45,371 nt of DNA, taken from positions 1-45,371 of IMG/VR virus record IMGVR_UViG_3300050821_000536; one strand, 5' to 3'. The DNA comes from a virus. Of the stretch, positions 1 through 45,371 are shown one piece after another (position 1 is the first letter of the stretch; the number at the start of each line of letters is the position of its first letter). Both the position numbers and the translations under genes were made by a program. The notes under the pieces are model-generated. The model saw nothing but the letters and a program-made list of their open reading frames with translations, was not told the DNA's origin and did not search any database.

Positions 1-120
1 TCTGCCGCTCGGTCTGCCGCTGGGTCTGCCGCTGAGTCTGCCGCTCGGTCTGCCGCTGAGTCTGCCGCTCGGTCTGCCGCTGGGTCTGCCGCTGAGTCTG
101 CCGCTGGGTCTGCCGCTGAG
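1..120 (+). repeat. 12-bp tandem coding repeat (left end)
   Basis: Ten exact-length 12-bp units of the form TCTGCCGCTNNG. Only the last codon varies (CGG, GGG or GAG here). In the plus frame each unit encodes Ser-Ala-Ala-X with X being Arg, Gly or Glu. The array continues the one at the right end of the window and belongs to the same gene. Its mirror-strand reading is a shadow. Confidence 0.95.
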
Positions 121-174
121 TCTGCCCAAGCGGTTCAATTTAGAAAGGTCGTCAAAAATCCTTTTGACGTTTAA
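1..174 (+). CDS. SAAX-repeat protein, C-terminal part (gene crosses the contig junction)
   Basis: This is the 3' end of the gene that starts at 44910. The frame is open from base 1: ten Ser-Ala-Ala-X repeats, then a non-repeated tail SAQAVQFRKVVKNPFDV and a TAA stop at 172-174. The bases encoding up to the Arg at 142-144 are the same as the last bases of the window, so the tail is the true C-terminus of that protein. Depending on how the overlap is resolved the full protein is about 163 residues (overlap trimmed) or up to 211 residues (ends simply joined). Both joins keep the frame, because the window's right edge ends on a codon boundary and base 1 starts one. The function is unknown. Confidence 0.8.
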   Translation, partial: SAARSAAGSAAESAARSAAESAARSAAGSAAESAAGSAAESAQAVQFRKVVKNPFDV

Positions 175-175
175 C

Positions 176-370
176 ATGACCATTGCAATCGAAGACAAGA
201 ACGGAAAATATTTAGGTATGACCATGCTGTCGATTTTTCCCGGCAAGCCCTATTACGGCCAACGCTGGCTTGAAGACAAAGGCAGGTTTTTTGAAACGTA
301 TGAAGCCGCCGTTGATTATGTCCGCGACAGGGTGCCCAAGCCAGCACCTAGCCAGCAACGCAGCGCCTAG
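176..370 (+). CDS. small hypothetical protein, 64 aa
   Basis: The ATG lies one base after the stop of the SAAX-repeat gene, so the two are probably translated together. A TTG twelve bases upstream would add four residues but overlaps the previous gene. The product is soluble-looking, with a short predicted beta-rich half (around MTIAIEDKNGKYLGMTM), an acidic helix near the middle and a Pro/Gln/Ser-rich tail. No family was recognised. It is the last gene of the rightward unit and is followed directly by a terminator. Confidence 0.7.
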   Translation: MTIAIEDKNGKYLGMTMLSIFPGKPYYGQRWLEDKGRFFETYEAAVDYVRDRVPKPAPSQQRSA

Positions 371-388
371 CTAGCGCCCTGTCAGCCA

Positions 389-417
389 ATCCCCGGCCTA
401 ACAAGCCGGGGATTTTT
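389..417 (+). terminator. rho-independent terminator ending the rightward unit
   Basis: A perfect 9-bp stem (ATCCCCGGC at 389-397 with GCCGGGGAT at 405-413), a 7-base loop and a run of T from 413. It lies 18 bases after the last plus-strand stop and immediately before the 3' end of the leftward unit (stop at 417), so the two units converge here. The minus-strand copy lacks a T-run after the stem. Confidence 0.85.
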
Positions 418-605
418 CATGTAAGCGTCAGAGTATAAACTTGACCAACTACAATGCTAGCCAAATCCAATGTAGCAATTGGAATGGTTATAATAACGTT
501 TGAATTGGCAATGGGATTGCCAGAGTCGTCAACCACAGAACCGTAAACCGTTTTCTTGTTCCCCATTTGGGTCACAATAGCGTTAAATTTTATTTGAGTT
601 GTCAT
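417..605 (-). CDS. small hypothetical protein downstream of the tail tip gene, 62 aa
   Basis: A short protein rich in Thr, Ile and Val with alternating hydrophobic residues. It resembles part of an Ig-like or carboxypeptidase-regulatory-like beta sandwich (segment VYGSVVDDSGNPIANSNV). It is the last gene of the leftward unit, 5 bases after the J-like gene. The ATG is preceded by CTTCTAAACAAA, without a Shine-Dalgarno sequence. A role as a small tail accessory protein is inferred from position only. Confidence 0.6.
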   Translation of the reverse strand: MTTQIKFNAIVTQMGNKKTVYGSVVDDSGNPIANSNVIITIPIATLDLASIVVGQVYTLTLT

Positions 606-610
606 TTTGT

Positions 611-3600
611 TTAGAAGTTAAAACACGTTGCGATTAAACTAGCATAGGAAAGATAAGAATTAACAGGTGTTCCATATTTAACACCAAATTCAATGTAATC
701 GGTGCTGGCAAGGGCTATTTCCAAGCCATCACTTAAATTCCAAGCACCGGAACCTGTATTAACGGCAACAAAAGCATTTCCTATAGTAACCCAACTTCCC
801 CCATTGACTCTATAGATCAATTGAAGAGAAAAGGCATTATTGGTATTTGTAAGTGTGGAAGTGCCGGAAGCAGCCAACAGGAATTTTTGTGTGTCGCTTG
901 CACTTCCAAAAATATTTTGCTGCAATCCACTGCCCGCACCCCATCCATTGAAAGTCACAAGAGATATATCCCCGCTACCACTTCCAACATTACCAGTTTG
1001 AATTGTAGTGGAAGGAAAAGTCAAAGCATTATTGTCAGTATTGTAACAAGCACCAACTGTGGCAATCAAAGGCGAATCCAAGGAAACTATCGCACTAATG
1101 GTACCGGCAAGAATTTTGTCAGCCAACAAACTTACAATCTTGGCATTGGTTATAACACCATCTGCAATGTTGGCAGTGTTGGCAATAATTTGATTGGTTC
1201 CCACAGCAGCCGCCGTAATCGCACCCGCTGCTATAGCGCCCGCCGTGATACTGCTAGCAATAATATCAGCACCGTCTTGCGCCGTGCTCCAATAAGCGGT
1301 ACCGGTTGAAACGCTTGCGTTTGTCCAACGATAAAGCTTTTTATCAGTGGTTAAAAGAACATAGCGACCCAAGAAATTTGCCGTGCTTGGCAATGTCGTT
1401 ACTATCTCAACCATTGTCATGCCGGGTATTAAATCGGCCAATGATATGCCTGCCGTGCTGCTTCCTGTCACCGGCCCTACTACTGTGCTAAAAATACCAC
1501 CTGCCACGCTTTCAGCAACCAGCCAATAATACCGTGTATGCGCTGACGGCAATCCTTCTTCCACAAAAAAAGTTTGTGGATAGGGAACGCGATAAGTTGG
1601 CACCAATGGCTGTGTATTAGTATCAGCGGCATAGATATGAACATATCTAATCGGTACATTAGTGGGATTGACCCAAGTCAACCAAATTGTATTAAAGCCG
1701 CTAGTGGCCACAACAGAGGTTACAGGATTGGGAGTTTTGCCGGGGTCAATAATAATGTTGGAACCGGGCACAGGCGCGGCACCTTCCCAATTGGCGAACG
1801 GCCCTTGCGCCGTATTGAAAGCGGCAACGCGCACATAAAGATAACTTGGTGCAACAGGGAAAACAACGCTTGTGTCAATAGTGGTGGCAACTGTGTGCCA
1901 CTTGATCGAATCATAAGAATATTGCACCACATACAATTGCGCCCCGGCTGAAGGATTCCAAGAAGCAATGACCATTCCCGGCTGATTCGTGGCAGGAAGA
2001 ACTTTTAGCCCTGTCACCGAAGGAAGATTTGGCACAATGCCCAAATTACCAGAAGTATTACCAATTGCTGGTGCATTGTTGCCGTCATCGGCAAACACAT
2101 CTCCGGCATAATTAACAGCGGTCACTTCCACCGTATCATCGCTGCCGGGTGCCAGCAAGCTGATGCGTCCTGTTTTAACCCAAGGTGTCCCGGCTCCAAA
2201 CAGGAATAATGGCCCTTCTTTGTCATCATCAAAACAAAGCGCGGAAGTGTCGGTACCGCCCGGCAAGACAACGTGTTTACTGTCACTGCCCGCTGTGGCC
2301 ACAAACGGCCCTACCGTGTTGCCGTACCGGTCGCGGAAGCCGATATACATTGTATGACCGCCAACAAAAGTTACCGGTTCTGACAATGTGCAAACAAGAC
2401 TTGCAATGCTGACAACAAAGCCGCCTTGTCCCCATTTGGGAACATCATAATTTAAACCTATTAAATCACCATAAGAAGGAATGTGTCCTTCCATGCCGGT
2501 CTTGAAAATAATGTTCTCCGTGGCCAGCAGCGCCAAGCGCCGATAATACATACCATAACGCCAAGCAATATTTCTGTTGGCACAACCTTCCAAGGTAACC
2601 GGCTCTGGATTATATCCATGTTCACTGCCAACAACACAAAGAACCGTTTCAGGTAAATAAGTGCTAGGGTCAGTATAAGTAACTTCTACACCATCATAAT
2701 CAAGAATTGTCGCAAGTTTGACTTGGCGCTTGAACGACCCCTTAACCATGTTTTCTTGATTGAAAATGGCGCTTGGCAGACTTTGCGGTTGGTCACGAAT
2801 GATTGTTATTAGAGAACCGTTCATCATTGGAATACCACGACCAACACGCGCCATAGTCTGAGCAATGCCCCAAACTGTGCTGCGTTGGTCAAATATCCAA
2901 TCGAAATACTCACCCCTATCACTGAACACCACATCAAGGTCAGCAAGATTATCCTTGTCCAAATATTTGTCAGCAAGTTGACCGCCATAAGTAGCGCGAA
3001 ATGCATCACAAAATGCCCACACAATTGAACGGGTTGGTGCAGCCGTCAGCCAAGTTTGCGAAGTCTTATCCCAAGCTTGCAGCATTCTTGTACCTATAAC
3101 ATTAATGCGATTTTGCGAATTGCCGTTAAGATTGTTGCTAGCCCTTGCCTTGACTGCCAGCATGGTGACATTACCAAAACTTGTCGTTGTCGGCAAGTAA
3201 GCCCGCAATTGTTCCCACATCAATTGGTCACTTATGCGGGTATCACTAGAACGATTATTAGTGCGTTCTGCCCTGACTTGATAGCGTCCTGAAGACACCG
3301 CGCTAACAAGGGTGAATCTTTGGGGCGTTGTTGTGGCAAGGGTGATGTCTAAGTTAGTTATATCAAACCAACTTCCTATTGGCGCACCTGTGTCGTCAAT
3401 TTGTTGCGCTTGAAAATGCGCCGTCACTTGAAAGGTTGATAAACTACCGTCATTGTTGGCAAGATATAGACCGTTTGGAAAATTAATGTCGCATTCAATA
3501 CTTGTCGTGCGTTGACCTACTCCGCAGACAACAAACGGCCCTGACCAAGCATAACCGCCTTGATTTGGCCCAAGCAGTTCAATTGAAGAAACACTAACAG

Positions 3601-4252
3601 AGGTTATAACATTATTTGGAAATAATGTTACCAATCCGCCCGGCCCTGTCACTTCATATTGAACATCTGTATAACTACTAATTGGTGTATTTTCAATGTT
3701 GATTGTCGCAATATCAAATTGTCCTTGGCCCAAGCAAAACAATTGATAGACCCATTGGTCATTATTCTTGTAAGTAGTATATGGTGCGGCGGCATAAGAA
3801 GGGTACATTCGCACTAAGCCATAAGGTACTTCAATTGGGGCACCCAATTTCGTTTGATTGCTCTGCCCCTTCAATGAGTAAACCGGGTCAGCAGCGGGCA
3901 AATTACCGTTTGCACCTGTCACATTGGCCATGTTTGGCTTCTTCTGCGCCTTCAGCGCAATGACAACGCTGACTAACACCATTACAATTAAAATAACAAT
4001 CAGAATGGGAAGACCGACACGCAAGGTGATGACATTTACAACGTCATGTTTTTTAAGAACCAATGTATCCCATTTCTTACGCTCTATACCTTTGCCATTG
4101 ACTAGGATGATGGTCGGCTTTTCAAATTCCCTGAAATCAGGGCCATGCCGCCTGCGCAAATAAGTGCGTATAGTTATGCGCTGCTTAAATTCCGTGGTGT
4201 ATGTATCCTTCCACGGTTCAAACGGATTAGAGATTTCAATTACCTTTGCCAT
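611..4252 (-). CDS. J-like tail tip / host specificity protein, 1213 aa
   Basis: A large tail tip protein of the lambda gpJ type, which forms the central tip and contacts the host. The first 75 residues resemble the small beta-grasp tail assembly domain (VNGKGIERKKW followed by KKHDVVNVI). A strongly hydrophobic segment follows at about 80-100. The stretch from about 120 (PVYSLKGQSNQTKLGAPIEV) matches the usual start of the TipJ body. Two fibronectin-III-like domains lie at roughly 770-860 and 870-960, followed by an Ala/Ile-rich helical segment with repeated 'GAITA' style turns. The final 150 residues are variable and probably exposed. It follows DUF1833 and NlpC/P60 genes in the standard siphovirus order and overlaps the NlpC/P60 gene by 17 bases. 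Confidence 0.88.
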   Translation of the reverse strand: MAKVIEISNPFEPWKDTYTTEFKQRITIRTYLRRRHGPDFREFEKPTIILVNGKGIERKKWDTLVLKKHDVVNVITLRVGLPILIVILIVMVLVSVVIALKAQKKPNMANVTGANGNLPAADPVYSLKGQSNQTKLGAPIEVPYGLVRMYPSYAAAPYTTYKNNDQWVYQLFCLGQGQFDIATINIENTPISSYTDVQYEVTGPGGLVTLFPNNVITSVSVSSIELLGPNQGGYAWSGPFVVCGVGQRTTSIECDINFPNGLYLANNDGSLSTFQVTAHFQAQQIDDTGAPIGSWFDITNLDITLATTTPQRFTLVSAVSSGRYQVRAERTNNRSSDTRISDQLMWEQLRAYLPTTTSFGNVTMLAVKARASNNLNGNSQNRINVIGTRMLQAWDKTSQTWLTAAPTRSIVWAFCDAFRATYGGQLADKYLDKDNLADLDVVFSDRGEYFDWIFDQRSTVWGIAQTMARVGRGIPMMNGSLITIIRDQPQSLPSAIFNQENMVKGSFKRQVKLATILDYDGVEVTYTDPSTYLPETVLCVVGSEHGYNPEPVTLEGCANRNIAWRYGMYYRRLALLATENIIFKTGMEGHIPSYGDLIGLNYDVPKWGQGGFVVSIASLVCTLSEPVTFVGGHTMYIGFRDRYGNTVGPFVATAGSDSKHVVLPGGTDTSALCFDDDKEGPLFLFGAGTPWVKTGRISLLAPGSDDTVEVTAVNYAGDVFADDGNNAPAIGNTSGNLGIVPNLPSVTGLKVLPATNQPGMVIASWNPSAGAQLYVVQYSYDSIKWHTVATTIDTSVVFPVAPSYLYVRVAAFNTAQGPFANWEGAAPVPGSNIIIDPGKTPNPVTSVVATSGFNTIWLTWVNPTNVPIRYVHIYAADTNTQPLVPTYRVPYPQTFFVEEGLPSAHTRYYWLVAESVAGGIFSTVVGPVTGSSTAGISLADLIPGMTMVEIVTTLPSTANFLGRYVLLTTDKKLYRWTNASVSTGTAYWSTAQDGADIIASSITAGAIAAGAITAAAVGTNQIIANTANIADGVITNAKIVSLLADKILAGTISAIVSLDSPLIATVGACYNTDNNALTFPSTTIQTGNVGSGSGDISLVTFNGWGAGSGLQQNIFGSASDTQKFLLAASGTSTLTNTNNAFSLQLIYRVNGGSWVTIGNAFVAVNTGSGAWNLSDGLEIALASTDYIEFGVKYGTPVNSYLSYASLIATCFNF

Positions 4253-4649
4253 TGTATTGGTAAAATTCTATGCGGTTCCAACCCTGCGAACGTAAATTTG
4301 AAGGGCGTTGCGATATAACGCCACTGCTTCCCTTATATGCGTGCAAAACTAACCCACCGTCAACATCCAAGTAAATTCCTACATGGTGAAATATCTTGTT
4401 TTGCGACATTCCCACAACGCAGCCATCAACGGGTTTTAAAATTCGCGTCCATTCTTTCTTTTCCCCGGCAGTGAGAAGTTTACCGACAAGTTTAATGTTC
4501 TCCGCGTCTAGGCCGGGATATTCGGGAAGCTCAATTGCATAATGGTGTTTATAAATCCACCACACTAGACCCCAACAATCAAAAGTTAAAGGGCCGCGTG
4601 CACCTGAAACCCAACGCCTACCAATATACTGTTGCGCCCAATGTTCCAT
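4236..4649 (-). CDS. NlpC/P60-family tail tip peptidase, 137 aa
   Basis: The counterpart of lambda gpK, a tail-associated peptidoglycan endopeptidase or structural relative. The likely catalytic triad is visible: Cys25 in FDCWGLV, His89 in HHVGIYL and His103 in VLHAYKG. The ATG start at 4649 lies one base after the stop of the upstream DUF1833 gene. A GTG at 4679 would add ten residues inside that gene and is less likely. It is the only clear cell-wall enzyme in the genome, and its position marks it as a tail protein rather than an endolysin. Confidence 0.88.
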   Translation of the reverse strand: MEHWAQQYIGRRWVSGARGPLTFDCWGLVWWIYKHHYAIELPEYPGLDAENIKLVGKLLTAGEKKEWTRILKPVDGCVVGMSQNKIFHHVGIYLDVDGGLVLHAYKGSSGVISQRPSNLRSQGWNRIEFYQYNGKGN

Positions 4650-4650
4650 A

Positions 4651-5154
4651 TCAATTTCCCAAGCTTGGAAAGCGGTCACGGGTATAAAGCTCTGTGGGAA
4701 ATTTCTTGTTCACAATGTCCGCAAAACTGGCCTTGCCCGTAAATCCAAAGTCATCACCTTCAACGTCAGTCAAATTTAGCACAAGCGGCGGATTCTGTTG
4801 AACGGTATCAGGGTCATTGCTTATATAGGGGCGATAAGTAACAACTACAGGAATAACAGAACCTTTCACCGCATCGACAAAATCACCAACTCTTTGGTCA
4901 ACATTGTCAATTTGAATGCCTAGTTCCTGTATGCCGTTGTCACCTGATTGAGGCATGGTAAACTGAAACGCGCAAGCCGTGAAAGTAACTCGCACCGAAG
5001 TTTCCAACATGAACAAGTGGTCAACCCTGTCTTGGACTAGATAAATTGGAGTCCCTACATTTGGGTGTGAAAATTCAAGCGTGTTCAAAATAACATCACG
5101 CGAGGAAGCACAGGCCATTGCTTCCTTGATTACATTGGTTAATGAAGAGTCCAT
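4651..5154 (-). CDS. DUF1833-family minor tail protein, 167 aa
   Basis: A member of the DUF1833 family, found next to NlpC/P60 and J genes in many siphoviruses and probably a hub or tail tip component. Recognisable features are the N-terminal helix, the central beta-rich domain and the typical end YTRDRFPSLGN. Its ATG overlaps the TAA of the upstream receiver-domain gene by one base (TAATG), which suggests translational coupling. Confidence 0.8.
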   Translation of the reverse strand: MDSSLTNVIKEAMACASSRDVILNTLEFSHPNVGTPIYLVQDRVDHLFMLETSVRVTFTACAFQFTMPQSGDNGIQELGIQIDNVDQRVGDFVDAVKGSVIPVVVTYRPYISNDPDTVQQNPPLVLNLTDVEGDDFGFTGKASFADIVNKKFPTELYTRDRFPSLGN

Positions 5155-5645
5155 TAGATTTGAGTTTTACGACCAATATCAAATTCTTCCATGAGTTTTT
5201 CCCAAAACACCGGTTTCAAGATATTGTCTTTGTGATAAATGCGGGCAGGACCAATTTTGCCTATTTCAAATTGTTCTTCCCTGTTTTCAACACCAACAAG
5301 AAAAATTACCTGTGTTGCCCTTTGATGACTCATTGCCCAACGGTATAAATCTATTCCGTTCCCATTGGTCAATTTTTGATCTAATACAATGCAATCATAA
5401 GATTCGGCCACCATCTTATCAATTGCTTGTTTGCAGGTGAAAGCTTTGTCCATGAAAAAGGAAAAGCTTTTGGTTGTCTCTTCCACCAATACTAAAAAGT
5501 TTGTGTCATCATCAACAAACAACCAACGCTTTTGCTTGGTCAATCTTTCAATATAAAGCTTGGTATCCCCTGTTGCAATTTTACATTCTTCCCTTGTGGG
5601 CGGAAAGAAAGGAAACTGACGTTTTGGTTTTTCTTGTTGTGTCAT
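5154..5645 (-). CDS. CheY-like receiver-domain protein, 163 aa
   Basis: Residues about 40-155 match a response-regulator receiver domain. The acidic triplet is at the end of beta 1 (VDDD, Asp45-47), the predicted phospho-acceptor Asp89 is in CIVLDQKLTNGNG, and the conserved Lys139 is in IYHKDNILKP. The Asp-to-Lys spacing of 50 is close to that of CheY. The usual Thr/Ser about 30 residues after the Asp is not evident (LVGVE). A basic 40-residue extension precedes the domain and there is no output domain. The ATG at 5645 overlaps the previous TGA (ATGA) and has GGGGAT upstream, one of the few Shine-Dalgarno-like sites here. A TTG at 5663 is an alternative. A receiver domain inside a tail operon is unusual. 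Confidence 0.8.
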   Translation of the reverse strand: MTQQEKPKRQFPFFPPTREECKIATGDTKLYIERLTKQKRWLFVDDDTNFLVLVEETTKSFSFFMDKAFTCKQAIDKMVAESYDCIVLDQKLTNGNGIDLYRWAMSHQRATQVIFLVGVENREEQFEIGKIGPARIYHKDNILKPVFWEKLMEEFDIGRKTQI

Positions 5646-5926
5646 GGTGTTATCCCCGACCAATGTTTGATTGCTGCCGTCAAGAACTCTAACAACTTTT
5701 CCCCGGAAATCAAAATAAGCGCATAGCCAATCAATACCGAAAGATTGTGGGAAGCCGCTGAAGTTTTACATGCCCAATAAATCGCCCGTTGAGTAGCCAG
5801 ATTGTGAACGCAATCTTTTCGCACTTGGTCGCTCATGCCTTGAAGGTATGAATTTTTAAGCTCTTGTTCCACCTCATTGATAAACTCATTGAATTTTGGC
5901 GGTTTTACTAGGCCGGGAATTTTCAT
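5642..5926 (-). CDS. small hypothetical protein with one hydrophobic segment, 94 aa
   Basis: The N-terminal half is a charged, probably helical region (EFINEVEQELKNSYLQGM). The C-terminal half has a hydrophobic stretch (LSVLIGYALILIS) that may be a membrane segment. It is joined by ATGA overlaps to both neighbours: the coiled-coil membrane protein upstream and the receiver-domain gene downstream. No family was recognised. A holin-like role is possible from size and hydrophobicity but unsupported. Confidence 0.65.
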   Translation of the reverse strand: MKIPGLVKPPKFNEFINEVEQELKNSYLQGMSDQVRKDCVHNLATQRAIYWACKTSAASHNLSVLIGYALILISGEKLLEFLTAAIKHWSGITP

Positions 5927-6774
5927 GGCTTTGGCGGTATTAGTTGGTCGGCTAGGTCAGAAAGTTTTTTACGGGCATCATGGTAAAGAAGGGGGGAAGA
6001 CAAATATCCACAGACATTGCGCAAGGCGCGTTTGGGCCAATCGTCTTCCATGTGCTTTAGAATCCCCGGCCCTAGCCAGAAGATAAGCACATAAGCGATA
6101 CCTGCAAATTCTAGCCAATGGAACACACTGGCCAAGCTAGCTGAAAGGGAACCGGACTCCCTTTCCTTGGCATCGGCCTTGTCCGCGTATTCAATAACCT
6201 TTGTCTGCGTAGCCTTGACCAGTGTGTCTTTTTCAGTAACTTGACTTTTCAAAACAGGAATTTGGTTTTTTAAGCTGTCGCGTTCCTCGGACACGAGCTT
6301 AATTGCACCGTCCTTGTCGGCCAATTTTTTGTTGGCAGCGTCAATTTCTTCCTGTTTGCCTGACAAAGCTTGGTCAATAATAGACAAGATTTCCGCCTGC
6401 TGGTCTTCTGGAAGTTTTCCAATAGCTGCCACAAGGCGAAGGTCTGAACGTATAAGCAGATTGCCAGCAAGCTTGCTTTCAGCCGTAACGTGCTCGGTGG
6501 GGATGCGTCCAAGTGCCAGCGCCGCGCCTGCCTGCATTTGCTGCGCTGCTCGTACCTGCGCTTCCAAGTCAGCGCGTTCCTTGTCCTGTGTGGCCACTAA
6601 GTCAGCGCGGAGCTTGTCCAAGTCCGCTTGTTCCTGCTTTAGTTCCACCGTTGGCGGTTTCTTCTTTAGGAAAGCAAACGGATGCCACTTGGCGCCGAAT
6701 ATACCGATGCTAATTGCAAGCACGGCAACAACCGTCAAAGTAATCGGGTCAATAATACCTTTGCGCGTTTTCAT
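5923..6774 (-). CDS. membrane-anchored coiled-coil protein, 283 aa
   Basis: There is an N-terminal membrane segment (about 11-28), then a long Glu/Lys/Gln/Ala-rich coiled coil (about 40-205) and a second hydrophobic segment (about 215-238, FAGIAYVLIFWLGPG) before a charged C-terminus. The architecture would suit a membrane protein reaching across the periplasm or an inner membrane complex. No named family was recognised. It lies in the tail operon between a DUF1617-like gene and a small hydrophobic gene, so a lysis role (spanin or holin complex) is possible. Start and stop form ATGA overlaps with both neighbours. Confidence 0.7.
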   Translation of the reverse strand: MKTRKGIIDPITLTVVAVLAISIGIFGAKWHPFAFLKKKPPTVELKQEQADLDKLRADLVATQDKERADLEAQVRAAQQMQAGAALALGRIPTEHVTAESKLAGNLLIRSDLRLVAAIGKLPEDQQAEILSIIDQALSGKQEEIDAANKKLADKDGAIKLVSEERDSLKNQIPVLKSQVTEKDTLVKATQTKVIEYADKADAKERESGSLSASLASVFHWLEFAGIAYVLIFWLGPGILKHMEDDWPKRALRNVCGYLSSPLLYHDARKKLSDLADQLIPPKP

Positions 6775-7205
6775 GGTATTAAAATTCCCGCGTCTTGAAG
6801 GTGCATGATTACATCAACGTCAATTTGATGTTCAACTTCTGTTTCAGTTTTGCCGTCAGCATCTTTTTTCTTTGTCGGCTGAAACAGTTCTTTGTTAGTT
6901 ACAGGTGTAACAGTAACATCCAATTCCACATTGTCAGAGTCATCACGTTCTTTTTTGAAAGTGGGCCAATTTTCAGAAGTTTGCGGTACAAAAATCGAAC
7001 CGTTTGCTTGGGTCACTCCATAAGTTTTAACAAGTTCATCCCGGCTTTCCCTATAGGCTTCAAAATGCGGTTTAAATTCCCGCATATTGGCGGCAAGCTT
7101 GATACGAACAGCGGAAGGAAATATCAAACGATTGTTTTTGTCCTGAACAATGAGGTCTGACAAAGCAACGAATACTTCTGCAATTTTCTTAATGGTTAGT
7201 TTCAT
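6771..7205 (-). CDS. DUF1617-like hypothetical protein, 144 aa
   Basis: The N-terminal 65 residues (MKLTIKKIAEVFVALSDL, and later ESRDELVKTYG) resemble a small phage family (DUF1617-like) of unknown function. The C-terminal part is acidic and Val/Thr-rich. The ATG is preceded by AATAAGAAACAAC, with no Shine-Dalgarno sequence. It follows the tail fibre gene after 29 bases. The family assignment is tentative. Confidence 0.6.
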   Translation of the reverse strand: MKLTIKKIAEVFVALSDLIVQDKNNRLIFPSAVRIKLAANMREFKPHFEAYRESRDELVKTYGVTQANGSIFVPQTSENWPTFKKERDDSDNVELDVTVTPVTNKELFQPTKKKDADGKTETEVEHQIDVDVIMHLQDAGILIP

Positions 7206-7234
7206 GTTGTTTCTTATTATGGTTTACTGACAAA

Positions 7235-10200
7235 TTAACTAGCAGTGACCAGCTTATAAAGCGTCCCGCCTATGTCGAGTTGTATATATTTTGTGAGGTC
7301 TGCTGTAATTGCAGCGGTAACAAGTATGCCTGTTTTCCACGCACCTGAAGTGCCACCGGCGGGCGCTGATGTTGCAATTGAGCCACCGAAAACAGTATTC
7401 AATGTTGATTTTGCAATTGTTAAAGCAGTTCCAACACCTTCACTTCTAATAACCAAATCACTATTTCCAGTCAACGAACGAATTGACCAATCGTACGAAG
7501 AACCAGTTTTTAAATAAAAACCGTGAGAACTTGTATTATCCGCACGTTGAACAATAATTTCATTTCCAAGGCTGACAAGTTCGGATGTGGTTACAGTAAG
7601 ACGTTTTGCCGCGCTTAATACCACATCAAATTCAGAAGGTGCAAAAATAACTGTAGCATACGCGGTGCCGCCGAATGTCCCACCAGTTGAATCTTCAATA
7701 CCGAAATATGTATCACCGCCGGTATTGGCAAAATGCAATGACATTTCTTGCGTGGTACCGCTTGTAGCTGCAAACGCCACCCCTGTTGCTGTGCTTGTAA
7801 GCGACCCTGATAAAGTTGAAGCGCCACCGCGATTTATAACCAATCTGTTAGTAAATCCTGACCAATCACTAGTTGTAAATTCTCCAATGGCAAAACTTGT
7901 TCCTGCCGTGGCATACATTGCCCAACCTTTACCATCACCAGTTTCTTTTAATCCAATAACCGGATTAGCCTGTGCTACGCAAAATTTTCTCTGTGGCAAA
8001 TTAGTCCAATCATAATAATGGTCATCACAGACACCAAAATTACCGTTATATGAAAGATATGCCCACAATCCTTCTACGCCACCATCCCGCTTCACCCAAA
8101 ATTGTATATCGCCACCCCTATCGTTGGCCGTAGGGCCGTTCATATAGCAATCAAAGGTTGCTAGGTTCTGTCCTGAAGCCCTTCCAGTGTTTGAGGCAGC
8201 GAAGAAACGATAAGAACCTACAAGCACATTATTCATGTCCGCTTGATTGGTACCGGCTTCAAAATTTCCCCTGCCTGCATTGCCCGCAGTTGTTCCACCG
8301 CTAACAGTAAAATATGTTCCTTGGCCTGTGGAAGCATTCGGGGCAATAGTTCCAACCCCAATATGCCCGCCTTTAGGATTCAAAAACAAAGGGAAGAAAT
8401 TATTATTGGTTGGATTTTGTACCTGTAAAGCATAGCCGTAGGGGGCGCTTAAAGTTTGTTGTCCAAGCAATCCTGCGTTTAAAGTTGTATCGCCAAAATA
8501 GAAATGCGAATTGGCCAAAGTTATTGTATCATTGCCAACTTTTTCAACTTGGAATCTTGAAAATGCAGCGGAATTTACCGGTCCAATAGTGACACAATTG
8601 GTGGCCTGACGAAGTTGCATTATATTCGTCCAAGTTATGTGTGTACCTGCGGTTCCAGTTGGTGCGCTTTGAAAAAGTATATCACCGGCTTTAGTGCCTA
8701 TAGTTGCATCATCTGCTATTGCAAAAGTAATGGCCGGGGCGGCTCCATTTCTCAAATAGGCATCTGTTACGGTGTGATCGTAATACCAATTTACCAAGAC
8801 ATAAGATTCTTGTGCTGTAGCTGCTAAATTGATTTGTCCACCACCTATTTTGGCACCACTAGAACCATCATCTGCATAAATTTGTTGTGCACCAAAATTT
8901 CCAAGTGTATCTAGAAAAGCCCGGTCTATAAAACCAGCACCGTTTATTTGACTGGAAAATGTTAAATAACCACTTGGGTTTGCGTTGGAGCCGCCATTAT
9001 AACCAGATTGCAGGGTACGAAGTTCAGTTAAATAATCCACCGTTTGGCTTGCAGCAGTTGTAGCTGTTTTCCATCCCTGCCCGCTATATCTTAAACGGGG
9101 AGACCACTGTTGATTTCCAGATGTGGCAGCAGTAGTGTTTTGGATTATAAACCCATCTGTAGAGGTAACCCCTATTGATTGATTTAAAACCAATGACGCT
9201 GTTGCATCGGCAGCTTGATTTAAACCAATGCGTAAAAACTGTGGGGCATCATTGGTTCTAATTCCTTGAATTGTATTTAGCACGGCACCGGAATTAGTTA
9301 AGCTAGTTCCAAGTGAAGAAGCACCGGTGCCGCCGTAAGTTGGCTGCACTATGTTGGCTTGCCATGCTCCACCTGCAACTACTCCCACCTGTGTAATTGA
9401 AGCTTGCCCTGCGTAGCTTGTAGAAATGGAAAGTATATTACCCGCTTTTGATAAACCTGTACCAGCACTTATTTCACCTGCGCCGCTAAATTGGGTGAAA
9501 GATATAGAAGTTGTACCTATTGTAACAGGCTGTTGAGTAGGACAAACAAAACCGCCACCAGCATTAACGGTTCCTAATTCAACAAAAGTGAAAGCTCCGC
9601 TTACTTGATTAGCTAGGTTAAAATCAATTGTCCTCGTTAGAACATATACAGCGGATACCCCACCTGTAGCTGTAACCATATAAATTCCATTATGTGAAGC
9701 CGTTCCTTCGTTCATAACTAGAACTCTATCACCAACAGAAACGGCAACACTATCAACAGACAAAGCTCCATTTGAATTGCCCGTTAATGTGGCACCAACT
9801 CCACTGCTTCCATTGTTATAGGTATTAGCAGGCAATGCGGCAATAGTTGCTTCTTGCACCGATTGTTTAACATCCAATCCATTTGCCACCCCATCAACAT
9901 ATCCTTTGGTGGCTGCGTCTAACGGATTAGAAGGAGTTGTTAAACCTGTAATGCTACCACCAGTAATAGCAACAGCACTTGCTGACTGTGTGGCCATATT
10001 TCCCAATCCAGATATATCTCCATACGCCACCTGTGCCCACACAGTTGCAGCGGAAGCAGACCCGGTGCCAGTTTGACTTAAATATTTTTTAGTAGTGGTT
10101 GTATTTCCTGCTAGGCGTGTCAGAGCGCCCATTGCACCCCCGTAAATTGTATCTCCCAAAGCCGATAACAAACCTAACGATTCGACTACTGCAATGGCGC

Positions 10201-10345
10201 GGGCAACAGAATCAACCAAACCATGTCCCGTTGTAACTTGGGAACCAGCACCGCTTGCAGGGCCGTTTACAATGGCGTCAAATATGGCTGAATCAGCTTC
10301 AACCGTTTCGGTGGCAGTTTCTAAACGTTGTGAGATAGTAGGCAT
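7235..10345 (-). CDS. tail fibre / receptor-binding protein, 1036 aa
   Basis: A long Gly/Ser/Thr/Ala-rich protein with the pattern of a fibrous trimeric tail protein. Residues 1-70 are a helical attachment region. Then come the fibre-type motifs ATKGYVDGVANGLDVKQ near 145-160, GTGLSKAGN near 295 and PTYGGTGAS near 335. The body is a long run of beta-rich repeats. This layout is common in phage fibres ending in collar or adhesin domains. It lies between the duplicated minor tail gene and the small membrane genes. The ATG at 10345 lies one base after the upstream stop. Which residues bind the host is not visible from sequence. Confidence 0.85.
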   Translation of the reverse strand: MPTISQRLETATETVEADSAIFDAIVNGPASGAGSQVTTGHGLVDSVARAIAVVESLGLLSALGDTIYGGAMGALTRLAGNTTTTKKYLSQTGTGSASAATVWAQVAYGDISGLGNMATQSASAVAITGGSITGLTTPSNPLDAATKGYVDGVANGLDVKQSVQEATIAALPANTYNNGSSGVGATLTGNSNGALSVDSVAVSVGDRVLVMNEGTASHNGIYMVTATGGVSAVYVLTRTIDFNLANQVSGAFTFVELGTVNAGGGFVCPTQQPVTIGTTSISFTQFSGAGEISAGTGLSKAGNILSISTSYAGQASITQVGVVAGGAWQANIVQPTYGGTGASSLGTSLTNSGAVLNTIQGIRTNDAPQFLRIGLNQAADATASLVLNQSIGVTSTDGFIIQNTTAATSGNQQWSPRLRYSGQGWKTATTAASQTVDYLTELRTLQSGYNGGSNANPSGYLTFSSQINGAGFIDRAFLDTLGNFGAQQIYADDGSSGAKIGGGQINLAATAQESYVLVNWYYDHTVTDAYLRNGAAPAITFAIADDATIGTKAGDILFQSAPTGTAGTHITWTNIMQLRQATNCVTIGPVNSAAFSRFQVEKVGNDTITLANSHFYFGDTTLNAGLLGQQTLSAPYGYALQVQNPTNNNFFPLFLNPKGGHIGVGTIAPNASTGQGTYFTVSGGTTAGNAGRGNFEAGTNQADMNNVLVGSYRFFAASNTGRASGQNLATFDCYMNGPTANDRGGDIQFWVKRDGGVEGLWAYLSYNGNFGVCDDHYYDWTNLPQRKFCVAQANPVIGLKETGDGKGWAMYATAGTSFAIGEFTTSDWSGFTNRLVINRGGASTLSGSLTSTATGVAFAATSGTTQEMSLHFANTGGDTYFGIEDSTGGTFGGTAYATVIFAPSEFDVVLSAAKRLTVTTSELVSLGNEIIVQRADNTSSHGFYLKTGSSYDWSIRSLTGNSDLVIRSEGVGTALTIAKSTLNTVFGGSIATSAPAGGTSGAWKTGILVTAAITADLTKYIQLDIGGTLYKLVTAS

Positions 10346-10346
10346 G

Positions 10347-11243
10347 TTATAAATTTCCCCAAGAAGAAGCGTGCAATTCCGTATTAACCATGTGATCTAG
10401 TTCACCTGTAGCATCTTCAATATTTTCAATTGTGTCCCCTGTCAAAAAGAAATCGTAAGTTTCCCCTGAAAGAACCGCCATATCTTGAACTTCCAAGGAT
10501 GCTTTCACATGCCATTGAAAAGTTGCATCCATCACAGGGTCAGCTTCACCGTTTACTATACGGGCTTGAACAGTTTGAAAGCTGTCACCGTTAGGTAAAT
10601 CAATATTGAAAAAATTGGTGCCATTGGCCAGCTTGTATAAAACAAAAGCTTGAAAAAGTTCATATTGTTCATCCGTCATAGACCATTCTATAGAATGGGT
10701 ACGAAGCTCAGTGGTAAATTTACGGTAGCGCCGAAAACGATTTGACGCCATTTGTATTCCCACAGTTGGCGTTTCATTTTTGCCACCAAAAGTAATCGTT
10801 GGCGCTGGCAACAATACTGGCCAAGCTAAAGGTGCCATTGAATCCCAACTTGTAGCGGTATTAAAATCCGCTTCACTCATGCCGACCGCGTCCCTTGTTT
10901 CAAGCGTTGCCTTAACAGACCAATTTAATGTACCATTTAAAATGGAATATGAAAAAGACCCGTCAACAAATTGGGCAGTTATTGTTTTGAGACTGCCACC
11001 AACAGCGGCAGTCACCGTAAATTTATCTGCACCGTTATTTAATTTGTTGAAAACAAAACCTTGAAACATTGCAAATTCAAAATCAGTAAACTCCCATTGC
11101 GCTATATAAGTGCGCAATTCAGTGGTGAATCTTTGCCGCTGTTTTAATAATCCCGGCAAGCTCTGTGTCCGCGCAACAGGTTCCACAACTTTACCTGAAT
11201 AAGTAAGCGAAGGGGAAGGGATGACTGAAGGAAAAGCCAACAT
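10347..11243 (-). CDS. minor tail protein with an internal tandem duplication, 298 aa
   Basis: The protein consists of two homologous halves. Residues 39-118 and 176-255 align with the same landmarks: FTTELRT, an aromatic segment ending in Trp, FQ(G/A)FV, KL(N/A)NG, and a terminal beta strand W(S/H)VKA(T/S)LE. Each half begins with a Pro-rich lead. Position directly after the tape measure gene suggests a distal tail or tail tip adaptor protein such as gpM-type proteins, but no specific family is assigned. Its start overlaps the tape measure stop by one base (TGATG). Confidence 0.75.
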   Translation of the reverse strand: MLAFPSVIPSPSLTYSGKVVEPVARTQSLPGLLKQRQRFTTELRTYIAQWEFTDFEFAMFQGFVFNKLNNGADKFTVTAAVGGSLKTITAQFVDGSFSYSILNGTLNWSVKATLETRDAVGMSEADFNTATSWDSMAPLAWPVLLPAPTITFGGKNETPTVGIQMASNRFRRYRKFTTELRTHSIEWSMTDEQYELFQAFVLYKLANGTNFFNIDLPNGDSFQTVQARIVNGEADPVMDATFQWHVKASLEVQDMAVLSGETYDFFLTGDTIENIEDATGELDHMVNTELHASSWGNL

Positions 11244-13732
11244 CAGGCGGCACCCCTTCTTAAATTATAACTGGTTTCAAAAGCTTGGGATACAGGATGG
11301 TTTGGATTGTTACGCACCCCTGTTGCAATATTAGCAACAGTTTTTTGAACCACCATTTCTATAATTTTACCGTCCGATGTGTCCCTTGAACTCTGTTGCA
11401 CTTCCACACCGGGCGCATTGTTGATTACATTAACGGTTACATTCTGTTTTGAGGCTTGCCCGGCTTGGTCGGCAGTGGCGCGACTGCTTAACACAGTGGC
11501 AGGGCCGCGTATCAATTCAGGGCCATTTTCCCCGGCCATACCGTAAGAGCCTGCCGGAATCATGCCGCCTGTATCAAACGCGCCTGAGTAAGTCTGCGAT
11601 TTGATTGCCGCAACGTTCGCCATACCTGCCGCAATTGCAGCAGCAGCCGCAACAGCGCCAAGGGCAGGGCCAACATAAGGAATACCTGCCATAGCTGCGT
11701 AAGCAGACGTTGCGGATTCATACGTTTTGATTGTCGCATTGACGATTGCAGCGGCCTTGGCAATTGCCGCACCCTTGGAACCAAATGCAGCGGCAATGGT
11801 AGATATGTTTTGGAAGAAATCAGCAGTGGTATTTAACGTCTGTTCCTGCCGCTTCTGTTCAATCTCCCTAGCCTGTTCATTATACTGCGTTTCAAGCGCG
11901 AGAATCTTTTGATGCTTTTGAACTTCGGTTAAAGTTGAATCGTCCAAAATCATCTGTTTGCGGCGGTCTAAACTACGCTTGATTTCCTGTTCCTCGTGCA
12001 CCATTTCCTCTTTCAATCCTTGAAGCTTTGAAATTTGACCCGCTGCCAATGCCTTGTCATACTGGTCTTGCAATTGAAGAAGCTTGTCACCCCTGTCCTG
12101 AAACGCTTTTTCATATTCCTCTGTTACTTTTTCATTCAGCTCTTTGGTCATATCTAACTGAAGTTGAGAACCCGCTTCAGTGTTGGTTTTAATCAACTGA
12201 AGCCGCAAGGCGTATGATTCTGAAATGGTGTCTTCTTCCAAGGCCAACTGCTTCTTCAAAGCTTCAAAGGCCGCAACGTCTTTCTGTGTGTTGATATGGG
12301 AATCAGGGCGCTTTGTACCCATGCCGCCCAATTGGTCACCACTGCCTTTCTCTGCATCTTCCCGCGCCTTCTTTTGGGCATCGTATGATTTACGCAAAGC
12401 ATCGGCGGCGGCAATCTTGTCATTGAACGCTTTCAATGAAGCATCCCTTTCATTTGCTATACCGACAATGCTTTCTTCAAGCGCATCATCATTCAACTTG
12501 CTGGCAGTGGTCACACTGTCCCAAGAAGCAACGGCTTTGCTTGAAAATTGGTCATAAGCTTCAGCCTGCGCTTTAGTATAATCAAAGGTGCCATCTATCG
12601 GGTGGCGTATGGCATCATAAAGTTTTTTACCGACATTCTCCGCACTCGTTACAAGATAGCTGAAGAAATTGGTTACTTCCTCCCATGCAAACTTTATATC
12701 CATCACAAAGCTATTCCACATAGCACCGAACTCAGCGCCCACAAACTCGGCAACGGCCTTGACGTTTTCCGGCAGTTCCTTGATTGCCCGAATGGTAAAT
12801 TGAATCGCGTTGCTTGCATCGTTGACAACCGAATCATCAAAAAGAAATTTGAAAGCCGCTTTAACTCCTTCAATGGCGTTCTTGGCGGCATCTTCAAAGC
12901 CCTGAAACTTGAAAATGATTGCCTGAATATAACCTTGAAGTTGACCGGATGCAATTGAATCCGTCAAATCTTTGAGCGCAGCGGTGGCATCCTTAAAGAT
13001 TTCCTGCATTATATTTCCCGCACCGCTTTGGGAAATGGCATTAAACAATTCATCCCAAGCTTTGCCAAGCTGACTGGTTGATCCTTCAAGCGTGTCCATC
13101 TGATTCTTCATGGCATCACTAAACCGAGTATTGCCCATTGCCTGAACATAGGCTTGAATGTCACCAACGTCTTTATGAATCTTGGTGGCAACGCCATGAA
13201 AATTCAACGTTATGCCGTCCGCTGTTTCTTCAGCCTTGATACCAAGTTGATTCAATCCCCTGAATTGACCGTTAGCGGCCTGCGCAATCGCCCCTGTCAC
13301 TGTGTCCAAGCTGACATGAAGCCCGGCAGCAACATTGCCGTATGCAATCATTGACGCCCGGCTTGGGTCTAGCCCTCGATTCACCAACGTAGTGAACGCG
13401 CTGGTAATTTCCGAAAGACTAAACGGCATGTCTTCCGCCATGTCCCGCAATTCCTGAAATGCCACCTTTGCTTGGTCAACACTTCCAACAGCGGTTAAAA
13501 TCTGCGCTTGCAGCGTTTGAAATTCAACCGTTGTTTCATAAAGTTTTTCCGCAAACTTTATAGCACCTTCAATTGACAGATAAGCAGCCACCAGCCCTTT
13601 CACTGCTTCCATCAAACCGCCGGTGGCAGATTCAGCTTCACCGCTTGTCTTGGACAACTTGGACAAGCGGTCGTCTGCCGTGCTTACACCGTCGCTATCA
13701 ACTTTGATTACTAGATTTGCTGTGTCGTCCAT
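11243..13732 (-). CDS. tape measure protein, 829 aa
   Basis: Sets tail length and is probably ejected with the DNA. The first 230 residues match the tape-measure N-terminal domain (YETTVEFQTLQAQILTAVGS, then MPFSLSEITSAFTTLVNRGL). The centre is a long helical charged region (about 400-640). An Ala/Gly-rich hydrophobic stretch at about 640-730 includes GIPYVGPALGAVAAA. The Gly-rich segment FDTGGMIPAGSYGMAGENGP is typical of the C-terminal part of these proteins. It lies directly after the tail assembly chaperone genes and overlaps their frameshifted reading frame by 35 bases. Confidence 0.92.
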   Translation of the reverse strand: MDDTANLVIKVDSDGVSTADDRLSKLSKTSGEAESATGGLMEAVKGLVAAYLSIEGAIKFAEKLYETTVEFQTLQAQILTAVGSVDQAKVAFQELRDMAEDMPFSLSEITSAFTTLVNRGLDPSRASMIAYGNVAAGLHVSLDTVTGAIAQAANGQFRGLNQLGIKAEETADGITLNFHGVATKIHKDVGDIQAYVQAMGNTRFSDAMKNQMDTLEGSTSQLGKAWDELFNAISQSGAGNIMQEIFKDATAALKDLTDSIASGQLQGYIQAIIFKFQGFEDAAKNAIEGVKAAFKFLFDDSVVNDASNAIQFTIRAIKELPENVKAVAEFVGAEFGAMWNSFVMDIKFAWEEVTNFFSYLVTSAENVGKKLYDAIRHPIDGTFDYTKAQAEAYDQFSSKAVASWDSVTTASKLNDDALEESIVGIANERDASLKAFNDKIAAADALRKSYDAQKKAREDAEKGSGDQLGGMGTKRPDSHINTQKDVAAFEALKKQLALEEDTISESYALRLQLIKTNTEAGSQLQLDMTKELNEKVTEEYEKAFQDRGDKLLQLQDQYDKALAAGQISKLQGLKEEMVHEEQEIKRSLDRRKQMILDDSTLTEVQKHQKILALETQYNEQAREIEQKRQEQTLNTTADFFQNISTIAAAFGSKGAAIAKAAAIVNATIKTYESATSAYAAMAGIPYVGPALGAVAAAAAIAAGMANVAAIKSQTYSGAFDTGGMIPAGSYGMAGENGPELIRGPATVLSSRATADQAGQASKQNVTVNVINNAPGVEVQQSSRDTSDGKIIEMVVQKTVANIATGVRNNPNHPVSQAFETSYNLRRGAA

Positions 13733-14054
13733 TGATAACTTGCCAGTATAGAGAATCTAGCCTTCTTATGGCTTGAACCTCAAAGGCGATTAAGTGTTTT
13801 TGTGTTAAGCGTGACCAGTTTTCTATCTCTGTATAACTTGCCGTTTCTTTGCTTTGAATCTCTAAGAACCATTCCCACAGATAAGCAACTTCTGTGGGAA
13901 GCTCCGGTTGATCTATTAGGGCTTGCGGCTTTTTTCCCGTCTGCTTCCAGACCGCAATCAAAAGCCTTTTTAACGGTGTAGTTGTTCCATCCGGCGGTAG
14001 GCTTAACTCAAACTCGCTTCTTGCGTAGGCGTAGAGGGAGTTAAGCCTTTCTTG
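13698..14054 (-). CDS. tail assembly chaperone, -1 frame extension (GT part)
   Basis: This reading frame has no good start of its own and is open upstream to the slippery site in the preceding gene. After a -1 shift at 14054-14060 ribosomes read 118 codons here. They start with QERLNSLYAYARSEFELSLP and continue through the Trp-rich region YLWEWFLEIQ to a stop at 13698. The fusion protein would be 134 + 118 = 252 residues. In lambda the equivalent gpG and gpGT chaperones are made from one start at a fixed ratio and coat the tape measure protein. A TTG at 13961 is the only internal start candidate. Confidence 0.85.
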   Translation of the reverse strand, partial: QERLNSLYAYARSEFELSLPPDGTTTPLKRLLIAVWKQTGKKPQALIDQPELPTEVAYLWEWFLEIQSKETASYTEIENWSRLTQKHLIAFEVQAIRRLDSLYWQVINGRHSKSSNQS

Positions 14055-14060
14055 AAAAAA
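14000..14060 (-). promoter_or_regulatory. programmed -1 ribosomal frameshift signal
   Basis: On the coding strand the heptamer T TTT TTC lies in frame at 14060-14054. A 6-base spacer follows, then a perfect 10-bp stem: GGCTTAACTC at 14047-14038 pairs with GAGTTAAGCC at 14009-14000 across a 28-base loop. The zero-frame TAA stop is inside the 3' arm. Slippery site, spacing and stem all match known -1 frameshift elements of tail chaperone genes. Confidence 0.88.
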
Positions 14061-14455
14061 AGTTTTCGGCGTGAAGCAATCTTGTCAATTTGCTGCGCAA
14101 TTTGCGGAGCCTCGCGCAAAAATTGTTTGACGTTATCAAGCGAACATTCTTGGTCAAAAGACCAACTGATTACAAGCGCAGCAAGGATTGATAATTGACC
14201 TTCTCGCGTAGCCGCTTCAATTTCACCAGTATCAAGAACTTTATCGGAAGAAGAAAGCAATTGAAGCATCAATCTTTTCTGGTTTGATTCGGCGGACTTG
14301 AAGGCGTCACTATCAACACCCCTTATGCAAATGTAATGTTCGGTATCTGTGCCGTCAGGAAGCGCCAACGGAAGTTTTATACCTTCGTTGGCGCGTTGGC
14401 GCGTAAAAAAAGCATCCATTGATGCTTTTGTTTTTGGTGTTTCTTGGTTTTCCAT
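14003..14455 (-). CDS. tail assembly chaperone (G-like), 150 aa
   Basis: An acidic, mostly helical protein between the major tail protein and tape measure genes, which is the fixed position of the lambda gpG counterpart. In-frame translation ends after the tail PSTPTQEASLS at 150 residues. Codons 132-134 (Leu-Phe-Phe) carry the slippery sequence that lets a minority of ribosomes continue into the -1 frame. No motif beyond length, position and frameshift signal supports the call, but the three together are strong. Confidence 0.85.
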   Translation of the reverse strand: MENQETPKTKASMDAFFTRQRANEGIKLPLALPDGTDTEHYICIRGVDSDAFKSAESNQKRLMLQLLSSSDKVLDTGEIEAATREGQLSILAALVISWSFDQECSLDNVKQFLREAPQIAQQIDKIASRRKLFFKKGLTPSTPTQEASLS

Positions 14456-14460
14456 AAAGC

Positions 14461-15633
14461 TTAGGCGGCGATGCGTTCAAGGATGATATTGCTGCCTGAT
14501 ACCGTGTCCCGAATCAGTTGGAACGGCAGGGCAATCATAATCGGCCCTTGGCCCTTGGTATCCGGCTGACCGCCGTTATATTTGAGCCGTGGCAGCTTTA
14601 AGCGAATCCCGTTACCCAAACCGTCCTTGATAAACAGGACAATTGACGATTCGGTTTGACCAAGGAACTTCTGAAGCAACGCGGCATTCTCAAAGAAGGC
14701 CGTAACTTGACCGGTACCATTGCTGCGACCAATGCTAGGATTGATGGTCGTATCAGAACCGATTACAAAGCGCGGGGCGATGCCGTTATCAAGCGTGAGC
14801 TTCAATTCAGTGACAGTTGCCAAGGCGGTGCCGCCTTCGTAAATAGTCCCGGTGAAAGTATCCACAAGCGGGTTGGTATTTACTGCCGTGAACGTGGAAG
14901 AAGCGGGCGCAGTATCGGAAAGCGCCATTGCCTGACCAACGACACCGAACGTTACTTTGATTAGCGATTCCACCTTAACATCAATGTCAAGTTTGTTGAA
15001 CTCAACACCTGTCAGAAGATGAAACGGAAGCTGCCCCGTTGTCTGGTCTGCAAAGTTGCGCAGCAAACTAAAGCTGCGCCGCACAACACCGGCCATAAGA
15101 GTATTGGTCAGCGTGGTGACAGTAACAGAAGGGCTTGCCGCTGCATCGACAAGAGCCGTACCGCCACTGACTACAAGCTTGCTGACCGTTGAACTGACAA
15201 CGACCAACTTAACTTGATTATTACCAGCGCCACCGCCAGTAAAGCCCGTTGTGGTGATCTTATCGCCCGGGTCAAGCAACGGCAGACCATTGGCAGAATC
15301 GTTGATTGAATTGTCAGAGGCAGCGGCGCTAATGGTAGTAGCGGAATAAGGCGCAACTTTTGCCGCCCAAGTGCCGCAAAGCGTAGCTTCATAAAGTTCA
15401 TCATGTGAACCGTATGACATTTCAGCGTCAACATTGCCGCCAACGGATTTTGCACCGTGACGATAATCTTCAATTTGACGGTCGGCGCGAAGTTCTTCCG
15501 AAATCATTGCTTGCTTGGTAAAACCAAGCGTGCACCCGATGTGACGTTTGGTGAGAAAAGCCGGACTAGCCGGACAAACGCCATAGGTGCTTTCAGCAAT
15601 GGCGTATAGAATATGGCGTGATGCGTCTGACAT
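14461..15633 (-). CDS. major tail protein (tail tube), 390 aa
   Basis: A tail tube protein of the siphovirus type. The N-terminus (MSDASRHILYAIAESTYGV, then CTLGFTKQAMISEELRADRQ) is typical of tube proteins in this gene position. A Gly/Thr/Val-rich insert at about 95-180 looks like an extra Ig-like or decoration domain. The C-terminal part (GQVTAFFENAALLQKFL, then GPIMIALPFQ) completes the tube fold. It follows the tail terminator and precedes the chaperone gene. No Shine-Dalgarno sequence is present before the ATG (AAATACTACC). Confidence 0.88.
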   Translation of the reverse strand: MSDASRHILYAIAESTYGVCPASPAFLTKRHIGCTLGFTKQAMISEELRADRQIEDYRHGAKSVGGNVDAEMSYGSHDELYEATLCGTWAAKVAPYSATTISAAASDNSINDSANGLPLLDPGDKITTTGFTGGGAGNNQVKLVVVSSTVSKLVVSGGTALVDAAASPSVTVTTLTNTLMAGVVRRSFSLLRNFADQTTGQLPFHLLTGVEFNKLDIDVKVESLIKVTFGVVGQAMALSDTAPASSTFTAVNTNPLVDTFTGTIYEGGTALATVTELKLTLDNGIAPRFVIGSDTTINPSIGRSNGTGQVTAFFENAALLQKFLGQTESSIVLFIKDGLGNGIRLKLPRLKYNGGQPDTKGQGPIMIALPFQLIRDTVSGSNIILERIAA

Positions 15634-15645
15634 GGTAGTATTTGA

Positions 15646-16062
15646 TTAGCGGTTAATATGTGCCCAAAACATGATTGTTACACTGACCTTGTAGTAATTA
15701 TTTATGACGCGACCTTGTGAACGTCCGCAAGAACGAATTGTTGCCACTTGGCCACCATAAACAAAAGTTGTGCCCGCCTTATAGATAGCGCGGAGAGATT
15801 CAATCATGTCATCCTGTGCTTTGGTTGAATCATTCGGCGGGTAATTCAAGTCTATCTGAAGAAAGCCCATCTGCATATCAGACCCGCCATCGCCCAAAGT
15901 TGCCACAGTAGGTTGTGTTGGCACGAAGGTAACAGCGGCCCAAGGCGTGCCAACAGGCGGCACAAAGGCCACGTTCTCCCAAGCCACCGCCAACACAGGG
16001 TCAAAGAGCGCCGCGTCAGTGAAAGCCTTAATCAAAGCAGACTTGGTATTTTCAATGCTCAT
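15646..16062 (-). CDS. tail terminator-like protein (DUF4128), 138 aa
   Basis: Resembles the DUF4128 family, related in position and size to lambda gpU, which caps the tail tube and joins it to the head. Visible features are an N-terminal helix (IENTKSALIKAFTDAA), a PPVGTPWAAV loop and the segment QIDLNYPPNDST, followed by a two-strand end. It overlaps the HK97 gp10-like gene by one base. Confidence 0.78.
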   Translation of the reverse strand: MSIENTKSALIKAFTDAALFDPVLAVAWENVAFVPPVGTPWAAVTFVPTQPTVATLGDGGSDMQMGFLQIDLNYPPNDSTKAQDDMIESLRAIYKAGTTFVYGGQVATIRSCGRSQGRVINNYYKVSVTIMFWAHINR

Positions 16063-16457
16063 TAATCGACATTCTCCGCTTGAACGATTTGTTGAAAACG
16101 AGAAACATTTTTTCGCACCATTCCTTCAGGTGCCTTTGTATTAGACCAGCCATCGTATTCAATGCGGGCGGCATACGGCAAACTGTTCGTCAAAAATACG
16201 GGCTTGCCCCCTTTACTGTTATTTACCACTGAATCAACAGCCTGCATTGTGGCATCACCGTTCGGGTCAACTGTATCATCAACTAAATAGTCAGGATTTT
16301 CTTCACTGACTCGCCAGTTGCCGCGCAAGCGTCCGCTAAGAACCGGTGTATCCAAGATGACTGCATTGAATAACTTTATGATTATAGCTTTGCGCACTTT
16401 TTGTAATTTTTGCACCGTCTTTTGGCTGAAGCCGCCCACTTGTGTTGAAAAGCTCAT
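16062..16457 (-). CDS. HK97 gp10-like head-tail joining / tail completion protein, 131 aa
   Basis: Resembles HK97 gp10 and lambda gpZ. It has a basic N-terminal helix, the segment LDTPVLSGRLRGNWRVS (the family's 'TPvdTGrLr.nw' pattern) and LPYAARIEYDGWS near residues 93-105. These proteins connect the completed tail to the head. Gene order (adaptor, stopper, gp10-like, terminator, tube) is standard. Confidence 0.82.
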   Translation of the reverse strand: MSFSTQVGGFSQKTVQKLQKVRKAIIIKLFNAVILDTPVLSGRLRGNWRVSEENPDYLVDDTVDPNGDATMQAVDSVVNNSKGGKPVFLTNSLPYAARIEYDGWSNTKAPEGMVRKNVSRFQQIVQAENVD

Positions 16458-16873
16458 TAGTGGGCGGCTGCATCGGCAGCACTTAAATTGGTACGGGATA
16501 CAAAGGCATCATAAGTCAAAGGCGTGCCCGCAGGATTGACCGGCATCACGCCTTCAATCATCCAATAGGCGCTGTCAAAAAAAACAATGTCTGTCGGCTC
16601 AGGTGCAAAAGGAACACCCAAGGCGGCAATCAACAAATAACGAAGCCGCCCGGCCTTCAATCCATCGCTTAGAGTATCAGCCATGTTTGCTGCCTTGCGA
16701 ACCTTCCAAGGCAGCATGGCGCAGCAAATATTTCCCTGCACCACTGTCACCGCGCTAGTCTGCCCGGTGACAGGATTTAAAGTTTTACTAAACCTTTTTA
16801 AAACAGAATCGCTTCTACCAAATTCTTGGAGAAGCGCCAAAGCTGTTGCCGCCATGTCATCATAAAAGCTCAC
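16457..16873 (-). CDS. head closure / stopper-like protein, 138 aa
   Basis: A small protein in the usual place of the head-tail stopper: after the adaptor and before the gp10-like gene. Residues 70-115 contain a beta-rich core (PTDIVFFDSAYWMIEGVMPV) like many connector proteins. Function is assigned from position and fold pattern, not from a clear motif. Its start overlaps the end of the adaptor gene by four bases. Confidence 0.68.
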   Translation of the reverse strand: MSFYDDMAATALALLQEFGRSDSVLKRFSKTLNPVTGQTSAVTVVQGNICCAMLPWKVRKAANMADTLSDGLKAGRLRYLLIAALGVPFAPEPTDIVFFDSAYWMIEGVMPVNPAGTPLTYDAFVSRTNLSAADAAAH

Positions 16874-17433
16874 GTTCTTAAAGTGGTAAGCGCAGCAGTG
16901 GAACGAAACAGCGGTGCAAGTATGGCCAGCGCCTTGTTAGGCCGGGGCGTAATGGTAGTTGAAAACGTATTGGCGTATTCAACTTTAATATCACCAACTT
17001 CTTTGCGCAATGTTTGCTGCCCTGTCCCTGTCGGCTGAAGATTGGTCAAGCTAGTATCATAAGCTAGCTGGCATTGCGCCGCCTTGACTAAAGCCGGTAT
17101 GCTCGCGTCATCAATTGAAGTTCGCGTACCAAAGTATATCTGTGGAAATTCCACCGACCAAGATTGCGGCACATTATCGGCAACTTGCCCGAATACAAAC
17201 ACGCCTGCCCTTGGCCATGCTAGAACCTGTCCATCACCAAGTGTGCGTTCACCTTTGAAGCGAGTTTCAACTTGCTGCATATAATCGCAGGCAAGAACAA
17301 GCAGCACTTCAACCGCAGGGTCTGACGCGGGAAGCGTCAGACCCCTTAATGCGGCATAGGCGCGAGCATCGGCAACACTAACATAAGTGTTGGCATTTGC
17401 TACACCGCTACCATCTTCAATTATCAGGGTCAT
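16870..17433 (-). CDS. head-tail adaptor with DnaT-like domain, 187 aa
   Basis: The N-terminus (GSGVANANTYVSVADARAYAALRG) and helical core (ALVKAAQCQLAYD) match the phage proteins often annotated as 'DnaT-like ssDNA-binding', which act as gp6/gp15-type head-tail adaptors. The label DnaT reflects family naming, and a structural role is far more likely here. One of the better ribosome-binding candidates (AAAGGG) lies upstream of the ATG. Confidence 0.78.
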   Translation of the reverse strand: MTLIIEDGSGVANANTYVSVADARAYAALRGLTLPASDPAVEVLLVLACDYMQQVETRFKGERTLGDGQVLAWPRAGVFVFGQVADNVPQSWSVEFPQIYFGTRTSIDDASIPALVKAAQCQLAYDTSLTNLQPTGTGQQTLRKEVGDIKVEYANTFSTTITPRPNKALAILAPLFRSTAALTTLRT

Positions 17434-17442
17434 TATAACCCT

Positions 17443-18015
17443 TTAGATATGCGTGAACGTTTGGCTATACCAAGTGGTGTCAGACACCTTGTTTGGCGTG
17501 TCGCTCGTGTTGATATACAGAGCGCCTGAATACCAACGCTGTTCCCAAGGTTGCCCCAAGGAAGCATCAATGCCGCTGGCAAGCGTAGCCGCGCCCCAAC
17601 CGTCAGGCGCACCGGCCACAAGTGACGACGTAGTGGCCACAGCATTTGCAAGCGTGCCTTTGACAATGGCCGTTACCGTCATGGCATTGCTGCTAAAAGC
17701 AGCCGCCGTAACATCAGTATTAATCAGATTGTGCGCGTCACCGCCAATGGCAGTTACAAGATTGGCTTGGGAAGCCGCAACGTTAGCACCAATAGCAACG
17801 TCACCGGTGGCAGCAGCGGAAGCAACAAATTTATAAACCCTGCTTCCAATCGTTACTGTATCGTTGGCAGTTGGCTTGGTAGCCATGGTTAAAACGCCTG
17901 TTGCGGCAACAGCGTTGACGGGTGCGGCGGCAGCAGTGGCGGGCGTGAGAATAGCCAGCAGGGCGTTAATCCCTCTGTAGCCTGATTTGGCTCTGTTCAG
18001 GTATTGGCGGCTCAT
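17443..18015 (-). CDS. putative head fibre / decoration protein, 190 aa
   Basis: An Ala/Thr/Val-rich protein. Residues about 35-135 resemble a beta domain common in phage structural proteins (TANDTVTIGSRVYKFVAS and GVLTMATKP), and an aromatic C-terminal end follows (EQRWYSGALYINTSDTP). The short basic N-terminus (RQYLNRAKSGYRGINALL) could anchor it to the capsid. It lies between the capsid and the connector genes. Capsid decoration or fibre is an inference from composition and place. Confidence 0.6.
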   Translation of the reverse strand: MSRQYLNRAKSGYRGINALLAILTPATAAAAPVNAVAATGVLTMATKPTANDTVTIGSRVYKFVASAAATGDVAIGANVAASQANLVTAIGGDAHNLINTDVTAAAFSSNAMTVTAIVKGTLANAVATTSSLVAGAPDGWGAATLASGIDASLGQPWEQRWYSGALYINTSDTPNKVSDTTWYSQTFTHI

Positions 18016-18057
18016 TTTATTTATTCGGTTATACTAACGTTTTGGTTGACTGACAAA

Positions 18058-18243
18058 TTACTTGGCTGCTTTGGGTGGCACAGGCGGCTTGGGAGCCGTT
18101 GCCGTGGCAACTTTCTCCGCTACCTTGTGAATCTCCCCAATTACGGCTTGCTCTGCTTTGGCAATCTTGGCGCGGGCTTCATTCAGGGAAAATCCGCGTG
18201 AGACCAAATTGCACAACTGAAGGTGATGTTTTTCTTCGTCCAT
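18058..18243 (-). CDS. small hypothetical protein, 61 aa
   Basis: A short protein with a helical N-terminal half (LNEARAKIAKAEQAVIGEI) and an Ala/Lys/Pro-rich tail. It lies just after the terminator that follows the capsid gene and may be the first gene of a separately transcribed connector and tail block. No family was recognised. Confidence 0.55.
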   Translation of the reverse strand: MDEEKHHLQLCNLVSRGFSLNEARAKIAKAEQAVIGEIHKVAEKVATATAPKPPVPPKAAK

Positions 18244-18272
18244 TATGAAAGTGTTGAATTTCTTATTGGTTT

Positions 18273-18321
18273 AATAAAAGGTGGCGCATTGGAGAAACCC
18301 ATCAAAAGCCAACGCGCCACC
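18273..18321 (-). terminator. terminator downstream of the major capsid gene
   Basis: On the minus strand GGTGGCGCGTTGG (18321-18309) pairs with CCAATGCGCCACC (18292-18280). This gives 13 pairs with one G-U, a 16-base loop and the tail TTTTATT. It lies 27 bases after the capsid stop. It would allow high capsid expression with partial read-through to the tail genes. Confidence 0.85.
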
Positions 18322-18348
18322 AGTTCAGCGGGAATTACCCCACAAGGA

Positions 18349-19356
18349 TTAATCGTTAACCTTCAGGAAGGCCAACGGAATGTTTTTCCGGTTGATGATA
18401 CGGTCCCAATTGGCGGTGTTTTTCAACTCCGCGTAAGTGGGCGATTGACCGGCAACACTGCCGCTAAGGAAGGTGAAGCCGTAAGGATGCCAAACGTTGT
18501 GAACGCGGCTCCAAAGCGTATCCATGCCGCCACCGTTACCGCCCGCAGGGGTGCGAAAAGTTTCGGAAGGCATCAGGACGCGACCGGAAGCCGTGCCAAG
18601 CACACCGGGACCAAACAACATGCAAGTGTAAGTGATGCGATTGCTGCCCATAACCGCCGGAAGGCTGTCATCGACAATCAGACGCTTGGTCAAATACGTT
18701 TCAAACATGATGTTGTTGTCACTGTCGCGGATATACTGAATCAAGTTGTTCTTCTGAAGCCGGGCATGAATGGCCGAATGCACCGCAATGGTGCTAACAT
18801 TCGCCTTGTGGTCGCCAAGCGTCTGAAGCGTGTTGATGATGGTTTCCGCGCTGACCCGTTCAGCGTCGCTCACGGCGCTTGAAGAATCATTGGACACATC
18901 AACGACCATGTCACCGGCATCATTGGCAATGTTTTCAGCCAAGATACCAAGCAACGAAGAAATGATGCGCTGTTCATCGTCAGTGGCCCAAAATGCACCG
19001 ATACGGCCAGTGATAGCCGCAACCGGGTCATCAAAAGCCAAGTCGCGGGCAAGGTCCATGACAGACCAACTATTGTTGCGTTGCGAAGAACGGAAACGCT
19101 GAACTTGATTTGAAACCTTTTGTGGCGTGGAAAGGGTGCCGGGAACGTCGCTTGAATAATTCGGCTCACCAAGCGTCAAAGGTTTGAAATTCGTGATTTC
19201 GCCAAGGTTTCCACCAGAGGCGATTTGGTCTGCAATCAAGGAATCTTGCACGGCAATGCCGGATGCAATAAACCTGTTAAGCTGAAGCTGCGCTTCCTGC
19301 GTGCGACGCGCAAACGTCAGCGGATTATAAATGTCGGCTAATTGAACATTGGCCAT
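18349..19356 (-). CDS. major capsid protein, 335 aa
   Basis: A capsid protein with HK97-fold features. The N-terminal arm (MANVQLADIYNPLTFARRTQEAQL) leads into a helix-rich P domain (about 95-190, with SVMDLARDLAFDDPVAAI). The A domain follows, with IAVHSAIHARLQKNNLI and the segment RLIVDDSLPAV, typical of capsid proteins of this group. The C-terminal strand is HPYGFTFLSGSV. A separate scaffold gene lies immediately upstream, consistent with no cleaved delta domain. It is followed by a strong terminator. Confidence 0.92.
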   Translation of the reverse strand: MANVQLADIYNPLTFARRTQEAQLQLNRFIASGIAVQDSLIADQIASGGNLGEITNFKPLTLGEPNYSSDVPGTLSTPQKVSNQVQRFRSSQRNNSWSVMDLARDLAFDDPVAAITGRIGAFWATDDEQRIISSLLGILAENIANDAGDMVVDVSNDSSSAVSDAERVSAETIINTLQTLGDHKANVSTIAVHSAIHARLQKNNLIQYIRDSDNNIMFETYLTKRLIVDDSLPAVMGSNRITYTCMLFGPGVLGTASGRVLMPSETFRTPAGGNGGGMDTLWSRVHNVWHPYGFTFLSGSVAGQSPTYAELKNTANWDRIINRKNIPLAFLKVND

Positions 19357-19420
19357 GATAGTAGGATGTTAAGAGTTGATTTGAACAATGGTTCTAAACA
19401 GGGCTTAAAACCATCCTGCA

Positions 19421-20161
19421 TCACTTGGCCAAAAGCGCCTTGTATTCTGCCGGATGTTCGTTGGCGTATTTCGATTCCTCGGTAGCGGTCTTGAAATCCT
19501 TCAACGAAGTGATTTGCGCGGCACCGCCGCTGCCCCTGCGACCCCCGGCACCGCCGCCGGTCGCTCTGCTTCCAACGACCACAGCAGAAAACTTTGGGTT
19601 TGACAAGAATTCTTTTTGCAACTCTTCGACCGTGCTGGCAGAAGCCGCCCCGTCAGCACCAATAACTTTAGTGACTGCCTTGCCATCCACAATCTCGCTT
19701 GCAAGGCGTCCGCGAAGATGTGGCAAAAGAATTTCAGCATTATCACCGGCAATATCCGTAGCAATACGCATGGCCACACTGTCAACCATCTGCGTCTTCA
19801 AGGCGGCTTGGGTTATGGCGAGTTGGTCACCAAGTTCTTTCTGCGCCTTGTCAAGTTTGGCCTGCCAAGCTTTTTCCGTGGCCTTGACTTCAGCCGATTT
19901 TTTACCTTCACCAGATTCGCGCACCGTTTGAAGCTCTGCTTCAATGTCGGCAATTTTCTGCTTCAATTCCGCAGCAGCGGTTTCAGCCGCTTTGCGCAAT
20001 GTAACCTCGTGTTGCTTGGCACGCTTTAGCGCACCTGTGTCTTCGTCACCTTCAACCTCAATTGAATAGGTGCCGTCATCTTGCTTGTCATACAGTTTTT
20101 GAATGTCGGCGGCAAGGGTGCCGTATTCAACTGCCGTTACTGAACGTTTTACTTTAGCCAT
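19421..20161 (-). CDS. scaffolding-type protein, 246 aa
   Basis: The middle (about 45-125) is a charged coiled coil, typical of scaffolding proteins that guide capsid assembly and then leave. The helical region LLPHLRGRLASEIVDGKAV and a Gly-rich linker (about 200-215) precede a C-terminal helix (TEESKYANEHPAEYKALLAK) that probably touches the capsid. It sits between MuF and the capsid gene, the standard position. No protease motif was seen. Confidence 0.8.
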   Translation of the reverse strand: MAKVKRSVTAVEYGTLAADIQKLYDKQDDGTYSIEVEGDEDTGALKRAKQHEVTLRKAAETAAAELKQKIADIEAELQTVRESGEGKKSAEVKATEKAWQAKLDKAQKELGDQLAITQAALKTQMVDSVAMRIATDIAGDNAEILLPHLRGRLASEIVDGKAVTKVIGADGAASASTVEELQKEFLSNPKFSAVVVGSRATGGGAGGRRGSGGAAQITSLKDFKTATEESKYANEHPAEYKALLAK

Positions 20162-20192
20162 GGTATTTCTTGTTTATGTTTTTCTGTTGATG

Positions 20193-21257
20193 TTAGTCTA
20201 AACCCGCCGTCTTAAACGCTTCTGGTTCAAGATTGCGCATTTCGTCCAACGTTAAAGGCTCAAAATTTTTATTAAGGTTCAAAGAGGCAAATTCGTCCGC
20301 AGACAATCCACCATCCCTAAACAAATCGGCGCGAGTGACACCAAGTGCCGCATTTTGGAAAGAGTCAGGCTGGTCGGCCAACCATTCATAATAGGTTTGG
20401 TCAGCAGGCACCGGCCCATCAACTGAACTGCGTGTTGCACCTTCGTCCAATTGATCTAAGCCGGGCACAACCGCTATAGTCGTGCTACGGCAACCGATGT
20501 GTATAGGCGGTTGCGGCCCTTCACCCAAAGTGAAAATTTGACCGTCCAAACTTTGGCATTCAATAGTGGTATGAGAATCCAAAGTTGAGACCCATTGATA
20601 TTGTTCAATGTCGTTGTTTTCCCATACAGTAGCGCGGGCGGCTTGGCTGACTTGCTGCACGGCGGTGCGTGCGACTGCTTCAGCCTGTCGCGTTGACGCA
20701 GCAGTGATGCCATCCATGAAATTTTGCGCCTTGGTACCGCGTATCTCTTGAACAAGCTGTTGAATTGTGCGCCCTTCGCCCCAAGCGCGACGCACCGCAT
20801 TGTCTATTGCAGTAATTTGCTTGTTTCCCCAATTATCAATAAACGGTTCAAGCAGTTGCCCGGTGGCACTCAAAGGCTGCGCCAATGCCGCCTTATAAGC
20901 TTCCTCTGCCGTTGTCTCTGCCAGTTCCTTGACAGCCTTTCCCAAACCTAGGGCCAAAGATTTGGTTTCAAATGCAACTTCCGCTTCCGATAAATCGGAC
21001 AGGCGTTGCAAGAAGTCTTCATTGTTACTGGTTATAATATCAAGCTGCGCCGCCTGCAAATCACCAAGAAGTTTTTGCAACTCGCGTTTGTTGAGTTCGC
21101 TCAACTTGGAAATATCAAGTTCATTGACCACATCCAAGATTGCCTTGCGCAGCTTTGGCACTACGGCGGCAAAGTCCCCTGCCTCTTGCGTCTTCAGACG
21201 TTCAAGAAGCACTTGGTGGCGAATGGCCACATTGGTAGGATGCGGGACTTTGGCCAT
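20193..21257 (-). CDS. MuF-like minor head protein, 354 aa
   Basis: Carries the phage Mu gpF-like head morphogenesis domain at about 130-270. The typical signature is WVSTLDSHTTIECQSLDGQ followed by PPIHIGCRSTTI, with conserved Cys and His. The N-terminal 120 residues are helical. The protein is expected inside the head near the portal. It overlaps the upstream small gene by one base. Confidence 0.88.
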   Translation of the reverse strand: MAKVPHPTNVAIRHQVLLERLKTQEAGDFAAVVPKLRKAILDVVNELDISKLSELNKRELQKLLGDLQAAQLDIITSNNEDFLQRLSDLSEAEVAFETKSLALGLGKAVKELAETTAEEAYKAALAQPLSATGQLLEPFIDNWGNKQITAIDNAVRRAWGEGRTIQQLVQEIRGTKAQNFMDGITAASTRQAEAVARTAVQQVSQAARATVWENNDIEQYQWVSTLDSHTTIECQSLDGQIFTLGEGPQPPIHIGCRSTTIAVVPGLDQLDEGATRSSVDGPVPADQTYYEWLADQPDSFQNAALGVTRADLFRDGGLSADEFASLNLNKNFEPLTLDEMRNLEPEAFKTAGLD

Positions 21258-21580
21258 TAGCAGGAAATAAACTGACCTTTAGTTAGAAAGCCGTGCCAAT
21301 GGTCATGGCAATGAATGCTTGGCGTCAATGTCGGTTCATCTTCGTTGCCGTCCCATCCCCAAGCAGCGTGATTATTAGGGCCGGTGCGACAGACAGGCAA
21401 AATATTGCGTGTACCATCCGGTAATATCATGTGAATGTAAGAATGATTGGCACCTAATGAATGGTCCCAACAAAAATCACCTGGATGCAAAAGCAATTCC
21501 GTTGCTCCTACACCGTTAGGAAAATTTTCTTGCGCTTCCGAATCCAAGACGCGCCGCGCTTTGCAAGATGTAATGTTCAA
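21257..21580 (-). CDS. small phage protein with WGWDGNEDEPT motif, 107 aa
   Basis: A His/Trp-rich small protein with the run WGWDGNEDEPTLTPSI followed by HDHWHGFLTKGQFI. The pattern 'W-x-W-D/N-G, PTxxPS, H-x-F-x-x-G' occurs in many short phage proteins of unknown function, some of which carry misleading enzyme names. Several His and Cys residues could bind a metal. It lies between portal and MuF genes with ATGA-type overlaps. Confidence 0.65.
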   Translation of the reverse strand: MNITSCKARRVLDSEAQENFPNGVGATELLLHPGDFCWDHSLGANHSYIHMILPDGTRNILPVCRTGPNNHAAWGWDGNEDEPTLTPSIHCHDHWHGFLTKGQFISC

Positions 21581-23220
21581 GATGCACCGCCTGTCTTAAC
21601 CTTGGCTTTTTTCTTTGGCTTTGCGGGCGGTGGCGGGTCGTCATCCTGTGCGCCCGGCTCAGGCGCATTTGGGTCTTGCCCCGGCATGGCTGCAATCGGC
21701 TTTAGGAGCGCGTCCGCTTCAATTTGCGTCTTGGCCTGTTCATCGGTCAAATAAGCAAATCCGCTACGGCGCAGAATGGTGCGCAATTCTTCAAAGCTAA
21801 TGACATTACCATTATATAACGCCATCAGGCTTGTCATCGTTTGACCGTCAACTTCCAAATCCTCAAAGGAAGTGTTCAGTTCAATTTCAATATCGGTATC
21901 GTCTGTGGCGTCCACAAAGTCCATCGCCATATCAAAGGCGTTTTCGTAACCTTCGCATACATTCTTAACAATGGTTCCAAGAACGCTTGTTTCTGAAGCA
22001 TTCTCCATGCTGGCTTCTGTGGCCGTGCGCTGAACTGTCTGTTGCTGCACAAGCTTGGCACCGAGTGCAACCATCTGCCGTTCCTTTGTGTCCATTGCCT
22101 CTTTTGGCATGGAGTTTGGTTCACACTGTAGCAATTTGGCATCGGCACCAGTAGGCAGCGGAATGCAGGCGCGGCTACCGAACTGTATATTGCCCTTTAG
22201 AACGGTATTAATCCAATCTTCAGTCAAGCCAATGACAACAGGCGTAGGTTGACCGACAATAAAGCATGACTCTTCGTAATCGGCGCTGTTGCGATAATGA
22301 CCAAGATTTAATTCCGCTATGTCAAACATAGGCGGCAAATCAGGAATGCTATCGTTATTTTCAGCACCAATAAATTGAAACGGGATGTAGTCAAAAGGTT
22401 TCCCTGCGCTATCAAGCGGTATATATTGCGCCCGGTCGTCCTGTGTGGGCTTAATCATAAAATTATCCCGATTGTTTGGGTCGCGAATCCATTCTTCCAG
22501 AATATACACCAACGGGCTGTTTTCATCCTTTTCATCTTGCGGCCCTAAACGCAGCACGCGCCATTGCTCGTTCAATTCCTCTTGGAAGCCGTCATCATCA
22601 GTCACATACATTTCAGCAATGACAACCAATGCAAGCTTAGTTACGCCACCAATTGTGATAGTGCGCCAATTGATAATGTCCCAAGGATTGACCAAAGAAA
22701 TAGTAGGGCGAACGTTGCCCGCGTCCAAGTCAGCTTTAGTCACAACACCATTGACCTGTGGATAATCCACAAACAAGCCAATGCGACCAAATGAAATCAC
22801 ATGCTTTAGCACTTCCTTGGCCTGTTGATGAAAACCCATACCTGTACCGTCAATATCATCACACAGCAAATCAATAATTGGCGGCAATTCCGGGTCGCTC
22901 TGTTCTTCCTTGAACACAAGCCCAACCGTACCGTCAAGCGTTCGCTTGGTGACATTATAAAACTGCGCCCGCGACCGATAGGCATTGTATCTTTCAATAT
23001 TCTCTTTGGTTTGATCGGTCGCATTTGGCATCGGCAAATAAAGTGTACCAAGTTTTTTCACTTCGTCACTACCAGCAATGCAATGCCGTATCTTGTCCCA
23101 CCGCGGCTTCAAGGCTACATATTCAATGCGCTGGTATGCAACATTGGGTGAAGATTGCGTTGATGTTTTGGGCGCTGTAGCCGCAACAGTTGCAACCGGC
23201 GCTGGTGATATAGTGCTCAT
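21577..23220 (-). CDS. portal protein (DUF4055 family), 547 aa
   Basis: A portal protein forming the DNA entry vertex. Family features are YNVTKRTLDGTVGLVF near residue 90, SFGRIGLFVDYP near 145, NPWDIINWR near 180, and a C-terminal acidic, Pro/Lys-rich tail. Length and position directly after terL fit. Its start is two bases before a small zinc-motif gene. It overlaps the downstream 107-aa gene by four bases. Confidence 0.88.
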   Translation of the reverse strand: MSTISPAPVATVAATAPKTSTQSSPNVAYQRIEYVALKPRWDKIRHCIAGSDEVKKLGTLYLPMPNATDQTKENIERYNAYRSRAQFYNVTKRTLDGTVGLVFKEEQSDPELPPIIDLLCDDIDGTGMGFHQQAKEVLKHVISFGRIGLFVDYPQVNGVVTKADLDAGNVRPTISLVNPWDIINWRTITIGGVTKLALVVIAEMYVTDDDGFQEELNEQWRVLRLGPQDEKDENSPLVYILEEWIRDPNNRDNFMIKPTQDDRAQYIPLDSAGKPFDYIPFQFIGAENNDSIPDLPPMFDIAELNLGHYRNSADYEESCFIVGQPTPVVIGLTEDWINTVLKGNIQFGSRACIPLPTGADAKLLQCEPNSMPKEAMDTKERQMVALGAKLVQQQTVQRTATEASMENASETSVLGTIVKNVCEGYENAFDMAMDFVDATDDTDIEIELNTSFEDLEVDGQTMTSLMALYNGNVISFEELRTILRRSGFAYLTDEQAKTQIEADALLKPIAAMPGQDPNAPEPGAQDDDPPPPAKPKKKAKVKTGGAS

Positions 23221-23221
23221 G

Positions 23222-23518
23222 TTAATTATTGCTTTGCGGTGGCGGATTAACGGTAAAGCCGCCGGTACCTTTTACAGGAAAATTGCGCCGCGTTTCTTCA
23301 CCCAATACAAGCAGGGGAAAACGTTCACTGAGTTTCTTTCGATAGCGTTCTATCTTGCCGGGTTCGTCATCCGTCAGACACCAAGTGCTTATACGCTTCT
23401 GCATAACTGTGGTGCCAATGAACTTTATGCGTTCATCTTCAGACAGCTTGTGCATATCAACATATTTCATCTTGAAAAACTGGTTTGAACATTGGTGGCA
23501 AACTTCTTGGCGTTGCAT
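23222..23518 (-). CDS. small hypothetical protein with CxxC motif, 98 aa
   Basis: The N-terminus carries CHQCSNQFFKMK, which looks like half of a zinc-binding site. A basic helix (GKIERYRKKLSERFPLL) and a Pro/Asn-rich tail follow. Its start lies inside the last codons of terL (52-base overlap). No family was recognised. Confidence 0.6.
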   Translation of the reverse strand: MQRQEVCHQCSNQFFKMKYVDMHKLSEDERIKFIGTTVMQKRISTWCLTDDEPGKIERYRKKLSERFPLLVLGEETRRNFPVKGTGGFTVNPPPQSNN

Positions 23519-24972
23519 AACACCCTATAACGAATTTCGTCATATATATGGTCTTCCGCAGAAGTGTCAACATCTTCTGTTTTCTTAGGGTCACGCGGTA
23601 AAACAGGAAGCGTTGCAATGGTTGCATTGCAATGTTCCATAAAGTATATACCCGGTCCTTCGCCTTTGACCGAAGCTTCAAGCCTATCGCGCAAAAGTTG
23701 CAAGCCGACTTTGCGGCTACCGGGCGATTTGTCAGAATCAATCCATTTTACACCTTCCTTGGCCATCTTGATTGCCACACTGTCGGAATCTTCGTCCTGC
23801 ACGCTTGATATTGAGTTGTCAGCAGGGCCGGGTTGAATGGCATTACCGTTTATCCATCCTTCAAAGCGCATTTGCTGTTCAATTTCTTTTATACCCCTTG
23901 CAACTGCCGCGCTGCCCAAGTGCAAACCTGTATTTGTTCCAACTTCAGGCGACCCATACCATTCGTTGATGCGTATAAGGGTGCCACGCGGCGGGCAAAA
24001 CTTTGTCCCGTTGGACAATTCGGCTTCTTCACCGTTGGCTTCCGCCCACCAGCCGACACTAAAAGGCTTGTCACTGCCCCAATCGAATGAACGGTCAAGC
24101 CGCCATGTGTGCGGTATCTGAAAACGCTTGATGACATGCACGCCTTCAATCCAAACATCATCCAAAGCACCACCGGCCACAATGTCCCAATCTCCCCATA
24201 GCCAAGCGCGGCGCTTATTCTTCTCCTTTACGCTTTCAAGGGTGGCAATATAGATTGGTGAAAGATAGCGATTTTCCTTGTATGACCCAAATATGCGAAC
24301 TTGGGTCTTCACAATGTCTTCGCGTTCCTTGGTGCGGGGATTGAAAACGTTTGTAGTGGTTTTAATGACTTGCCCCGGCCTTGCTGCGTCAATGAATCGG
24401 CGCTTCACCCAATTATGCCCCGGCCCATAAGGGTTAGTTGTGGCAAATACAACCAGCGGCATTTCAGGTAATGGCTTGTTCAAGTCCGGGCTGTGTTCAG
24501 CGGGTAAGAACGATGAACGATTGCAAGACATCATTGATTCAAAAGTCTTGTCAGTTGGATATTTTGAAAGCTCATTCCAACCGATAAAAGGAAATTCTTG
24601 GCCGTGATAATTCCAATAACCTTTTTCGTCCATGATGGAACGAAACAAAAGTTCCTCACCTGTCGGCCAGACCCATTTGTAATCTTTGGTGGACTCCAAA
24701 AACTTTGCGCCGTCACCGAACTGGCTAAACCACTTTTTTGACTTGGCCACCAAGTCGTCAAGCTGCTTGTATTCCCTATCAAATATGACACCACGCCAAA
24801 AGGCACCGTAGCCCTGCCCCACCAGCTTGCGGAAGGCCATCAATTGCGCGTCTGTCTTGCCGGGACCCCGGGTGCCTTCGTATAAAATAATATTACAAGG
24901 ACAAGCAAGGGCAAGAGCCTGTGAGCCGGGAAGCGGTGCCCATACAATTTTCTGTTGTGGCGCATCGGTCAT
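23467..24972 (-). CDS. terL: terminase large subunit, 501 aa
   Basis: The packaging ATPase/nuclease. The Walker A motif is GTRGPGKT (33-40). The Walker B-like segment is FPFIGWNEL (127-135), with Asn in place of the usual Asp before Glu, as in some related terminases. The coupling segment VVFATTNPYGPGHNWVKR lies near 177. The RNase H-like nuclease domain follows, with SFDWGSDKPFSVGWW near 292, GPADNSIS near 390 and DHIYDEIRYR near 480. The C-terminus ends with the portal-side tail. Its ATG overlaps the stop of a 43-codon gene (ATGA). Confidence 0.95.
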   Translation of the reverse strand: MTDAPQQKIVWAPLPGSQALALACPCNIILYEGTRGPGKTDAQLMAFRKLVGQGYGAFWRGVIFDREYKQLDDLVAKSKKWFSQFGDGAKFLESTKDYKWVWPTGEELLFRSIMDEKGYWNYHGQEFPFIGWNELSKYPTDKTFESMMSCNRSSFLPAEHSPDLNKPLPEMPLVVFATTNPYGPGHNWVKRRFIDAARPGQVIKTTTNVFNPRTKEREDIVKTQVRIFGSYKENRYLSPIYIATLESVKEKNKRRAWLWGDWDIVAGGALDDVWIEGVHVIKRFQIPHTWRLDRSFDWGSDKPFSVGWWAEANGEEAELSNGTKFCPPRGTLIRINEWYGSPEVGTNTGLHLGSAAVARGIKEIEQQMRFEGWINGNAIQPGPADNSISSVQDEDSDSVAIKMAKEGVKWIDSDKSPGSRKVGLQLLRDRLEASVKGEGPGIYFMEHCNATIATLPVLPRDPKKTEDVDTSAEDHIYDEIRYRVLCNAKKFATNVQTSFSR

Positions 24973-25100
24973 TTTTTGACGTTTGTTCCCGGTGGAGTTT
25001 GGTCAATTGCCATATAGACAGTTAAGCCGAACTCACAAAACAGCGCAAAGCCGCAAACATAGCCATTACGGTCTAACAAAGGATTTAATTGTTTGCTCAT
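24969..25100 (-). CDS. 43-aa hypothetical protein between terS and terL
   Basis: A short frame linked by ATGA overlaps to the 22-aa frame before it and to terL after it, which argues that it is translated. The product has a mildly hydrophobic centre (YVCGFALFCEFGLTVYMAI). No family was recognised. Confidence 0.55.
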   Translation of the reverse strand: MSKQLNPLLDRNGYVCGFALFCEFGLTVYMAIDQTPPGTNVKK

Positions 25101-25165
25101 GGGTTTGTACCGTCGTCAATGTCGTCTTCCTCCGTGTCTGTATCATCCCACCAAAAGGATTTCAT
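25097..25165 (-). CDS. 22-aa acidic mini-protein after terS
   Basis: Starts in an ATGA overlap with terS and ends in an ATGA overlap with the 43-aa frame. The product is very acidic (MKSFWWDDTDTEEDDIDDG). It may be a real peptide or only a coupling device. Overlaps on both sides are the sole evidence. Confidence 0.4.
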   Translation of the reverse strand: MKSFWWDDTDTEEDDIDDGTNP

Positions 25166-25722
25166 TGGCGCACCTCTTGCTTCAGTTCGCTTTGCTTCTG
25201 TGAGGCTATCTTTTCCCAATCGTCAAGGGAGCCAAAACAAGGTATAGCCATGACGCCACCATTGACGTTCATGCTTCCTTCAATCTTGGTTATTTCCATA
25301 CCAAGAATCTTTGCCAACGCACGGAGCGCAGCAACCCGGCTTGAAGCGTGGCCGTCTATACCTTTATAATTGGATTCACGAAGCAGCCCGGCAAGAACTG
25401 TGTTGCGGCTCACAATGGCTTTTTCATCCATGGTGCGAAGCAGCTTGTCTAATAAATGCTGCGCATACGGTTCACGCAACCACTCTGTTGCCCGCGCATC
25501 CCTACCTTTGGACTCTATACCCATACGCTGCATTGCAGCGCGTCCGCAGAAGTCCTTGATATATTCGCTGACAAACTGTTTTAACCGAGATTTCTTCTTG
25601 GGTGTGATTTTTGAAAAATCATATAGCTTCGGTTCCCCGGTATCCGGGTCAATCGGTGGAAGCTTTATCTTTGGACGCCTGCGAAACTTGCGCCCATCAC
25701 GGGTTTCAATACGTTTGGCCAT
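25162..25722 (-). CDS. terS: terminase small subunit-like protein, 186 aa
   Basis: Precedes terL. The basic N-terminus (GRKFRRRPKIKLPPIDPDTG) leads into a helix-turn-helix-like region at about 48-75 (KQFVSEYIKDFCGRAAMQRM), typical of DNA-recognising small terminases. A helical oligomerisation region follows (EKAIVSRNTVLAGLLRE) and a C-terminal tail that could bind TerL. Recognition is from order and helix pattern. The packaging site is not identified. Confidence 0.78.
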   Translation of the reverse strand: MAKRIETRDGRKFRRRPKIKLPPIDPDTGEPKLYDFSKITPKKKSRLKQFVSEYIKDFCGRAAMQRMGIESKGRDARATEWLREPYAQHLLDKLLRTMDEKAIVSRNTVLAGLLRESNYKGIDGHASSRVAALRALAKILGMEITKIEGSMNVNGGVMAIPCFGSLDDWEKIASQKQSELKQEVRQ

Positions 25723-25760
25723 ACAGGGCGCATGATGGAAGCACCTGCGCCCTGCAAGCT

Positions 25761-26099
25761 TTATTCAACGACCCAATGGGCAACCCTACCGTCCCGAAAC
25801 CATATAAACACATTGGCGTAACCGTCTAATGAGTTTGTGCGGTAATATTCAACGCCTGAATCTAATATGGCAATGCGGGCAAGCTTGGATTTCAACAAAG
25901 CCTGCGCTACGTCAAAATCCATGCCGATAATTAGACCTTCAGCACGCGAAGGCAAAGCCAGCGAATCGGCCAACTCTTGCTTACGGTCTAACTCTAATGC
26001 TGAAGGTTCCGATTGAGTGGTAAAGTCAGGATGATAAGCGGGCAAGGCGCAGCCGCCAAGCGCGAGACTGAAGAGAAATATCATAAGGTTAGTTTTCAT
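25761..26099 (-). CDS. putative lipoprotein, 112 aa
   Basis: From the ATG at 26099 the protein has a signal peptide with a lipobox: MKTNLMIFLFSLALGGC, with the acylated Cys at residue 17. The mature part is soluble (GMDFDVAQALLKSKLARIAI, then VEYYRTNSLDGY). A longer reading frame upstream overlaps the mini-A gene and lacks a start that gives a signal. A phage lipoprotein may act in superinfection exclusion or as an outer-membrane spanin, but it lacks the Pro-rich Rz1 look. Confidence 0.7.
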   Translation of the reverse strand: MKTNLMIFLFSLALGGCALPAYHPDFTTQSEPSALELDRKQELADSLALPSRAEGLIIGMDFDVAQALLKSKLARIAILDSGVEYYRTNSLDGYANVFIWFRDGRVAHWVVE

Positions 26100-27054
26100 T
26101 GTCAGCCAGTCTAGCACCTTCGAGCGCCGCGTCAAACTGATTTGCAACCAATTTAAGTTGGTCTTTACCAACATCTTCGCGTGCCATGTCGCGCTTCCAT
26201 TGCTTCATGTCAACAACGCCTTCAATTTCCTTCTTTACAATGGCGGCAAGAACTTTCGGTTCCAAGGCGTCAAGCTCCCATGACTTGTCACCGAACTTTT
26301 TGTGATAGTCTTCAAAGCGCGAATCAGATTCCTTGGCGGGATTAGGCGGCGGATTATATTTCTTCACCTGATTCATATTGAGCGCCAAGCGGCGCACATC
26401 AACATTAGCACCGAACAAAGCAAAGCGTTCGCCAATGTCGCGGGTCATATCAATGCCGCTTGGGTCGTGATCACCGAAATGCAAAACAATGCACTCCTTG
26501 CCTTCCATGCGCTGAAAGCGTCGCGCCGCTGACCAGCATTCGCTGTCTGATACATAACCGCGACAGGAAAAGAACGGCAGGCGCATCAATTCGGCTGCAC
26601 GTTCAAAGACACCAATAAGCGCGTCCTTTTCAAACCATATTTCAACATAGCTTGGTTGATCTTTCCAAAGGTCAACTTGGAACTGATTGGCGCAACTGTC
26701 GATAATGGCGCTTGGGTCTTCCCAAGTTGATTCTTTGCGCAGGTAACGGGTTCTATCCACAATCGCAAGCCAGTCAATCAGGCCAGCACGGCGACCGTTA
26801 GAGATAATGACACCAAACTTATCATAGTTCTTCTGCGTGTTCTTTGTGTCAGGGTCTAATCCCATCTTTTCGTTATAGGCACGGTCAATCCATTCTTCAG
26901 GGAACAAATCCCGCGCAATAAATTGGTAATATAGTTGCCGCAAAGTCAGGTCAAAGTTGTCCGCTGCGTATTCTTCAATGACTTTGTTTGCTGACTGAAT
27001 GATACCAAGCGCACGAGTGCGAAAGGCAATGTCAATGTATTTGATTTTACTCAT
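26089..27054 (-). CDS. Spo11/Topo VI-A-like 'mini-A' protein with Toprim domain, 321 aa
   Basis: Combines two hallmarks of the Spo11 / topoisomerase VI A family. A Tyr-Tyr motif in a winged-helix-like context, LTLRQLYYQF (Tyr42/43), resembles the RDIYY catalytic site. The C-terminal Toprim domain has Glu142 (WFEKDAL) and Asp195/Asp197 in FGDHDPSGID. Standalone short A-subunit relatives are known from mobile elements as Topo mini-A, with biochemical role unclear. No B subunit is encoded in this window. It overlaps small genes on both sides. It could nick or break DNA in replication or packaging, which is an inference. Confidence 0.78.
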   Translation of the reverse strand: MSKIKYIDIAFRTRALGIIQSANKVIEEYAADNFDLTLRQLYYQFIARDLFPEEWIDRAYNEKMGLDPDTKNTQKNYDKFGVIISNGRRAGLIDWLAIVDRTRYLRKESTWEDPSAIIDSCANQFQVDLWKDQPSYVEIWFEKDALIGVFERAAELMRLPFFSCRGYVSDSECWSAARRFQRMEGKECIVLHFGDHDPSGIDMTRDIGERFALFGANVDVRRLALNMNQVKKYNPPPNPAKESDSRFEDYHKKFGDKSWELDALEPKVLAAIVKKEIEGVVDMKQWKRDMAREDVGKDQLKLVANQFDAALEGARLADNEN

Positions 27055-27262
27055 TTGGTTTCTTGATTATAGGTTTAAGTCCTTCAACCTTGGCAATAGC
27101 GCCAACGATTGCATAAAAATTCTTTGTCTTGAAGCGAATCCGTTGACCTTTATCAGTCGTTTTGACCGCTGTTATCTTGTTATTGCTTGTGCAATGCGTG
27201 ATTTTCCATTGTGGAAACTGGTTGCGCAGGGCCGCAAGCGCATGTGTTAGGGTATAACTCAT
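27047..27262 (-). CDS. small basic hypothetical protein, 71 aa
   Basis: A Lys/Thr-rich short protein with a probable three-strand fold (WKITHCTSNNKITAVKTTD) and a C-terminal Lys cluster. It overlaps the deformylase gene and the mini-A gene, so it is in the same operon. No family was recognised. Confidence 0.6.
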   Translation of the reverse strand: MSYTLTHALAALRNQFPQWKITHCTSNNKITAVKTTDKGQRIRFKTKNFYAIVGAIAKVEGLKPIIKKPNE

Positions 27263-27699
27263 GGGAATATGTTTATACCGTTCAAATGGTCAATTTCATG
27301 TTGGAAGATTCGCGCAACGCGGCCTTCTAATTTGCGCCCGTAGCCTTTACCTTTTTCGTCTGTCCAATCGGCTACAATCCAAGCGCGTCGTTTGACACCG
27401 ACAGTGAAGCCGGGTTTTGAAAGGCAACCTTCAATGCCCGTTTCAAGTTCCTCTGAATGCATCCCAATGGAAGGATTGACACAGGTCATGGGAATGCCGT
27501 GAGGTGCGAACACAAAGAAGCGCCACAGGATGCCGACTTGCGGCGCTGCCAAGCCAACACCTGATATACCATTGCGCGGCTCACGCATAATGGCATTCAT
27601 CTGCTTATAATATGGCTTAACCTGTGTCTCTATATCGGTGACAGGCTCACAACGCTTGCGCAACAGAGCCGAATCAAACGGTTCAAGTTTTAGATTCAT
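27259..27699 (-). CDS. def: peptide deformylase, 146 aa
   Basis: A metallo-hydrolase that removes the N-formyl group from new proteins. All three family motifs are intact: GVGLAAPQ (47-54), EGCLS (90-94, metal ligand Cys92) and HEIDH (134-138, ligands His134 and His138 with catalytic Glu135). The protein is shorter than most bacterial deformylases (about 165-190 residues), lacking much of the C-terminal helix, as is usual for phage forms. It may maintain processing of phage proteins late in infection. It is in an ATGA-linked run of small genes. Confidence 0.93.
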   Translation of the reverse strand: MNLKLEPFDSALLRKRCEPVTDIETQVKPYYKQMNAIMREPRNGISGVGLAAPQVGILWRFFVFAPHGIPMTCVNPSIGMHSEELETGIEGCLSKPGFTVGVKRRAWIVADWTDEKGKGYGRKLEGRVARIFQHEIDHLNGINIFP

Positions 27700-27878
27700 G
27701 TCTTTTCGGCAAGACAGTTGGTGTTGCGGGCAAAGGCAATCTTGGCGTGAACGCGACCGCGTCCATTGGGTTTGATTTCAAACGCCCTGTCTTCTGAAAT
27801 CTTACGATAGCGTTTGGTGTCCTTTACGAAGTAAGCGCCGATGGGGAGCGCCTTGAATCTGCTTTTTTCTTGGTTCAT
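27696..27878 (-). CDS. small basic hypothetical protein, 60 aa
   Basis: A Lys/Arg-rich protein of the common small phage type with an SH3-like strand pattern (FKALPIGAYFVKDTKRYRKI). Function unknown. Its stop overlaps the deformylase start. The ATG follows AACCAGATAAA, with no Shine-Dalgarno sequence. Confidence 0.6.
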   Translation of the reverse strand: MNQEKSRFKALPIGAYFVKDTKRYRKISEDRAFEIKPNGRGRVHAKIAFARNTNCLAEKT

Positions 27879-27912
27879 TTTATCTGGTTTTTTTTTGTTT
27901 ATGGTTTACTAA

Positions 27913-28008
27913 CTAAAATAAGTAATAAAACGCGATTGCCTCAATAATCCCTATTAGAATAAGAATTAGCCATTCACGTTGATTAGGTGTAAGTTTACGT
28001 TTTCGCAT
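27913..28008 (-). CDS. 31-aa single-pass membrane peptide
   Basis: The ATG at 28008 opens a short frame: a basic N-terminus (MRKRKLTPNQREW) and one hydrophobic helix (LILILIGIIEAIAFYYLF), then TAG. The frame stays open upstream, and an ATG at 28053 would give 46 residues. The product looks like a real small membrane protein, possibly a lysis or exclusion factor. The stop is 34 bases before the next gene. Confidence 0.5.
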   Translation of the reverse strand: MRKRKLTPNQREWLILILIGIIEAIAFYYLF

Positions 28009-28078
28009 GGGTTGCTTTGGATAGCTGGTTATATGAAAGCATTGGGTGCGCATGACGCAGCCCAAAACACTATAGTAT

Positions 28079-28540
28079 TTAAGGCAAGCCCAAAATACTA
28101 TCCATACGCTGTTTGAAATAAACCCCAAACAGTTCAAGCGATATATCCACAATGCCAATTGAATAAACGGTACATCCATTGATGGGGTCGAAGCACGCGC
28201 CGCCCATACGAACGCGCCATTGAACATTATTACGCTTGTAGAATAGCACCGGAGTTTGGGAAGTGTTGGCCTGCTTGACGCATTGCTTCCACCAAGCCTC
28301 TAGCGCGAACGTTTCACACCATTTAACTTCAGCGGCTAGCCAGCGGATAGCTTTTGCTTCACCAAATTGATCGGTGGCAATAATATCGCTACCCCCGCGG
28401 TCAGTTTGTAGTTGGTTTCTCTGAAGAATTGGTGCTTCTTTACGAAAGTTACCGAATACTTCGTTAACTATTGGTTGCAAAAACGCTATGATTTCGCGTT
28501 CGCCTCTTTGACCTTTATCCCTTGATTTATTACCACTCAT
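28079..28540 (-). CDS. Holliday junction resolvase-like PD-(D/E)XK nuclease, 153 aa
   Basis: Opens with KSRDKGQRGERE, as archaeal-type resolvases and related phage enzymes do. Probable catalytic residues are Glu14, Asp52 (GGSDI) and Glu71-Val-Lys73 (LAAEVKW). The spacing fits a PD-(D/E)XK nuclease. The C-terminal half contains a Trp/Lys helix (AWWKQCVKQA). Likely role: resolving branched DNA before packaging, consistent with its position upstream of terS. It overlaps the preceding small gene. Confidence 0.8.
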   Translation of the reverse strand: MSGNKSRDKGQRGEREIIAFLQPIVNEVFGNFRKEAPILQRNQLQTDRGGSDIIATDQFGEAKAIRWLAAEVKWCETFALEAWWKQCVKQANTSQTPVLFYKRNNVQWRVRMGGACFDPINGCTVYSIGIVDISLELFGVYFKQRMDSILGLP

Positions 28541-28769
28541 TTTGTGTGTTTCCTTTATATGGTACGGTTAAGTTAATCTTGTAATAATGCCTGTTCAATC
28601 CAAATTTGGTGCAAATATTCTCCGCTTCCTGAAGCAAAGCCTGCGTGTCCTGAGTATCCACAGTTACGGCTTCAAGTTCGTAGAAGTCGGTGTTGTGAAA
28701 TCCGCTTGGGCCAATCACAATTCGGGCTTCTTTGAAGTTTGCGTAATAACTATTGCAAATTGATTTCAT
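28530..28769 (-). CDS. small hypothetical protein, 79 aa
   Basis: A mixed alpha/beta protein with a helix of the form DTQALLQEAENICTKF. It is the first gene after the noncoding region at 28.8-29.1 kb, so transcription of the downstream group may start just before it. The bases upstream include GAAGGGAAAGGGAAATTG, which is purine-rich but not a clear Shine-Dalgarno sequence. No family was recognised. Confidence 0.6.
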   Translation of the reverse strand: MKSICNSYYANFKEARIVIGPSGFHNTDFYELEAVTVDTQDTQALLQEAENICTKFGLNRHYYKINLTVPYKGNTQNEW

Positions 28770-29097
28770 TAAAACAATTTCCCTTTCCCTTCAAAATTCC
28801 CCCGAACTTTTAACACCTCTCTATACTATATAAAACATATAAAAATATATATGAAGGGAATGAAGGGAATGATGTAATTAGGGGAGGCTGTTTTAAGGGG
28901 GAGCCGGGGAGGGAGGGGGAGGGGAGGCCAAAACCGTGTTTTTGTTCCCTTCCGTTTTGTAAGTTGTTCATTTGATTTGTTTTAAGTGATATATAAACCG
29001 GGGAATTTTCGATTTCCCTTTTACACGCCAAATTTGTAAGTAATTGAAAATAAATTAGTTAAATACGATTGTACCGTAATTCCCTCGTGTTTTTCCG
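28770..29097. other. 328-bp noncoding region, possible origin or control region
   Basis: No convincing gene lies here. A 73-codon minus-strand frame (28810-29031) has skewed Pro/Ser composition caused by the C-rich strand and is not called. The region contains an AT-rich stretch (about 28820-28856), a direct repeat of GAAGGGAAT (about 28855-28872), and a G-rich block at 28881-28928. An AT-rich unwinding segment next to G-runs, beside the primase-polymerase gene, would suit a replication origin or promoter/terminator region. None of these roles is proven. Confidence 0.5.
28897..28924 (+). other. putative G-quadruplex motif
   Basis: Five G-runs of 3-5 bases (28897-28901, 28906-28909, 28911-28913, 28915-28919, 28921-28924) are separated by loops of 4, 1, 1 and 1 bases on the plus strand. 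That is enough for a stable intramolecular G-quadruplex. It lies in the noncoding region between the primase gene and the small gene block and would be C-rich in the leftward transcript. Confidence 0.7.
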
Positions 29098-31383
29098 TCA
29101 AATATTCCGCCAGTTTGAACCGAGAATATATAGCGGAGTATTAATACCAAATGGGGCGATTGTCTGTGCGGGGTGTAACTTTACGATTTCGCCCGCTTCA
29201 CACAACGAATTGAGGATTGAAGCCAGCGCCGCGTTTGCCCCGCGCCTGTCGCTTGTGAAGCTGGCAAGGCCGCGCAACCTGCGTCGCAGGAATCCAAAGG
29301 GAACAATGGCTTCGTTCGCTATTGATTCGGGCACCTGATAGCGTTTGCGCTCTGAATGGCTGAGTTCAAGGTAATCAATGATTGCGCGTCTAACATCCGA
29401 TTCCATGCGCAAATCTCCGCTACCGATTTCACCGGCAACAAACTTGGCCAGCAACTTTGTAATGTCCCGCGTTACTACTTTGATTGACCACAATGCGCAT
29501 TCCCTGTCGATAATCGGCTGATGTGCGTTGTTGCCAACGGCAATCAGCGCCGCAAGCTTCAGCGCCTTCAAGTGGGCGCGATTCCAAAGCTGCAAGATAA
29601 CGTCCTGATTGGCTTGGCGCATTTCGCGGTCAACATGCGTGTCAAAGTCATCAAGGACAATCTTTGCATCTGCATTTATTTGCACCGGACAGAAAGTGTT
29701 GTTTTGCTGCGTGGCCAATGAGACCATTAAAAATTCAATGAAACGATTGACCAAGGCTTCGCTCGGTGGCTGAAAAGGATTTGGATTCCTAGCAGGACGC
29801 GGCCCATTATACTCAAAAATCGAAAACCTAGGCAACAGCCCTGCGCTAATGGCGCTGCTGTTCACGCCTTGATAGAAGCTTTCGGGCGTGGATTCACCTA
29901 AGATAGTAACGTTTGGAGCCTGCACAATTTTGGTGTTCTTATCCGATTCGCTGTAAACGGATGAACGCAAAATTTTGCTGTGCCCGCTTTTTGCATATAG
30001 GTCTAACAAGGCTTTCTTCAGCATGACATGGGCGCTTGAAGCTTTTTCATCGCAAATGTCTTTGAGAGTTAGACCGAACTCTCCAAGCACGGAAACAAAG
30101 CAGGGCTGTTTGTCCAAGACGCGGACTAGGGCTTGCCCGGATGCGAAGGCCGCAGGGCCGACAAATTGGTCAACCATTGGCACTTGATTGCGCACGGCTG
30201 ATATAAGCGCATCAATGCCCGTTGCCGCGCCTTCCTTCCCGCTGCCTGTCTTGGCTAAGATAACCAAATATTGATTAAGCCCAAGGCCGCTAATGTTGTA
30301 TGATCTACCCACTACACCCGCCGTGAGTGCAATGGCTGTGGCAAGTGCGATTTCGGGAACCGGCCTGATTGCGCTTTCAAAGATGTAACGGGCAAGCTCA
30401 CCGACAAAGCCAGTTGGCGGTTCAATTGTTTCTTCAGCCTTTCCACTGTCAATTGATAACTCTTCACCTGTCTCTGCGCCGTTTTTGCCGCCTGACGAAT
30501 TTCCCGCAATTGTTTCCGTAGTGTCTTGGAGTCCATTTTGACTTTTATTTTCAAATCGGTGTTCATTGTATTTTGGTTGTGTTTTTAATAACGCTGAAAA
30601 ATCCACTAGCGGCATTTCTGCGCCGCGTATCTTCTGCAAAGCCCGGTCAAGATATTTGTCGTTCTTCGTGGCCTTGTCCCGCTTGCCCAATTCGCTGAAA
30701 CGAAAAATGCGCCGCACCTGTTCATTATCTTGGGTGTAAAAGCAGAGCATGGAAAGCAAGGCAAAGTCCGCTTCAGATTGGCTTTCATATTTCCCCTGCC
30801 AATTGCCTGCCCACAACATGAGAAAATTGCCGCTGTTGGCGGCGCTGCCTGCCATGTTGTAAATCTGTTCATCGGTCAAACTGCCGTTTACTTGGACAAG
30901 CTCTGCCTTTACGCTCTTGTTCATTTCCTCAAAGAGTGAATCAAGCAGGCTTTGTTGCTCAGTGATGGGAAGTTGATTCAGCACATTGCCGGTGCAAATC
31001 ATATAGCGGCTGTCTGAATACACTTCCACTTTGTCCCGCCTGACGCCTTGGGGGATGCTGCCTTTGACTATAATGTGAACACCTTTTCCGCTTTGGCTTA
31101 CTTCGCTGTAACTTTCAAACGCCTTGGCAATCTTGCTGTGCCGTTCAATTTGGACTTCGTTAAGTGGTTCATCCAAATCAATAATTGAATAAGGGCCGTT
31201 GCGCTTCAAGACAAAGCCAATGTGTTTATAACCTGTCTTGCGGGCTTCCTCAAACGTGCCCCATGTATCCGGGTCCGTTACGTCCGCCGCCTGCCCTGTC
31301 CTTGGATTCAGGGGCAGCTTGTTTGGCCCTGCACAAACCCATTGACGGAGTTGTTGCAACTCAAATGGTATATTATGTAACAT
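29098..31383 (-). CDS. primase-polymerase / helicase fusion, 761 aa
   Basis: The N-terminal part resembles the archaeo-eukaryotic primase fold of phage NrS-1-type polymerases. The metal-binding motif is IIDLD (Asp69/Asp71), followed by SGKGVH (98-103) and YSDSRYMICTG (122-132). Residues about 168-255 match the helix-bundle domain that follows it in NrS-1-like proteins. After a polar linker (about 260-320) comes a helicase-like ATPase with Walker A AKTGSGKEGA (377-386) and a DUF3987-like body. Likely role: primer synthesis and DNA unwinding at the phage fork. It starts 3 bases after a small helix-turn-helix gene. Confidence 0.85.
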   Translation of the reverse strand: MLHNIPFELQQLRQWVCAGPNKLPLNPRTGQAADVTDPDTWGTFEEARKTGYKHIGFVLKRNGPYSIIDLDEPLNEVQIERHSKIAKAFESYSEVSQSGKGVHIIVKGSIPQGVRRDKVEVYSDSRYMICTGNVLNQLPITEQQSLLDSLFEEMNKSVKAELVQVNGSLTDEQIYNMAGSAANSGNFLMLWAGNWQGKYESQSEADFALLSMLCFYTQDNEQVRRIFRFSELGKRDKATKNDKYLDRALQKIRGAEMPLVDFSALLKTQPKYNEHRFENKSQNGLQDTTETIAGNSSGGKNGAETGEELSIDSGKAEETIEPPTGFVGELARYIFESAIRPVPEIALATAIALTAGVVGRSYNISGLGLNQYLVILAKTGSGKEGAATGIDALISAVRNQVPMVDQFVGPAAFASGQALVRVLDKQPCFVSVLGEFGLTLKDICDEKASSAHVMLKKALLDLYAKSGHSKILRSSVYSESDKNTKIVQAPNVTILGESTPESFYQGVNSSAISAGLLPRFSIFEYNGPRPARNPNPFQPPSEALVNRFIEFLMVSLATQQNNTFCPVQINADAKIVLDDFDTHVDREMRQANQDVILQLWNRAHLKALKLAALIAVGNNAHQPIIDRECALWSIKVVTRDITKLLAKFVAGEIGSGDLRMESDVRRAIIDYLELSHSERKRYQVPESIANEAIVPFGFLRRRLRGLASFTSDRRGANAALASILNSLCEAGEIVKLHPAQTIAPFGINTPLYILGSNWRNI

Positions 31384-31386
31384 GGC

Positions 31387-31596
31387 TTACAGTTTTTTGC
31401 GTGTAAGCTTTTCATATAGGTACTGAATCCGATTGACGGAGGGATTTTTTATTTTCCCCCCTGCAAACTTACGAAGCCAATAAAACGGCAAGCCTGTTTC
31501 GTTGGCGAGTTCAAGCAAGGAGCGTTGGTCTCTCGCTAGGATTGCACGGGTTTTTTGAAGCAAGGTGCCCGCTTCGTCGTAAAGTTGATTTGGCAT
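31387..31596 (-). CDS. small helix-turn-helix DNA-binding protein, 69 aa
   Basis: From the ATG at 31596 the protein is a compact XRE-like helix-turn-helix domain: helix 2-turn-helix 3 in SLLELANETGLPFYWLRKF, then a basic segment (GGKIKNPS) and a final helix. A TTG at 31638 would extend it by 14 residues. It is the first gene of the leftward unit, next to the divergent control region with a long inverted repeat, so autoregulation or control of the early units is likely. Confidence 0.75.
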   Translation of the reverse strand: MPNQLYDEAGTLLQKTRAILARDQRSLLELANETGLPFYWLRKFAGGKIKNPSVNRIQYLYEKLTRKKL

Positions 31597-31721
31597 AAAG
31601 GAAAATGACGGAATGAATTTTCTTTTATATAAAAGCAAGGGGAAAATAGTAGTGGTACTATAGTGTGAACATAATTTTCCCCTTGACGCTTTATAAATAA
31701 TAAAGTTTTACTGCCAATCCC
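31597..31721. promoter_or_regulatory. divergent control region with a 12-bp inverted repeat
   Basis: Between the leftward and rightward units. CAAGGGGAAAAT (31636-31647) is repeated inverted as ATTTTCCCCTTG (31674-31685). Between the arms lies AGTAGTGGTACTATAGTGTG, with TATAGT as a possible -10 box. TTGACG at 31684-31689 is a good -35-like hexamer for rightward transcription, but its -10 partner is unclear. Leftward, TTATGT and TACTAT (on the minus strand) have 17-base spacing. Probable operator and promoters for both early units. Confidence 0.6.
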
Positions 31722-32276
31722 ATGAAAGAAACATCATCCGTTGCGACTGTGCCGCCAACAGTTGAGACGCAAATAAAAGAGTGGCGTGAAATCGCGTCTT
31801 GGCTTGAAAAGGCCAAGCAAACCGAAATGGATTTGCGCCAAAAAATCGCAAACTATTTCTTTCCCAAACCGTCTGAAGGCGTCAATCGCGTCATCTTCCC
31901 CGGCCATGAAGTTGTTGTTGACCACAAAATCAATCGCAAGCTTGACGAAGCGCAGCTTGACCACGTTATGGCGGAAATGCCGGAAGACTTCCGCACCCTT
32001 GGCGTGCTCATTGAATATAAACCGAAGTTATGCATGAAGGGCTTTCGCATCCTGCCAGAAGCCGCGCTTGCCATCTTCTCCCAAGCTCTGACGGAAACCC
32101 CCGGTGCGCCAACGCTCGCTATAAACAACATCACAACGGCTTTTGACCCTGTCACTGCGCCCGCTGTTGTGGATAGTCCCGCCAAGCGCGGCCCACTCGT
32201 GAACAAGGAGCTTGCCAAGGAAATCAAAGCTTCCAAAGGTTCAGTTGCGAAGAAATCCAAAAAGTCAAAGAAATGA
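31722..32276 (+). CDS. hypothetical phage protein (early gene), 184 aa
   Basis: The first rightward gene. The N-terminal helix (SWLEKAKQTEMDLRQKI) and the central region with PGHEVVVDHKINRKLD resemble a conserved small phage protein often found with recombination genes. The C-terminal 40 residues are Lys/Ser-rich (SKGSVAKKSKKSKK) and probably bind nucleic acid non-specifically. The ATG lacks a Shine-Dalgarno sequence (TACTGCCAATCCC). Function unknown. Confidence 0.7.
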   Translation: MKETSSVATVPPTVETQIKEWREIASWLEKAKQTEMDLRQKIANYFFPKPSEGVNRVIFPGHEVVVDHKINRKLDEAQLDHVMAEMPEDFRTLGVLIEYKPKLCMKGFRILPEAALAIFSQALTETPGAPTLAINNITTAFDPVTAPAVVDSPAKRGPLVNKELAKEIKASKGSVAKKSKKSKK

Positions 32277-32713
32277 CCACTACAGAAGAAACCCACATGA
32301 AGATGGTTTCAACGCTGGTTAAATCTGGTGATGAAATCATTTTGAGCCTTACGCCCGCCAAGGCGCACTTGCTGCACATGAGCATTGGTGTTGCCGGGGA
32401 AGCCGGGGAACTCTTGGACGCAATCAAGAAATGGGTTATATACGGCAAACCTTTAGACAGGGAAAATGTCATTGAAGAACTTGGTGACATTGAATTTTAC
32501 CTTCAAGGCATCCGTGAAACCCTTGACATTGCCCGCGAGCACACTCTTGCCGCCAACCTGGTGAAACTGTCCAAGCGATACGGTGAAAAGCTGCGCTATA
32601 GTGACGCAGCCGCCGTTGCCCGCGCTGACAAGGTTGTTTTACCTTTCACTTCAAACGAACAAGAAGCACGCGACCAAGCCGCCGATGCTGAAGGTCAAAG
32701 ATTTTCAGATTAA
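32273..32713 (+). CDS. MazG-like nucleotide pyrophosphohydrolase, 146 aa
   Basis: Has the MazG-type four-helix core with metal-binding acidic pairs: GEAGELLDAIKKW (37-49) and VIEELGDIEFYL (62-73), followed by NLVKLSKRYGEKL. Phage MazG proteins hydrolyse (d)NTPs or, in some cases, alarmones. Here it may also clean up unusual nucleotides. A polar tail of about 30 residues follows. It starts in an ATGA overlap with the previous gene. Confidence 0.85.
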   Translation: MTTTEETHMKMVSTLVKSGDEIILSLTPAKAHLLHMSIGVAGEAGELLDAIKKWVIYGKPLDRENVIEELGDIEFYLQGIRETLDIAREHTLAANLVKLSKRYGEKLRYSDAAAVARADKVVLPFTSNEQEARDQAADAEGQRFSD

Positions 32714-32719
32714 CAATTT

Positions 32720-32804
32720 GAAGTATATTGGAACCGCGGTAGCCGAATGTTCAAAATTCTAGAATGGCACCAGAGGGTCTTAAACCAAACGCACAATATA
32801 CTTC
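32720..32804 (+). other. structured intergenic element with 11-bp outer stem
   Basis: GAAGTATATTG (32720-32730) pairs perfectly with CAATATACTTC (32794-32804). Inside are a second potential stem, GGTAGCC (32739-32745) with GGCACC (32767-32772), one base bulged, and a small GGT...ACC hairpin at 32777-32786. The element ends 13 bases before the ATG of the Sak4-like gene. It does not fold as a tRNA. It could be a 5' leader control element, a small RNA or a processing site. Confidence 0.55.
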
Positions 32805-32817
32805 TTAACAAAACATC

Positions 32818-33537
32818 ATGTCACTAAACTTCTCAACTACCGCTGAATCGGCCACCGTTGAAAACGGTATCAAGATGCTTGTCTATGCCCCGGCAGGCTA
32901 CGGCAAAACGGTCTTGACTGCCACGCTGCCAACTCCGCTGCTGCTATCTGCTGAAAGCGGCTTGCTGTCACTGCATCCTAACAATGTGGAAAAGATATTC
33001 GGTTTCCGCAAAGACATTCCGGTTATACAAATTTCATCCATCAAGGACTTTCAAGATGCGTATGAATTTTGTGCAACCTCTGCGCACGCCAAACATTTTG
33101 AATCATTTGCGCTTGATTCCATTTCCGAAATTGCGGAAGTGGTGTTAGGGAATGCCAAGCGCCAAGTCAAAGACCCGCGCCAAGCCTACGGGGAACTTGG
33201 TGAAAAAATGTCCACATTGATACGCGCTTTCCGTGACCTGAAGGGCAAACATATATACTTTGCCGCCAAGCAGGACAGGGAGAAAGACGAAACCACCGGC
33301 ATGATGCTTTATGGGCCGTCCATGCCGGGCAAACAATTAACCCGGGAAATCGCGCACTTCTTTGACGAAGTATTTGCCTTGGGTATAAACAAGACGCCTG
33401 AAGGCGTCCCATATAGATTTCTGCGCACCCGCGCAGATGTGCAATTTCAAGCCAAAGACAGGTCAGGCGCTTTGGACGAACTTGAAGAACCAAACTTGAC
33501 CAAAATCATCAGTAAAATACAAACCAGCCATGTCTGA
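32818..33537 (+). CDS. Sak4-like RecA-fold ATPase (recombination), 239 aa
   Basis: A small RecA-core ATPase of the kind called Sak4 or AAA_24 in phages, with Walker A APAGYGKT (24-31) and a Walker B-like strand FESFALDS near 100. A family segment, KHIYFAAKQDREKDETTG, follows. Sak4 proteins act in single-strand annealing recombination together with an SSB-like partner. The next gene encodes just such a DUF669 protein, overlapping by eight bases. The C-terminus is acidic. Confidence 0.8.
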   Translation: MSLNFSTTAESATVENGIKMLVYAPAGYGKTVLTATLPTPLLLSAESGLLSLHPNNVEKIFGFRKDIPVIQISSIKDFQDAYEFCATSAHAKHFESFALDSISEIAEVVLGNAKRQVKDPRQAYGELGEKMSTLIRAFRDLKGKHIYFAAKQDREKDETTGMMLYGPSMPGKQLTREIAHFFDEVFALGINKTPEGVPYRFLRTRADVQFQAKDRSGALDELEEPNLTKIISKIQTSHV

Positions 33538-34366
33538 ACAAAAATTCACAGGTCTTAACTTTGACGCTTCCACGGTTGCGCCATCGCAAGCATTGGAGCC
33601 AATCCCCGCCGATTGGTATACCGTTATGATTAGTGACGGTGAAGTTAAGCCAACTAACGACGGGACAGGAACACGGTTTAACTTTGAGTTGACCGTCATG
33701 GAAGGGCCGTTCAAAGGTCGCAAGATTTTTGACGGTCTGAACATCAAAAACAATTCTGCGAAGGCACAGGAAATCGCGCATCAACAGTTGTCCGCTATCT
33801 GTCATGCCACACAAACCATTCGCATCCAAAATTGCCAAGAACTGTTTAACAAACCGTTTGCCTGCAAAGTCGGCTTTGAAGGCGCACGCAAGGACGAAAC
33901 AACGGGTCAAACGTATGACGCACGCAACACATTCAAGGGATGCAAGCCAATTGGTGCGCAACCTTCAGTTGGCGCTTCGCCTGCATCTAATGCTACGCCC
34001 GGCCCTGTAGCAGCCAGCGGCGCAACGCCCCCTTGGGCCACTAAAGCACCCGGTGCCGCCGCGCCTGTGTCAACGCCCGCCGCTGCTCCAATTGCCCCGG
34101 CACCTGCCAAGCCCGCTGCGCCAAAATCGCCTGCCAAGCCAAAGAAGGAACGCAAATTCTTTGTCTTTTTCAGTGATACCGAAATGCCTTTGAAGACCGA
34201 AACAGAAGTTGCCGACATGCTCACCAAGGGAATGCCGCCAACCAATCTGCTCTGTCTTGAAGGTACCGAGGATTGGAAGGAAGCCAATACGTTTGGTATT
34301 ACTTCTTCCGCCCCGGCTGCTGCCACCCCTGCGGGCGCACCCGTTGCCCCGCCTTGGGCGCGTTAA
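33530..34366 (+). CDS. DUF669 SSB-like protein with added GYF-like domain, 278 aa
   Basis: Residues 1-140 match DUF669, an OB-fold-like phage family thought to bind single-stranded DNA (PADWYTVMISDGEVKPT, then GPFKGRKIFDGLNI). Residues 141-205 are an Ala/Pro linker. Residues 206-257 look like a GYF_2-type domain (KFFVFFSDTEMPLKTETEVA, then LEGTEDWKEANTF). The motif PPWA occurs twice, before the linker and at the very end (PPWAR), where SSBs carry their protein-binding tip. The partner is probably the Sak4-like ATPase encoded just upstream. A strong terminator follows. Confidence 0.78.
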   Translation: MSEQKFTGLNFDASTVAPSQALEPIPADWYTVMISDGEVKPTNDGTGTRFNFELTVMEGPFKGRKIFDGLNIKNNSAKAQEIAHQQLSAICHATQTIRIQNCQELFNKPFACKVGFEGARKDETTGQTYDARNTFKGCKPIGAQPSVGASPASNATPGPVAASGATPPWATKAPGAAAPVSTPAAAPIAPAPAKPAAPKSPAKPKKERKFFVFFSDTEMPLKTETEVADMLTKGMPPTNLLCLEGTEDWKEANTFGITSSAPAAATPAGAPVAPPWAR

Positions 34367-34379
34367 TAACTAACCGCCT

Positions 34380-34428
34380 ATCATGCCGCCCGCTTTGTGG
34401 TCTTTGCCGGGCGGCATGATTTCTTTTT
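34380..34428 (+). terminator. terminator after the DUF669 gene
   Basis: A perfect 13-bp stem (ATCATGCCGCCCG at 34380-34392 with CGGGCGGCATGAT at 34408-34420), a 15-base loop and the T-rich tail TTCTTTTT. It ends the first rightward gene group or reduces transcription beyond it. Confidence 0.9.
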
Positions 34429-34452
34429 CTATATACTTTAACCAGCTTAACT

Positions 34453-34701
34453 ATGGCTACTGCCTCACATCCTTCTTATCTTGCCAGCGAAATTGCAGAG
34501 GTTATAAAAAATGACCCTGTTGCTGCCAAACAAATCAAAGAATATTTTCGAGGAAATGAACTGATTGAATTGCTTGATGTTCTTCCTCCGCTTGAAACCG
34601 AATACCCTGAAGACGATGAACCAAAAGCACTTCAAGCAATTCAATATTGTGTTGATGTTGTTCCTCTTCACCAAATTCTAAAAGCTTACAACAAACGCTA
34701 A
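34453..34701 (+). CDS. small acidic hypothetical protein, 82 aa
   Basis: An acidic, helical protein (ASEIAEVIKNDPVAAKQIKE, then PPLETEYPEDDEPKAL) just after a terminator. The ATG is preceded by AACCAGCTTAACT. No family was recognised. A one-base gap separates it from the following membrane peptide gene. Confidence 0.65.
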   Translation: MATASHPSYLASEIAEVIKNDPVAAKQIKEYFRGNELIELLDVLPPLETEYPEDDEPKALQAIQYCVDVVPLHQILKAYNKR

Positions 34702-34702
34702 C

Positions 34703-34864
34703 ATGCGCACCATTCGCTTCTACTTCTGTTGGTTACTTGCCACAGTTTTTGCCCTTCCTGCCGTTGCGGTAATTTGTGTTGCCCTGACGCTTCTAATTAT
34801 ATTGGGAACACCTTTTGCCGTGTGGTTGGGATTGGCAGAAATGCGCCGCCATCAAATCAAATGA
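34703..34864 (+). CDS. 53-aa membrane peptide
   Basis: A short frame with a basic N-terminus and a long hydrophobic stretch (LLATVFALPAVAVICVALTL continuing for about 20 residues), probably one or two membrane helices, and a basic end (MRRHQIK). The ATG lies one base after the previous stop, and its TGA overlaps the ATG of the Cas4-like gene. Function unknown, possibly membrane alteration during infection. Confidence 0.65.
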   Translation: MRTIRFYFCWLLATVFALPAVAVICVALTLLIILGTPFAVWLGLAEMRRHQIK

Positions 34865-35706
34865 CACCTGCCGTTCAAACACTCGCTGCAATCAATGCCC
34901 GCCTTGTGGCAGCACAAGAAAGCAGCTTCCGCGCACATTTAGGCGCTTCTGTCATAGGTCAAAAATGTGCGCGGAAGCTCTATTATATGTTTCATTGGGT
35001 CAAGGAAGTGAAACATGAAGCGCAATTGCTGCGATTGTTTGAACGCGGGCAGCTAGAGGAAAAACGTTTTGTAACCATGCTTCGTTCCATCGGCTGCGAA
35101 GTGTGGGAAGTTGATGACAAGGGTAAGCAACGGCGTATATCAGATTGCGGCGGTCACTTCGGTGGCTCCCTTGACGGAGTGGCACGCGGTTTGCCTGACT
35201 TGCCCAAGGACACAGTATTTTTAACCGAGTTCAAAACACATGGCGCAAAGTCCTTTGCCAAGCTGAAAGAAATGGGTTTGATCGGTGCAAAATGGGAACA
35301 TTTTGTTCAGATGCAAATTTATATGTTCAAGATGGATTTGCCATTTGGTCTTTATTGCGCCGTCTGCAAAGATACCGATGAACTGTTTCTTGAAATTGTT
35401 CAATTGGACAAACAGGAAGCTTTAAAAAATCTAACCAAAGCTAATAAAATAATCTTTGCCACTAAACCGCTTGAACGCATCAGCGAAAGTCCGGCTTGGT
35501 ATGAATGTAAATATTGCGAATTTGACCACATTTGTCATAGAGGCGGTAAAGTCGATAAAAATTGCCGCACCTGCAAGTTTGCGGAAGCTGCTGAAGACGG
35601 CTCTTGGTTGTGTCATTGGCACAATAAAAGTTTAAATGAAAAAGACCAACGCGCTGGTTGTTCAAATTATTTTGTTCACGCAAACTTTGATGGACGCCAA
35701 GCATGA
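34861..35706 (+). CDS. Cas4/RecB-like PD-(D/E)XK exonuclease with zinc cysteines, 281 aa
   Basis: A nuclease with catalytic residues Asp105 (GGSLDGVA), Glu123 and Lys125 (LTEFKTH) and the downstream helix Gln150 (FVQMQIYMF). Cys36 (QKCARKLYY) plus CKYC and Cys225 could hold an iron-sulfur or zinc site as in Cas4/AddB. A second group (CRTC, Cys251, Cys267) adds another possible metal site. A longer upstream reading frame exists, but the ATG at 34861 overlaps the previous stop and starts the conserved part. Likely role: end processing for recombination with Sak4. It overlaps the helicase gene. Confidence 0.85.
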   Translation: MTPAVQTLAAINARLVAAQESSFRAHLGASVIGQKCARKLYYMFHWVKEVKHEAQLLRLFERGQLEEKRFVTMLRSIGCEVWEVDDKGKQRRISDCGGHFGGSLDGVARGLPDLPKDTVFLTEFKTHGAKSFAKLKEMGLIGAKWEHFVQMQIYMFKMDLPFGLYCAVCKDTDELFLEIVQLDKQEALKNLTKANKIIFATKPLERISESPAWYECKYCEFDHICHRGGKVDKNCRTCKFAEAAEDGSWLCHWHNKSLNEKDQRAGCSNYFVHANFDGRQA

Positions 35707-37379
35707 AACAGGCTTTTCAAATTAGGTATTATCAGGAAGAAGCGGTGCTTTCGATTTATGAATATTTCCAAAAGCAAACCGGCAATCCAATTGTAGCAAT
35801 GCCCACAGGCACAGGCAAAAGCATCGTCATTGGTGAATTTGTGCGCAGCGTAATGACTTTCTTTCCCGGTCAACGGATAATGAAGTTAACCCATGTCAAG
35901 GAACTGATAGAGCAAAATTATTTGAAGCTCATTCAGATTTGGCCGACTGCCCCGGCGGGTATATATAGTGCGGGTTTGAATCGGCGGGAAATCCGGCCCA
36001 TCACATTCGCAGGCATTGGCAGCGTTGCCAAGAAACCGGACGTATTCGGCCATGTGGATATATTGATGATTGACGAAGCGCACCTTGTCAGTTCCAAGGA
36101 AGAAACTAATTATCAAAGCTTCATAAACGGTTTAAAAAATATAAATCCCAAAATCAAAGTTGTTGGATTCACGGCAACCCCCTATCGCTTGGGTCAAGGA
36201 ATGTTAACCAACGAAGGCGGCTTGTTCACTGATATTTGCTATGACTTGACGGGACGCGAAGCTTTCAACCGCCTGATTGCTGAAGGGTTTATTTCACCAT
36301 TAATTCCCCGCCGAACCAAAACGGAAATCGACATTTCCGATGTTCATTTGGTCGGCGGGGAGTTCAATCAAAATGAGCTTCAAGAAGCTGTTGACCGTCA
36401 GGATGTGACGACGCTGGCAATTGATGAAATGATTGAACTTGGTGAAGACAGAAAACATTGGCTTGTTTTTGCCACCGGTATTACTCACGCGGAGCACGTT
36501 GCCGGAATGCTTTGCGAACGCGGCATTCCTTCCGCCGTTGTACATAGTAAATTGCCCGGTGAACAAAGGGACAATGTTATAAGGATGTTCAAGCGCGGAG
36601 AACTTCGCGCCGTGGTTAACAACAATGTTTTGACGACTGGCTTTGATTTTCCCGGCATTGATCTTATTGGGATGTTGCGACCCACAACTTCGCCCGGCTT
36701 GTGGGTACAAATGTTAGGTCGTGGTACTCGCCCATGTGAAGGAAAGAACAACTGTCTTGTGTTGGATTTCGCGGGCAATACCTGCCGACTTGGGCCAATC
36801 AACGACCCTGTCATTCCAAGGCAGCGCGGCAAGAACGGTGGCGGCATTGCGCCCGTTAAACTTTGTGAAGCCTGCGGCACTTATAACCATGCAAGTGTAC
36901 GCTTCTGTTGTTCCTGTGGCGCTGAATTTCCCAAGGAAATCAAACTTGCACCGCAAGCTTCCAACATGGAATTGATTGCCGGGAAAGAACCGCAAATTGA
37001 AGTTTTTGCCGTTGATTCAATCGACTATCACAAACACAAACCGCGGGACAGCAAACCGATTTCCTTGAAAGTTTCCTATCACTGTGGAATGCGGCAGTTC
37101 AGCGAATGGGTTTGTTTTGAGCATGAAGGTTTCGCGCTTCACAAGGCACATGATTGGTGGAAAATAAGAACTAATTGGGAGGAAGAAGGCGGTTTAATTC
37201 CCCAAACTGTTGACGAAGCTTTAGACCAAATTGAAAATATTGGGGTGCCAACACATATCAGAGTTTGGGTCAACAATAAACATCCCCGAATCATGGCAAC
37301 CGATTTCACAGACACGGCATTTGGTGCACAAAAGCCCGGCCTTCCAAGGGAGAAAGTTGAAGAAGATGTTCCATTTTAA
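35703..37379 (+). CDS. SF2 DEAH-box helicase with zinc ribbon, 558 aa
   Basis: A superfamily 2 helicase with Walker A MPTGTGKS (33-40), DEAH (124-127), motif III FTATP (156-160) and motif VI QMLGRGTRP (336-344). A four-cysteine zinc ribbon follows (CEAC 388-391 and CCSC 402-405), then a C-terminal domain of about 150 residues with unknown role. Similar phage proteins remodel branched DNA or act with recombination nucleases. The gene overlaps the Cas4-like gene (ATGA), suggesting a joint function. Confidence 0.88.
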   Translation: MKQAFQIRYYQEEAVLSIYEYFQKQTGNPIVAMPTGTGKSIVIGEFVRSVMTFFPGQRIMKLTHVKELIEQNYLKLIQIWPTAPAGIYSAGLNRREIRPITFAGIGSVAKKPDVFGHVDILMIDEAHLVSSKEETNYQSFINGLKNINPKIKVVGFTATPYRLGQGMLTNEGGLFTDICYDLTGREAFNRLIAEGFISPLIPRRTKTEIDISDVHLVGGEFNQNELQEAVDRQDVTTLAIDEMIELGEDRKHWLVFATGITHAEHVAGMLCERGIPSAVVHSKLPGEQRDNVIRMFKRGELRAVVNNNVLTTGFDFPGIDLIGMLRPTTSPGLWVQMLGRGTRPCEGKNNCLVLDFAGNTCRLGPINDPVIPRQRGKNGGGIAPVKLCEACGTYNHASVRFCCSCGAEFPKEIKLAPQASNMELIAGKEPQIEVFAVDSIDYHKHKPRDSKPISLKVSYHCGMRQFSEWVCFEHEGFALHKAHDWWKIRTNWEEEGGLIPQTVDEALDQIENIGVPTHIRVWVNNKHPRIMATDFTDTAFGAQKPGLPREKVEEDVPF

Positions 37380-37398
37380 ACCCCTAGTTGGCAAGTAT

Positions 37399-37411
37399 TT
37401 CGGGCTTGCCC
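37399..37411 (+). promoter_or_regulatory. TTCGGGCTTGCCC element, copy 1
   Basis: Lies 20 bases after the helicase stop. It contains a small hairpin, CGGG-CTTG-CCCG. The same 13 bases recur at 43869-43881, also just after a stop and before a new gene. Further downstream here TTGCAC and TATCTT with 16-base spacing could be a promoter for the basic protein gene. Role unknown. Confidence 0.4.
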
Positions 37412-37504
37412 GTATTTTTACGGTAAATAAGGCTTGCACCCTATCTGTGTCACCGTATCTTGGCGGCTCTGATTCGTTAACCGAAAACAAAACCACAAAA
37501 CAAC

Positions 37505-37909
37505 ATGAAACGCAAAAGCAAGAAATCCGCTGTAAAGAAATCCGGCATCAAGGGCAATCGCCCCGGTGCCATTATCAAGAATGGTGTCGTGCATCCTCGC
37601 GACCCCAAGAAAACCACTGGCCATCTGTGGGCCATTGTGGATTCCCTGAAGTCCAAGCTGTCCCGCGTGCCCACACGCGCAGAGGTGTTGGAAGCCGCTG
37701 GCAAGGCCAAGCTGAAGCCCGGCATGGCTTCAACCCAATATGGCTATTGGCGCAGGTTTCACGGCATCACTGGCCGTCTGACTGCTCCCAAGGCTGCGAA
37801 GGCCAAGGCCGTCAAAGCGCCCAAAGCACCGAAGGCTCCGAAAGCGCCCAAGGCTCCCAAGCCGCCCGCGCCACCGAAGCCGCCCGCCCCGCCCGTTGCC
37901 GCTTCGTAA
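37505..37909 (+). CDS. basic DNA-binding-like protein with KAP repeats, 134 aa
   Basis: A strongly basic protein. The N-terminus is Lys-rich (MKRKSKKSAVKKSG). The middle (about 40-85) is a small helical domain (PTRAEVLEAAGKAKLKPGM, then YGYWRRFHGI), possibly a winged-helix or WH2-like DNA-binding domain. The tail is a run of Lys-Ala-Pro repeats (KAPKAPKAPK) ending in Pro-rich blocks, similar to histone H1 tails. It may condense or mark phage DNA. A strong terminator follows. Confidence 0.65.
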   Translation: MKRKSKKSAVKKSGIKGNRPGAIIKNGVVHPRDPKKTTGHLWAIVDSLKSKLSRVPTRAEVLEAAGKAKLKPGMASTQYGYWRRFHGITGRLTAPKAAKAKAVKAPKAPKAPKAPKAPKPPAPPKPPAPPVAAS

Positions 37910-37932
37910 CTGAACTTCTGGAAACACTGAAC

Positions 37933-37965
37933 CCCGCGCTGCTCCCTTGGCAGCGCGGGTTTTTT
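37933..37965 (+). terminator. terminator before the 7-deazaguanine cassette
   Basis: A perfect 10-bp stem (CCCGCGCTGC at 37933-37942 with GCAGCGCGGG at 37950-37959), a 7-base loop and six T. It is only 13 bases before the queE start, so the cassette is expressed by read-through or from an internal promoter. This could adjust the amount of modification enzymes. Confidence 0.92.
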
Positions 37966-37978
37966 GTACCCTAAATTT

Positions 37979-38677
37979 ATGAACCTAAATAATCAAAAAC
38001 CTGAACGCCACATTCACAGGGCAGACGGCTCCCTTGAAGTGCATCACATCTTTCCAACGATACAGGGCGAAGGGCCGTTTGCAGGTATGCCCGCTATCTT
38101 CGTCCGCTTGACTGGCTGTAATCTTCAATGTCCCTTCTGTGATACCGAATACACAGAGCACAGAATTTTAACGCTGCCTGAATTGATAGTTATCAGAATC
38201 TATGGCGCGACCGCTTGTGCCAAATGGTCAAATCATAGAAAGTTGCCCATAATCGTTATTACAGGCGGGGAACCTTTCCGGCAAAATCTTGTTCCCCTTG
38301 TCACTTATCTTTCAGAAATCGGTTATCAAATACAAATTGAGACCAATGGAACTTTTGAAGTTCCTCAAATTGTATTTGATAAAGCAACGATTGTTTGCAG
38401 TCCCAAAATTGGACTTTCACCAAAACTAAAAGCGCACATCTTCAAATATGTCCTGCAAGCCGGATATATCGGTGAAGACGGCTTGCCCACATTCACGCTA
38501 GGCAATGTCAAAGCGCCCGTTGCCCGGCCACCTGAAGGCGCGGAAATCCTGATTCAACCTTTGGATGAACAGGACGCCATGAAGAACGCAGCCAACTTGG
38601 AAGCCTGTGTTCAAAGCAGTTTCAAATTCGGTTACCGCGTAGGCATCCAAATGCATAAACTATTAAACCTTGGATAA
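37979..38677 (+). CDS. queE: QueE, 7-carboxy-7-deazaguanine synthase, 232 aa
   Basis: A radical SAM enzyme that turns 6-carboxy-tetrahydropterin into CDG. Family features are IFPTIQGEGPFAG near 24-36, the cluster CNLQCPFC (Cys47, Cys51, Cys54, the radical SAM C-x3-C-x2-C spacing), ITGGEP (94-99), an ETNGT motif and the end RVGIQMHKLLNLG typical of QueE. The ATG at 37979 is preferred to a TTG 15 bases earlier that overlaps the terminator. It is followed one base later by queD. Confidence 0.95.
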   Translation: MNLNNQKPERHIHRADGSLEVHHIFPTIQGEGPFAGMPAIFVRLTGCNLQCPFCDTEYTEHRILTLPELIVIRIYGATACAKWSNHRKLPIIVITGGEPFRQNLVPLVTYLSEIGYQIQIETNGTFEVPQIVFDKATIVCSPKIGLSPKLKAHIFKYVLQAGYIGEDGLPTFTLGNVKAPVARPPEGAEILIQPLDEQDAMKNAANLEACVQSSFKFGYRVGIQMHKLLNLG

Positions 38678-38678
38678 A

Positions 38679-39134
38679 ATGTATACCTGTACCAAAAAAT
38701 ATATAGACATTCCGTTTGCCCATCGGCAACACAATCATAAAGGGCATTGCCGCTTGATTCATGGCCACAATTGGTCTTTTGAATTTGTTTTTGTAGCCAA
38801 AAAACTTGACGAATGCGGCTTTGTAATGGATTTCGGTTCTTTAAAATGGATAAAGGAATGGTTAGAATTAACTTTTGACCATAAACTTGTTTTAAATAAA
38901 GACGACCCGGCTTTAAGCTATTTGGAAAATAGCTTAATTAGACAAGCTTGCTTGCTCCCCGGTCCATTTGCTGAAATTACAAAGGTTCCAAATTGTGGTG
39001 CGGAAGGCTTGGCGCAATATGTCTTTGAACAAATAAATAAAGAATTAACCAATTTATCAAAACGTGTTACAATTCAATCTTTAACCGTTTACGAAGACAG
39101 CAAAAATTCTGCAACTTATTCTATCAATGTCTAA
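38679..39134 (+). CDS. queD: QueD, 6-carboxy-tetrahydropterin synthase, 151 aa
   Basis: Belongs to the 6-pyruvoyl-tetrahydropterin synthase family and makes 6-carboxy-tetrahydropterin from dihydroneopterin triphosphate. Zinc ligands His15, His28 and His30 (FAHRQ, then HGHNW) and the catalytic Cys24 (HCRLIHGH) are in place, with Asp67-His68 (TFDHKLVLN) and Glu139 (VYEDS). The ATG at 38679 lies one base after the queE stop. An in-frame TTG earlier is unlikely. Its stop overlaps folE. Confidence 0.93.
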   Translation: MYTCTKKYIDIPFAHRQHNHKGHCRLIHGHNWSFEFVFVAKKLDECGFVMDFGSLKWIKEWLELTFDHKLVLNKDDPALSYLENSLIRQACLLPGPFAEITKVPNCGAEGLAQYVFEQINKELTNLSKRVTIQSLTVYEDSKNSATYSINV

Positions 39135-39798
39135 TCAAACCATAAGAGAAATTCAGCGGCGCTTTCAGGAAGACGGCATTGCTTTCAAAGCCAATGATAA
39201 TATTGCGCAGCACCTTTTAGAAGGTGAAATGGAAGCAATTGAAAACGAGGTTGAGAACTGCATTGAAGATTTGCTTCAAGCCCTTATTATCGACACCCAA
39301 AGCGACCACAATACCTTTGATACACCAAAACGCATGGCAAAGATGTTTTGCCATGAAATCTTCAAGGGTCGCTTTGAAAAAGTGCCAAAGTTAACCGAGT
39401 TTCCCAATGTCAAGAAACTTGATGAAATGTATTGCACCGGCCCTATCACTATACGTTCAACCTGTGCCCATCATTTCTGCCCCATTGTGGGCAAGGCTTG
39501 GATTGGCGTAATACCCGGGGAAACTATCATTGGTCTTTCCAAGTTCAACCGGGTTGTCGATTGGATTGCTTCGCGTCCGCAAATTCAAGAAGAACTGGTT
39601 GTTCAAATTGCAGACTATATTGAAAGGGAAATGAAGCCGTTAGGTTTGGCTGTTGTTATAGAGGCAACTCACTTCTGCATGACATGGCGCGGAGTCAAGG
39701 AACCTGACACAGCAACAATGACCACGAGTGTAATGCGTGGCAGCTTCAAGGATAAGCCCGCGACTCGCGCCGAATTTCTTACCCTTATAAAGCGGTGA
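39127..39798 (+). CDS. folE: GTP cyclohydrolase I, 223 aa
   Basis: Makes dihydroneopterin triphosphate from GTP, the first step to 7-deazaguanines. Zinc ligands Cys113 and His116 (STCAHHFCPIVG) and Cys184 (THFCMTWRGV) are present, with the substrate-binding run GLSKFNRVVDWIASRPQIQ and the end MRGSF. It overlaps queD by eight bases and dpdA by four, showing one operon. Length is normal for the family. Confidence 0.95.
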   Translation: MSNQTIREIQRRFQEDGIAFKANDNIAQHLLEGEMEAIENEVENCIEDLLQALIIDTQSDHNTFDTPKRMAKMFCHEIFKGRFEKVPKLTEFPNVKKLDEMYCTGPITIRSTCAHHFCPIVGKAWIGVIPGETIIGLSKFNRVVDWIASRPQIQEELVVQIADYIEREMKPLGLAVVIEATHFCMTWRGVKEPDTATMTTSVMRGSFKDKPATRAEFLTLIKR

Positions 39799-40703
39799 AA
39801 ATATACATGGCCGGGCTTTATACGAACGGGACAGGCGACCGCCAAGGACGCCTGTTTAATGAGTTGATGAATGACCACGAACGCAATGTGGTCAATAACG
39901 TCAAGTATCTGCTTGAATCTTATCACTATATTAAAGGTGACAATAAAATTGAAGTGATAGAACGCGACAAAGCTCGCGTGTTCTTGGACAGCGGCGCTTT
40001 TTCCGCTTTCACCCTTGGCAAGACAATAGACCTAAATGCTTACTGTGATTTCATCCACAAGCATCTTGACTGCATTGAACAGCCTGCGGTGCTTGATGCC
40101 ATCGGTGACGCCTTCAAGACATATCAGAATCAAACCTTAATGGAACAGCGCGGCATTCGCCCAATTCCGTGTTTTCACTTCGGTGAGGATGAACGCTACA
40201 TGGAACATTACATGGCCAATTATGATTACATTGCCCTTGGTGGCGTGGCCTTGGCGGGAAGCATGGCTATTGTCAAATGGTTGGATAGACTGTTTGAAAA
40301 ATACATTTGCGGAAGTGATGGAATACCAAAGGTCAAGATTCACGGCTTCGCCATTACTTCAGTTCCCCTGATGCTGCGTTATCCTTGGTATAGCGTTGAT
40401 TCTTCCATGTGGGTGCAAGCTGCCTTTCGTGGTGAAATCCTAGTTCCTGAAATTGGCCGTGTGGCCATATCCAACAACAGCCCGACCCGCAAGGAAGACG
40501 GCGGAAAACATATTGCCACACTGTCAGAGATTGAGCGCCAAGCCGTGCTAGGCCACATAGAGAAGCGGGGTTTTGACGCTGCCCGGCTTTGGGGCGTCTA
40601 TATATCCCGTTGGGTTTTCAATTTAGCTATATTCAATGAAATGAACATTGAATGGGAGAATAAAGTTAAGCACTTTCAGGCAGAGCAAATTTCTATATTT
40701 TAA
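39795..40703 (+). CDS. dpdA: DpdA-like DNA-guanine transglycosylase, 302 aa
   Basis: A relative of tRNA-guanine transglycosylase that swaps guanine in DNA for a 7-deazaguanine base. Typical motifs are FLDSGAFSAF (Asp65 region), the segment ALGGVALAG near 147-155, and HGFAITSVPLMLRYPWYSVD (183-202) with the probable nucleophile Asp202. The start is GTG overlapping the folE stop; an ATG 12 bases on is an alternative. Together with queE-queD-folE it forms a DNA modification cassette as in other phages. The target sequence is not predictable here. Confidence 0.9.
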   Translation: MKIYMAGLYTNGTGDRQGRLFNELMNDHERNVVNNVKYLLESYHYIKGDNKIEVIERDKARVFLDSGAFSAFTLGKTIDLNAYCDFIHKHLDCIEQPAVLDAIGDAFKTYQNQTLMEQRGIRPIPCFHFGEDERYMEHYMANYDYIALGGVALAGSMAIVKWLDRLFEKYICGSDGIPKVKIHGFAITSVPLMLRYPWYSVDSSMWVQAAFRGEILVPEIGRVAISNNSPTRKEDGGKHIATLSEIERQAVLGHIEKRGFDAARLWGVYISRWVFNLAIFNEMNIEWENKVKHFQAEQISIF

Positions 40704-40706
40704 CCC

Positions 40707-40883
40707 ATGAAAATATCAAAACTGATAGATGCTTTGAAAAAAGCTTACATTATAAACGGTGACATTGACGTTGTTCAAAATGACCCATTGTTTACAACTG
40801 TTCAAGGTATAGTTTGTGAACCTGAAGGTTTTCATAAAAGGCCACCTACTAAAACCACAAAATCAGTTGTTAGGATATTTTAA
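40707..40883 (+). CDS. small hypothetical protein, 58 aa
   Basis: A short Lys/Ile/Val-rich protein (MKISKLIDALKKAYIINGD) that begins three bases after the dpdA stop. The bases around its start, ATATTTTAACCCATGAA, are repeated exactly before the next gene. No family was recognised. Confidence 0.6.
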   Translation: MKISKLIDALKKAYIINGDIDVVQNDPLFTTVQGIVCEPEGFHKRPPTKTTKSVVRIF

Positions 40884-40886
40884 CCC

Positions 40887-41852
40887 ATGAATATCCTTCA
40901 ATCTTTAAAGTTTGTGCAAGGGGCAGTTGCCAAGAAAGATTTTGTACCTGCCCTGACTCACTTCCGCATTAAAAACAACACGGTAAAAGCCTTCAATGGT
41001 AATATGGCTATATGCGGCCCTATTGCTGTAAACTTGGATATATCACCTAATGCAGAAAAACTAACCAAAGTAATTGCTGCTTGTAACGATACTGTAACCC
41101 TGCACATGAACGACAAGGGTAAGCTGGTTGTATGTAGCGGTGACTTCAAAGCTTTTATCAATTGTGACAACGTTGACAACTTTCCCAATATAGTACCAAC
41201 AGGGGAAAGAATCACATTGAAGGAACCGTTGATTCCGGCCCTGACTTACCTTGAACCGTATATTGCGGAAGATGCAAGCCGTCCTTGGTCATGCGGTATT
41301 CTATTCGATCAAGAAAGCGCCTTCGCCACTAACAACATTGTATTGGTTCAACATTGGCTTGGCTTCAAGTTTCCCATGCGCGTCAACATTCCCCGCGCCG
41401 CCGTGGAAGCAATCCTTGGTATCGGTGAAAATCCCATTGCCCTGCAATTCGGGGAGAATCGCCTAAGCTTTCATTTCACGGAAGGGCGTTGGTTATCCAC
41501 ACAGTTGCTAGAGGCAACTTGGCCGGATGTAGCAACGCTATTGAACACGCCTTCAGAGGAAAAACAGAAGCCGTTTCCAAAAGGTTTTTGGGATGCGTTG
41601 GAAAGGCTCTTGCCCTTCTGTGATGATTTAGGCCGCTGTTACCTGAAGCCTGATTGCATGGCTTCGCGGGACAATGCGGATTTAGTCGGTGAAAATATTG
41701 AAATCAATCTAGGCATAGAAGGTATATTCAATGCCCGGCATCTGTCCAATTTGAAAACAATTGCTGACACCATTGCATTTTCTGCCTATCCCGCGCCCGT
41801 TCCCTTCTATGGGAAACGCAGCCGGGGTATAATTGTGGGCATTCGCAAATGA
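40887..41852 (+). CDS. sliding clamp-like protein (DnaN-type fold), 321 aa
   Basis: Resembles phage beta-clamp-like proteins. The N-terminal domain has KFVQGAVAKKDFVPALTHFR, then AFNGNMAICGPI, with strand-rich repeats across the length and a C-terminal FYGKRSRGIIVGIRK. It is about 40 residues shorter than bacterial DnaN. It precedes and overlaps by four bases the family B polymerase gene, so a processivity role is likely. No motif proves it, and fold comparison would be needed. Confidence 0.7.
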   Translation: MNILQSLKFVQGAVAKKDFVPALTHFRIKNNTVKAFNGNMAICGPIAVNLDISPNAEKLTKVIAACNDTVTLHMNDKGKLVVCSGDFKAFINCDNVDNFPNIVPTGERITLKEPLIPALTYLEPYIAEDASRPWSCGILFDQESAFATNNIVLVQHWLGFKFPMRVNIPRAAVEAILGIGENPIALQFGENRLSFHFTEGRWLSTQLLEATWPDVATLLNTPSEEKQKPFPKGFWDALERLLPFCDDLGRCYLKPDCMASRDNADLVGENIEINLGIEGIFNARHLSNLKTIADTIAFSAYPAPVPFYGKRSRGIIVGIRK

Positions 41853-43837
41853 GAGAAGACGCGGTAGGATTGTTTTGGGATGACACGCCTGCGCCGCGCC
41901 TGACAGCGCCGCCGCAACCCAAGCGTGAGCCACCACCGCGCACATGGGAACAGCCTGACTATTTGCCCGGCCTAGCTGAAGCCCGCGCATGGGTGCCGCC
42001 GTTGTTCACAGACGCAGAGTTAGAGGCTGAACGCTTGCATCGTGTACCTTTATTTTTTGACATAGAGATTTTCAAAAATTATTTTTTGGCGTCCTTCCTG
42101 TCCCTTGAATCAGGCAAGCTTGTAATCATAGAGCTTTTTCCCGGCGGTGTCATAAATCCAAAATTGCTTTGGATGTTGCAAAACTTCCTTATCATTGGGT
42201 TCAATAGTGATTTCTTTGACATTCCAATTGCAACACTGGCTATTAACGGTGCCAGTTGCGAAGCTTTGAAAGATGCAACCAATGAAATCATCATTCTACA
42301 AGTGCAACCTTGGATGATGTTGCGCCAAAAGAAAATCAAGCCGCTAAAGATTAACCACATTGATATAATCGAAGTTTGCCCGCTTCATGCGTCCTTGAAA
42401 ATCTATGGCGGTCGCCTGCATAGCCCAAAGATGCAGGAACTTCCATTCCACCATGAAACGATCTTGACGGATGACCAAATTTGCATTGTTCGCCATTACA
42501 ATTATAATGATTTATTAAACACCAAATTAGTATTCGGGGAAGTGCGTCAACAGATTGAGCTTCGCACCCAAATGTCCCTGATGTATGGCGTTGACTTGCG
42601 GTCAAAGTCAGATGCGCAGATTGCGGAAGCCGTCATCAATCACGAGTTAACCCGCGTGAACGGCAAGAAGCCGCAACGTCCTGAAATTCCACCCGGTACA
42701 GCCTTTGCTTATAAAGTGCCGTCCTATGTGCGCTATGAAACGCAGGTTTTACAGGACGCATTGGCTATTGTGACACAAGCCAGCTTTATCATTGGCGAAA
42801 GCGGGGCACCTGCCATGCCGGAAGAGGTAGCGGCCTTGCAAATCAGGCTTGGCAATGGCGTGTATCAAATGGGGATTGGTGGCCTGCATTCCAATGAAAC
42901 TTGCAGCACTCACTTTGCCGGGGAAGGCATCGCTTTAATTGACCGGGATGTATCTAGTTATTATCCCGCTATCATACTTAACCAAGGATTATATCCGCAA
43001 CACTTGGGCATAGGGTTCCTGCAAGTTTACAAGACATTGGTTGAACGCAGGCTTTTAGCCAAGAAAAACAAGAACAAGATTGAAGCTGACACGTTAAAGA
43101 TTGTGGTCAACGGCTTGTTTGGCAAACTTGGCTCTAAGTGGTCAACAGTGTTTGCGCCTGACTTGATGGTGCAAGTTACTATAACGGGACAATTGGCGCT
43201 GCTTATGCTTGTGGAAAGATTGGAGCTTGCCGGGATTCCTGTAATCAGCGCCAACACTGACGGTGTGGTTGTTAAGTGCCCACAGATTCAACAGGGCACT
43301 TATGCCGCTGTTGTTGCGCAATGGGAAAAAGACACCGGCTTTAATACGGAAGAAACCAAATATGTCGGCATCTTTTCGCGGGATGTGAACAATTATATTG
43401 CCGTGAAAGAAGACCTGAAGATAAAGGTTAAAGGCGTCTATGCGGAAAAGGGAAGCGCGGGCGATTCCGTCTTGTCCAAGAATCCAACCAATTTGATTTG
43501 CAACGATGCTGTCATTGCGTTCCTGACAAAAGGTGTACCGATACAAGAAACAATTCGGGCTTGCCGTAATTTGTCGCGCTTCATTTCGGTGCGAACCGTC
43601 AAGGGCGGCGCAGTCAAGGCCGGGGAATATTTGGGCAAGGCAATTCGCTGGTACTACGCGACAGGGTGCGACGGGGAAATAATTTATGCAGAGACAGGGA
43701 ACAAAGTTGCCATGACAGACGGTGCAAAGCCTTGCATGGAACTGCCCCAAGAGTTTCCTTCAGACGTTGACTTTGAATGGTATGAACGCGAAGCGTTTTC
43801 CATCCTCAAAGAAATTGGTTACCCGGTTGGTGTTTAG
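41849..43837 (+). CDS. family B DNA polymerase with 3'-5' exonuclease, 662 aa
   Basis: A compact replicative polymerase. Exonuclease motifs are FFDIEIF (Asp71, Glu73), IIGFNSDFFDIP (Asp121/124) and HYNYNDLL (Tyr217-x3-Asp221). Polymerase motif A is DVSSYYPAII (Asp367), motif B KIVVNGLFG (Lys417, Asn421, Gly425) and motif C ANTDGVV (Asp471), where the usual first Asp of Asp-Thr-Asp is Asn469. An extra Pro-rich 40 residues lies at the N-terminus. It works with the clamp-like protein just upstream and the primase-polymerase encoded on the other strand. Confidence 0.88.
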   Translation: MREDAVGLFWDDTPAPRLTAPPQPKREPPPRTWEQPDYLPGLAEARAWVPPLFTDAELEAERLHRVPLFFDIEIFKNYFLASFLSLESGKLVIIELFPGGVINPKLLWMLQNFLIIGFNSDFFDIPIATLAINGASCEALKDATNEIIILQVQPWMMLRQKKIKPLKINHIDIIEVCPLHASLKIYGGRLHSPKMQELPFHHETILTDDQICIVRHYNYNDLLNTKLVFGEVRQQIELRTQMSLMYGVDLRSKSDAQIAEAVINHELTRVNGKKPQRPEIPPGTAFAYKVPSYVRYETQVLQDALAIVTQASFIIGESGAPAMPEEVAALQIRLGNGVYQMGIGGLHSNETCSTHFAGEGIALIDRDVSSYYPAIILNQGLYPQHLGIGFLQVYKTLVERRLLAKKNKNKIEADTLKIVVNGLFGKLGSKWSTVFAPDLMVQVTITGQLALLMLVERLELAGIPVISANTDGVVVKCPQIQQGTYAAVVAQWEKDTGFNTEETKYVGIFSRDVNNYIAVKEDLKIKVKGVYAEKGSAGDSVLSKNPTNLICNDAVIAFLTKGVPIQETIRACRNLSRFISVRTVKGGAVKAGEYLGKAIRWYYATGCDGEIIYAETGNKVAMTDGAKPCMELPQEFPSDVDFEWYEREAFSILKEIGYPVGV

Positions 43838-43868
43838 TATCAACGACTTACGAAGGTTATTTTTGAAC

Positions 43869-43881
43869 TTCGGGCTTGCCC
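43869..43881 (+). promoter_or_regulatory. TTCGGGCTTGCCC element, copy 2
   Basis: The second copy of the 13-base sequence at 37399-37411. Here it lies within a longer hairpin: GAACTTCGGG pairs with CCCAAAGTTC around a CTTG loop with one C-A mismatch. TTGCCC and TAGATT with 16-base spacing could be a promoter for the next gene. It could be a terminator without T-run, a processing site or a promoter-associated repeat. Confidence 0.4.
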
Positions 43882-43923
43882 AAAGTTCTAGTTGCGTTAG
43901 ATTTGTGGAGTCAATTAAACCAC

Positions 43924-44157
43924 ATGAAATCTAAAGTAATAAAACATCCCTTCCGAATTGGTGATAAAGTTCAAGTCATGCACGACATGACTTTTGTTGG
44001 TCGGCGTCCTTCGTTTGTTTGTGATAGCGAGGTTACGCGCATAACTACGGTTTACTTTTGGATTAAATCCAATGCCACCGATATGAAATGCCACGGCAAG
44101 AACGGGCGCTTTGTCGGCGGTAGCGGAAATTATTTAGTTTTGTTGAAATCGCAGTAA
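43924..44157 (+). CDS. small hypothetical protein, SH3/KOW-like, 77 aa
   Basis: Begins with an ATG preceded by CAATTAAACCAC. The sequence FRIGDKVQVMHDMTFVG near the N-terminus resembles KOW/SH3-like small beta barrels, and the rest is strand-rich with a Gly/Asn loop. An upstream in-frame ATG at 43876 lies inside the leader and is less likely. Function unknown. Confidence 0.65.
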   Translation: MKSKVIKHPFRIGDKVQVMHDMTFVGRRPSFVCDSEVTRITTVYFWIKSNATDMKCHGKNGRFVGGSGNYLVLLKSQ

Positions 44158-44170
44158 ATCAAAACCACAC

Positions 44171-44905
44171 ATGAAAAAAACCACATCGTTGCAAACGTTG
44201 GCTGAAGCCAACGTTAAGCACATCAAAGTAACCAAGGCCGGGGAATACATCCCGCGCAAGTCCAAGAAGGGCGCAAGCCATCTTGTCACCGAAACTAAAA
44301 ATTCCATCATTGCAGAGCCGCGCAAGAAGTGGCCAAAGCACAAGCCGGGCAAAGCCTATGGGCCACCCCGCGTCAGCACGGAGCAACCCAAGGTGCCCAC
44401 AATTCCCGGCCTGCCTGATATTCCGCCCGACACAACGCACCTTGAATATTCCAACAGCAAGGTTGCCGTAGTTGCACCAATTGAAATGCTTGAAGACTAC
44501 CAGCACTTCCGCGGTGGCAAAATTCGTTTCGGCAAACTTCGCTATGACGAAGATTTTATTTCGCTCATGCCTGACGAACCAGCCGCGCTTGAAGCAGCCG
44601 CCAAGAAAACGGTGCTATTGGAAAAGCTCAAAGAGCTTCGTGCCAAGCATCCCAAAGCGCCCAAGGCTCCCCGCATGCTCACTGTGGCCACTGAGCAGAA
44701 GAAGGGCGCATTCAAGTATGGTCACACTTCAGACGGCATCACCTACTTCATTGACTGCCTTGTGATGGAAGGTGGGCGCACGGCTGAAGAGATTTGCGCC
44801 ATGACGTTCAAGAAGTACCCGGACAAGGAACGGCTTTCAACCGTGAAAGTTCGCCCATCCATGCTGCGTCAAAAAGGTTACACTCCCCCACCTTTCAAGA
44901 AATAA
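44171..44905 (+). CDS. basic hypothetical protein with C-terminal HTH-like region, 244 aa
   Basis: The N-terminal 65 residues are Lys/Arg-rich, and a Pro-rich linker (IPGLPDIPPDTTHLEY) follows. The middle has an acidic/Ala helix (DEPAALEAAAKKTVLLEKLK) and a KAPKAPR run like the 37505-37909 protein. The C-terminal 70 residues (GGRTAEEICAMTFKKYPDKE, then RPSMLRQKGY) resemble a winged-helix or AP2-like DNA-binding region. The start context is CAAAACCACAC. A nucleoid-like or regulatory role is possible but unproven. Confidence 0.6.
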   Translation: MKKTTSLQTLAEANVKHIKVTKAGEYIPRKSKKGASHLVTETKNSIIAEPRKKWPKHKPGKAYGPPRVSTEQPKVPTIPGLPDIPPDTTHLEYSNSKVAVVAPIEMLEDYQHFRGGKIRFGKLRYDEDFISLMPDEPAALEAAAKKTVLLEKLKELRAKHPKAPKAPRMLTVATEQKKGAFKYGHTSDGITYFIDCLVMEGGRTAEEICAMTFKKYPDKERLSTVKVRPSMLRQKGYTPPPFKK

Positions 44906-44909
44906 TCCA

Positions 44910-45371
44910 ATGAAAACTGAATTACTAAATCTGACACCGAAAGAGTTTTGCAGAATCACGGAAGCTTGTTCAGACGGCATCCGTTTTGCCTTGAAATATA
45001 AAACCATGAAATCGGTTTGGGAACACTGTGAACGTGTTGACTGGCTTTGTTGGATATTGAACACGCTTGACGTTCCTGCCGATGAAAAAGCTTGCCGCTT
45101 ATATATGATTTGGTGCGCACGCAATACACCGTTAGCCGATGGGCGCACAACATTGGCTTTGCTGACTGAGCAACGAAGCCTTGACGCTTTGAGCGTTGCT
45201 GAACGTTTTGCAAATGGTCAAGCTACCCTTGAAGAATTGGATGCCGCTCGGTCTGCCGCTCGGTCTGCCGCTTGGTCTGCCGCTGAGTCTGCCGCTCGGT
45301 CTGCCGCTGGGTCTGCCGCTGAGTCTGCCGCTGGGTCTGCCGCTGAGTCTGCCCAAGCGGTTCAATTTAGA
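44910..45371 (+). CDS. SAAX-repeat protein, N-terminal part (runs off the right end)
   Basis: The ATG lies four bases after the previous stop. The first 110 residues form a non-repeated domain with TPKEFCRITEACSDGIRFAL and VWEHCERVDWLCWIL, a type of small phage domain known without assigned function. Then come Ser-Ala-Ala-X repeats (X = Arg, Trp, Glu, Gly), starting at Asp-Ala-Ala-Arg near residue 111. The frame ends exactly at the last base and continues at base 1. Total length is about 163 residues if the overlap is trimmed. Repeat number may vary between phage molecules. Confidence 0.8.
   Translation, partial: MKTELLNLTPKEFCRITEACSDGIRFALKYKTMKSVWEHCERVDWLCWILNTLDVPADEKACRLYMIWCARNTPLADGRTTLALLTEQRSLDALSVAERFANGQATLEELDAARSAARSAAWSAAESAARSAAGSAAESAAGSAAESAQAVQFR
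45240..45347 (+). repeat. 12-bp tandem coding repeat (right end)
   Basis: Nine 12-bp units, the first degenerate (GATGCCGCTCGG), the others TCTGCCGCTNNG with CGG, TGG, GAG or GGG at the end. The third unit is the only one encoding Trp. The right-hand units match the left-end array in order. Confidence 0.95.
45274..45371 (+). other. terminal direct overlap with 47-144
   Basis: The last 98 bases equal positions 47-144 exactly. Upstream of that the match continues with a few differences because both sides are in the 12-bp array. This is the sign of a circular assembly or of terminal redundancy. The unique genome length would be about 45.23 kb. Confidence 0.9.

What the first reader, a model, noticed from the sequence alone, without database searches (positions are those of the whole stretch)
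37979..40703. 7-deazaguanine DNA modification cassette without QueC
queE, queD, folE and dpdA are adjacent with one-base gaps or overlaps, but no QueC (which would turn CDG into preQ0) was found in the window. Known phages with DpdA carry dPreQ0, archaeosine-type dG+ or other derivatives, and some are reported with the carboxy form (dCDG). Without QueC this phage may insert CDG directly, or it may depend on host QueC. The first option would be a chemically distinct, negatively charged DNA base. The terminator just before the cassette may limit its dose.
Basis: partly seen in the sequence, partly recalled or inferred. Interest (0 to 1): 0.75.

Follow-up and report, generated by a model that had tools for sequence, protein, structure and literature searches.

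The report
Phage DNA-modification cassette that lost QueC
A complete phage genome keeps the genes to make and insert a modified guanine but has cleanly lost the last synthesis enzyme, QueC, and the pocket of its inserting enzyme has changed as in other phages that lack QueC, so it probably puts the unfinished, negatively charged base CDG into its DNA, which needs a chemical test.

Summary
Observation confirmed. queE (37979-38677), queD (38679-39134), folE (39127-39798) and dpdA (39795-40703) form a tight four-gene run with conserved catalytic residues. No QueC, Gat-QueC or SGGxDS motif exists in the record. The contig ends overlap by an exact 98 bp, closing a 45,227-bp circle, so the absence is not a fragment effect. 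In 77 of 78 relatives holding queE and queD, queC lies between them; here one base does.

New evidence bears on host supply versus direct CDG use. The DpdA loop homologous to the TGT loop around the 7-substituent reads GG[ML]V in 93 of 97 dereplicated QueC-bearing cassettes, but is altered in 13 of 13 QueC-less ones (window GGVA). QueC-less lineages include Bipper and Typha, whose host is reported to have no Q-pathway genes. Most other QueC-less cassettes carry a different enzyme (nitrilase-like, methyltransferase, or a 141-aa unknown); the window has none.

Best reading: DpdA inserts CDG itself (dCDG). Host QueC remains the main rival. Phylogenetic independence is only partly resolved and L116 (QueC plus GGVA) is an exception. 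Bipper's missing QueC, and CDG as its possible base, were published in 2019; I found no published mention of the loop correlation. No nucleoside was measured.

The parts
37979..38677 (+). queE, 7-carboxy-7-deazaguanine (CDG) synthase, 232 aa; CxxxCxxC, GGEP and QxHK motifs intact
   Evidence: phrog_2076 1.2e-46; TIGR04322 2.5e-28, below its cut-off; shares the columns invariant in 10 phage QueEs
38678..38678 (+). single base between queE stop and queD start, where queC lies in relatives
   Evidence: sequence; QueC between QueE and QueD in 77 of 78 relatives
38679..39134 (+). queD, 6-carboxytetrahydropterin synthase, 151 aa; CxxxHGH present
   Evidence: phrog_2389 1.1e-34, PTPS 8.9e-27
39127..39798 (+). 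folE, GTP cyclohydrolase I, 223 aa; zinc-ligand motif CxHH and distal Cys present
   Evidence: PF01227 3.7e-50; alignment with six phage FolEs
39795..40703 (+). dpdA, DNA guanine transglycosylase, 302 aa; D65, D101, H128, D202 conserved
   Evidence: phrog_887 2.1e-65; model pLDDT 91.8 matches TGT structures, prob 1.00; conserved residues
40233..40259 (+). DpdA residues 147-155 (ALGGVALAG), loop homologous to TGT GGLAV; relatives read T[LI]GGMV[PG]
   Evidence: TGT loop function PMC3660597
40708..40884 (+). 58-aa ORF between dpdA and clamp; no assigned function
   Evidence: sequence
40887..41852 (+). DNA polymerase processivity factor (clamp); context conserved with relatives
   Evidence: phrog_947 5.7e-65; synteny
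41849..43837 (+). DNA polymerase; context conserved with Queuovirinae-like phages
   Evidence: phrog_1252 6.7e-199; 54% identity to phage JG054
35703..37379 (+). DNA helicase upstream of cassette (same position in relatives)
   Evidence: phrog_16 2.3e-96
37933..37965 (+). intrinsic-terminator-like hairpin (11 pairs, 9 G-C) plus T tract before queE
47..144 (+). left copy of exact 98-bp end overlap; closes the genome
45274..45371 (+). right copy of exact 98-bp end overlap

Best explanation
This is a DpdA-type 7-deazaguanine cassette that has lost queC. FolE, QueD and QueE make 7-carboxy-7-deazaguanine (CDG) from GTP (inferred from intact homologues). With no QueC, CDG is not converted to preQ0. 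DpdA, a TGT-fold enzyme with its catalytic residues intact but a remodelled 7-substituent loop (T147A, M151V, V152A, with S98A and G186A nearby), swaps guanines in finished phage DNA for CDG itself, giving dCDG, a base with a negative charge in the major groove. The likely benefit is resistance to restriction enzymes (inferred from other phage 7-deazaguanines). Shown here: gene content, absence of QueC from a closed genome, the exact position of the loss, and the loop change with its recurrence. Inferred: enzyme activities, the base inserted and the benefit.
For: Closed genome without QueC. QueC lies between QueE and QueD in 77 of 78 relatives; one base here. V152 is V in all 90 nearest DpdAs, T147 is T or S in all 90, M151 is M or L in all 90; the window alone differs at all three. 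The bacterial enzyme 7ui4 also reads TMGGMVP. Dereplicated full cassettes, motif-selected loci excluded: altered loop in 13/13 QueC-less and 4/97 QueC-bearing (Fisher p about 9e-14, ignoring kinship). Loci fetched with the nitrilase that sits in some QueC-less cassettes: 0 of 17 have QueC, and all but one of the clearly read loops are non-canonical. Genome-collection loci: four QueC-bearing ones read GGMV. In TGT the loop's Leu231/Ala232 peptide flips for preQ1 and Val233Gly enlarges the pocket (PMC3660597). Phage 9g DpdA in E. coli, where CDG is an intermediate, gave dPreQ0 but no detectable dCDG (PMC6884629 Table 1), so CDG use would need altered specificity. Bipper and Typha lack QueC on whole records and their host is reported to lack the pathway genes. 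No nitrilase, methyltransferase or amidotransferase was found among the window genes scanned.
Against: No nucleoside was measured and the host is unknown; most proteobacterial hosts could supply QueC. The QueC-less phages with a known QueC-less host (Bipper, Typha) belong to another lineage with a different loop (GKLL). L116 has the same GGVA loop and G186A yet carries QueC, and L106 has GGVA with Gat-QueC, so GGVA is not a strict CDG signature. The tree forces only 4 independent pairs; the loop goes the same way in about 2 and the opposite way in almost none (not significant). The window DpdA departs at 13 near-invariant columns against at most 5 in any relative, which could also mean relaxed constraint. 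No new basic residue appears in the loop to bind a carboxylate.
Confidence: 0.52

Rival explanations
1. Host-supplied QueC. The phage boosts flux to CDG with its own FolE, QueD and QueE, the host's QueC turns CDG into preQ0, and DpdA inserts preQ0 as in CAjan.
For: Many hosts have QueC. Phages with dpdA alone do get modified from host precursors (MED16 and 7-11, PMC8306585 and PMC6884629). The same idea was raised for Vid5 (PMC6266253).
Against: Phages of QueC-bearing hosts such as E. coli and Pseudomonas keep QueC in this module. A DpdA still using preQ0 should keep the GG[ML]V loop; the window is the only one of 91 close DpdAs to lose it. QueC-less Bipper and Typha live in a host reported to lack the pathway.
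Confidence: 0.27
2. A different final base. An unrecognised phage or host enzyme converts CDG (for example to an amide, an ester or decarboxylated 7-deazaguanine) before or after insertion, or DpdA takes preQ1 or queuine from the host.
For: Most other QueC-less cassettes carry an extra enzyme: nitrilase-like, class I methyltransferase or the 141-aa gp4. The window loop ALGGVAL resembles TGT AVGGLAV. Several window ORFs have no assigned function.
Against: No such enzyme was found in the window's cassette or among its scanned ORFs; preQ1 or queuine use would make the phage QueD and QueE pointless unless the host completes the pathway.
Confidence: 0.14
3. Decaying, non-functional cassette: queC was the first gene lost and the rest is drifting.
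For: The window DpdA has more departures at conserved columns than any relative (13 against at most 5).
Against: All four ORFs are full length with overlapping junctions and intact catalytic motifs. Several DpdA departures lie at the pocket while the catalytic residues are untouched. No pseudogene remnant of queC is visible.
Confidence: 0.05
4. Assembly artefact: queC is present in the real phage but dropped from the metagenomic contig.
For: It is a virus record of uncultivated origin and no reads were available.
Against: The junction is an exact gene-to-gene join with 1 nt between stop and start, the ends close as a circle, and the independent DpdA loop change fits a real loss.
Confidence: 0.02

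Closest known systems
Queuovirinae-type queE-queC-queD-folE-dpdA-clamp-polymerase module (CAjan, NP1, JG054; also Stenotrophomonas phage ply2008005c)
   Same: Same gene order, same neighbours (helicase upstream, clamp and polymerase downstream); DpdA 45-51% identical
   Different: queC (or gat-queC) is missing between queE and queD, and the DpdA loop GG[ML]V is GGVA
Mycobacterium phages Bipper and Typha (QueC-less DpdA cassettes)
   Same: folE, queD, queE and dpdA without QueC on the whole record; altered DpdA loop
   Different: Gene order dpdA-gp4-queD-queE-folE; loop GKLL; an extra 141-aa gene (gp4) in the queC slot, absent from the window; about 30% DpdA identity
Bacterial tRNA-guanine transglycosylase (TGT)
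   Same: Fold (Foldseek prob 1.00, TM about 0.55) and catalytic Asp arrangement; the loop ALGGVAL resembles AVGGLAV
   Different: About 10% identity; acts on tRNA, whereas DpdA acts on DNA (family knowledge)
IMG/VR QueC-less cassettes with a nitrilase-like or methyltransferase gene (L111, L113, L200, L158, L197, L204)
   Same: QueC absent, DpdA loop altered
   Different: They carry an extra enzyme next to dpdA; the window carries none

Membership tests
Phage DpdA (DNA guanine transglycosylase) | Sequence match to DpdA family profile | tested here: met
   phrog_887 2.1e-65 over residues 1-291
Phage DpdA (DNA guanine transglycosylase) | TGT-type barrel with catalytic Asp residues at strand ends | tested here: met
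   model pLDDT 91.8; best PDB matches are TGT; D65, D101, D202 invariant
Phage DpdA (DNA guanine transglycosylase) | Inserts a 7-deazaguanine into DNA | not testable with these tools
   needs enzyme assay or mass spectrometry
preQ0 (dPreQ0/dG+) phage modification pathway | FolE, QueD and QueE encoded | tested here: met
preQ0 (dPreQ0/dG+) phage modification pathway | QueC or Gat-QueC encoded | tested here: not met
   no PF06508 match, no PP-loop motif, closed genome
preQ0 (dPreQ0/dG+) phage modification pathway | DpdA loop GG[ML]V, as in 93 of 97 QueC-bearing cassettes (found here, not a published criterion) | tested here: not met
   window reads GGVA
QueC-less (CDG-level) DpdA cassette, as proposed for Bipper | FolE, QueD, QueE and DpdA without QueC in the whole genome | tested here: met
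   Bipper and Typha likewise
QueC-less (CDG-level) DpdA cassette, as proposed for Bipper | dCDG in virion DNA | not testable with these tools
   needs LC-MS/MS
Queuovirinae | Replication-gene homology and module synteny | tested here: inconclusive
   polymerase 54% to JG054 but the portal protein is nearest to 42-kb Variovorax, Pseudomonas and Stenotrophomonas phages; no taxonomy analysis done

The most novel reading that the evidence does not exclude
Phage 7-deazaguanine cassettes without QueC are a distinct class. Each subclass has recoded the DpdA loop that contacts the 7-substituent and, except in minimal members like this window, has put its own enzyme in or near the queC slot (nitrilase-like hydrolase, methyltransferase, or gp4). 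They would write CDG or new CDG-derived bases into DNA, and the loop would be a readable code for which base is inserted.
Probability: 0.35. Interest if true: 0.82.

Novelty: new variant of a known kind. Interest (0 to 1): 0.62.

Why it matters
If right, phages carry a negatively charged guanine analogue made by stopping a known pathway one step early, and a short DpdA loop would predict from sequence which base a phage inserts. That makes the open question of how DpdA chooses its base testable with one enzyme and one E. coli deletion strain. The linked nitrilase-like and methyltransferase genes point to DNA bases that may not have been described.

Tried and rejected
The search for related loci with the window DpdA alone matched nothing in viral contigs; an alignment was needed. 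Record MF417872 (7AX_2) is not in the collections. Cui et al. 2023 (NAR) is not held, so dCDG and the enzyme DpdL could not be checked there. HMM and profile comparison of DpdA with E. coli TGT did not align past the DSG motif, so the loop correspondence rests on the shared GG motif, the order of catalytic residues and the fold match. An apparent S98A/T147A signature shared by window and Bipper was rejected as a QueC marker: actinophage DpdAs with QueC also have A98, and A147 is common in other QueC-bearing DpdAs; only position 152 and the loop as a whole hold up. MED16 DpdA proved too distant to compare at the loop. The idea that L116's QueC is dead because it lacks the zinc cysteines was rejected: many intact cassettes have that zinc-less type. 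Bipper gp4 has no Pfam, PHROG or significant PDB match.

Full report
**What is there.** Four genes run on the + strand from 37979 to 40703: queE, queD, folE and dpdA. Spacing is a 1-nt gap, an 8-nt overlap and a 4-nt overlap. QueE keeps CxxxCxxC, GGEP and the C-terminal QxHK; QueD keeps CxxxHGH; FolE keeps its zinc motif; DpdA keeps D65, D101, H128 and D202, invariant in all 91 close DpdAs. The DpdA model is confident (pLDDT 91.8) and its best PDB matches are tRNA-guanine transglycosylases.

**QueC is absent from a complete genome.** PF06508 finds nothing in the record while ringing in 12 of 14 control genomes. No SGGxDS-type motif exists in six frames. The record carries no circular label, but its ends overlap exactly by 98 bp (45274-45371 = 47-144). 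Most of this is a 12-bp tandem repeat, yet the overlap runs about 20 bases beyond it into unique sequence, and the joined ORF reads on to a stop. The closed length is 45,227 bp.

**The loss is exact.** Relatives from Stenotrophomonas, Microcystis, Rhizobium, Vibrio, Pseudomonas, Escherichia and Aminobacter phages share the order queE-queC-queD-folE-dpdA-clamp-polymerase, most with the helicase upstream. Of the 90 relatives fetched, 78 hold both queE and queD, all 78 hold a QueC homologue, and in 77 it lies between the two. In the window one base lies there.

**The DpdA loop changed.** In the 90 nearest DpdAs, residue 147 is T or S, 151 is M or L and 152 is always V; the window reads A, V and A. 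A bacterial DNA-guanine transglycosylase of known structure, 7ui4, also reads TMGGMVP (weak match). In TGT the equivalent loop is where the Leu231/Ala232 peptide flips to accept preQ1 and where Val233Gly enlarges the pocket for queuine (PMC3660597). In the window model the loop follows strand 145-149, on the same face as the catalytic residues. The correspondence with TGT is by motif and fold, not by a significant sequence alignment.

**It recurs in other QueC-less cassettes.** Mycobacterium phages Bipper and Typha lack QueC on their whole records and read GKLL, while actinophages with QueC read GG[LMQ]V. A wider set was assembled from three further scans of viral contigs. Among full cassettes dereplicated at 90% and without the loci selected by motif, 13 of 13 QueC-less ones have an altered loop, against 4 of 97 with a solid QueC (Fisher p about 9e-14, which ignores kinship). 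Three further cassettes have only a weak QueC-like hit: two altered loops, one canonical. Whole-record searches confirmed the absence of QueC, several of them in large records of 48 to 115 kb. On a tree built without the loop columns, QueC changes 13 times and the loop 12 times, but supported branches force only 4 independent pairs; in these the loop goes the same way in about 2 and the opposite way in almost none, too few for significance.

**Replacement enzymes.** In QueC-less cassettes the queC slot or its neighbourhood often holds something else, tied to the loop type: a nitrilase-superfamily protein (PF00795 on L200; Glu-Lys-Cys conserved), a class I methyltransferase, or the gp4 family of 141 aa. 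The nitrilase-like family was never seen in a QueC-bearing locus; the methyltransferase was seen once (L199). As a test I searched viral contigs with the nitrilase alone: all 17 loci carry dpdA, none carries QueC, and the clearly read loops are GGVA, GGMA, GGML or GGTA with one GGMV, L316. Several of these records were already in the set, so this is only partly independent. Four QueC-bearing loci from bacterial genome contigs read GGMV, two of them near-identical. The window has none of these partners among the genes scanned.

**How it most likely works.** FolE, QueD and QueE produce CDG; DpdA with its altered pocket exchanges guanine for CDG in DNA. The enzyme steps are inferred from homology. 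Support for a need to change the enzyme: phage 9g DpdA in E. coli, where CDG is a pathway intermediate, gave dPreQ0 but no detectable dCDG (PMC6884629 Table 1). The main rival is host QueC. It is weakened by the loop change and by QueC-less phages in a host reported to have none of the genes, but not excluded, because the window's own host is unknown.

**Limits.** L116 has QueC and the same GGVA loop, in a cassette without a detected folE; L106 has GGVA with Gat-QueC. The loop change shows altered constraint, not which base is used. The window DpdA is also the most divergent at conserved columns overall (13 against at most 5). No nucleoside was measured.

**Known and new.** Hutinet et al. 2019 noted Bipper as missing only QueC and possibly carrying CDG (PMC6884629). 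From my own knowledge, dCDG was reported in phages by Cui et al. 2023 (NAR, gkad657); that paper is not held here, so neither this nor its CDG decarboxylase DpdL was checked, and gp4 or another partner could be DpdL. The searches run here turned up no paper on a DpdA loop that tracks QueC or on nitrilase-like genes in these cassettes; most subscription papers are not covered.

Noticed in passing
L111, L113, L200, L308-L324: A nitrilase-superfamily gene with conserved Glu-Lys-Cys sits near dpdA in 17 of 17 IMG/VR loci that encode it, none with QueC: a possible new 7-deazaguanine tailoring or synthesis enzyme.
   Followed up: partly
L158:7037-7813, L204:4261-5112, L197, L122, L154, L165: A class I methyltransferase (Methyltransf_23) lies near dpdA in QueC-less cassettes, most with a shortened DpdA loop (LG-VAG); it might esterify the CDG carboxylate.
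   Followed up: partly
L095:2047-2469 (Bipper gp4) and homologues in L097, L142-L147: A 141-aa protein without Pfam, PHROG or significant PDB match occupies the queC slot in the GKLL-loop cassettes and was never seen in QueC-bearing loci; candidate CDG-converting enzyme.
   Followed up: partly
QueC of L001, L002, L003, L042, L058, L116 and others: Many phage cassette QueCs lack the C-x8-CxxCxxC zinc motif and instead end in SHT.YDG.YPP...DPLVLRA: a zinc-less QueC subfamily.
   Followed up: no
L107, L169, L315, L320, L321: Some phage cassettes carry two DpdA-like genes, possibly for two bases or a heterodimer.
   Followed up: no
window 1-126 and 45242-45353: A 12-bp tandem repeat encodes an (S-A-A-x) stretch in the ORF spanning the contig ends; the repeat probably hid the circular closure.
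   Followed up: yes
window 32273-32710: MazG-like pyrophosphatase in the early region, and a peptide deformylase at 27259-27699 on the other strand.
   Followed up: no
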